A stretch of 37,057 nt of DNA from Nodosilinea sp. LEGE 07298. GTDB lineage: Bacteria; Cyanobacteriota; Cyanobacteriia; Phormidesmidales; Phormidesmidaceae. The first letter of the stretch is position 1; each line of letters begins with the position of its first letter. This document shows, piece after piece, positions 1 to 37,057 of the stretch. The stretch spans positions 1 through 37,057 of the forward strand of contig NZ_JADEXE010000032.1 of NCBI RefSeq assembly GCF_015207265.1, written 5' to 3'. Under the pieces are notes generated by a model, which was not told the DNA's origin, made no database searches, and saw nothing but the letters and a program-made list of their open reading frames with translations. A program made the translations under genes and the position numbers.

Positions 1-668
1 GCACCTACACCATCGACCTCGAAGCCGAAACCAGCGGCGGCAGTGGCTCCAGTGCGGGCCGCCAGTGGCCCACCCTCACGCAGGTGATTCAGGAGGCCGG
101 GGGCATTACCCAGCAGGCCAATATCAAAGACATTCAGGTACGGCGATCGCAGCTGCAGGGCGATGCTGTAATCACCACCAGCCTGTGGGATCTGATTCGC
201 ACGGGCGATATCAGCCAGGATATTCGCCTGCGCGATGGCGACACCATTGTGGTCCCTAAAGCTGTCGCCATTTCGCCAGAAGAATCGGTAGCGGTTTCGA
301 GCGCTAATTTTTCGCCAGCAGAGATGCCGGTGCAGGTAGTGGGCGAAGTGGCCAGCCCCGGTGGCGTAACTCTGCCGGCCAACGCCACGCTAAACCAGGC
401 CATTTTGGCCGCTGGCGGGTTTCAGAGCAGCCGTGCCCAAACCTCTACGGTGCAGCTGGTACGGCTCAACCCCGACGGCAGCGTTGACCAGCGTACGGTG
501 GATGTCAATCTGGCCGCCGCCGCCAACGACACGACAAACCCCATTCTCCGCCCTAACGATGTGGTGATTGTTGACCGCAACTTCGCTGCCGCCACTGGCG
601 ATACGTTGGGCCTGTTGCTGCGACCTTTTACCTCTCTAACCACCGTTTTGCGCATTCTAGGATTTTAG
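1..668 (+). CDS. Polysaccharide export protein, SLBB-domain (OPX/Wza-like), 3' part only
   Basis: The reading frame is open from base 3 to the TAG at 666-668, about 221 residues with no start in the window, so the gene continues to the left. An internal GTG at 84 is not the real start because coding continues upstream of it. The C-terminal half shows SLBB/OPX features: a ligand-binding beta-grasp segment reading MPVQVVGEVASPGGVTLP, then TLNQAILAAGGF, then LRPNDVVIVDR. An earlier related segment (LTQVIQEAGGI, RLRDGDTIVVPKA) suggests two SLBB repeats. The protein ends in a hydrophobic tail, LLLRPFTSLTTVLRILGF. Family knowledge: OPX proteins form the periplasmic/outer-membrane channel for capsule or exopolysaccharide and work with Wzc-like co-polymerases, and one is encoded directly downstream. 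Assignment to the SLBB export family is firm; the polymer exported is inferred from context. Confidence 0.88.
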   Translation, partial: TYTIDLEAETSGGSGSSAGRQWPTLTQVIQEAGGITQQANIKDIQVRRSQLQGDAVITTSLWDLIRTGDISQDIRLRDGDTIVVPKAVAISPEESVAVSSANFSPAEMPVQVVGEVASPGGVTLPANATLNQAILAAGGFQSSRAQTSTVQLVRLNPDGSVDQRTVDVNLAAAANDTTNPILRPNDVVIVDRNFAAATGDTLGLLLRPFTSLTTVLRILGF

Positions 669-811
669 TTGGGGGTTTAGCTCCCGCACCATAGTTGACC
701 AACAGCAGTTGTATGACGCTGTACTTTAAAAGGCCGAAAGATATAGATCTTGCTTCAATAGACCTTGGTTAGGTCAGGTTTTGAGTTTTGAGCTATAAGT
801 TTATGAATTCT

Positions 812-826
812 TGGGGGTACTCCCCA
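812..826 (+). promoter_or_regulatory. Small hairpin just upstream of the Wzc-like start
   Basis: TGGGG at 812-816 pairs with CCCCA at 822-826 around a five-base loop, ten bases before the ATG at 837. No good Shine-Dalgarno sequence is visible in the same place. The hairpin may affect translation initiation or may be chance. Confidence 0.2.
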
Positions 827-836
827 GATTTACCCT

Positions 837-3137
837 ATGCCTTTCCCCCCCTCCTCCACACCCCGCGAAACTAACGGCAATGGCAACGGTCATGGCCCAC
901 TCAGGCCCGAGTTTGTGCCTGTGATGGCTCCACCCTCCTTAGTCGAGAAAGGGGATGACATTGACCTCAATCGATTGGTGGGAGTGCTCAAGCGCCGAGC
1001 TGGAGTCTTTTTAGGGGTCGCAGCCCTGTCCTTTGGCGGGTTAACCCTCTGGCACCTGAGCCGTCCCCCGGCCTATAGCGGCAGCGTCAACCTGCTGGTA
1101 GAACCTGTCACTAATGCTCCCCCTGTAGGTCTAGAAGAGGTGGTTGGAGCCCAGGGCAGCAGGGGGGCATCAAGACTCGACTACGACAGCCAAATTCGGG
1201 TGCTGCGTGGCCCAGCGGTAATCGAACCCATTTTGACCGATATTCAGCGCCGTTACCCCAACATTACCTACAACGCGCTGCTCAGCCGCCTGTCGATTAT
1301 TCAGGAAGGGGACTCAAAGGTGCTGCGCGTCTCCTACAACGCTGCTGACCCTGAGGTGGTCTCTTTTGTGCTGACCCAGGTGATCGAAGGGTTTGTCGAC
1401 TACAGCGTGCAAGACCGCCAGGGCGATCTGCGCCGGGGGCTGACGTTTTTAGACGAGCAGCTGCAGGAGAAATGGCGGGAAGTTGAGGCGATTGAGAGCG
1501 ACCTGAGCGAGTTTCAGAAGCGCTACGACATTGTCAACGTCAACGCTACCAGCGAAAGCGTGACCCAGCGCCTCAACCAAATGCTGGCCGACCAGGAGCA
1601 GCTGCGGGTAGAGTTAACAGCCATGGAACCGCTGTATGACAATCTGCGGGACCAGGTGGGCTTTGACCCCGATACGGCTATCCGGGTGGCCAACCTCAAC
1701 GAGTCGCCCACGTACCAGGCGCTGCTGGGCGATTTGCGCGAGATTGAGCAAACGATCGCCGCCGAGTCGGCCCGGTTCCAGACCGACACGCCTATGATCG
1801 AAGCTTTGGCAGACCAGCGCCAGCAGCTGTTGCCCCTGCTAGAAGCCGAAGCCCAGCGGCTGGTAGGAGAAGCTGTGGAAGCCGATACCCTGGGCTACAA
1901 AGGCTCGGTGAGCCAGGGGTTGATGCAGCAGCTGGTGGACACCGCTAACCAGAGGCAGGTGCTGCAAACCCAGGATCAGGCGATTGGTCAGACGGTGCAG
2001 CAGCTACAGGCCGAAATTCAGCGGCTGGCCGATTTGTCGCGATCGTTTCAGCAGATTGACCGCGAGCTGACAGTGGCTGAAAGTAGCCTCAACCAGCTGC
2101 TGGCCAGTCGCCAGGAGCTGCGGCTGCAGATGGCCAGGCAGGCGTCTCCCTGGGAAATTATTTCTCCCCTGAATGAGTCGGGCATTACCAAGACGACCAA
2201 TTTGCCCCGTAAGCTGCTGCTTAGTACGGTGGTGGGGCTCATGATGGGCGGGGTGGCGGCTCTGCTGCGCGATCGCATCGATCAGGCTTTTCACAGTGTT
2301 GACGAGCTGGTTAAGGCGACCCAGTTGCCTAACTTGGCTACCGTACCCAACGCCCCGGCCCTGCAAAAACAGCCTTTGCTGATGGCACCTGACCTGGCCG
2401 CCACTATGGCCGATGTGCTGAGCCAGAGCCAGAGCCCCGATAAGCTCTACACCTCCTTTAGCTTTGCCGAGGCGTTTTACTCCCTCGAAGCTAACCTGCG
2501 TATGCTCAGTTCTGACGTGCCGGTGCAGGTGGTAGCACTCACGTCCTCGGTACCGGGGGAGGGTAAGTCGACCATTTGTGCTCACCTGGCGATCGCGGCA
2601 GCCAATATGGGCCGCCGCGTACTGCTGATCGACGGTGACCTGCGCAAGCCCAGTCAGCACCTGCTCTTCGGCCAGCCCAATCGCCAGGGGCTGAGCGACC
2701 TGATTACCCAGGCCATCGAAGACCCCAACGACTTGGTGCTGACGCTGCCGGGCAACCCCAACCTGCACCTGCTGACCGCTGGGGCACGCCCTCCAGCCCC
2801 CGGTCGGCTGCTGTCTTCGCGAAAAATGCAGCAGATTACTGAGCAGTATCGCCGCCACTATGACCTAATTATTTTTGATACGCCGCCTCTAGCCGGCATG
2901 ATCGACGCTAAGCTTACGGCGGCTCATGCCGATGGGCTGTTGCTGGTGGTACGGCTGCATCGATCAGAGCGATCGGAAATTCAGCGGGTGCTAGCCGATT
3001 TGGGCAACACTGCCCAGGCTCCTCTGCTGGGTCTTGTCGTCAACGGTGTGCCCCAGAGTCGGCAGAGTGGCTACGACTACTACTACGGCTACTATGGTCG
3101 GCCTCAAATGGCGGCTGGGCTAGAAAAAAACGTTTAG
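837..3137 (+). CDS. Polysaccharide co-polymerase with fused BY-kinase (Wzc-like tyrosine autokinase)
   Basis: This 766-residue inner-membrane protein should control polymer length and couple synthesis to export. After a Gly/Asn-rich N-terminus it has TM1 at about 56-74, a long Wzz-type periplasmic region with coiled-coil character (about 80-455), TM2 at about 460-477, then a cytosolic P-loop kinase. Kinase motifs visible: Walker A SSVPGEGKST (570-579), Walker A' RVLLIDGDLRKP with D599 and D601, and Walker B LIIFDTPP with D681. The C-terminus carries a tyrosine cluster (Y746, Y748-750, Y752-753), the expected autophosphorylation tail. Having Wzz and kinase parts in one chain is the proteobacterial/cyanobacterial arrangement. 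ATG 837 gives the full first TM. A small hairpin (812-826) lies just upstream. It follows the OPX gene by 168 bases, and together they form the export pair. Confidence 0.95.
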   Translation: MPFPPSSTPRETNGNGNGHGPLRPEFVPVMAPPSLVEKGDDIDLNRLVGVLKRRAGVFLGVAALSFGGLTLWHLSRPPAYSGSVNLLVEPVTNAPPVGLEEVVGAQGSRGASRLDYDSQIRVLRGPAVIEPILTDIQRRYPNITYNALLSRLSIIQEGDSKVLRVSYNAADPEVVSFVLTQVIEGFVDYSVQDRQGDLRRGLTFLDEQLQEKWREVEAIESDLSEFQKRYDIVNVNATSESVTQRLNQMLADQEQLRVELTAMEPLYDNLRDQVGFDPDTAIRVANLNESPTYQALLGDLREIEQTIAAESARFQTDTPMIEALADQRQQLLPLLEAEAQRLVGEAVEADTLGYKGSVSQGLMQQLVDTANQRQVLQTQDQAIGQTVQQLQAEIQRLADLSRSFQQIDRELTVAESSLNQLLASRQELRLQMARQASPWEIISPLNESGITKTTNLPRKLLLSTVVGLMMGGVAALLRDRIDQAFHSVDELVKATQLPNLATVPNAPALQKQPLLMAPDLAATMADVLSQSQSPDKLYTSFSFAEAFYSLEANLRMLSSDVPVQVVALTSSVPGEGKSTICAHLAIAAANMGRRVLLIDGDLRKPSQHLLFGQPNRQGLSDLITQAIEDPNDLVLTLPGNPNLHLLTAGARPPAPGRLLSSRKMQQITEQYRRHYDLIIFDTPPLAGMIDAKLTAAHADGLLLVVRLHRSERSEIQRVLADLGNTAQAPLLGLVVNGVPQSRQSGYDYYYGYYGRPQMAAGLEKNV

Positions 3138-3214
3138 ACAGAGGACGGTTTGATATCGGCCGCTAAACCAGCGATGGGTGTGGCAACAGTAACGGAGTGT
3201 GAGGAGCAAACGTA

Positions 3215-5281
3215 ATGAAGCGTAAGGCAAAACCATTGATTACCGGCGGGCTGTTGGGGCTAGCCGGACTAGGGCTACTGCCTCGGGGCGCAGAGGCAAG
3301 CCCCGATTTGCCGACAGTTGTTCCCGATCCGAGTTTGGGGGCAGCTCTAGCCGAGGATCCGCACCCGGTAGTTACCCCAGAGCCTTCGGCCCAAATCACC
3401 GCCCCCCAGACCGACGATCAAGGCACTGCTCAACCAGCCTGGTCCCCCGAGGCTGATCAACCTGTGGTGGCAGCCGCCGCTGCGGCTGCCGCAGAACCCG
3501 CTGGTGCGACCAGTCCCCCACCTGAGTTAACTGAAGCCGCAGTTGCGGTGCCAGAGACTGCGGCTACAGAAATTTCGACTCCAGAAACTGCGGCTTCAGA
3601 AACTGCGGCTTCAGAAACTGCGGCTTCAGAAAGCCTGGTTTCAAATAGTTCAGAAAGTGCTACAGCAGTCCCTACACCCATACCCGAACTCGATCTAACC
3701 CCTACTGGTACCCCAAGCCTTTCGGAAAATGAGTTGGCTAATCTGCCGCCAACCCAGGTTGTGCCAGTGCCAGCAGCAGCGCCAGTAACGGGGCAGCCTG
3801 AAGCGACTGAAACGCCTGCGATCGCCCCCGCAGAGCCTCCTGCCGAGCCGAGCCTGCCTGCGATCGCCCCCCAGTCCTCAGCCAGCCAGTCCATTCCTCC
3901 GGAAACCGCACCAGCGTTGACGGCAACTGGCGAAAATAATGGTGACGCCACGGCCACTATGGCGATCGCGCCTGCCCCCGTGCCCGTAGATGCCCCTGTT
4001 CGCCCGACGAGGCCTGAGGCACCGGCACCAGCCGCTCGGCAGACTGCCCCAGATTTGGCTACGCTGCGATCGCGAGCCACAGCGGTACAGGCGCTGCTGC
4101 ACGACCTGCGATCGGCTTACGGCATCGAAGATTCGCTGGCGGCGGTCGACTCAACCGCTACTCCAGCCGCCCCCAGCCGCCAGGTATCGCGGCCCGAAAC
4201 GCTAAGTCGGGGGCCACAGCTACCGCTGCTGCCGTCGCGATCGACTCACCGTCGCCCAGCAGCCCAACTGCAAAAGCCCGTGGTGGCCGCTAGAACAGTT
4301 CCGCTCTCAACTTCTGCGGGTGATCAGCCTAGCGCTACCAGCCGAGAGCCACAGCCACCCGCATCACTGGGGCAATCCCCCAATGTCGCCTTGGCGTTGC
4401 CAAAACCACAGCCGGTCATGTCGACAGGGCGGGCCGACTTGCTGTCGTCCTCAGTGCCTTCAGTAGGGGTGGCCACTGCACCGCGTCTGGCGGCAGCGCC
4501 TCCGACGGTGACTACCGCTCAGGCTACACCGTCTGCGCCAGAGGCAGACCAGGTGCGCGACGAGCTGCGGATTGAACCGTTAACCACTGCTGCCGACCCG
4601 GCCCAGAGCTTTCCGCCCTCGCCCAATGCGGGTATTCCTTCTGGCTTTGGGGCCGACTGGGGCGATCTATTCTTCAGCGCTTCGCTATCGGGGGCCGATC
4701 GCCTGCGGGGCGAGGCCGATGGCAGCCTCTCAATGGGCTTTGGGCTGGGCGATGCGCGGCAGGCCGTAGGAGTAGAACTGGCCTACAACCTACAGAGCAT
4801 TCGTCAGTTTGGTGACAATGGTGGTTTTGATGCCAAGGTGCACCGCCACGTCTACGGCAGCGACACCACTCAGGTAGCGGCTGCCGTAGGTGTAAACAAC
4901 TTCGTCTCCTACGGGTCTAACGCAGCGGGTACTAGCGCTAGTGTGTACGGCGTTGTGACGGCGGCCCACTTGCTGCAGCCAGAGCACCCGGTCAATCGCT
5001 TGCCGATTACAGCCACGTTGGGCGCAGGGAGCGGTTATTTTTCTGGAGACAATAGCGATGTCGGCGTGATTGCCGGGGTTGGGCTACAGGTGCACCCTCA
5101 ATTTTCGATTAATACGGCTTGGAGTGGTGTCGGCCTGAACGTAGGTGCATCCATTGTGCCCGAGCCCACCATCCCGCTGACCCTTAACCTGCTTTACGGT
5201 GACATCGGCAACAATACCCGCGCCGGTTCCGTCGCAGTGCTTAGCATTGGCTACGGCTTTAATTTTGGCCCCCGATTTTAG
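3215..5281 (+). CDS. Secreted Pro/Ala/Thr-rich protein with C-terminal barrel-like domain
   Basis: This 688-residue protein is not one I recognise by name. The start ATG 3215 is supported by a GAGGAG ribosome site at 3201-3206. Residues 1-29 form a signal peptide (basic MKRKAK, hydrophobic GGLLGLAGLGLL, cleavage near AEA-SP). Residues about 30-475 are low-complexity Pro/Ala/Thr/Glu/Ser, including an eight-Ala run and an ETAAS repeat, which suggests an extended periplasmic linker. Residues about 478-688 look folded: alternating hydrophobic/polar Gly-rich strands with conserved-looking GDLFFSASLSGADR, GVGLQVHPQFSIN and a final GYGFNFGPRF, ending in phenylalanine as outer-membrane barrels often do. 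I infer an exported, possibly outer-membrane-anchored partner of the adjacent OPX/Wzc exporter, with the linker spanning the periplasm or peptidoglycan. It could instead be a soluble beta-sandwich. The gene call is certain; the function is not known. Confidence 0.85.
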   Translation: MKRKAKPLITGGLLGLAGLGLLPRGAEASPDLPTVVPDPSLGAALAEDPHPVVTPEPSAQITAPQTDDQGTAQPAWSPEADQPVVAAAAAAAAEPAGATSPPPELTEAAVAVPETAATEISTPETAASETAASETAASESLVSNSSESATAVPTPIPELDLTPTGTPSLSENELANLPPTQVVPVPAAAPVTGQPEATETPAIAPAEPPAEPSLPAIAPQSSASQSIPPETAPALTATGENNGDATATMAIAPAPVPVDAPVRPTRPEAPAPAARQTAPDLATLRSRATAVQALLHDLRSAYGIEDSLAAVDSTATPAAPSRQVSRPETLSRGPQLPLLPSRSTHRRPAAQLQKPVVAARTVPLSTSAGDQPSATSREPQPPASLGQSPNVALALPKPQPVMSTGRADLLSSSVPSVGVATAPRLAAAPPTVTTAQATPSAPEADQVRDELRIEPLTTAADPAQSFPPSPNAGIPSGFGADWGDLFFSASLSGADRLRGEADGSLSMGFGLGDARQAVGVELAYNLQSIRQFGDNGGFDAKVHRHVYGSDTTQVAAAVGVNNFVSYGSNAAGTSASVYGVVTAAHLLQPEHPVNRLPITATLGAGSGYFSGDNSDVGVIAGVGLQVHPQFSINTAWSGVGLNVGASIVPEPTIPLTLNLLYGDIGNNTRAGSVAVLSIGYGFNFGPRF
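3553..3642 (+). repeat. 15-bp tandem repeat array encoding ETAAS units
   Basis: Six consecutive 15-base units lie inside the secreted-protein gene. The unit AGAAACTGCGGCTTC occurs perfectly three times (3583-3597, 3598-3612, 3613-3627). It is flanked by diverged units at 3553, 3568 and 3628. The period is a multiple of three, so copy number can change without a frameshift. This is a candidate for length variation of the linker. Confidence 0.85.
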
Positions 5282-5360
5282 GCGGCTTTAGCAGTGGGCC
5301 CATCGCTCAATCCTCACGTCCACCTCAGCCTACATAACCCACCAATTTAGGAGAACAACC

Positions 5361-6374
5361 GTGGAACAACTGGCGGGCCGACTACGGCGACAACTCTGGC
5401 TCCTGCTGGCTCTGGTGAGCACTAGCCTGGCGATCGCAGTCCCAGGGCATACCGGCTCTGTGCCAACCGGCCAGGGTAGCGGAGTGACGGTGGGAGGGTC
5501 GTCAATTTTAACCATTGGCGCATCCTCTCTGGGCAGCGAGGAGCAGATTGCCTCAAACTCACCCAACGCCACCGTCGACCCTGCTACGGGCGAAGTAACG
5601 CTAACTCTCGCGGCACAGCAGAGCATCAATACTACGGCCAGCCAGATCTTGCAGAGCTTGCAAAGCACTAACCCTTTGCTGAACACAATTTTCACGACCT
5701 CAAGTGAGATTAACCTCGGCAGTCTCAGCGCCGCCGGGCCTACGGGTGAGGGCGACGAAGATGCGCAGACCATAGACGAGATTGCCGCTGCTGCCGCCAA
5801 TGCGATCGCTAATGGTGAGAGCGTCTCGTTAATCAGCAGCCAGGGCACTTTAGGTATCGCTGCCCCTATCGTCGCCACTGGTGCCCTGCCAGGGGTATTG
5901 GTGGCTAGCGAGGGGGCAACCGTTGCCCAGGCCAACCCGGCTCCTACCCTGGCCACCTCTGCTGTCTTTGTTCCTGTGGGCGGTACGCCGATGGTGATGC
6001 CCCTGCGCGGCACCCTCGATCAAATTGCCAATGCTACAGGATTTTTAGCGGCCTCCTTTGCTGCTGGCCTGGCCCCTAATCAGGTAGCTACGTTTACTGA
6101 AATGGCCTTGGCTGGAGTAGATTACGTCGACCTAGTGACTCTGTACAACGCCGTTAGTGGCCTCCTGCCAACTCAGCCCCAGACCCAAGAGACGGTAGTG
6201 GCCCCCGTAGATGCCACCCAGCTTGAGTCGGCGATTCAAGCCTATAACCGTATTCTTGATACCACCGACCCAGCGACTCTGGTTACCTTGGCCCAGTTCG
6301 AAGATTTTGTGGTTTTGGGGCGATCGCTACAGGAGTTAAGGGCCGCCGTTGATGCCCCAACAGTATCGAACTAA
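5361..6374 (+). CDS. Secreted Ala/Thr/Ser-rich protein of unknown function
   Basis: This 337-residue protein starts at GTG 5361, supported by AGGAG at 5349-5353 with seven bases of spacing. It has a clear signal peptide: basic GRLRRQ, then LWLLLALVSTSLAIAVPGHTG, with cleavage around residue 30. No cysteine was seen in the protein, so it is not a lipoprotein. The mature part is rich in Ala, Thr, Ser, Gly and Val, with a stretch reading ATVDPATGEVTLTLAAQQS that resembles beta-rich cyanobacterial surface proteins. A more helical C-terminal third follows (about 220-337). It follows the Pro-rich secreted protein by 79 bases on the same strand and precedes a strong terminator, so it is probably the last gene of the export transcript. 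I do not recognise a family. A periplasmic or extracellular accessory of polysaccharide export is an inference from position only. Confidence 0.82.
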   Translation: MEQLAGRLRRQLWLLLALVSTSLAIAVPGHTGSVPTGQGSGVTVGGSSILTIGASSLGSEEQIASNSPNATVDPATGEVTLTLAAQQSINTTASQILQSLQSTNPLLNTIFTTSSEINLGSLSAAGPTGEGDEDAQTIDEIAAAAANAIANGESVSLISSQGTLGIAAPIVATGALPGVLVASEGATVAQANPAPTLATSAVFVPVGGTPMVMPLRGTLDQIANATGFLAASFAAGLAPNQVATFTEMALAGVDYVDLVTLYNAVSGLLPTQPQTQETVVAPVDATQLESAIQAYNRILDTTDPATLVTLAQFEDFVVLGRSLQELRAAVDAPTVSN

Positions 6375-6402
6375 ATCGCTTTAGAAAATTGCACTCATTT
6401 AG

Positions 6403-6435
6403 AAGCGCTTGGAGACTATCTCTAAGCGCTTTTTC
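6403..6435 (+). terminator. Rho-independent terminator after the export block
   Basis: A 12-base-pair stem (AAGCGCTTGGAG at 6403-6414 with CTCTAAGCGCTT at 6420-6431, one G-U pair) encloses the loop ACTAT. It is followed immediately by a T run through 6434. It lies 28 bases after the stop codon at 6374. This is the cleanest terminator in the window and separates the export genes from the assembly block. Confidence 0.82.
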
Positions 6436-7255
6436 AAATTGTGCAACTGACTATGTGCAAGCCGTTCAATTTGGGGATTTTTTATAGGATTCATTGATTT
6501 GTCTAGTCAACATTGAGGGTAATTCTGCGATCGCACCCTAGGGTTAGCTCTAGCTGTAGTGTCAGCTTTGAATGTCAATCTTTCCAACCGAGCTAGATTA
6601 GCGATCTAAAGCGCAGGGCAGACGATTTCAAGTTGCTATTGTTCCCATTCTTCGTGAATAACTATGGTTCATGGCCAACCTGGCCAGACTGAATTAATTG
6701 ATACATTCCCAGCACTACTTTGTAGTTCTTAAAACAGATTTTCTTTGAGAAATATTCCCTCAATAGGCTCGGCTCAGGCCAGTCTCACTTGATCCGGTCA
6801 ATTTGCACAAAATGCAATATAATTATCGCCAATGTCTGATAAAGTACGGTATCCTTCTGCATATTCTCTAAACTAGGAGAGAATTGTGTCAAGAAATGTT
6901 GAAGTTTGCAATCGGGTCTTACTTAACCTGAACTGACCAAAAATCTTCTTTTGGCTAAAGTTGTCTAACTCACAGCGGGGAGTTCTCGCTGTAGGTAAAC
7001 TGTTGGGTTTGGTCAAAGATGATAGTTTTTTTGGTAGCTGTTCTACCTGAAAAGACTATGTCTTGTTCTCGCAGCTTTTTATTTCAAATTTCGCTTTGAT
7101 TGATTCCATATCAACCGCTCTATATCAACCGATAGACAGATGTATAAATACTGCCTTTAAGGCAGAAATTGTAAGGCCTGGCCTGATTTAACCGGAGGCG
7201 AAAAGAAACCGTTTGATGCCGCTCTTCTGCATGCAAGTAAAGGCTGATAAAGCTG
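6436..7255. other. 820-base non-coding stretch between export and assembly blocks
   Basis: No convincing coding sequence was seen on either strand. The stretch is AT-rich. It holds a HIP1 octamer (6527-6534) next to the palindrome ACCCTAGGGT (6535-6544), and a TATAAT at 6818-6823 without a well-spaced -35. It also has a hairpin-capable dyad ACAGCG...CGCTGT (6972-6992), two ATATCAACCG direct repeats (7108-7117 and 7122-7131), and the dyad CTGCCTTtAAGGCAG (7151-7165). It is likely the leader and control region for the long + strand assembly operon. No specific promoter can be fixed by eye. Confidence 0.5.
7108..7165 (+). promoter_or_regulatory. Direct repeats plus dyad, possible operator of the assembly operon
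   Basis: ATATCAACCG occurs at 7108-7117 and again at 7122-7131, a 14-base spacing. A perfect odd palindrome CTGCCTTtAAGGCAG follows at 7151-7165, with a TATAAA box between them (7143-7148). This cluster of small repeats lies about 90 bases before the first glycosyltransferase start and could bind a regulator. No known factor is assigned. Confidence 0.3.
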
Positions 7256-8563
7256 ATGAAATCGATTCATTTTGACTCGGGCGTATCTCCACAACTGTCA
7301 ATCCTGACTCAGTTTTTTCCCCCTGATTATGCGCCCACTGGGCAGCTAATGGCAGAATTAGCCCAGGGTCTGAGTCGCCAGGGTCTGAGGGTGCAAGTGT
7401 TTGCCGGTCAGCCGGGCTATGCCTACGATCGCCCCCTGGCCCCTCAGCAAGAATTGGTCAACGGGGTAATGGTGCGGCGCACTCGCACGTCTCGCCTTTG
7501 GCCTCAGCGTATTCGGGGGCGAGCCGTGGGCGGGCTGCTCTACTGTCTCAGGTCACTGGTCAAGCTGCTACACCCGGCTCGTCGAGGCGATTTGGTGCTC
7601 GTCACCACCGAGCCTCCCTACCTGCCCGTGCTGGCCTATCTACTGCACTGCTTGTTTAAACAGCCCTACCTGTGCGTAATGTATGATCTCTACCCTGAGG
7701 TGGCCGTGGCCCTGAGTGTTGTGCCCAAAAACCACGGGCTTGCGCGTTTGTGGCACTGGCTCAATTGCCTCACCTGGCGACACGCCGAGGCGATCGTAGT
7801 GCTCAGCGGCACCATGAAGCAGCGCATTGTCGATCAGTGCCCTGAAATCAGCGACAAAATATCGGTCATTCACAACTGGGCCGACCCCAGGCTGATCCAT
7901 CCTCGTCCTAAGACCAACAATTGGTTCGCTCGCCAACATGGGCTTAGCCAAGTGTTTACCGTGCTCTACTCGGGCAATATGGGCCGCTGCCACGACCTAG
8001 ACACCATCATGGCAACGGCTCAGGCCCTGCGCTACGCGCCCGTCAAGTTTGTCTTTGTGGGGGGCGGGGCCAAACGGCAACCCTGCGCAGATCTGGCGCA
8101 GGCGGCGGGGTTGACGAACTGCCTATTTTTGCCCTATCAATCAAAGGGCGATCTCCCCTACTCGCTGACGGCCTGTGATCTGAGCCTGGTCAGTTTGGTG
8201 CCAGGGGTAGAAGGGCTAGTGGCTCCCAGTAAGCTCTACAGCAGTCTGGCTGCCGGTCGGCCAGTGGCGGCAATTTGTGAGTCTCACTCTTACCTGCGAT
8301 CGCTGCTGTCCGAAGGAGGGTTTGGCCGTGCCTTTAGCAACGGCGATAGCACGGGCCTGGCCGACTTCATTCACACCCTGATGGCTAACCCAGCTTTGGT
8401 TAAACAGATGGGCGATCGGGGCCGTAGCTACATGCAGCAAAAGTTTACCCCCGAGCAGGGTGCTCTTCGCTATTTTGAAGTGGTTGAAACCTGTCTCTAT
8501 GGATCTAACCCTGCCCCTGCTACCCACGCTTCGACGCCCAAGCCTGCTGCCTCTCGGCTATAG
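7256..8563 (+). CDS. Glycosyltransferase family 4, WcaI-like
   Basis: This 435-residue GT-B enzyme transfers a sugar from a nucleotide donor to a lipid-linked or growing glycan at the inner membrane face. The N-terminal acceptor domain opens with LSILTQFFPPDYAPTGQLMAEL (about 14-35) and contains the EPPYLPVLAYLL and MYDLYPEVAVAL segments typical of the WcaI/WbuB subgroup. The C-terminal donor domain begins near VLYSGNMGRCHDLDTI and has the APSKLYSSLAAGRP segment (about 322-335). That segment replaces the usual EX7E stretch in this subgroup. ATG 7256 is used; no strong ribosome site is visible. It is the first gene after the long non-coding region and resembles in family the - strand glycosyltransferase at the far right of the window. 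The specific sugar cannot be told from sequence. Confidence 0.9.
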   Translation: MKSIHFDSGVSPQLSILTQFFPPDYAPTGQLMAELAQGLSRQGLRVQVFAGQPGYAYDRPLAPQQELVNGVMVRRTRTSRLWPQRIRGRAVGGLLYCLRSLVKLLHPARRGDLVLVTTEPPYLPVLAYLLHCLFKQPYLCVMYDLYPEVAVALSVVPKNHGLARLWHWLNCLTWRHAEAIVVLSGTMKQRIVDQCPEISDKISVIHNWADPRLIHPRPKTNNWFARQHGLSQVFTVLYSGNMGRCHDLDTIMATAQALRYAPVKFVFVGGGAKRQPCADLAQAAGLTNCLFLPYQSKGDLPYSLTACDLSLVSLVPGVEGLVAPSKLYSSLAAGRPVAAICESHSYLRSLLSEGGFGRAFSNGDSTGLADFIHTLMANPALVKQMGDRGRSYMQQKFTPEQGALRYFEVVETCLYGSNPAPATHASTPKPAASRL

Positions 8564-8696
8564 TCTTACCATTCGTCCGGCTGGCTAGAAATCTTAAATA
8601 TTCTGGCTCTAGGTCTTGCTTAATTGAATAATTCCGCTACTCTTTCTGGCATGGAGCGGGCTTCGACGGTCTCAGGATCTCAGTCTCTCCGCCGTA

Positions 8697-8720
8697 GTCT
8701 TAGGGCATTAGCTCTAAGAC
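8697..8720 (+). other. Stem-loop between WcaI-like gene and small zinc-ribbon gene
   Basis: GTCTTAGGGC at 8697-8706 pairs with GCTCTAAGAC at 8711-8720 (one G-U) around an ATTA loop. There is no T run after it, so it is either a weak terminator or a leader structure. The surrounding 8564-8810 holds nothing else I can support. Confidence 0.4.
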
Positions 8721-8810
8721 CGTAGATAGGATAAGTGTGCCTAGGAATATGTTTTCTCCCGGTGCCCCCAGTGGCATTTGCACCTTAAACCCTCGCTATT
8801 CTTTATTGCC

Positions 8811-9236
8811 ATGACGTCATCTCGTCGCAACCGCAGCCGGTCTAAACGGCGCGCCATCTACTGTCCTGACCACGGCACCTACCTCGACAGCGTTAGCCAA
8901 AAGTACCCGCTCTACACCACCCAACCCGAGCATTTGCAGCAGCGAGGCTTGAGTCGATTGCGATCGCTTACCGTGATTGCAGGCTACGGCACTGTTTCCC
9001 TAACAGGTGAATGGCTCGAAGCCTTTTGGTGCGACCATTGCCAAGAAACTCGCTGGTACCACGTCCACAGAACCACTGCCAACCAATACACGATTGAAAT
9101 TGCCCCAGAAACCCTCTGGATGCAGGCCAGCGGCGTTATTTTACCCACCGGCAACCCCACCGTCAGCGAGTTTACCCGCCGTCAAGCCCGCCAAACCCAG
9201 TACCAGGGCATCAAAGATTTTCATCGTATTGGCTAA
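8811..9236 (+). CDS. Small conserved hypothetical protein with possible zinc ribbon
   Basis: A 141-residue protein starting at ATG 8811. A TTG at 8778 could add 11 residues (including LFF), but the ATG is followed directly by a basic SSRRNRSRSKRR tract and is the more natural start. Two metal-ligand-like pairs are visible, CPDH (C18, H21) and CDHC (C74, C77), so a single zinc-binding fold is plausible. The rest (RWYHVHRT, TRRQARQTQYQGIKDFHRIG) is basic and soluble. I have the impression of a short conserved cyanobacterial protein but do not recognise a named family. It is 54 bases before the ABC ATPase gene on the same strand. Its role in the locus is unknown. Confidence 0.72.
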   Translation: MTSSRRNRSRSKRRAIYCPDHGTYLDSVSQKYPLYTTQPEHLQQRGLSRLRSLTVIAGYGTVSLTGEWLEAFWCDHCQETRWYHVHRTTANQYTIEIAPETLWMQASGVILPTGNPTVSEFTRRQARQTQYQGIKDFHRIG

Positions 9237-9290
9237 AGACATCCTTTAAAACGTCAGAATTGATCACGGCAACCTCTTACCAATGCTTTA

Positions 9291-10583
9291 ATGTCTGATA
9301 CCGTCATTCGCGTTGAAAATCTGGGCAAAAAATACATCATTGGCCATCAGCAGCAAGAGCGCTATACCGCCCTGCGAGATGTATTGGCCAACAAGGCGAA
9401 AGGTATTACCCAGCTTTTTAATCCAAAATCCAAAATCCAAAATCCAGCATTTGAGGAGTTTTGGGCCTTAAAAGATGTGTCGTTTGAGGTCAAACAGGGC
9501 GATCGCATCGGCATCATTGGCCGCAATGGCGCAGGCAAATCCACCCTGCTCAAAATCCTCAGCCGCATTACCGAACCCACAGAAGGGCGCATTAGCATCA
9601 AGGGCCGAGTCGCTAGCCTTCTAGAAGTCGGTACAGGGTTCCATCCAGAGCTAACAGGCCGCGAGAATATCTACCTCAACGGAGCCATCCTAGGGATGGG
9701 CAAAGTAGAGATTCGCCGCAAGTTTGATGAAATCGTCGCTTTTGCAGAGGTAGAGAAGTTTTTAGATACGCCGGTTAAGCGCTACAGCAGTGGTATGTAT
9801 GTTCGACTGGCATTTGCTGTAGCCGCTCACCTAGAACCCGAAATTTTGGTGGTAGATGAAGTATTAGCAGTGGGCGATGCCGCATTCCAAAAAAAGTGCT
9901 TAGGCAAAATGGAAGACGTAGCAGAGCGGGAAGGACGCACAGTTCTATTCGTAAGTCACAATATGGCAACAATACAGAATTTGTGCAACCACATTATTTT
10001 TTTAGATCATGGGCAGGTTAATGCGCGAGGAGCACCCAATACCACAATTCAGCTTTATTTAAATGCGGGAGTCACTTCTCAAGAATGGAGCGACTTGTAT
10101 AAAATCAAGCAGCGCAGAGGAGAGGGAAAACTAAGGTTTGTAAGGCTAGAATTGCTAGATTCTCAAGATAGACCAATTAATGCGGCATTGTCTGGGGAAA
10201 AATTAGGAATTAGGTTGTTTTTCTCCAGTTTCTCAGAAAAAACAACTTATAAAAATTGTCGCATAGGCGTTGCTATAACGACTATTTCCGGCACAAATAT
10301 CGTGCTTTCTACTGAGATGATATGCAACGATGAAATCGATATCAATGATCAAGACTTCATAGACTTTTTTATTAAAAAGCTTCCTCTTTCTGAAGGAAAT
10401 TATTCATTGACGCTTTTTGCTGAATCTAATGGAATTATTCAAGATTGGATAACAGAAGGAATTCAATTTTCTGTCGAAGGTGGTGATTTTTACGGTACAG
10501 GGAAGCCTTGTCCAATTGGTTATCAGGGGAAAAGCGTTCTCGTAGATTTTTCGGTAGCCAAAAATTCTTATGAGTATGCATAG
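9291..10583 (+). CDS. ABC transporter ATPase for polysaccharide export, Wzt-like with C-terminal glycan-binding domain
   Basis: A 430-residue ATPase of the O-antigen/teichoic-acid type (Wzt, RfbB, TagH group). Walker A is GRNGAGKST (77-85), the signature is YSSGM (165-169), Walker B is ILVVDE with D189/E190, and the switch histidine is H223. The long N-terminal loop before Walker A is typical of this subfamily. Residues about 265-430 form a Wzt C-terminal-like beta domain, which in characterised members recognises the finished, capped glycan. No Wzm-like permease is encoded anywhere in this window, so the partner must lie elsewhere. Residues 44-53 (NPKSKIQNPA) are encoded by a heptamer repeat. 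Base composition changes from HIP1-bearing, GC-moderate DNA in the ATPase part to AT-rich in the C-terminal part, suggesting recombination inside the gene. Confidence 0.93.
   Translation: MSDTVIRVENLGKKYIIGHQQQERYTALRDVLANKAKGITQLFNPKSKIQNPAFEEFWALKDVSFEVKQGDRIGIIGRNGAGKSTLLKILSRITEPTEGRISIKGRVASLLEVGTGFHPELTGRENIYLNGAILGMGKVEIRRKFDEIVAFAEVEKFLDTPVKRYSSGMYVRLAFAVAAHLEPEILVVDEVLAVGDAAFQKKCLGKMEDVAEREGRTVLFVSHNMATIQNLCNHIIFLDHGQVNARGAPNTTIQLYLNAGVTSQEWSDLYKIKQRRGEGKLRFVRLELLDSQDRPINAALSGEKLGIRLFFSSFSEKTTYKNCRIGVAITTISGTNIVLSTEMICNDEIDINDQDFIDFFIKKLPLSEGNYSLTLFAESNGIIQDWITEGIQFSVEGGDFYGTGKPCPIGYQGKSVLVDFSVAKNSYEYA
9421..9446 (+). repeat. Heptamer short tandem repeat inside the Wzt-like gene
   Basis: ATCCAAA repeats at 9421, 9428 and 9435 with a partial fourth unit to 9446. 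This is the CCAAAAT type of short tandem repeat common in filamentous cyanobacteria, usually between genes. Here three units (21 bases) keep the frame and encode NPKSKIQNPA just before the ATP-binding core. Confidence 0.85.
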
Positions 10584-11298
10584 AAAGCCATTACTTAACA
10601 GAGTTTCTCATAAACTCATGAGCTATTTCAATGTTTTTCCATGCGATAAAAATCTAGAAGTCTTATCCCACAATCTTAAAGAGAAGTATGGCTATCAACA
10701 TACAAAAGTTTTACAGAAGCCAGTTGACGCTGACTATGAACCTTTACCTTGGTTTACATATCCAGCCATAGAATACCTAGCCCAACTAGATTTAAGTAGT
10801 AAAACAATTTTTGAGTGGGGTTCAGGAAACTCATCGCTATTTTTAGCAAGACGTTGCAAGCAAATTACAAGTATTGAAAGTAATAAAGAGTGGTACGAAT
10901 ACTGTAACCAAAAATTATTACCTAACCAAAAAATTCTTTTCCGAGAAGAATTAGAATTTGTTGAAGCCATAGATGAGTCACCCTCAAAATTCGACTTGAT
11001 AATTATAGATTCCTTGCGTAGAGGTGAGTGTGCCAAGAAAGCTATAAAACATCTTAATAGCGGAGGGCTAATTATATTAGACAACTCAGACTGGCATCCT
11101 AATACTTCTGCTTTTTTAAAGGATAGTTGCAACTTATTGGAAGTAGACATGCATGGATTCGGGCCGATCAATGATTACTCTTGGACGACATCTCTGTTCT
11201 TCCATCGCGATTTTAATTTCTTTTCGAGAGAAAATAAGCAGCCTACAATTTCAAAGGCAGGAATTGAGCAAATATCGAAACACGATTATATTCAATAG
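10570..11298 (+). CDS. Class I SAM-dependent methyltransferase-like protein
   Basis: A 242-residue protein overlapping the end of the Wzt-like gene by 14 bases. An ATG two codons later (10576) is equally possible. The Rossmann methyltransferase signs are motif I IFEWGSGNSS (80-89), the acidic ribose-contact segment TSIESN with E103, motif FDLIIIDS (141-148), and GGLIILDNSD (165-174). Residues DN after the last strand recall the O-methyltransferase/FkbM-adjacent type. The role would be methylation of a sugar hydroxyl or other group on the polymer. Tight translational coupling to the ABC ATPase is notable because terminal methylation is a known stop-and-export signal recognised by Wzt C-terminal domains in other systems. 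A link here is inference. The substrate is unknown. Confidence 0.8.
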   Translation: MSMHRKPLLNRVSHKLMSYFNVFPCDKNLEVLSHNLKEKYGYQHTKVLQKPVDADYEPLPWFTYPAIEYLAQLDLSSKTIFEWGSGNSSLFLARRCKQITSIESNKEWYEYCNQKLLPNQKILFREELEFVEAIDESPSKFDLIIIDSLRRGECAKKAIKHLNSGGLIILDNSDWHPNTSAFLKDSCNLLEVDMHGFGPINDYSWTTSLFFHRDFNFFSRENKQPTISKAGIEQISKHDYIQ

Positions 11299-11339
11299 TA
11301 TTTCTTGTCTGTGTTTAGTCTAATTTCACACAAAGGCCG

Positions 11340-12074
11340 ATGACCAAGAATGCTCTAGCAAAATACACTAGAAGAATAAGTAAAACTGTAAAAGTAGCGT
11401 TCCAGAAAACATTTGTTTACCATTTCCAGGTATATAACCATCACACCCTGTCTTTTTCTCAGGAAGGAGAAGATCGAATACTGGTTCGACTATTTGGACG
11501 CCAAGAAAATGGTTTTTATATTGATGTAGGTGCTCACCACCCTCAGCGGTTTTCAAACACCTATCTCTTTTATTTAAAGGGGTGGCGCGGCATTAACATT
11601 GATGCTATGCCAGGTAGCATGGATTTATTCAAAGCTATTCGACCAGAAGATATAAATATTGAAGCAGCGATTTCTAGCTCTTCAGAATGCATAACGTATT
11701 TCATGTTTGATGAACCTGCACTAAACGGCTTCTCAAAAGAAGTTTCCTTAAAGCGAAATTTTAGTTCTAGAAATAATATCGTTGGTGAGAAGTTGATAAA
11801 GACAAAGAAATTATCAGAAATTCTTGATGAGTATCTGCCAACAGGGCAAACAATTGACTTCTTAAGTATTGATGTAGAAGGGCTTGATTATCAAGTTTTG
11901 CTATCTAATGACTGGTCAAAATACAGGCCTAGAATTATTTTAATTGAAGAACTGTCTGTGAATTTAGATTCTATGATTTCCTCCTCTAGAATAAAATCTT
12001 TACTAGAAGGCTATGGATATAAACTATTTGCTAAAACCTTTAATACAACGTTTTATCGACTTATATCGATTTAG
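11340..12074 (+). CDS. FkbM-family methyltransferase
   Basis: A 244-residue protein with the FkbM (Methyltransf_21) layout: FYIDVGAHHPQRFSNT (59-74) is the SAM-binding motif I with the family's GAHHP variant. GWRGINIDAMPGS (81-93) is the ribose-binding loop, and IDFLSIDVEGLDYQVL (172-187) is the highly conserved family block. FkbM enzymes methylate hydroxyl groups of macrolides and many surface glycans. Start ATG 11340 follows an AAAGG at 11332-11336. It lies 41 bases after the previous methyltransferase and three bases before the next glycosyltransferase, so it is probably in the same operon. The family is confident; the substrate is not. Confidence 0.9.
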   Translation: MTKNALAKYTRRISKTVKVAFQKTFVYHFQVYNHHTLSFSQEGEDRILVRLFGRQENGFYIDVGAHHPQRFSNTYLFYLKGWRGINIDAMPGSMDLFKAIRPEDINIEAAISSSSECITYFMFDEPALNGFSKEVSLKRNFSSRNNIVGEKLIKTKKLSEILDEYLPTGQTIDFLSIDVEGLDYQVLLSNDWSKYRPRIILIEELSVNLDSMISSSRIKSLLEGYGYKLFAKTFNTTFYRLISI

Positions 12075-12077
12075 CTT

Positions 12078-13010
12078 ATGTCTTGTTCTACCCCGGTCGT
12101 CTTTATCATCTTTCGTCGCCCTGATCTTACGGCTCAAGTTTTTGAAGCCATTCGTCAGGCACAACCTAAGAAGTTATTAATAGTAGCTGACGGCCCTCGC
12201 AATGGAGAAGAGACTGCACTATGTCAGCAGGCTAGAGCCATCACAGAAAATATTGATTGGAATTGCGAAGTAATACGAAATTACTCTGAGGTTAATTTGG
12301 GATGTCGTGATCGAGTTTCCACTGGCCTAGCTTGGACTTTTGAAAAAGTCGAAGAGGCAATTATTTTAGAAGACGATTGTTTACCACACCCATCATTTTT
12401 CCACTACTGCGAGGTTCTATTAGAAAAATATAGATTTGATACACGAATCATGCAAATAGGTGGGAATAATTCATTATGCACTCCTATTGACCTCAAGGAT
12501 TCCTATTATTTTTCTGGCCTTGTCCATATCTGGGGTTGGGCCACATGGAAACGCTCTTGGAAACTATTTGATCCCAGTATTAAGAACTGGCCTATCATTA
12601 AAAATGAATATCCTGAGATTTTAGATATTTTTGAAAATCCTAGAAAAATTAAGGAACGAATTAGAACATTTGACAATGTTTTTGAGGGGAAAATAGATGC
12701 TTGGGGTTATTCTTGGTTATTTTGTGTGATTACTCAACATGGTTTATCTATATTGCCTTCTGTAAACTTAGTATCTAACATAGGCTTTAGAGAAGATGCT
12801 GCTCACACGACTAATTCAAATTCACCACGATCCAACCTTCCGAACAGGGAAATAGGCTTTCCTTTAAACCACCCTAACTTTGTAATTCGCAGCAGGTCTG
12901 CCGATCAGAAATATCTAAGGTTAGATAAAGCTAAAAATAGCTTAAAATTTATAAACTTTGTGCAAAACAGTTCGGCATTTAAAGTACTAAAAGATTTCTT
13001 TTCACGTTAA
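12078..13010 (+). CDS. GT-A-like glycosyltransferase, HlpA/GNT-I-like family (copy 1)
   Basis: A 310-residue protein of the family often annotated in cyanobacteria as hemolytic protein HlpA-like or nucleotide-diphospho-sugar transferase. It opens with a GT-A strand (TPVVFIIFRRPD), has LLIVADGPR (33-41), an EDD metal-binding triad in AIILEDDC (94-101), and the characteristic HIWGWATWKRSW block. These match GT-A folds that bind a metal and a nucleotide sugar. A second copy lies at 15480-16418. Over the first 110 residues I count about 76 identities, about 69 percent. The copies flank the radical-SAM/pyruvyltransferase gene. The gene starts three bases after the FkbM stop. The hemolysin label has no support from the sequence; a glycosyltransferase role fits the locus. 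Confidence 0.82.
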   Translation: MSCSTPVVFIIFRRPDLTAQVFEAIRQAQPKKLLIVADGPRNGEETALCQQARAITENIDWNCEVIRNYSEVNLGCRDRVSTGLAWTFEKVEEAIILEDDCLPHPSFFHYCEVLLEKYRFDTRIMQIGGNNSLCTPIDLKDSYYFSGLVHIWGWATWKRSWKLFDPSIKNWPIIKNEYPEILDIFENPRKIKERIRTFDNVFEGKIDAWGYSWLFCVITQHGLSILPSVNLVSNIGFREDAAHTTNSNSPRSNLPNREIGFPLNHPNFVIRSRSADQKYLRLDKAKNSLKFINFVQNSSAFKVLKDFFSR

Positions 13011-13015
13011 TTATT

Positions 13016-13027
13016 TAGCTATAGCTA
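13016..13027. repeat. 12-base palindrome after glycosyltransferase copy 1
   Basis: TAGCTATAGCTA is perfectly self-complementary and sits five bases after the stop codon at 13010, directly before the larger inverted repeat. It may be part of one composite terminator structure. Confidence 0.35.
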
Positions 13028-13028
13028 G

Positions 13029-13062
13029 ATTTAGGTTTAGCTTACTTAAGCTAAACCTAAAT
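13029..13062 (+). terminator. Long perfect inverted repeat, probable terminator or processing hairpin
   Basis: TTTAGGTTTAGCTTA (13030-13044) and its exact reverse complement (13047-13061) are separated by only two bases, with one more pair outside. There is no T run, so termination would be of the non-canonical kind. It lies in the 144-base gap between copy 1 of the glycosyltransferase and the radical-SAM fusion, where the operon could be split or attenuated. Confidence 0.5.
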
Positions 13063-13154
13063 TAGATTGCCTATTTAATATAGCTCTTTGCACAAAAATA
13101 ACTGCATAAATAATCTATATTTGAATTACATTATGTTGAGTTTATCTAGAAAGT

Positions 13155-15461
13155 ATGAGCAATAAAGTGAAAAACTATATAAAAGCTAACTTGGGATCTA
13201 AACAGTTAGGGTTTGCCAAAAAAATACTAAAAGCAATATCGCTGCCTCAACAAGCTTTTGATGAATCTGTTGGAGCATATTTAAACAATTTTTTCCCTTC
13301 AAAGCCTGAAACGCTTAATTTACTCGTTAATGACGTTTGCAACTCTCGTTGTCAGATGTGCTTGATCTGGCAGAATAAAAAAGATAAAGAACTCACTCCT
13401 GATGAACTGTCAGATATTCTGTCTGATGGTCTCTTTGAAAATATAAAATATATAGGAGTTAGTGGAGGAGAGCCAACTCTTCGTTCAGATTTACCAGAAA
13501 TCTATAAGGCAATTTGTTCAAAGAGTCCAAAGATTAAATCAACTGGCGTTATCACCAACGGAATCATTCATGATGTTGTAAAAAAAAGGATTTTAGAATC
13601 AGCAGCAATCTGCCAAGAGCATGGTATAAATTTCAATATCATGATCTCTATAGACGGAATAGAAGAAATTCATGACATTGTACGAGGCCGAAAAGATAAC
13701 TTCGAGTCAGCAGTCTCACTGCTGAAATTTTTCCATGAAGAAACAGATATCCCTACATCCTTCGGATGCACAATTACAACGTCCAATGCTCTTTATGTAG
13801 ATGAGTTACTAGATTATGCAAAAGCTGAAAGACTATATGGTCGTTTCCGTGTGGCGGAGTATATAAATCGACTTTATAATGCTAAACAAACTCAGTTTAT
13901 TCGTTCATTTGACGACAAAACATCTTATCATTTAGGTCTCTTTTTCTTTCGTGCTGAGCATGATTTCGAGACAGCTCCTTCTATTAAAAAAACTTACAAG
14001 AATATTCGTGGAATGCTTGCTGAAAACAAACCTAGGTTTATGGGTTGTCCTTATCAGTCTAAAGCTGTCGTTCTCTCGGCTAAAGGAGAGCTGTTATATT
14101 GCTCACCTAAATCACCTTCATTGGGTAGCACATTAGATAATTCAGCTAAAAAACTTTATTTTTCTAACCTATTTAAAAGAAAAGAAATCATAGAAAAAGA
14201 GTGCTCTAATTGCATTCATGATTATCATGTCCCCTTAACGGCTCGAGAAACTGTAACTTCTTACATTCAAGCAAAGAAAAGAAGAAATAAGTATTCATGT
14301 TTGAACTTGCTGAAATCAGCCTTCAAACTCTCAAGAAAAGTAGAAGTGATTGAAGTCCCAGCTAATCTCTCCAGTGAAAGTGTATTAGTTGTTGGTTGGT
14401 ACGGAACAGAAACTGCTGGAGACAAGGCTATTTTATGGTCAATAATTAATAACCTTAGATCTCGTGAGCATCCACCCCAAAATATTTACTTAAGTAGTTT
14501 ATACCCTTTCATCTCTCAATGGACGTTGAAGGAGATGAGTCTTGATAATATATCAATTGTTGAAACTTACTCAAAAGAATTTGAAGCAACTTGCAATAAA
14601 ACTGATGAAGTCGTAGTTGGCGGCGGTCCACTAATGGATATTGAAGCTCTAGGTCATATTTTGTATGCTTTCATTCAAGCAACTAAGAATAACGCTATTA
14701 CAAGAGTTGAAGGCTGCGGAATTGGCCCGCTCAAAAGCCCTCTTTATATGAGTGTTGTATCTGAAATTTTCATTTTATCAAGTCATATTACTCTTCGGGA
14801 TAAAGCATCGACAGCCCGATCACTCCAAGAACTTTCAGCAGCAAAAGCAACTACTATCCCTGATCCAGCGACTGAATACGTTCGTTTTGTAAAGAACTCA
14901 GGTCTTTTGGAAAAAAGCAGGCCTATTCTTGGTGCTGGAAAAAATATTTCATGCTTTTTGAGAGAATGGTCAGTCGAGTATCGAGGCGATCTGAGTCAAG
15001 CTGAATTTAATGCTGTTAAACTTCAGTTTGAAAAACAGTTAGCTCAACTAGTGCTAAAAATATCTGACAAAAAAAAGCTAAATGTTCATCTACTGCCCAT
15101 GCACACTTTCCATGTTGGCGGAGATGATCGTGTATTCAATAGAAAGTTTGCGAAAAAGATAACTTCCTTGGCTATAGAGAACCAAATACAAATTGATGTA
15201 GCTTTTGCAAGAGGCCCTATATCTCCAATTGAAATTCTTCAAAGCATGTACCACTCACAACTTAGCTTATGTATGAGATTCCATTCAGTGCTTTTTGCCG
15301 AAAACCTTGGAGTACCTTATCTTGCGATTGATTACACCAACGGGGGTAAAATTCGAGCTTTTCTAGAGAGCAAAAATAAGCTTGATAGACTAATTTCTTT
15401 GCAGGACATAGCTTTAGGTATCTGGCAAGACAAGCTTAAATGTATTGAAGAATGTGCTTGA
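13155..15461 (+). CDS. Radical-SAM/Twitch protein fused to polysaccharide pyruvyl transferase
   Basis: A single 768-residue frame with two enzyme modules. Residues about 50-360 are radical SAM: the cluster motif C62xxxC66xxC69 in NDVCNSRCQMCLIW, SGGEPTLR (103-110), STGVITNGI and SIDGIEEIHDIVRGR. A C-X12-G-X4-C motif (C298, G311, C316) and CxxC (C350, C353) fit a Twitch-type single auxiliary iron-sulfur cluster rather than a full SPASM. Residues about 408-735 are a PF04230-type pyruvyl transferase: VLVVGWYGTETAGDKA (410-425), VVGGGPLMD near 489-494, and LCMRFHSVLFAENLGVP with R708 and H710. Known relatives of the second module add pyruvate from PEP as a ketal to sugars. Radical SAM enzymes with Twitch clusters can oxidise or rearrange sugar carbons. 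I infer coupled sugar modification and pyruvylation. The DNA is AT-rich, unlike the flanks of the locus. Start ATG 13155. Confidence 0.9.
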   Translation: MSNKVKNYIKANLGSKQLGFAKKILKAISLPQQAFDESVGAYLNNFFPSKPETLNLLVNDVCNSRCQMCLIWQNKKDKELTPDELSDILSDGLFENIKYIGVSGGEPTLRSDLPEIYKAICSKSPKIKSTGVITNGIIHDVVKKRILESAAICQEHGINFNIMISIDGIEEIHDIVRGRKDNFESAVSLLKFFHEETDIPTSFGCTITTSNALYVDELLDYAKAERLYGRFRVAEYINRLYNAKQTQFIRSFDDKTSYHLGLFFFRAEHDFETAPSIKKTYKNIRGMLAENKPRFMGCPYQSKAVVLSAKGELLYCSPKSPSLGSTLDNSAKKLYFSNLFKRKEIIEKECSNCIHDYHVPLTARETVTSYIQAKKRRNKYSCLNLLKSAFKLSRKVEVIEVPANLSSESVLVVGWYGTETAGDKAILWSIINNLRSREHPPQNIYLSSLYPFISQWTLKEMSLDNISIVETYSKEFEATCNKTDEVVVGGGPLMDIEALGHILYAFIQATKNNAITRVEGCGIGPLKSPLYMSVVSEIFILSSHITLRDKASTARSLQELSAAKATTIPDPATEYVRFVKNSGLLEKSRPILGAGKNISCFLREWSVEYRGDLSQAEFNAVKLQFEKQLAQLVLKISDKKKLNVHLLPMHTFHVGGDDRVFNRKFAKKITSLAIENQIQIDVAFARGPISPIEILQSMYHSQLSLCMRFHSVLFAENLGVPYLAIDYTNGGKIRAFLESKNKLDRLISLQDIALGIWQDKLKCIEECA

Positions 15462-15479
15462 GTTTATCTTGAACAAGCC

Positions 15480-16418
15480 ATGCCTTGTCGCACCCCAATC
15501 GTGCTTTTAGTTTTTCGTCGCCCCGCTCTAACTGCACAAGTTTTTAAGGCGATTCGCAATGCTCAACCTACTAAGGTTTTGATAGTTGCGGACGGCCCCC
15601 GCAGCAAAGATGAGATTATTCTCTGCCAAGCAGCTAGAACTGCTACGGAACAAGTGGATTGGGATTGTGAGGTATTTCGAAACTATTCAAAAGAAAATCT
15701 AGGGTGCAGATATCGAGTTTCTAGTGGACTAGACTGGGCTTTTTCGATAGTCGAAGAAGCAATAATTCTTGAAGATGACTGTGTTCCTCATCCAGACTTT
15801 TTTACTTACTGCTCAGAACTGCTTGAGCACTATCGCTACGACCCCCGCATCATGGTTTGTTCCGGCAGCAACCAAGGTAACTTACCCATTAGCGGAGACG
15901 CTAGCTACTCTTTCAGCATCTTTCCCCAAATTTGGGGCTGGGCTACCTGGCGCAGAGCATGGCAAATGAATCAAGCTTCAATGCACTTTATGGAGCAACC
16001 CTATGTTCTTCAAAATCTTGAGTTGAGAGCAGCTTCCATCGGTTTAGATTTTAAACACTTTCTAAATCAGTGGCAACTCATTCAAGCAGGCAAACTCGAC
16101 TCTTGGGCCTACGTTTGGACCGCATCTGTATGGCTCAACTCTGGGCTTTGCATTCGGCCTCGCGTAAATTTGATCGGCAATATTGGGTTTAATATAGATG
16201 CAACACATACCGTTGGCCATGCACCAAACTGGCTAAAAATGCCTACAGAGTCTATATTACCTATTCGCCATCCAGGCTATTTGATCCACGATCTTATTCA
16301 CGACACGTTATTAGCTCAGCGTTTTTCTAAGCCAAAGCCATCTTTTATGTCGAAAGTGAAATTAACCTTAAAAATTTGGATAAAAACCCTTATAAAGCAA
16401 ACTAGCTCTAGCTCTTAA
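15480..16418 (+). CDS. GT-A-like glycosyltransferase, HlpA/GNT-I-like family (copy 2)
   Basis: A 312-residue paralogue of the protein encoded at 12078-13010. Key segments sit at identical positions: FRRP (12-15), LIVADGPR (34-41), LEDDC (97-101). The FPQIWGWATWRRAW block is also shared. The C-terminal halves differ much more, including the region after the W-rich block that should contact the acceptor, so the two enzymes probably use related donors but different acceptors. It follows the radical-SAM/pyruvyltransferase gene by 18 bases, so the pair flanks that gene. Its codon use looks less AT-rich than that of copy 1 (for example the CTATCGCTACGACCCCCGC stretch), which argues for independent arrival rather than a recent local duplication. 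Confidence 0.82.
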   Translation: MPCRTPIVLLVFRRPALTAQVFKAIRNAQPTKVLIVADGPRSKDEIILCQAARTATEQVDWDCEVFRNYSKENLGCRYRVSSGLDWAFSIVEEAIILEDDCVPHPDFFTYCSELLEHYRYDPRIMVCSGSNQGNLPISGDASYSFSIFPQIWGWATWRRAWQMNQASMHFMEQPYVLQNLELRAASIGLDFKHFLNQWQLIQAGKLDSWAYVWTASVWLNSGLCIRPRVNLIGNIGFNIDATHTVGHAPNWLKMPTESILPIRHPGYLIHDLIHDTLLAQRFSKPKPSFMSKVKLTLKIWIKTLIKQTSSSS

Positions 16419-16488
16419 AAATGCATTCTAGCTGTTAGTGCTATCCACAAGCAAATGATCTGCAGCTTACTCACCATGATCCACCAAA

Positions 16489-17148
16489 ATGAGAATAATT
16501 TCTAATCTAAGATCAGGTCTTAACCTCAATAATAATATAGACAGTGCTTTACGAGAACTCAAGATTCCGCGGCAATTCAGAAAAGATCAAGTAATTTTTA
16601 TACATATTCCCAAATGTGCCGGTTCAGCATTTTTAGATTCTTACTTAGGCTATCAGTTAGGACATATAAGTGCGTCAGACTATTACAAGTTAGACCCATC
16701 TCTTTTTTTAACTTCATTTGTCTTTTCTTTTGTCAGACATCCGGTTAGTCGCTTTGTTTCTGCCTATAATTTTCTTCAGAAAACCACTCTCTGGAGCTAC
16801 GTACCTGAAATAAGAGAAAAACTCAATCTGTATGGTTCATCAGTAGATCAGGTAGCTAAGACTATCTCAAAAACCTCTGAGTTGCTAGCCTTTCCTTGGT
16901 TTAAACCTCAGCACACTTTTTTGGAAATAGGCGGTAAGATAGCTGTTAATAGAGTTTTCAAAACCGAAACTTTTGCAGAAGATATTAAAATATTGCAGCG
17001 ATCAATCAAAGCTCAGCTTCGCTCTCAATCAGAGGTAAACCGTTCTTCTCTAAATAATCTAGATTTTAAGAAAGTTTTGAATGCCGATAGTGTAAAAAAT
17101 CTAGAGTCAGTCTATGAGCGTGATTTCACTCTTTTTGGATATTACTGA
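16489..17148 (+). CDS. Sulfotransferase family 2 protein (PAPS-dependent)
   Basis: A 219-residue protein with the two PAPS-binding elements of carbohydrate sulfotransferases. The 5'-phosphosulfate loop is FIHIPKCAGSAF (37-48) and the 3'-phosphate segment is FVRHPVSRFVSAYNFL (81-96), with R83 and S87 as the expected contacts. The spacing between them is short, as in bacterial members. The reaction would transfer sulfate from PAPS to a sugar hydroxyl, giving an acidic sulfated polymer; sulfated exopolysaccharides are characteristic of cyanobacteria. It lies 70 bases after glycosyltransferase copy 2. Start ATG 16489 follows no strong ribosome site. No kinase or sulfurylase for PAPS supply is present in the window; those are housekeeping functions. 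Confidence 0.88.
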   Translation: MRIISNLRSGLNLNNNIDSALRELKIPRQFRKDQVIFIHIPKCAGSAFLDSYLGYQLGHISASDYYKLDPSLFLTSFVFSFVRHPVSRFVSAYNFLQKTTLWSYVPEIREKLNLYGSSVDQVAKTISKTSELLAFPWFKPQHTFLEIGGKIAVNRVFKTETFAEDIKILQRSIKAQLRSQSEVNRSSLNNLDFKKVLNADSVKNLESVYERDFTLFGYY

Positions 17149-17211
17149 GGCATGACGTCATACTCTGAACAACATAACTTTTGACCTGATTAGAGGTTCT
17201 CATAGTTTATC

Positions 17212-17220
17212 TGATATAAT
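17212..17220 (+). promoter_or_regulatory. Candidate extended -10 promoter element
   Basis: TGATATAAT matches an extended -10 (TGnTATAAT) exactly. It ends eight bases before the ATG at 17229, so a transcript from it would be nearly leaderless. TTGACC at 17181-17186 is too far upstream (28 bases) to be the matching -35. This may be an internal promoter of the assembly operon. Confidence 0.35.
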
Positions 17221-17228
17221 CTGAGGCT

Positions 17229-18059
17229 ATGCATATTGCCGGTCATTTGTCTAATGAAGAATCAATTGCAATTAACCGGTTAATTGCCAGGCTTCAAGGT
17301 AAAGACCTTACGCTGCAAGCGCTGTGGCATATGATGGATCAAGTTTGGGATGAAATGCAGTGTGACAACACTGCACCTGATCCAGAAAAAATTAAGCACT
17401 ACTACCAACACCCTGTCTGGTTACTCAATGGTCTGTTTATAGAGAATCACGATCTTTCTTTAAGGTGCAGAGCTGCTATATCAGATTGGATAGTTCAAAA
17501 AAAACTTATCAAAATTTTAGACTTTGGTGGTGGTTTTGGTACTTTGGCTCGGATGATTGCTAAGAAATCATCCGATACTGTTATTGATATTTATGAGCCA
17601 TTTCCAGCTCAAGCTGCCCTAAAATGTTGCCAAAATTACAGCAACATAGCTTTTATTGATGACCTTAAATCTAAATATCAGTGTTTGGTCAGCACAGATA
17701 TTTTAGAGCATGTCCCTGACCCACTTTCTCTCTTGGCTAAAATGATTTCGTTAGTAGAACTCAATGGCTATTTAATTATTGCTAATCACTTCTATCCCTC
17801 AATCAAGTGTCATTTACCTGAGACTTTTCATCTACGCTTTAGCTTTAATCAGCTTGCAGCCGTAATGGGGCTCGAGATGGTTGATTACTGCCACGGTAGC
17901 CATGCCATTATTTATCTAAAGACATCAGAGCAGCCTCTGAATTGGATAAAAATTCGTCAAATAGAACAGCAATCTAAACGTCTATTTCCCTTGCGAGAGT
18001 TTAATAGACGATATATTTCGGCTTGGAGAATTCAAATAAAGAAACTCTTGATTAATTAA
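17229..18059 (+). CDS. Class I SAM-dependent methyltransferase
   Basis: A 276-residue methyltransferase. Motif I is ILDFGGGFGTLARM (96-109), the acidic loop is VIDIYEPFPAQ (118-128), and the post-motif segment VSTDILEHVPDPLSLLAKM is the usual Methyltransf_11/23 block, followed by GYLIIANHFYP. The N-terminal 80 residues form an additional helical region of their own (KIKHYYQHPVWLLNGLFIEN), unlike the other methyltransferases in this locus, and may bind the acceptor. It is separated from the sulfotransferase by 80 bases that contain a -10-like box. It probably methylates a sugar of the polymer. Substrate position cannot be predicted. Confidence 0.85.
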   Translation: MHIAGHLSNEESIAINRLIARLQGKDLTLQALWHMMDQVWDEMQCDNTAPDPEKIKHYYQHPVWLLNGLFIENHDLSLRCRAAISDWIVQKKLIKILDFGGGFGTLARMIAKKSSDTVIDIYEPFPAQAALKCCQNYSNIAFIDDLKSKYQCLVSTDILEHVPDPLSLLAKMISLVELNGYLIIANHFYPSIKCHLPETFHLRFSFNQLAAVMGLEMVDYCHGSHAIIYLKTSEQPLNWIKIRQIEQQSKRLFPLREFNRRYISAWRIQIKKLLIN

Positions 18060-18128
18060 ATGAAAAACTATCGAAGAGTTCTTGAAAATCGTTTTTGTTG
18101 AATAGCTCACCCCAACAGTTCGCTCAAT

Positions 18129-19361
18129 GTGAAAGTCTTACATATCAATCAGTCAGATACCTTAGGCGGAGCCGCGATCGCTGGGTATCGGCTGCATAGT
18201 GCTCTACTTAAACAGGGCTTAGACTCTAAGTTGTTCGTAGGGCACAAAAAAACTGATGACCAACGGGTTGCCCAAGTGCCTCGTCATGAGTGGTTTGAGA
18301 GCCAGCTTCAGAGATTTACCCATAGAGCAGGCTTTAACTATGTTAACCATATCAGTAGCTTCAATATCCCTAAGCACCCCTTCTTTGCCGCAGCAGATAT
18401 CCTTAACTTTCACAATCTGCACAACAGCTACTTCAGCTATCTAGCTATTCCACGCCTTACGACACAAAAACCTGCTGTGTTTACGCTTCACGATATGTGG
18501 AGCTTTACTGGTCACTGCGCTTATAGCTACGATTGCAGTAAATGGCAAACGGGCTGTGGCCAGTGCCCCTACCCCAAAACTTACCCTGGCATACGTCACG
18601 ACAGCACTCACTGGGTATGGAAGCTAAAAGACTGGGTATACAATCGCTCTAACCTAACGATAGTCACCCCTAGTCGCTGGTTAACAGCGCAAGCTAAAGC
18701 AAGCCTTTTAGGCCGTTTCCCAGTTCACCATATACCCAACGGGGTTGATCCTGATGTCTATCAACCCCTTGATCGCGAACTTTGTCGCACAGCCCTAGGC
18801 ATACCTGCAGAGAAAAGAGTCTTGCTGTTTAGCGCCGTTGACCTTACCGATCTTCGGAAGGGTGGCGATTTGCTGGTTAAGGCATTGAGCCAGTTGCCTG
18901 CCACCCTAAAGCAAGATTGCCTCTTGCTAACCCTAGGTAATCCATTTAAGCAGTTGGCGACTTCGTTAGATATTCCCTTAATGAACTTAGGCTACGTCAG
19001 CAGCGATCGCCTCAAGTCTGTAGCTTACTCTGCGGCGGACCTCTCCCTTTTTCCTACTCGCGCCGACAACCTGCCCCTCGTGCTACAGGAGAGTATGTCC
19101 TGCGGTACTCCTATGGTATCTTTCGACATTGGCGGTGTGCCAGACTTAGTACGTCCTGGAATCACTGGTTATTTGGCTCAACCTGAGGATATAGATGGTT
19201 TCGGCAAAGGTATTGCAGATCTGCTAAGCGACAACGAAAAGTGCCAGGCTATGAGAAGAGACTGCCGCCGCATTACCCTCGAAGAATATACTCTCGACCT
19301 GCAAGCCAAACGATATCAACATCTTTACCAACAAGTGTTGGATAAGATGGTTACCGAATAG
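18129..19361 (+). CDS. Glycosyltransferase family 4
   Basis: A 410-residue GT-B enzyme starting at GTG 18129 (the overlapping ATG at 18127 is followed at once by a stop). It opens with KVLHINQSDTLGGAAIAGYRLHSAL, the classic nucleotide-fold start with a GGA loop. ILNFHNLHNSYFSY and VFTLHDMWSFTGHCAYSYDC follow, typical of the WcaC/colanic-type subgroup. The donor domain has ADNLPLVLQESMSCGTPMVSFDIGG, where the usual EX7E pair appears as D...E. A cysteine group (CAYSYDCSKWQTGCGQC) is a known feature of this subgroup. HIP1 sites reappear here (18174 and 19003), so composition returns toward the host for this gene. Confidence 0.9.
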   Translation: MKVLHINQSDTLGGAAIAGYRLHSALLKQGLDSKLFVGHKKTDDQRVAQVPRHEWFESQLQRFTHRAGFNYVNHISSFNIPKHPFFAAADILNFHNLHNSYFSYLAIPRLTTQKPAVFTLHDMWSFTGHCAYSYDCSKWQTGCGQCPYPKTYPGIRHDSTHWVWKLKDWVYNRSNLTIVTPSRWLTAQAKASLLGRFPVHHIPNGVDPDVYQPLDRELCRTALGIPAEKRVLLFSAVDLTDLRKGGDLLVKALSQLPATLKQDCLLLTLGNPFKQLATSLDIPLMNLGYVSSDRLKSVAYSAADLSLFPTRADNLPLVLQESMSCGTPMVSFDIGGVPDLVRPGITGYLAQPEDIDGFGKGIADLLSDNEKCQAMRRDCRRITLEEYTLDLQAKRYQHLYQQVLDKMVTE

Positions 19362-19394
19362 TATCAATCTCTTTACACACCAGACAGTCGTTCG

Positions 19395-19414
19395 CTTACT
19401 TATTCATAAGTAAG
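19395..19414 (+). other. Stem-loop between two glycosyltransferase genes
   Basis: CTTACTTA (19395-19402) and TAAGTAAG (19407-19414) form a perfect eight-pair stem with the loop TTCA, 33 bases after a stop codon. No T run follows. It may be a weak terminator or mRNA-stabilising hairpin in the 112-base gap. Confidence 0.4.
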
Positions 19415-19473
19415 GCTTAAGTAATAGAAAGCCTGGTTCAAGCTCTATACTTCCTGTAATCGACTGTGTTCTT

Positions 19474-20385
19474 ATGAAAGCAAACTATGGCACTCTAACT
19501 TTGGCAGATTTACCGCAACCTCCAGTGGGTAAAACAGGGTGGCCCTGGACCAAAGCCAGCAAGCCTTTATCAGGCCGTATGAAAGACGTTTCAGAGTGGC
19601 CTTGCATTAGTATTGTGACTCCAAGCTACAATCAAGGACAGTTTATCGAAGAAACAATTCGCTCAGTATTACTTCAGGGGTATCCCAACCTGGAATACAT
19701 AATTATTGATGGAGGCAGTACTGATAATTCAGTTGAGGTAATCAAAAAATACCAAGCTTATATTACCCATTGGGTTAGTGAAAGAGATAATGGACAAGCT
19801 CATGCAATCAATAAAGGATTAAAAATTAGTACTGGCTCTATCCTAGGCTGGATTAATAGTGATGATCTGTACGCAAAAAATACATTTAGAAGAATTTCTC
19901 AGGAGCTTCATGAAAACCAGACTGCTATATTAATTCATGGCAACCGAATTTTGATCAATGAGAATAGTGAAGTCACAGGGTGGTCATCTCTTCCACCATT
20001 TGAGCCAGCGACAGGGTTATTCAATGTTTGTTCAGAAACCACTTTCTGGAAGCGAACTACTATGGAAAAGACAGGATTATTAAAAGAAGAACTAAAGTTT
20101 GCCATGGATCTAGAGTTCTTTAGTCGATTGTATTTGCGCGGAAAATTTTTGAAGTTGAACGATTATCTGGGTTATTTCCGCTGCCATCGGTCAAATAAGA
20201 GTTCGATCATATATCACATAGGCCAAGAAGAGGCTTTGAAAGAATGGAGAGTTATTTTCGGAAATGACTATTGCATAAAAATGAGTCAACCTAATAAATT
20301 AACTCTGCTGAAGGCAATGATTGAGAATCCGTATCAAATAAGCTTACCTTACATGTCATACAAACTATCCAGTATACTCAACTAG
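19474..20385 (+). CDS. Glycosyltransferase family 2
   Basis: A 303-residue GT-A enzyme. The domain begins at CISIVTPSYNQGQFIEETIRS (44-64), with IIIDGGSTDNS (76-86) as the nucleotide-binding segment and GWINSDDLY (125-133) carrying the metal-binding NSDD. The C-terminal half has the FKxxTxxKTGLL and KFAMDLEFFSRL segments, the latter with the ED-like catalytic acid typical of this subgroup. An unusual 40-residue N-terminal extension (YGTLTLADLPQPPVGKTGWPW) precedes the domain. That extension is common in cyanobacterial GT2 proteins that start with a short proline-rich recruitment segment. The gene precedes the acetyltransferase by 23 bases. Donor and acceptor are not predictable. Confidence 0.9.
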   Translation: MKANYGTLTLADLPQPPVGKTGWPWTKASKPLSGRMKDVSEWPCISIVTPSYNQGQFIEETIRSVLLQGYPNLEYIIIDGGSTDNSVEVIKKYQAYITHWVSERDNGQAHAINKGLKISTGSILGWINSDDLYAKNTFRRISQELHENQTAILIHGNRILINENSEVTGWSSLPPFEPATGLFNVCSETTFWKRTTMEKTGLLKEELKFAMDLEFFSRLYLRGKFLKLNDYLGYFRCHRSNKSSIIYHIGQEEALKEWRVIFGNDYCIKMSQPNKLTLLKAMIENPYQISLPYMSYKLSSILN

Positions 20386-20408
20386 ACTTTTATCCTTATT
20401 TTCTTAAA

Positions 20409-20951
20409 ATGTCAAAAATTCACTTTCTTGGAGGAGAATTTTTACGCTACTGCTCGAATCACCTTATCAATAAAATTCCGTTCCATTCCATTAGACTATT
20501 TTTTTACCGTCATTTTTTAGGCCTTGAAATCGGCAATAATAGCTATATATTCATGGAAGTTTGTTTCGACTCTCGACGAAATTTCTGCATGGGAGACAAC
20601 TCTGTTATTAATCAAAAATGTTGTATTGATAATCGTGGAAGAATTGAAATAGGCAAAAATGTTTCTATATCCCCTGAAGTTTGTATTATTACAGCAGATC
20701 ATGACTTGCAAAATGCCCGTTTTGTGGGAAGAATTCGTCCTGTTTTTATAGATGATTATGTTTTTATCGGTATGCGTGCATTGATACTGCCTGGAGTTAA
20801 GATAGGCGAGGGATCTGTTGTTGCAGCAGGTGCAGTTGTTACAAAGGACGTTCTTCCTTACACTATCGTTGCGGGAGTTCCAGCGAAGCTGATAAGTATG
20901 AGAAAAAAAGATCTCAACTATACCATCAATTACAAAAGATTTTTCTCATAG
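20409..20951 (+). CDS. Hexapeptide-repeat O-acetyltransferase (WcaF/NodL-like)
   Basis: A 180-residue left-handed beta-helix acyltransferase. Hexapeptide periods run from about 38 to 150 (LEIGNNSYI, FCMGDNSVI, IEIGKNVSI, VFIGMRALI, VKIGEGSVVAAGAVVT). The catalytic histidine is H98 in TADHDL, and the C-terminal VAGVPAKLI signature closes the helix. Family members move an acetyl group from acetyl-CoA to sugar hydroxyls, and an acetylated polymer is the natural inference. The length agrees with the family. The gene is AT-rich and tightly packed between a GT2 and a methyltransferase gene. Confidence 0.9.
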   Translation: MSKIHFLGGEFLRYCSNHLINKIPFHSIRLFFYRHFLGLEIGNNSYIFMEVCFDSRRNFCMGDNSVINQKCCIDNRGRIEIGKNVSISPEVCIITADHDLQNARFVGRIRPVFIDDYVFIGMRALILPGVKIGEGSVVAAGAVVTKDVLPYTIVAGVPAKLISMRKKDLNYTINYKRFFS

Positions 20952-20978
20952 TCTAAGCTAAATTTTTGGCGCATTGTG

Positions 20979-21818
20979 ATGAAAAAAATTAGCTTTCAAG
21001 AAAGCTGGCATGACAGCTGGAAAAGTAGCTTTTCTTATGATTTACTGGAAATCTATGGTAGTAAAGGCTTTAGAAGTAATGCTGCTTATTTCTATACTTA
21101 CAAGAATCGCCGCAAAAACATTCTAGAGGTTATTCAAAAAATAGCTCCACCAGGATCTAGAATTTTAGACGTTGCAGCAGCACAGGGTAATTTTAGCCTT
21201 GCATTAGCCGAAATGGGCTACAAAGTAACGTGGAATGACTTACGGGAAGAGCTAATTGGTTATGTTAAGCAAAAATGGGAACATGGCAGCATTTCTTACG
21301 CACCAGGAAATATATTAGAACAAGATTTTTATGCATGTTTTGACATTGTATTAATTGCTGAAGTAATTGAGCACACGGCGCATCCTGATGAGTTTTTGCG
21401 TAATATTGCAAAAATGGTAAAGCCAGGTGGGCACATTGTTCTTAGTACTCCTAATGGTGATTACTTTAGGAATTGCTTGCCCAAATTCTCGGACTGCCCT
21501 GATCCATCTCAGTTTGAAGCGGCTCAATTTAAGCCTGATGCGGATGGACACATCTTTTTATTACATACAGACGAAATAGAAGATATATCTGAAAAAGCCT
21601 TTCTAGATGTTGAAGAGGTTCGGCTCATAACTAATTCAATCACAAGTGGACATTTGAAGTTATTTCATATATTAAAACTTCTACCTGAAGCATGGATTAA
21701 TGCTATTGAGTCATTAACTCAGCAATTACCCTTTTACCTCAAGAGGAAATTGAATACTTGCACAGTAGTTTTACTAACCTGTTCTTGCAGGAGCGACGCA
21801 GCCTTACATAATGAATAA
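20979..21818 (+). CDS. Class I SAM-dependent methyltransferase
   Basis: A 279-residue methyltransferase. A GTG at 20976 sits directly before ATG 20979; I take the ATG because neither has a clear ribosome site. Motif I is ILDVAAAQGNFSLALAEMG (about 62-80), an unusual AAAQGN variant of the glycine loop. IVLIAEVIEHTAHPDEFLRNI and GGHIVLSTPNG are the Methyltransf_11 blocks. The C-terminal part is longer than the catalytic fold needs. It ends with the next gene's start inside it (an eight-base overlap), so translation is coupled to the GT-B-like gene that follows. Substrate unknown. Confidence 0.85.
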   Translation: MKKISFQESWHDSWKSSFSYDLLEIYGSKGFRSNAAYFYTYKNRRKNILEVIQKIAPPGSRILDVAAAQGNFSLALAEMGYKVTWNDLREELIGYVKQKWEHGSISYAPGNILEQDFYACFDIVLIAEVIEHTAHPDEFLRNIAKMVKPGGHIVLSTPNGDYFRNCLPKFSDCPDPSQFEAAQFKPDADGHIFLLHTDEIEDISEKAFLDVEEVRLITNSITSGHLKLFHILKLLPEAWINAIESLTQQLPFYLKRKLNTCTVVLLTCSCRSDAALHNE

Positions 21819-22923
21819 CTCATGGCTGATGGTTTCAGTTGTCCCTAGGCTTTACCCTGCTATTGATGGGGTGGGCGATTATGCGCTAAGTCTAGCTCGT
21901 CAGCTCCGTGCAGACTTTGGCATTGAGACTCACTTTGTAGTTGGAGATTCCTCTTGGGTTGGCAATAATCAATTAGAGGGATTTCATATCACTAAAGTCA
22001 CAGCACGCTCAGCTAAATCATTACTTACAGAATTAGCCCGGGCTAATTCTGTAAAAGCTATATTACTGCATTACGTAGGCTATGGCTATGCTAAGCGAGG
22101 ATGCCCTTTCTGGTTAGTTGAGGGTTTAGAGAACTGGGTGCATCAGCATTCAGAAATAAATTTGGTCACAATGTTTCACGAAATTTCTGCTTCCGGTCCA
22201 GCTTGGACAAGTGCATTCTGGCTTTCTGCAGCACAGAGATATTTAGTAAAACGATTGTTTAGATTAAGTGATCGAATCCTCACTAGCAAGCAACTCTATG
22301 CTGACATTCTCCAAGACTATTCTCAAGGTCGCTTTAGCGATGTCCCAACCCTACCCGTGTTCTCCACTGTAGGTGAGCCATCTAATCTACCTGATCTATC
22401 AGCACGTCAACGACATCTCGTAATCTTTGGTGGTCAAAGTCGTCGGAATAAGGTCTATAAATCCTCTCTGGAGCAACTTCACCAAATTTGTCAGTGCCTC
22501 AACATTCAACAAATTTTTGATATTGGCCCAAAGCTAGACTCAATCCCTACCCATATTTGCAACGTACCGATCACTGCGACAGGTAGTCTGTCCAGCCATG
22601 AAGTTTCTGCCATTTTGTCGGGGGCATTCGTCGGCTTTTTCAACTATCATCCCGCCTTCCTCGGCAAATCTACTATCTTTGCAGCCTACTGTGCTCACCG
22701 GGTTTTGCCCGTCAGTGCTCAAATGACAAGTCATGTCGAAGATGGGCTTTACCCAGGTAGACACTATATTCTTCCAAATCAATACTCAATAGGCCTGAAA
22801 AGCGAAATATCATTTCAGGCGATCGCAGACAATGCCTGCAATTGGTATCAGACTCATTGCCTAGTACGTCAAGCACAAGTTTTCGCTACATACATATGCA
22901 AAAATAGCACTATTAGAAATTAG
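21811..22923 (+). CDS. GT-B-like glycosyltransferase lacking the usual EX7E motif
   Basis: A 370-residue protein. The N-terminus (VSVVPRLYPAIDGVGDYALSLARQL, about 8-32) is a typical GT4 acceptor-domain start, and LVTMFHEISASG (118-129) corresponds to the His-containing centre of GT-B enzymes. The C-terminal domain begins at LVIFGGQSRRNKVY. Where retaining GT4 enzymes normally show EX7E, this one has NYHPAFLGKSTIFAAYCAHRVLP across 278-300, without the two glutamates. It is therefore a divergent or specialised member, possibly with another donor or a non-catalytic role. The rest of the fold looks intact. One HIP1 site lies at 22819. Annotated as a glycosyltransferase family 1/4-like protein by fold; catalytic activity uncertain. 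Confidence 0.72.
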   Translation: MNNSWLMVSVVPRLYPAIDGVGDYALSLARQLRADFGIETHFVVGDSSWVGNNQLEGFHITKVTARSAKSLLTELARANSVKAILLHYVGYGYAKRGCPFWLVEGLENWVHQHSEINLVTMFHEISASGPAWTSAFWLSAAQRYLVKRLFRLSDRILTSKQLYADILQDYSQGRFSDVPTLPVFSTVGEPSNLPDLSARQRHLVIFGGQSRRNKVYKSSLEQLHQICQCLNIQQIFDIGPKLDSIPTHICNVPITATGSLSSHEVSAILSGAFVGFFNYHPAFLGKSTIFAAYCAHRVLPVSAQMTSHVEDGLYPGRHYILPNQYSIGLKSEISFQAIADNACNWYQTHCLVRQAQVFATYICKNSTIRN

Positions 22924-22932
22924 AAAAAATGT

Positions 22933-23832
22933 ATGAGTCTTAGTGTTTCTGCTTTAATTACTAACTTTAAGACCTGGCCATTAACTCAAAGGTGTATTTC
23001 TGAACTAATGTATTGGTCAGGCGATAATCTCGCTACAATTTTTGTGGTAGATGATGCATCAAATGAGGAAATACCAGAGTTCTTGCCTAAGAAGGTTCAA
23101 GTTATTCAGAATTCTCAGAATAAAGGTTATGTAGCCAGTGTCAATGTTGGTTTTTCTCAGATAAGAGAGGATGTAGTTCTCTTGCTTGACAGTGATGCAT
23201 ATCCATTAGCTGAGTTAGTACAGAATCTGACTCGTATTTTTGAATCTAATTCAGCTATAGGAGCAGTTGGCTTTAACCTTGTAGATGAACAGAGCAATCC
23301 TACGGGGTCTTATCGCCCAGAGCCTCATGCATTGCAATTATTATTGGGACAAAAGTTGGAATCACGAGTTTGCCACTTAGTTCCTTTCTTTCAAAGCCGA
23401 CCTATTTGTTTATATTCATGTGGGATGGCTGTGAGGCGTGCTGCTTTTGAGGATGTTGGCGGCTTTGATGAAGGTTTTGACTTTTTGGATGCTGATGTAG
23501 ATTTCTCAATGAATCTACGACGTGCTGGTTGGCAAATCCATTATCAGCCAGACCTGTGTGCTTTCCACAAAGGTGGTGGCAGCTTCCAAACTACAGCAAC
23601 ACGAGTGGCCAGGTATCACAAAAATCGCTGGAGGCTGTTAGAAAAGCATGGATATCTACCTCCTTCAACAATATTTAAAGCGGCATTGGCAATGCGCCAC
23701 ACACTTGAATATTGTATTCTCAAAATTGGGGGTAGACGATTATTCAAAGATCCAATTAGTCTTCAAGATAAATTAGATGGTAGGCAAAAGCTTTTACAAG
23801 GAGTATGGAGTGGATATGGAAACCAAAATTGA
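22933..23832 (+). CDS. Glycosyltransferase family 2, rhamnosyltransferase-like
   Basis: A 299-residue GT-A enzyme. Visible elements are SALITNFKTWPLTQRCI (near the N-terminus), VVDDASNEE (38-46) for the nucleotide, LLLDSDAYP (83-91) with a DSD metal motif, and CGMAVRRAAFEDVGGFDEGFDFLDADVDFSMNLRRAGW, the acceptor/catalytic block of the WbbL/rhamnosyltransferase-like subgroup. The C-terminus contains KNRWRLLEKHG, typical of that subgroup. The start ATG 22933 is ten bases after the previous stop. The downstream methyltransferase overlaps its 3' end. The actual sugar (rhamnose is only the common annotation) is not established. Confidence 0.9.
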   Translation: MSLSVSALITNFKTWPLTQRCISELMYWSGDNLATIFVVDDASNEEIPEFLPKKVQVIQNSQNKGYVASVNVGFSQIREDVVLLLDSDAYPLAELVQNLTRIFESNSAIGAVGFNLVDEQSNPTGSYRPEPHALQLLLGQKLESRVCHLVPFFQSRPICLYSCGMAVRRAAFEDVGGFDEGFDFLDADVDFSMNLRRAGWQIHYQPDLCAFHKGGGSFQTTATRVARYHKNRWRLLEKHGYLPPSTIFKAALAMRHTLEYCILKIGGRRLFKDPISLQDKLDGRQKLLQGVWSGYGNQN

Positions 23833-24535
23833 CATCGATAGCTTTCAAGAAGATCTGCGTCCCGGCTATGACTTCCACCTCCCATCTCTAACAGATGCAT
23901 CTAACTCACGTGGCTTAGTTTTCAAGGCTATTGTTTCAGGCAGTCATGTTCTCGATGTTGGTTGTGACACAGGACGGTTTGGAGAGGTACTTCGCAAACA
24001 AAAGTATTGCACTGTAGACGGCATTGAGCCCTGTGCTCGTGCTGCTCAGCTTGCTTCAAGTCGTCTTGATAAAATCTTTATTCAGCCTGTTGAGAATGAG
24101 CGATCGTTTGAGGAATTTGAGAACTATGATGCTGTTCTTTTTCTAGATGTATTAGAACATTTAGTAGACCCTTGGTCAGTTCTAGAAGGTGCAAAAAAGG
24201 CGCTCAAGCCCGGCGGAGCTATTTATGTAGTTGTTCCTAATATTGCTCATATTTCTATTGTTCGGCGTCTTGTCTTGGGAGATTTTGAATATCAAAAATA
24301 TGGAACCATGGACAAAACTCATCTCAGATGGTTCACTCGTAAAAGCCTACAGCGAGCCCTAGAAGATGCTGGTTTTATTAACATAAAAATCGACGGCCTG
24401 ACTTCCATTCCATATCTGGGCAAGAGATCCAATGCCCTAAGATTCATTGAAAATCAATTAGGGAGGCTATTTCCTAATATGTTTAGTGGTTCTATTTTGG
24501 GTCACGGTCAGGTTTACTCTAGCTGTCAGCGTTAA
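23810..24535 (+). CDS. Class I SAM-dependent methyltransferase
   Basis: The start is ambiguous: ATG 23777 (252 residues), GTG 23810 or ATG 23816. A perfect AAGGAG at 23798-23803, inside the upstream glycosyltransferase gene, is six bases before the GTG, so 23810 is preferred (241 residues). The overlap with the upstream gene is then 23 bases. Motif I is VLDVGCDTGRFGEVL (about 47-61), followed by VLFLDVLEHLVDPWSVLEGAKKALKPGG, the standard Methyltransf_23/11 core, and IYVVVPNIAH. The C-terminal THLRWFTRKSLQRALEDAGF is a common feature of these glycan-locus methyltransferases. Substrate unknown. Confidence 0.85.
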   Translation: MDMETKIDIDSFQEDLRPGYDFHLPSLTDASNSRGLVFKAIVSGSHVLDVGCDTGRFGEVLRKQKYCTVDGIEPCARAAQLASSRLDKIFIQPVENERSFEEFENYDAVLFLDVLEHLVDPWSVLEGAKKALKPGGAIYVVVPNIAHISIVRRLVLGDFEYQKYGTMDKTHLRWFTRKSLQRALEDAGFINIKIDGLTSIPYLGKRSNALRFIENQLGRLFPNMFSGSILGHGQVYSSCQR

Positions 24536-24571
24536 TTTGATTGTTTAGTGCTTTAAGGCATATAGGACTCT

Positions 24572-25243
24572 ATGAATACGGCACTGACCGAATACACCAT
24601 GGTTCAAGGACTCCATGAGTCTTTGACTTCAAAAGTTTTATCCTATGTTGATCACCACGCCAGTATCTTAGACATTGGAGCAGGAGCGGGCGCATGGCTT
24701 GAGAGACTGGGTAGCGTTGGCTTCCACAACCTCTATGGTATTGACAAGGACTTCCAGCGCTTTCAAGCTACAAAGGGGCAGTTTATTACTGCTGATCTTG
24801 ACTACGAAGACTTTATCTTGCCCGACAAGACTTTCGATATTATCACTTCCATTGAAGTCATTGAACATCTCGAAAATCCCGGTCGACTGTTCTACCATGT
24901 CTTCAGACTCATAGCCCCCAACGGCTATTTCTTGCTTACTACTCCCAATCTTCACTCTGTTATTTGCCGATTGCGGCTTCTCCTAACAGGTAATCTACGC
25001 CAGTTTGATGCTAAAGGAGAACCTACCCATATTTATCCTGTCTTTCTTACACCCCTTGAACGATTACTCGATATACATGGGCTGGAAGTCGTCGAAACTT
25101 GGACTTTTCCTGAAACTAAAACTGTCACCTCTCGCCCTGTCTTGAAGCTGCTCTCATCCGTTATTACTCTATTTATTCGTGATGATCTACCTGGCGATAT
25201 TCTTTGTCTGCTCATTCGCAAAAAGCCTGACATTCACGGCTGA
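24572..25243 (+). CDS. Class I SAM-dependent methyltransferase
   Basis: A 223-residue methyltransferase: motif I SILDIGAGAGAWLERL (31-46), acidic loop YGIDKD, then IITSIEVIEHLENPGRLFYHVFRLIAPNGYFLLTTPN, the Methyltransf_11 core. The HIYPVFLTPLERLLDIHGLEV segment resembles the preceding methyltransferase's acceptor part in placement, though the sequence differs. Its stop codon TGA shares its last base with the ATG of the next glycosyltransferase (TGATG), so the two are translationally coupled. Base composition is more balanced than in the genes before it. It is the last of six methyltransferases in the block. Confidence 0.86.
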   Translation: MNTALTEYTMVQGLHESLTSKVLSYVDHHASILDIGAGAGAWLERLGSVGFHNLYGIDKDFQRFQATKGQFITADLDYEDFILPDKTFDIITSIEVIEHLENPGRLFYHVFRLIAPNGYFLLTTPNLHSVICRLRLLLTGNLRQFDAKGEPTHIYPVFLTPLERLLDIHGLEVVETWTFPETKTVTSRPVLKLLSSVITLFIRDDLPGDILCLLIRKKPDIHG

Positions 25244-26265
25244 TGAAGATTCTCATTTCGTCTCAATATTTCTATCCCAGCCTAGGCGGCAGCGAGACTA
25301 ACGCCGAAATATTAGCTCGTGAGTTTCTTAAGCAGGGGCATGAGATCAAGCTCACCACCCAAACCCCTGGAACCCCCAATGATCTCCATGGCAAGCCGTT
25401 TCCCTTTGAGGTGATTCGTCAGCCCCAAGTCCGTCAGCTTATTGCTCTCACGCGCTGGTGCAATGTGTGCCTGCAAAATGGTGTCATTCTCAGACAGCTC
25501 TGGGCCTTGTGGCTAACCCAAACTCCCTGGGTAATTCGTCACCAAACTTGGGTTCGTCAGCCTCATAAAAATGCCACATTGCTCATTCAGTTGAAACTGC
25601 TTGCCGTTAAATTAGCGACCTCTATCTCTATCAGTAAAGCAATTGCGCAACACCTCCATCATCCCTCTACCATCATTCCTAACCCCTATAGAGACGATCA
25701 ATTCCGCCTTACACCCGAGGTGCAGCGCGAAAAAGACTTGGTTTATGTAGGTCGCCTTGTCTCCGATAAGGGTGTAGATTTGCTTCTCCAAGCTGTTGCT
25801 GACCTGAAGGCATTTGATCTTATTCCTAAGCTTACTGTCATCGGCAGTGGTAAAGAAGAGCATGCCCTGCGACATCAGTCCATTGACCTTGGCATTGATG
25901 CCCAAGTGACGTTTGTAGGGTCTAAGACGGGCGACGAACTAGTGACTTTGCTTAATCAACATCATATTTTAGTCATCCCCTCTCGCTGGTATGAACCCTT
26001 TGGCGTTGTAGCATTGGAGGGCATTGCCTGTGGCTGTGTGGTCGTAGGCTCCTCAGAGGGCGGGCTTAAAGATGCCATTGGCGACTGTGGTATTACGTTT
26101 CCCAATGGTGATGAGGTCGCTTTGACTGATAACCTGCGTCGGCTGCTAACTCAACCAGACCTACTAGCCCGCTATCGTACTCATGCATCTAGCCACTTGG
26201 CAAAACATCGGCAGGCGGTTGTAGCTAAGGCTTATCTCCAAGTTTTACAGAGCGCTTGCCAATGA
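25243..26265 (+). CDS. Glycosyltransferase family 4
   Basis: A 340-residue GT-B enzyme of the short kind. The N-terminus KILISSQYFYPSLGGSETNAEILA is typical of GT4. The donor domain shows LVYVGRLVSDKGVDLLLQA and the EX7E motif in YEPFGVVALEGIACGCVVVGSSEGGL, followed by the conserved final helix of the fold. The length is slightly less than usual because the acceptor domain is compact. It is joined to the preceding methyltransferase by a one-base overlap and to the polymerase gene by an ATGA overlap, indicating one polycistronic unit. Specificity is unknown. Confidence 0.92.
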   Translation: MKILISSQYFYPSLGGSETNAEILAREFLKQGHEIKLTTQTPGTPNDLHGKPFPFEVIRQPQVRQLIALTRWCNVCLQNGVILRQLWALWLTQTPWVIRHQTWVRQPHKNATLLIQLKLLAVKLATSISISKAIAQHLHHPSTIIPNPYRDDQFRLTPEVQREKDLVYVGRLVSDKGVDLLLQAVADLKAFDLIPKLTVIGSGKEEHALRHQSIDLGIDAQVTFVGSKTGDELVTLLNQHHILVIPSRWYEPFGVVALEGIACGCVVVGSSEGGLKDAIGDCGITFPNGDEVALTDNLRRLLTQPDLLARYRTHASSHLAKHRQAVVAKAYLQVLQSACQ

Positions 26266-27680
26266 GTAATCTTCTCTTAGCCTTATTTATAGTTGGTCTC
26301 GTTGTGCTGCTTGCCGCCCAAGACTGGCGACGGTCTGTAAAGGCCGTTTTGATTTTAGTCGTAATTGAGGGTGCTTTACGGAAGTGGGTACTACCCCAAG
26401 CGAGTCAGTTTATTTATTTCCTCAAGGATTTCGTTTTAATTGGTGCTTACCTGCGATATTTTTTGTTGTCCCCAATACAAACTCGCCTGTTTACCCAGAA
26501 GGCTCTTATTCTTGTACTAGTGGGGTGTATGGCTGTTTGGGGAGGAGTGCAAGCTTTTAATCCAAGCCTGGGTTCTCCTATTATTGGTCTATTTGGCTTC
26601 AAAAGTTATTTTCTTTACATACCGCTTATTTGGCTGGTGTCTCAGATATTTGGTACTGAAGAAGAGCTATATCGATTTATTCGCAACTACCTGCTGCTGT
26701 TAATTCCGGTAGGCATTTTAGCGATCGCTCAATTCTTTAGCCCCCCGACCAGCCCGCTCAATGTTTATGCCTGGGGCGAAGACGGCCCAGCAGTGGTAAG
26801 TTCTGGCCTAGGTACAGTTAGAGTAACGGGCACTTTTTCTTATTTAGCGGGCTATGCAACTTATTTATTGACCTGTCTCTGCCTGCTGTTGCCCGTAATC
26901 TCCCGACCTCAGCCTCGCCTCTGGCAAATTTTAACCCTCATTGAGGGAGGACTGATCGCAGTGACCGCGTTCATGACTGGGTCTCGTGGCCTTGTCCTGG
27001 GTTCTATTTTGCTGATGTCTGGCTATGGGCTACTGCTAGCCTTAACCAGTTTCTCTAGTTTTATCAATAGCGCGCGCAAGCTGGTTTTGCCGGGGATAGT
27101 GAGTTTCTTAGCCGTTTCACAGGGAGGTCGGCTGGCTTTTGAGTCATTTTGGACCCGGGTAGAAAGGGCTAATGACAGTATCGTTGCTCGAGTCTTAAAC
27201 CCTTTCACTCAGCCTTTTAGAAACTTTGACCTTAAAGGTTTAGACGGCTATGGCTTGGGCGCTACGTTTCAGGCTAACGGTATTATTCGCCGAGTGTTTC
27301 GGCTGCCTCCAGGAGAAACTATTCCAGTCTATTTTGAGAACGAAATGGGTCGTGTTGGCTTGGAGGTTGGGCCTATAGGCTTCTTTCTTTGGTATGGCTT
27401 GCGTCTGGTGTTGCTTTTTACCCTCTTTAAAGTTTTTCTTCAGCTTACCCATCCATTCTTGCGGCAGCTTGCTTTGAGTGTCTTTGTCTATCAGGGTGTG
27501 ACTTTTATTGCTCAAATGGTCTATAACCATACGGCCAATGTCTATCACTGGTTTTTCTATGGTTTTATCTTTTTGCTTCCCTACTTAGAGCGGATAGACC
27601 AATGGCAGCGAGCCCAACCACCTAATCTTCTCTATGGTCAACCAACGCATCTCTCTGGTACACCCTACCAGCAACCCTAA
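26262..27680 (+). CDS. Polytopic membrane protein, O-antigen polymerase/ligase-like (Wzy/WaaL family)
   Basis: A 472-residue integral membrane protein with about twelve hydrophobic segments, starting at ATG 26262, which overlaps the upstream stop (ATGA). A TTG two codons earlier is less likely. A long loop between the late helices carries the FQANGIIRRVFRLPPGETIPVYFENEMGRVGLEVG stretch in two parts, and polymerases and ligases of this family use such large periplasmic loops for lipid-linked glycan. The final helices contain YNHTANVYHWFFYG. The call is by topology and context, because Wzy/WaaL sequences are poorly conserved. As the only polymerase-like gene here, it would join repeat units handed over by a flippase, which is not encoded in the window. 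Confidence 0.8.
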   Translation: MSNLLLALFIVGLVVLLAAQDWRRSVKAVLILVVIEGALRKWVLPQASQFIYFLKDFVLIGAYLRYFLLSPIQTRLFTQKALILVLVGCMAVWGGVQAFNPSLGSPIIGLFGFKSYFLYIPLIWLVSQIFGTEEELYRFIRNYLLLLIPVGILAIAQFFSPPTSPLNVYAWGEDGPAVVSSGLGTVRVTGTFSYLAGYATYLLTCLCLLLPVISRPQPRLWQILTLIEGGLIAVTAFMTGSRGLVLGSILLMSGYGLLLALTSFSSFINSARKLVLPGIVSFLAVSQGGRLAFESFWTRVERANDSIVARVLNPFTQPFRNFDLKGLDGYGLGATFQANGIIRRVFRLPPGETIPVYFENEMGRVGLEVGPIGFFLWYGLRLVLLFTLFKVFLQLTHPFLRQLALSVFVYQGVTFIAQMVYNHTANVYHWFFYGFIFLLPYLERIDQWQRAQPPNLLYGQPTHLSGTPYQQP

Positions 27681-28887
27681 CTCTCGTAATGCAGCGATCG
27701 CACTAGCCGAAGCCAACCTCCTCCACGAGATAATTACTACTACCGCCTATAACCCCAGTGGCCGCCTAGCTCAGCTTATACAACATTTGCCAAAGCCACT
27801 TAGGCGATTGCTTAGTCAAGAGTTAGAGCGGCGTGCCTGGGCTACACCGGGTAGTGCCGCCATGCAATCGCACCCATGGCGAGAAGTGCTTAGAGTCGTT
27901 TTGGCTAAATCGGGCGCTAGCTCTCAATTGGGAATGGGGCGACATGGACCTATAGATTGGGTATATACTTCTCTCGATCGCCACGTAGCGCACAATCATC
28001 TCGAACAGATCGATGCTATCTATGCCTACGAAGATGGGGCATCTACCACATTTCAAGCAGCTAAGCAGCGAGGCATACGCTGCTTTTACGAACTACCTAT
28101 TGCCTTTCATCGCACGAGTCGACAGATTCAGCAAGAGGAGGCCGATTGTTTCCCTGAGTTCGCCTTTTCTTTACAGGCTATCTATGAGCCTTCGTGGAAG
28201 CTTGAACGAAAAGATCAAGAAGTTACCTTGGCCGATCACATTTTTGTGCCCTCTACTATGACGCGTCAATCGCTTTTAGATGCAGGTATAGCTTCTGAGC
28301 GTATCTCGGTAATTCCCTATGGTGCCCCGGTTGACTATTTCAGGCCGCAGCCTAAGCATGATAAAAAATTTCGAGCTTTATTCGTGGGCCGAGTTGGTCC
28401 TCGAAAAGGTGTTCATTACTTATTGAAAGCCTGGAAAAAGCTTCAGCTCAAAGACGCAGAACTGAAGCTGGTAGGCGTTAATGAGTTTCCAGCAGGCTGG
28501 CTAGAATCTTATCAGGATTATATTAGCTACCATCCTAGCGTTCCTCATATTAGTTTGAATCAATATTATTGCAGTGCTAACGTACTTGTATTTCCATCTC
28601 TAGTTGAGGGCTTTGGTCTTGTCCAACTTGAAGCTATGGCCTGTGGAATTCCTGTAATAACAACTCCTAACGCCGCTGGTCCTGACGTTATTGCCGATGG
28701 AGTCGAGGGGTTTATAGTACCTATTCGTGATTCTGATGCGCTTCAGCAGAAGTTGGAGTGGTGTTATCAACATCCTAAGGAACTAGCGAAAATGGGGCTA
28801 GCTGCTCGACGAAAAGCTGAAGAATCAACTTGGCAAGTCTACCGTCAGAGGTTGGCAACCAAGGTTAAAAAACTACTTTCTGAGTAG
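27634..28887 (+). CDS. Glycosyltransferase family 4
   Basis: A 417-residue GT-B enzyme whose ATG lies 47 bases inside the end of the polymerase gene. The N-terminal region is atypical (RISLVHPTSNPNSRNAAIALAEANLL) and includes a helical stretch not found in the other family members here. This resembles the subgroup that acts late on large acceptors. The donor domain is canonical: RALFVGRVGPRKGVHYLLKAWKKL and the EX7E motif in VEGFGLVQLEAMACGIPVITTPNAAGPDV. HIP1 is present at 27694. The long overlap with the polymerase gene suggests coupled expression and possibly a physical interaction, which is inference. Confidence 0.9.
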   Translation: MVNQRISLVHPTSNPNSRNAAIALAEANLLHEIITTTAYNPSGRLAQLIQHLPKPLRRLLSQELERRAWATPGSAAMQSHPWREVLRVVLAKSGASSQLGMGRHGPIDWVYTSLDRHVAHNHLEQIDAIYAYEDGASTTFQAAKQRGIRCFYELPIAFHRTSRQIQQEEADCFPEFAFSLQAIYEPSWKLERKDQEVTLADHIFVPSTMTRQSLLDAGIASERISVIPYGAPVDYFRPQPKHDKKFRALFVGRVGPRKGVHYLLKAWKKLQLKDAELKLVGVNEFPAGWLESYQDYISYHPSVPHISLNQYYCSANVLVFPSLVEGFGLVQLEAMACGIPVITTPNAAGPDVIADGVEGFIVPIRDSDALQQKLEWCYQHPKELAKMGLAARRKAEESTWQVYRQRLATKVKKLLSE

Positions 28888-28895
28888 GTAAAAAA

Positions 28896-30086
28896 TTGAA
28901 GAATCTTACGGGAAAAAACCTGAAGCATGGTAAGCTAGTTCATTTTTGGGTGCCTAATCTTTTTGAGTTCAAAGGTGGAATCCAGGTTTATTTGTGTGAT
29001 GTCATGGCTGCAGTTGAATGCTTGTATGAGCAAAAAAATATTAGTCTAGATAATGTATTTGTTTTAGATAAGCTTGACTCTAGCAATCCAGAAGGCTTGT
29101 TTAATGCGAGCTGCTTTTCGTTTAATTTTATGGGTCAAGTGCCTAAAGCACTTCAAACTTCAGTATTTAGCTTGAAAGCTTTGATCACTTCTTTTCGAGA
29201 TCGGCCTGACTTAATTCTATGTGGGCATTTAAATTTTGCTCCTGTTGCCTACTTGCTGCACCATCTATTGGAAATTCCATATTGGGTTTTAGTATATGGT
29301 GTTGATGCCTGGAATATTAAAGATCCGCTTCGGTGCCGAGCTTTGCGATCGGCTAACAAAGTTATTTCTATTAGTGGTTACACCCGCGATCGCTTAATTC
29401 AAGAGCAAAGCCTGCGGTTCGATAATATTTTCCTTTTACCTGTTACGTTTAATATTGCTCGTTTTCAGATTAAGCCAAAGCCTCACTATTTACTTGATAG
29501 ACATGACCTTAAAGCTAGTCAGCCTGTAATCTTGACGGTTGCTCGTTTGGCGGATGATGAGCAGTACAAGGGTTATGACCAGGTTATACGGGCAATGCCC
29601 TTGATGCGACAAAAAATGCCTGATGTCCACTATGTTCTGGTGGGGAAAGGTAGCGATCGCTCTCGAGTTGAGGCGTTAGTCGACTCCCTGGGCTTAAAAG
29701 ATTGTGTCACATTAGCTGGGTTTATTCCTGACGAGGAAATCTGCGATTATTACAACCTTTGTGATGTCTTTGCTATGCCTAGCAAAGGCGAGGGCTTTGG
29801 TATTGTCTATCTTGAGGCTCTTGCCTGTGGTAAGCCTACCCTAGGTGGCAACCAAGATGGTGCTCTTGATGCTCTTTGCCATGGGGAGTTAGGGGTGCTT
29901 GTCAATCCTGACGATGTTGATGAGATTGCTGAGGTGTTGGTAGAAATCTTGCAAGGCAAATCGTTGCATCCTATTCTTTATCAACCCGAGACCTTGCGCC
30001 AAAAAGTAGACGAAATTTATGGCTTTGAAAACTTTCAAGCTAATCTTCTAGCTTTACTTAAAGAATCTGATTTGGTAGCATCCTAA
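28896..30086 (+). CDS. Glycosyltransferase family 4
   Basis: A 396-residue GT-B enzyme starting at TTG 28896. No ATG or GTG lies early enough to include the first strand (KLVHFWVPNLFEFKGGIQVYLCD), so the rare start is accepted. The acceptor domain has the LILCGHLNFAPVAYLLH segment, and YWVLVYGVDAWNIKDPLRCRALRSANKVISISGYTRDRL is typical of the family. The donor domain shows ILTVARLADDEQYKGYDQVIRAMPLM and the EX7E motif in GEGFGIVYLEALACGKPTLGGNQDG. It is nine bases downstream of the previous gene. The GGNQDG ending recalls mannosyl- or galactosyltransferase subgroups, but this does not prove specificity. Confidence 0.88.
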   Translation: MKNLTGKNLKHGKLVHFWVPNLFEFKGGIQVYLCDVMAAVECLYEQKNISLDNVFVLDKLDSSNPEGLFNASCFSFNFMGQVPKALQTSVFSLKALITSFRDRPDLILCGHLNFAPVAYLLHHLLEIPYWVLVYGVDAWNIKDPLRCRALRSANKVISISGYTRDRLIQEQSLRFDNIFLLPVTFNIARFQIKPKPHYLLDRHDLKASQPVILTVARLADDEQYKGYDQVIRAMPLMRQKMPDVHYVLVGKGSDRSRVEALVDSLGLKDCVTLAGFIPDEEICDYYNLCDVFAMPSKGEGFGIVYLEALACGKPTLGGNQDGALDALCHGELGVLVNPDDVDEIAEVLVEILQGKSLHPILYQPETLRQKVDEIYGFENFQANLLALLKESDLVAS

Positions 30087-30088
30087 GC

Positions 30089-31270
30089 ATGAAAGTCCTT
30101 CATGTGCTGCCGTCTCTAAGCTACAAACTGGGCGGGCCGACTCAGGCTGCGCTCAACACGGTGCGTACTCTACGACATTTAGACATTGATGCCGAAATAG
30201 CTACAACTAATGATGACGAGTCTGCGTTGCTAGATGTACCCACAGGCCAACAGATTGACTATGACGGTGTGCCGGTCTGGTTTTTCTCACGCCTGGCTCG
30301 ACTAAAAGCCTTCATTCCATCCATTGGGTTAACTCAGTGGATGGTTAACAACCTAAACAAATACGACATTGTCCATACTCACTACTTGTTTTGTTATGCG
30401 CCCACTTTAGCGGCAAGGCTAGCACGGCAACGCAATATCCCCTACGTTTCAAGCACAATTGGACAACTTACTCCTTGGGCGCTTCAGCAAAGTCAGCGCA
30501 AGAAGCAAATCTATAGCCGCTTAATAGAACGTCCTACTCTCAATCGGGCTGCCGCTATTCATTGCACGACACCTGCCGAAGCTAAAGATGCTCATTGCTT
30601 TGGGGTAAGCGCTCCTGCTCTCGTATTGCCCTTAGGGGTGAATCCTACGCTCGTTATCTTCGATGCAGCAGCCCGACTGCGCGATCGCTACTCCCTACTC
30701 CCCCACTGCACGGTTGTCTTGTTTTTGTCGCGCCTGCACGAGAAGAAGCGTCCTGATTTTCTATTACGTGCTTTTGCCCAACTCAACCCTAAGTCTCACG
30801 GTTATCATTTGCTACTGGCGGGGTCTGGAGATGCGGCCTACTGCGATCGCCTACAAGCCCTAGCCCAGTCATTAGGCATCGCCGACAGCGTTACTTTCAC
30901 TGGCTTTGTCTCTGGCTCAGACAAAGACCTGCTGTTGCAGGGCTCAGACATCTTTGCGCTGCCGTCCTATTCAGAAAATTTTGGTATTGCCGTAGCCGAA
31001 GCTCTAGCCGCCACACTGCCAGTCATCATCACCCCTGAGGTGCAAATCGCCCCTGACATCGCCGCCGCTCACGCTGGGTTAGTGGTGCCCGGCAGCTTAG
31101 CCGATTGGACAGCAGCTCTATCTAAGCTACTCAGCTCTAAAGATTGGCGATTGGAGCTGGGCCAAAACGGTCAGCGGCTGGCTCAAACCAAATATAACTG
31201 GCCTGCGATCGCCGAACAACTCGCCCAAGCCTACGGTGACATCTTGGCTGGTCGCCCCCTCTCTATCTAA
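30089..31270 (+). CDS. Glycosyltransferase family 4, last gene of the assembly block
   Basis: A 393-residue GT-B enzyme starting at ATG 30089, two bases after the previous stop. The N-terminus is KVLHVLPSLSYKLGGPTQAALNTVRTL, followed by DIVHTHYLFCYAPTLAARLARQRNIPYVSSTIGQLTPWALQQS, the block of the WcaC/AmsD-like subgroup. The donor domain has VLFLSRLHEKKRPDFLLRAF and the EX7E motif in SENFGIAVAEALAATLPVIITPEVQ. Several HIP1 sites occur here, including near 30680, 30842 and 31204, so it matches the host composition again. This places the right boundary of the AT-rich segment well to its left. Specificity is unknown. Confidence 0.92.
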   Translation: MKVLHVLPSLSYKLGGPTQAALNTVRTLRHLDIDAEIATTNDDESALLDVPTGQQIDYDGVPVWFFSRLARLKAFIPSIGLTQWMVNNLNKYDIVHTHYLFCYAPTLAARLARQRNIPYVSSTIGQLTPWALQQSQRKKQIYSRLIERPTLNRAAAIHCTTPAEAKDAHCFGVSAPALVLPLGVNPTLVIFDAAARLRDRYSLLPHCTVVLFLSRLHEKKRPDFLLRAFAQLNPKSHGYHLLLAGSGDAAYCDRLQALAQSLGIADSVTFTGFVSGSDKDLLLQGSDIFALPSYSENFGIAVAEALAATLPVIITPEVQIAPDIAAAHAGLVVPGSLADWTAALSKLLSSKDWRLELGQNGQRLAQTKYNWPAIAEQLAQAYGDILAGRPLSI

Positions 31271-31403
31271 TCGCCTTGGGCTGATAGTCTGATTAGATAA
31301 GGCCATAAATTAGAATTAGAACAGACAGCATTCTGGCGGCGTTTTGGTGTACTGCTCTTGCGTCGACTGAGCAGGGCATTGCTATCGCCAAACAACAGCA
31401 CCT

Positions 31404-31651
31404 ATGGAAGAACTGCTAGAGCTTAAAGATCGCCCGCTTCAGGGCGATATCCCCGGAGCCTTGATCATTGTCGAAGATTTAGAGGAAATGAGCCGGGATG
31501 ATAAGACCAACAATATTCGCAATCATGCCAAGGTTCTGCTCCTACATCTCATTAAGCAGAGGGTATCTACGACTCCGAGACCCTAGCAACCAGGCTTGAT
31601 TGCGACAAGGTTATTGACCAGGCCATAGGTCACATTTGGCCTCAAATCTAG
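31404..31651 (+). pseudogene. Broken DUF29-family gene (internal deletion and frameshift)
   Basis: The first 52 codons from ATG 31404 read MEELLELKDRPLQGDIPGAL and continue EEMSRDDKTNNIRNHAKVLLLHLIKQ, an excellent match to the N-terminus of the DUF29 family that is abundant in cyanobacteria. The frame then runs into unrelated residues and stops at 31586. In the next frame, from 31562 to the TAG at 31649-31651, the text GIYDSETLATRLDCDKVIDQ continues as the typical DUF29 C-terminus. The middle part of the domain (roughly 55-65 residues) is missing, so this is a relic. DUF29 genes are often mobile or horizontally spread, so it may mark an old insertion at the right edge of the assembly block. 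The 133 bases before it (31271-31403) hold nothing else that I can support. Confidence 0.72.
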
Positions 31652-31718
31652 ACCTAGTGGCCTTGAGAAAAGCAACCCCACCTGGTTATACCTGCTGCCG
31701 CTGATCTCCATACTGTCC

Positions 31719-33230
31719 TTACTTGATGTCGTAGCCAAACAAGTTGGGGTCTACGTCGCCCAGATTTAAATCACTGAGGCCATACTCTGCCCAGCGCCCA
31801 TCCACCAACTTCGCCGTTTCCGGGTCAGGGGTAAGCTCTTCGCTCCAGGGCCGATCGGTTTCGGGATAGACCTTAGTGGTGGCATCAATGCCCATGCGGC
31901 TGCCCAACCCCGGTCTCTCTGTGGCAAAGTCAAGCTTATCAAACGGGTTGTTGGGCAGAATGAACACGTCGCGCACGGGGTCGACCTTGGAGGTGACAGC
32001 CCACATCACCTGGCGGGGGTCGCGAATGTTGATCGCCTTGTCGACCACAATCACAAACTTGGTGTAGCTGAACTGGGGCAGAGCCGACCAAAAGGCGAGG
32101 GCCGCCCGCTTAGCCTGCCCCGGATACGACTTTTCAATCGAGAGCACAGCGGCTTTGTAGCTCAGCCCTTCCATCGGCAAAAAGAAGTCCTGAATTTCGG
32201 GTACTTGCTGGCGCAGGATGGGGTTGTAGATGCGGTTAAGAGCGATCGCCATCATGGCGTCTTCCTTGGGCGGGCGACCGCTAAAGGTGGTCATATAGAT
32301 CGGGTTTTTGCGGTGGGTCATACAGTGGAACCGCAGCAGGGGCGCGGCTTCGTTGACGCCGCCGTAATAGCCAATGTGGTCGCCAGCGGGGCCATCGACA
32401 GCGGTTTCGCCGGGGGTAATGGTGCCTTCCAGCACAATTTCAGACTCAGCGGGCACCTCTAGATCCACCGTTTTGCACTTGGCCAGGTTCAGCCCCTTGC
32501 CGGCATAGAGTCCAGCAAACAGCCACTCTGATAGGTCAATAGGTAATGGGGTAGCAGCGGCAAGAATGACTAGGGGGTGTACCCCGATCGCGATCGCCAC
32601 CTCTAGCTTTTTACCCATTTCAGCCGCTTTGCGCAGGTGACGGCTACAGCCCCGCACCGACAGCCACTGTACCGTCGCGGTATTCTTCGACTGCTGCTGT
32701 AGCCGGTAGACCCCTACATTGGGAATATTGGTTTCCGGGTCTTTAGTAATCATCAGCCCCAGGGTAATCACCTTATCGGCGTCGCCAGGGTAAACCCGCA
32801 GCAGGGGAACTTGGTTGAGATCAACCGCATCATCCTTTAGCACCACCTGCTGGCAGGGGGGCAGCAGGTCACGCATGGGCTTGGCCTTGACCACATCAAA
32901 CAGCGCTTTGCCCAGATCAATGGCTTGGGAAAACTGCTTAGGGGGGCGGGGCTGATAGAGCAGCGCCAACTTTTCGCCCAGGGTTTCTAGCTCCGCCGGG
33001 TGCTCCATACCCATGGCCCAGCACACTCGCTCTACGGTGCCCAGCACGTTGATAGCCAGGGGCATTGTTGCCCCCTGAACATTCTCAAACAGCAGCGCGG
33101 GGCCACCGCCGAGCAGCAGGCGATTGGCAATTTCAGCAATTTCTAGATCGGGGCTAACGGGGGCTGCAATGCGACGCAGCTGCCCACGCTGCTCTAGCAG
33201 GGTCAAAAATTGCTGTAGGTCTTTTGCCAT
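31719..33230 (-). CDS. ubiD: UbiD-family decarboxylase (4-hydroxy-3-polyprenylbenzoate carboxy-lyase type)
   Basis: A 503-residue protein of full family length. Conserved blocks are NVGVYRLQ (171-178), where R176 is the expected prenyl-FMN contact, SVRGCSRHLRK (191-201), and GETAVDGPAGDHIGYYGGVNE (274-294), the hallmark UbiD segment that includes the metal-phosphate region and acidic residues near the active site. FSGRPPKEDAMM follows at 316-327. In cyanobacteria the homologue is placed in plastoquinone biosynthesis, decarboxylating the prenylated benzoate using prenylated FMN made by UbiX. The gene is on the - strand, converging on the polysaccharide block, and is not part of it. Start ATG at 33230. 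It is a housekeeping gene and marks the return to core chromosome. Confidence 0.95.
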   Translation of the reverse strand: MAKDLQQFLTLLEQRGQLRRIAAPVSPDLEIAEIANRLLLGGGPALLFENVQGATMPLAINVLGTVERVCWAMGMEHPAELETLGEKLALLYQPRPPKQFSQAIDLGKALFDVVKAKPMRDLLPPCQQVVLKDDAVDLNQVPLLRVYPGDADKVITLGLMITKDPETNIPNVGVYRLQQQSKNTATVQWLSVRGCSRHLRKAAEMGKKLEVAIAIGVHPLVILAAATPLPIDLSEWLFAGLYAGKGLNLAKCKTVDLEVPAESEIVLEGTITPGETAVDGPAGDHIGYYGGVNEAAPLLRFHCMTHRKNPIYMTTFSGRPPKEDAMMAIALNRIYNPILRQQVPEIQDFFLPMEGLSYKAAVLSIEKSYPGQAKRAALAFWSALPQFSYTKFVIVVDKAINIRDPRQVMWAVTSKVDPVRDVFILPNNPFDKLDFATERPGLGSRMGIDATTKVYPETDRPWSEELTPDPETAKLVDGRWAEYGLSDLNLGDVDPNLFGYDIK

Positions 33231-33451
33231 GGTGCCAAATTGTTGGTGAAAGAAATTGTGAACGAGTGTTAAGAGCTGTCTTCATTATGGTGGAGAGTGG
33301 GGCCAGTTCGGCAAAAATCGTGCCTTCCCTTTGGCCACTGCTTTGGTCGATTAAGGTAGTGGAGATAGCATGCGTTAGAACGTTCTTGCTGCCACAATCG
33401 GGGTATTACCATAGTCAATACCCGATTTAACCCTAAGGATTCACTGGCTCG

Positions 33452-34189
33452 ATGGACAGGCGCAACCCAATATTTCGCGTGAATTTTTCGCCATCTCTAC
33501 TCGGGCTGCTGGGGCTGGTAGCCCTGGGCCTGAGTGCCTGCGGCAATCGCCTCGACACCGCCAGTATCGAAGCCAACATTCAGGCCGATATTGAGCGCCA
33601 GGGGCGGCGGCTGTCGATCAATGCGGTGCGCTGCCCCAGCGATGTCAGCCGCCAGGCGGGGGCCTATTTTCGCTGCGTAGGCGAGCTGGATCCTGAGGGT
33701 ACGTTCACGATCAACGTGACTCAGCAGGACGACCAAGGCAATGTTACCTGGGATGTGCCCAACTCTAAGGTGCTGCTCAACCTGCCCACGGTCGAAGACA
33801 CGATTCAGCAGGGGCTCTCCCAGACCTTTGGCCAGCGCGCCCTGATCGACTGCGGCACTGCCACCTACCGGGTCAACCAGCCGGGCGATCGCTTCCAGTG
33901 TCAGGTGGTGGGCGGTCTCGAAATAGGGTCTAACACCATTGACTCGGTGTTGGTCAGAATTGATCCTGACGGCAACTTAAGTTGGCAAGAACTTCAGTCC
34001 ACTACGGCGGCCGCCGTGCCAGTGGCGCTCAGCCGTGCCTCAACATCCTCAGCGACGCCAGCCCAACCCGCGTCTGCCTCCCTGGCCGATGGGGCTGAGC
34101 CTCAGGCCGCTCCGGTCCAGACGACCACCGTGACTGGCCCCACAGGACGGGTGGTCAACCGTCCCTACATCCCTGGCGACAGTGACTAA
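33452..34189 (+). CDS. DUF4333-type lipoprotein with two domains
   Basis: A 245-residue exported lipoprotein. The signal peptide (SLLGLLGLVALGLSAC) has a lipobox LSAC with C30 as the lipid-attached cysteine. Two tandem DUF4333-like units follow, about 31-108 and 109-182. Each has the pair of cysteines seen in this family (CPSD...FRCVG and CGTA...FQCQV), a hydrophobic beta-strand, and the GNVTW or GNLSW turn. The last 60 residues are Ala/Pro/Thr-rich and disordered. DUF4333 proteins have no established biochemical role. The gene sits opposite ubiD across a 221-base divergent promoter region. Start ATG 33452 (AAGGA lies 13 bases upstream, too far for a good ribosome site). Confidence 0.85.
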   Translation: MDRRNPIFRVNFSPSLLGLLGLVALGLSACGNRLDTASIEANIQADIERQGRRLSINAVRCPSDVSRQAGAYFRCVGELDPEGTFTINVTQQDDQGNVTWDVPNSKVLLNLPTVEDTIQQGLSQTFGQRALIDCGTATYRVNQPGDRFQCQVVGGLEIGSNTIDSVLVRIDPDGNLSWQELQSTTAAAVPVALSRASTSSATPAQPASASLADGAEPQAAPVQTTTVTGPTGRVVNRPYIPGDSD

Positions 34190-34211
34190 TGGGGGAATAA
34201 TAGAGCTGCGG

Positions 34212-34239
34212 GTTTAATCTGTTCTGTTTAATCTGTTCT
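34212..34239 (+). repeat. Perfect 14-base tandem direct repeat upstream of exbB
   Basis: GTTTAATCTGTTCT occurs twice in immediate succession (34212-34225 and 34226-34239), about 110 bases before the ExbB start and 23 bases after the lipoprotein stop. It may be a regulator site (iron or nutrient control would fit ExbB/D) or a chance slippage product. Confidence 0.7.
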
Positions 34240-34346
34240 TAAGGCACCAAATCCCATGCGTTAATGTGTGAGGCAGTGGCTTTCGATACGCTTATCGTGG
34301 TAGGCAAACCTGCTAGCACAACCAACTCCAACCTTAGTTCTGGGCT

Positions 34347-35039
34347 ATGACAACTGTTCTTGATTTTTTAGCGAAGGGTGGGCCAGTCATGGTGCCCATT
34401 TTGGGATGCTCGGTGCTGACCATCGCCACCGCCCTGGAGCGTGCCCTATTTTGGACTAAGCTGCTGCGTCGGGAAGACCAGGTAGTCAGCGAGGTGCTTG
34501 ATGCCTCCCGCCGCGACCTGACCCAGGCAGCCGCGATCGCAGCCCAGTCCCAAGACCTGCCCATTGGTCGCTTTTTGCTGGCTCCCCTGCGGCTTAAGCA
34601 GCCCTCCCCCGACACCTTTCGGCTGGCGATGGAAACAACCGGCGATCGCGAGTTCGTCAAAATGCGCAAGGGCGACAAACTGCTCGAAACGATTGTGGCT
34701 GTGGCTCCCCTGCTGGGTCTGCTGGGCACGGTAACGGGATTGATCGCCACCTTTGGCAACCTCAACATCGGCGGTGGCGGCACGGGCGATCAGGCGACGG
34801 CGGCAGCGGCAGGCATCGGTGAAGCGTTGATTACCACCGCCGCTGGCATGATTGTCGCCATTATGGCGCTGCTGATCTTTCGAGTTCTGGTCAGCCTACA
34901 GGCCCAGCAAATTGACTACTTTTCCGATGCTGGCAACGAGCTAGAGCTAATCTACCGCCAATACTGGTACGAGCCTACGGCTCTCGCCAACGAAAAGGCC
35001 CGCCACGGAGACTTTATCAGCACCCCAGAGCGAATATAG
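34347..35039 (+). CDS. exbB: MotA/TolQ/ExbB proton channel family protein
   Basis: A 230-residue inner-membrane protein of family length. TM1 is at about 11-33 (PVMVPILGCSVLTIATALERALF). A cytosolic segment of about 80 residues follows. TM2 is at about 115-136 (TIVAVAPLLGLLGTVTGLIATF, the hallmark GLLGTVTG block) and TM3 at about 159-183 (ALITTAAGMIVAIMALLIF). The threonines in the TM2/TM3 pair line the proton path in characterised members. ExbB works with ExbD and TonB to energise outer-membrane transport or motor-like processes, and the ExbD gene follows 17 bases later. No TonB gene is present in the window. The start ATG 34347 is reasonable. Confidence 0.93.
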   Translation: MTTVLDFLAKGGPVMVPILGCSVLTIATALERALFWTKLLRREDQVVSEVLDASRRDLTQAAAIAAQSQDLPIGRFLLAPLRLKQPSPDTFRLAMETTGDREFVKMRKGDKLLETIVAVAPLLGLLGTVTGLIATFGNLNIGGGGTGDQATAAAAGIGEALITTAAGMIVAIMALLIFRVLVSLQAQQIDYFSDAGNELELIYRQYWYEPTALANEKARHGDFISTPERI

Positions 35040-35056
35040 CCTCATGCGCCCCTCCT

Positions 35057-35467
35057 ATGCGATTTAAGTCTAAATTAAGCCCCAATCCGCCCCAGGTCGA
35101 CTTGGTGCCTATGCTCACGGTCATGATGGGCATTCTGGCCTTCTTCGTCACCATCACCATGACCTTGGGCAGCGAAAAACTGATTGAAGTACAGCTCCCC
35201 GCCGAGCAGCAAGACAACGCCCCACCACCGCTGCCCGCCGACCCGTTCATCGTGGAGCTAGTCGGCGAAAACCAGGTGCAGCTTAACGGTCAGCCCATCG
35301 ACGTCGATGCCCTCAAGGGTCAAATGGACGCCTATCTCAGCCGCAACCCCGAAAACATAGTGTTTTTGTTGCCCGACCAAGACCTTCCCTACGAGCAGGT
35401 CATGCAGTTCTTGGGTGAAATGCGCTCTGTAGGCGGTAATCGAGTCTCACTGGCGATCGAAGAATAG
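35057..35467 (+). CDS. exbD: ExbD/TolR family biopolymer transport protein
   Basis: A 136-residue protein with a single transmembrane helix at about 19-37 (MLTVMMGILAFFVTITMTL), preceded by QVDLVPMLTV. There the aspartate (D15) is the conserved proton-carrying residue of ExbD/TolR. The periplasmic part (about 40-136) has the EVQLPAEQ...ENIVFLLPDQDLPYEQVMQFL fold typical of ExbD. The N-terminus is short and basic. It lies 17 bases after exbB on the same strand and should form its complex. The pair could energise TonB-dependent uptake; no receptor is encoded nearby. Confidence 0.93.
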   Translation: MRFKSKLSPNPPQVDLVPMLTVMMGILAFFVTITMTLGSEKLIEVQLPAEQQDNAPPPLPADPFIVELVGENQVQLNGQPIDVDALKGQMDAYLSRNPENIVFLLPDQDLPYEQVMQFLGEMRSVGGNRVSLAIEE

Positions 35468-35492
35468 GCGATACTTAAGCCAACTCTGTAAG

Positions 35493-35537
35493 GTGCATAA
35501 CGCTAAGGCGAGGCTCCGCCAACGCGCAGCAATGCAC
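35493..35537. repeat. Nested inverted repeat, cyanobacterial interspersed-repeat-like element
   Basis: GTGCAT (35493-35498) and ATGCAC (35532-35537) frame a GC-rich core with GGCGAGGCTCCGCC-like symmetry at about 35507-35520 (GGCG...CGCC arms). It resembles the short mobile or palindromic repeats scattered in cyanobacterial genomes, in the gap between exbD and the convergent glycosyltransferase gene. It may also fold as a terminator. Family membership is not proven. Confidence 0.45.
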
Positions 35538-35646
35538 GCAGAGAAACCATGCTAAGTACAGCCACGCCCTAAATTTCATCCTTGTCAGAGCCCTAGCCTG
35601 GATTATTCATGCTCTTGAATCAATCATGGTCAGACAGGCCAGAGGC

Positions 35647-35671
35647 CCATCCCACAATAGGGTGGCTTTTC
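35647..35671 (+). terminator. Possible terminator between convergent genes
   Basis: CCATCC (35647-35652) pairs with GGGTGG (35660-35665), with one G-U pair, followed by CTTTTC. It is a short stem with a modest T run, in the 260 bases between exbD (+) and the - strand glycosyltransferase. Support is weak. Confidence 0.3.
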
Positions 35672-35727
35672 GGGGCTTGAGGGATCTTGGGAGAAGACTT
35701 GTGGGGTAGCCGGGACGACTGTCCACG

Positions 35728-37011
35728 CTACTTCTGCACCGACTGTAGGGCCAACATCACGTCCCCATCGGTAGGCTGGCGCTGAGGCGCGGTTAGCGCG
35801 TAAAACAGAGTCTCGTAGCGATCGATCGCGCGCTTCGCCGAGTAGTGCTCTAGGGCATACTGACGACCCTGACGGGCCAAGGCCTGAGCCTTTTCGGGCT
35901 GGCGATACAGCTCAAGAATTCCCTTAGCTAGGGCAGTCGGGTTTTCGGGTTCAACCACAATGCCGCCGCCGCTGGCCATTACGGCCTGAGCCGCCGTGCC
36001 GTGCGCCGGTACTGAAGCCAAAATAGGTCGACCGCTGGCCAGCAGCACCTGAGTTTTAGACGGCATGTTGAAGCCCACCACGCCATGCTTCTGCAAAATC
36101 AGCCCCACATCAGCGGCGGCCAGCATATCGGGCAGTTCGGGCCGGGGCACAAAGGGTAACAGCAAAACATTGGTTAGCCCCAGCTGCTGGCGAAACCGGT
36201 CGAGCACCGCTAGCTGTTTCCCTTCGCCCACAATCACCATGCGAATATCGGGGTAAGCGGCTAACGCCTGAGCGGCGCGAATAGCCGTTCTAACCCCCTG
36301 AGTTTCGGCAATATTGCCTGTATAGAGCACCACAAATTTGTCTTGCAGCTGGTGGCGACGGCGAAACTCGCTGCTGGCCTGGGGCCGAGGCGCAATAAAA
36401 TCGACATCTACCCAGTTCGAAATGGTTACCATTTTGGGATCGGGTACCCCTTTAGCCAGCAAGTTATCGCGAAAGCCTGAGGCAATCACGCTGATGCGGG
36501 TAGCGCTGCGGTAAGCAAACGATTCGAGCCGCTCAAACAGGCGAATGACCCAGGGGTTGCTCAGCAAGCCGGTTTGGATAGCGGCCTCAGGCAAAATATC
36601 TTGCAGGTTGAGCACGCTAGGGCACTGAAACAGCGTCTTGAGAATGGCGACGGGCAGACAGGCTGGTAGCGATGGGCTGGTGTTGAGAATAATGTCGGGA
36701 CGCCAACCCCGCAGTGCTGGCCACAGGCTCAGGGTAATAAAGCTCGACTCTAGCAGCAGTCGCCCCACCAGCCCACGTTTTGGGCAAGACAGCACAAAGC
36801 AGCGCTGAATGGTAACGCCGTTGCGCTTTTCGGTCGCGTAGAGACGGCCGCGATACTGAGGATAAATACTGCGCTCAGGATAGTTGGGCATGGCGGTTAC
36901 AACCCGCACCTGGTGACCTCTAGCGGCTAGCCCCTCAGCCAGCTCAGTCATCAGTGGCGCAATACCGATGGGCTCAGGATGGTAGTTGTAAGAATAAATT
37001 AAAATTCGCAT
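35728..37011 (-). CDS. Glycosyltransferase family 4, WcaI-like
   Basis: A 427-residue GT-B enzyme on the - strand. The ATG at 37011 gives MRILIYSYNYHPEPIGIAPL. A TTG two codons upstream is not needed. The N-terminal block with the EPIGIAPLMTELAEGLAARGH loop is the WcaI (colanic acid) signature. LNLQDILPEAAIQTGLL and the donor-domain VVLYTGNIAETQGVRTAIRAAQ follow. In place of EX7E it has NMPSKTQVLLASGRPILASVP, as does the other WcaI-type protein at 7256-8563, which is the subgroup norm. The two are homologous but diverged. It is outside the main operon, on the opposite strand, and probably has its own promoter to the right of the window. Confidence 0.93.
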   Translation of the reverse strand: MRILIYSYNYHPEPIGIAPLMTELAEGLAARGHQVRVVTAMPNYPERSIYPQYRGRLYATEKRNGVTIQRCFVLSCPKRGLVGRLLLESSFITLSLWPALRGWRPDIILNTSPSLPACLPVAILKTLFQCPSVLNLQDILPEAAIQTGLLSNPWVIRLFERLESFAYRSATRISVIASGFRDNLLAKGVPDPKMVTISNWVDVDFIAPRPQASSEFRRRHQLQDKFVVLYTGNIAETQGVRTAIRAAQALAAYPDIRMVIVGEGKQLAVLDRFRQQLGLTNVLLLPFVPRPELPDMLAAADVGLILQKHGVVGFNMPSKTQVLLASGRPILASVPAHGTAAQAVMASGGGIVVEPENPTALAKGILELYRQPEKAQALARQGRQYALEHYSAKRAIDRYETLFYALTAPQRQPTDGDVMLALQSVQK

Positions 37012-37057
37012 GGACAACGCCTGCTCTAGAAAACCACGTGCAAAATGTCTTTAAGGG

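Follow-up and report, generated by a model that had tools for sequence, protein, structure and literature searches.

A 37,057-nucleotide stretch of Nodosilinea sp. LEGE 07298 DNA (hereafter the window) encodes an enzyme in which a radical-SAM/Twitch domain and a polysaccharide pyruvyltransferase domain are fused in a single protein. The fusion enzyme is real, widespread and, in the literature that we searched, apparently unstudied. On balance, it is probably a bifunctional enzyme that tailors glycans during the biosynthesis of a surface polysaccharide. Its most informative feature, absent from an earlier note made on this DNA from the sequence alone, is a GT4 glycosyltransferase gene lying directly downstream of the fusion gene in most relatives.

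Architecture of the fusion protein

The open reading frame runs from ATG to stop with no internal stops and encodes 768 amino acids (Table 1). The earlier note had described a 768-codon frame with three radical-SAM motifs, and these indeed lie at C62-C66-C69 (CxxxCxxC), residues 104-107 (GGEP) and residues 165-168 (SIDG). The domain search that it proposed placed both halves above their Pfam cut-offs: PF04055 (Radical_SAM) matches residues 60-196 (E 8.5e-18; 65.5 bits, cut-off 29.5), and PF04230 (PS_pyruv_trans) matches residues 422-728 (E 2.1e-15; 57.8 bits, cut-off 25.3). The latter match is complete, as had been claimed, covering profile positions 3-279 of 280. Between them lie Twitch-type cysteines, arranged as C298-X12-G311-X4-C316 (C298-X17-C316) followed by C350-X2-C353.

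Among the matches listed, no NCBIfam model exceeded its cut-off for either half, so the fusion represents an unnamed subfamily. We found no curated family for the fused protein. The open-access literature yielded no paper pairing radical SAM with polysaccharide pyruvyltransferase (subscription journals lie mostly outside this coverage); we found no characterised example of the domain pair, and the earlier note was aware of none.

Table 1. Features of the fusion gene and its neighbours in the window
Feature	Coordinates	Strand	Basis
rSAM-Twitch/polysaccharide pyruvyltransferase fusion gene, 768 aa	13155..15461	+	ORF, Pfam, conserved architecture
Radical-SAM core, aa 60-196	13332..13742	+	PF04055 match
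CxxxCxxC (C62, C66, C69), predicted radical-SAM [4Fe-4S] ligands	13338..13361	+	Conserved among homologues
Twitch-type auxiliary cluster site C298, C316, C350, C353, then H355-D356-Y357	14046..14225	+	Conservation
Helical linker joining both catalytic domains, aa 363-405	14241..14369	+	Model, pLDDT ~90
PF04230 pyruvyltransferase domain, aa 407-745	14373..15389	+	Pfam, conservation, CsaB alignment
Wzt-type ABC exporter ATPase with C-terminal glycan-recognition domain Wzt_C	9291..10583	+	Wzt near fusion in 29/71 loci
GNT-I-like putative glycosyltransferase, upstream flank of fusion, without Pfam match	12078..13010	+	Neighbour clustering
Second GNT-I-like putative glycosyltransferase, directly 3' of fusion, without Pfam match	15480..16418	+	Neighbour clustering
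Sulfotransferase (Sulfotransfer_2), glycan-decorating	16489..17148	+	
WcaC-like GT4 glycosyltransferase, counterpart of relatives' next gene	18129..19361	+	Neighbour clustering, tree
Hexapeptide acyltransferase, putative O-acetylation	20409..20951	+	

An AlphaFold2 model of the full-length protein, built with 57 sequences, reached a pLDDT of 91.8 and a pTM of 0.92. The high pTM for a two-domain model points to a fixed orientation of the domains, which fits coupling between them without proving it. In Foldseek searches of the PDB, the first half matched the radical-SAM enzymes SkfB, BlsE, SuiB, anSME, MoaA, viperin and EpeE, and the second half matched UDP-GlcNAc 2-epimerases; the structural neighbours of WbbZ are likewise UDP-GlcNAc 2-epimerases (PMC10629545). 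Query-normalised TM-scores were 0.33 or lower among the 50 Foldseek matches listed, so no listed PDB match spans both domains.

Distribution of the fusion

The first full-length homologues came from four cyanobacterial genomes, with identities of 65, 55, 51 and 34%. A wider scan covered a single genome for each species and turned up 78 loci; its seeds were two short peptides, which makes the sample non-random and the number of relatives a lower bound. We ran domain profiles, made from a five-sequence alignment, on all frames in all loci. This search for other proteins carrying both domains, which the earlier note had recommended, found them in a single frame in at least 63 loci besides the window (61 distinct loci after two duplicated genomes were dropped). 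In five further loci (L105 and L109-L112), the two domains were encoded by adjacent genes, with the radical-SAM gene first. We rejected the reading of L020 as a two-piece gene, its frame being a single one of 789 amino acids.

The one-frame architecture common to 63 relatives indicates that the fusion is neither a product of chance nor an assembly or sequencing join. The earlier note had itself raised such a join, and also the prospect that homologues are always separate genes in unrelated surroundings; the relatives are mostly fused and share a related context.

By phylum, fusion carriers belong to Cyanobacteria, Planctomycetota, Bacteroidota, Firmicutes, Chloroflexota and several proteobacterial groups. 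Named carriers comprise Planctomycetaceae, Akkermansiaceae, Bacteroidota, Paenibacillus, Clostridium, Chloroflexi and Cyanobacteria as well as Zeta-, Gamma-, Beta- and Alphaproteobacteria, Desulfobacterales and others; cultured carriers include Reichenbachiella agariperforans, Clostridium magnum, Paenibacillus and Nostoc. The named relatives nearest to the window's fusion are cyanobacterial. Within sampled genomes the family is rare: full-length members occur in the window and in 3 others among 386 genomes of the phylum, the family sample held one more full-length fusion match, and 1 out of 119 genomes in a Bacteroidota order sample had the fusion, that genome being the centre of the sample. 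A phage or plasmid origin was rejected, since plasmids gave no good match and viral contigs gave only one distant radical-SAM match. At the DNA level, the Yersinia homologue had no counterpart in E. coli.

Across 49 loci, the distances computed for one fused domain agreed with those for the other (r = 0.89), and none of 2000 permutations gave a value as high.

Conservation of the pyruvyltransferase half

Six residues of this half (D423, R548, R603, R708, H710 and K732) were invariant in all 60 full-length homologues, in agreement with alignment A2. In an alignment that took in CsaB from two Paenibacillus genomes and from the window's genome, R548, R603, R708, H710 and K732 fell opposite CsaB R148, R207, R306, H308 and K328, for which a role in PEP binding or catalysis was assigned by mutation or docking (PMC10435577). 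We infer that the six residues form the PEP/acceptor site. The earlier note had allowed that the PF04230 domain might lack the family active site, but the five CsaB-type residues are present throughout; a pseudogene or broken domain was rejected because the PEP-site residues are invariant.

Motifs given for WbbZ and its relatives are N-x-GD, R-x3-S/T and H (PMC10629545). The fusion keeps R-x3-S/T, H and the GD of the first motif, but all 60 homologues have T-x-G-D, in which T420 replaces the Asn that WbbZ, CsaB and others carry, and Gly and Asp are kept. N-x-G-D comes from one survey and is not the Pfam criterion for the family; judged by sequence, PF04230 membership stands despite T-x-G-D, and membership of a characterised subgroup does not follow. 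For the CsaB equivalog TIGR03609, the fusion scored 70.9 bits against a cut-off of 213.1 and is thus not a member.

Compared with CsaB, WbbZ and Pvg1p, the fusion has the same complete PF04230 domain, the same PEP-site Arg/Arg/His/Lys plus loop Arg, and the same GD, R-x3-S and MRxH motifs. It differs from them in having T420 for the Asn of N-x-G-D and P492 for the Ser of GGGS, and in being joined to a radical-SAM domain. T420 in all members marks this half as a distinct, divergent subfamily with a complete PEP site, which could have an altered acceptor or product. C521, also in this half, is present in 56 out of 60 homologues. The window's genome holds two further PF04230 genes, one of them a clear CsaB.

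Features of the radical-SAM/Twitch half

C62 and C66 were found in every homologue aligning there and C69 in 58 out of 59; this CxxxCxxC motif and the PF04055 match above the gathering score place the half in the radical-SAM superfamily. The four cysteines of the C-X12-G-X4-C plus CxxC set, which the earlier note had assigned to a Twitch cluster, were invariant (60/60), and H355-D356-Y357 was kept in about 58-59 out of 60. The half has this one auxiliary site and no other strictly conserved Cys, the pattern of a Twitch enzyme. BtrN-like Twitch enzymes have a single four-Cys auxiliary site, C-X17-C...C-X2-C, beside a CxxxCxxC core. The fusion resembles BtrN, HygY and NeoN in this arrangement, and BtrN was absent from the sequence and fold matches listed for it. 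The four conserved Cys predict a fully cysteine-ligated cluster; such clusters are the proposed electron acceptors in anSME, SuiB and PqqE (PMC8326336).

By both profile and fold, the best solved match for the radical-SAM core was SkfB (6efn), followed by BlsE. Identity to BlsE was about 15%, too low for a safe transfer of function, and the BlsE model matched 55 out of 57 members weakly. BlsE, a cytosylglucuronate decarboxylase, acts on a sugar acid and in this is like the role that we propose for the fusion, but it is unfused and belongs to a nucleoside antibiotic pathway. The NF033640 model (N_Twi_rSAM) weakly matched the radical core in 56 out of 57 members, and the window's protein, at 48.5 bits against a cut-off of 170, is not a member. 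The SkfB match, which links the core to SPASM/Twitch peptide maturases, raised a role as a peptide (RiPP) maturase; we set it aside as less likely because, unlike these enzymes, the fusion has no peptide-binding RRE domain by Pfam, no evident precursor peptide and a polysaccharide context. Viperin-like defence was also rejected, as pVip models matched the radical core only, and weakly, and the context is again polysaccharide. Because radical-SAM similarity is low and at least as near to peptide maturases, it is the gene context only that points to a sugar substrate.

The polysaccharide cluster and its glycosyltransferase module

The cluster around the fusion encodes SLBB/Wza-like and Wzz/tyrosine-kinase-like proteins, a Wzt ABC ATPase with Wzt_C, many GT2/GT4 glycosyltransferases, methyltransferases (one of FkbM type), a sulfotransferase and a hexapeptide acyltransferase. 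GC content was 35-51% over ~10-31 kb (mostly below 45%) versus 57-62% in the outer flanks, which suggests that this surface-polysaccharide cluster in the 7.25-Mb genome is probably an acquired island. No Wzm was recognisable within the window, and the rest of the genome carries ten ABC2_membrane genes. The window also encodes a multi-membrane-span protein without a Pfam match (26256-27680), O-antigen polymerase- or ligase-like by eye, and a UbiD-type decarboxylase (31719-33230, minus strand) just beyond the low-GC island.

Neighbour clustering placed a WcaC-like GT4 gene near the fusion in 59 out of 71 loci. It was the immediate next gene in 50 out of 69 loci and occupied position +2 in 8 out of 57, with at most 1 at any other position. 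Many fusion-GT4 pairs overlap by 4 bp. Given this adjacency and overlap, the real unit is a module made up of the fusion and the glycosyltransferase. In the window, three genes separate the fusion from the WcaC-like GT4, which is phylogenetically nearest to the GT4s adjoining the nearest fusions. GT4 distances correlated with those of either fused domain at r 0.57-0.63. The fusions form two main groups, one mostly beside Wzt/Wzm (including the window's) and the other mostly beside Wzx; thus, the module is not tied to one route of export.

Other neighbours recur in subsets of loci. The GNT-I-like proteins flanking the fusion in the window are related to each other and have relatives in 13 fusion loci, the window included; the relative in L047 matched GNT-I below the cut-off only. 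In six loci (L053, at 2188-3006, L062, L087, L088, L094 and L099), the gene immediately before the fusion encodes a PhyH-type dioxygenase. Genes for GDP-mannose dehydratase and/or GDP-fucose synthase-like proteins, recognised by eye among the cluster sequences, occur near the fusion in 15 loci (for example, L087, L089, L091, L101 and L108); without a baseline, this hints at a glycan containing fucose or related 6-deoxyhexoses.

Proposed function and alternatives

In the mechanism that we propose, the PF04230 domain would take pyruvate from PEP and attach it, in the form of a cyclic ketal, to a sugar diol of a growing, probably lipid-linked glycan. The radical-SAM/Twitch domain would generate a 5'-deoxyadenosyl radical and abstract hydrogen on the same glycan, and the WcaC-like GT4 downstream would probably make or extend the modified residue. 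For the radical step, the likeliest chemistry may be of the BtrN kind, in which a sugar alcohol would lose two electrons to the fully Cys-ligated auxiliary cluster, an assignment that we offer tentatively. The analysis establishes the domains, the conservation of both metal sites and of the PEP site, the rigid fused fold of the model and the recurring neighbour. Both catalytic activities, with the glycan as their common substrate, are what we infer, and oxidation, like the sequence of the steps, is a guess; the pyruvyltransferase half is well supported, the radical chemistry more tentative.

Inversion of a carbinol centre, by which the radical half would set the geometry of the diol for pyruvylation, is an unlikely alternative to oxidation. 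Twitch radical-SAM carbohydrate epimerases exist in NeoN and HygY (PMC10991966), and an epimerase would need no partner enzyme, in keeping with the lack of a constant redox partner gene near the fusion. The radical-SAM epimerases described in PMC8326336 and PMC10991966 draw hydrogen from a Cys donor, and this Cys shows strict conservation across the PoyD set. The best candidate in the fusion, barrel residue C205, is present in 50 out of 60 homologues, but the other 10 carry A, S, T or Y there, which led us to reject it as a general donor; apart from C205, the radical half has no conserved Cys beyond the cluster ligands, and no non-ligand Cys is invariant. The fusion therefore differs from HygY and NeoN both in lacking an invariant Cys donor and in having a fused partner domain, and the missing donor argues against a Cys-donor epimerase and favours oxidation.

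Two relatives bear on how the halves depend on each other. L092 (2433-4397; Gammaproteobacteria) and L107 (9119-11017; Saccharicrinis aurantiacus) have the pyruvyltransferase domain with its PEP-site residues kept, and an N-terminal region without CxxxCxxC or C-x2-C. This region is likely a degenerate radical-SAM domain, although its remaining similarity to the radical half is weak by hhalign (L107, E 4.6e-4; L092, E 0.069) and the N-terminal part of the L107 model, mostly below pLDDT 50, is unreliable. The two branch at different places in the tree of pyruvyltransferase domains from fusions, in which some nodes are weakly supported, a pattern consistent with two independent losses of the radical site. 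By sequence, L092 and L107 show that the two halves are separable; their missing radical-site cysteines and intact PEP site suggest that pyruvylation is probably independent of the radical step. The earlier note had, in one of its two readings, put the radical step first, and these intact pyruvyltransferase sites argue against that order as an obligatory one. They would also suit an enzyme whose sole output is pyruvylation, with the radical-SAM domain as a structural or regulatory platform such as an iron-sulfur redox sensor, as would their separate branching and the finding that the L107 genome has no intact family member elsewhere at E 1e-20. We regard this as quite improbable, because CxxxCxxC, GGEP and the four Twitch Cys, needless for a scaffold, are kept in essentially all other members.

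That the radical half acts after transfer, on the pyruvyl ketal or the pyruvylated residue, seems to us very unlikely. The fixed inter-domain geometry of the model, the degenerate relatives, which suggest pyruvylation without a prior radical step, and the divergence of the pyruvyltransferase subfamily (invariant T420 and the frequent C521) all speak for it, but we are aware of no other case in which a radical-SAM enzyme acts on a ketal. Most improbable of all would be a composite pathway in which the ketal is built, an adjacent hydrogen is abstracted and the ketal fragments into a keto sugar and a lactyl-type (1-carboxyethyl) ether, a fragmentation known, to our knowledge, for no enzyme. Lactyl ether sugars occur in cyanobacterial polysaccharides, and such a pathway, if true, could be a route to them.

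Our preferred reading remains the bifunctional glycan-tailoring enzyme. Radical-SAM chemistry on exported polysaccharides has been little explored, and the conserved fusion with its fixed glycosyltransferase partner across phyla implies a surface sugar modification that is apparently undescribed so far.
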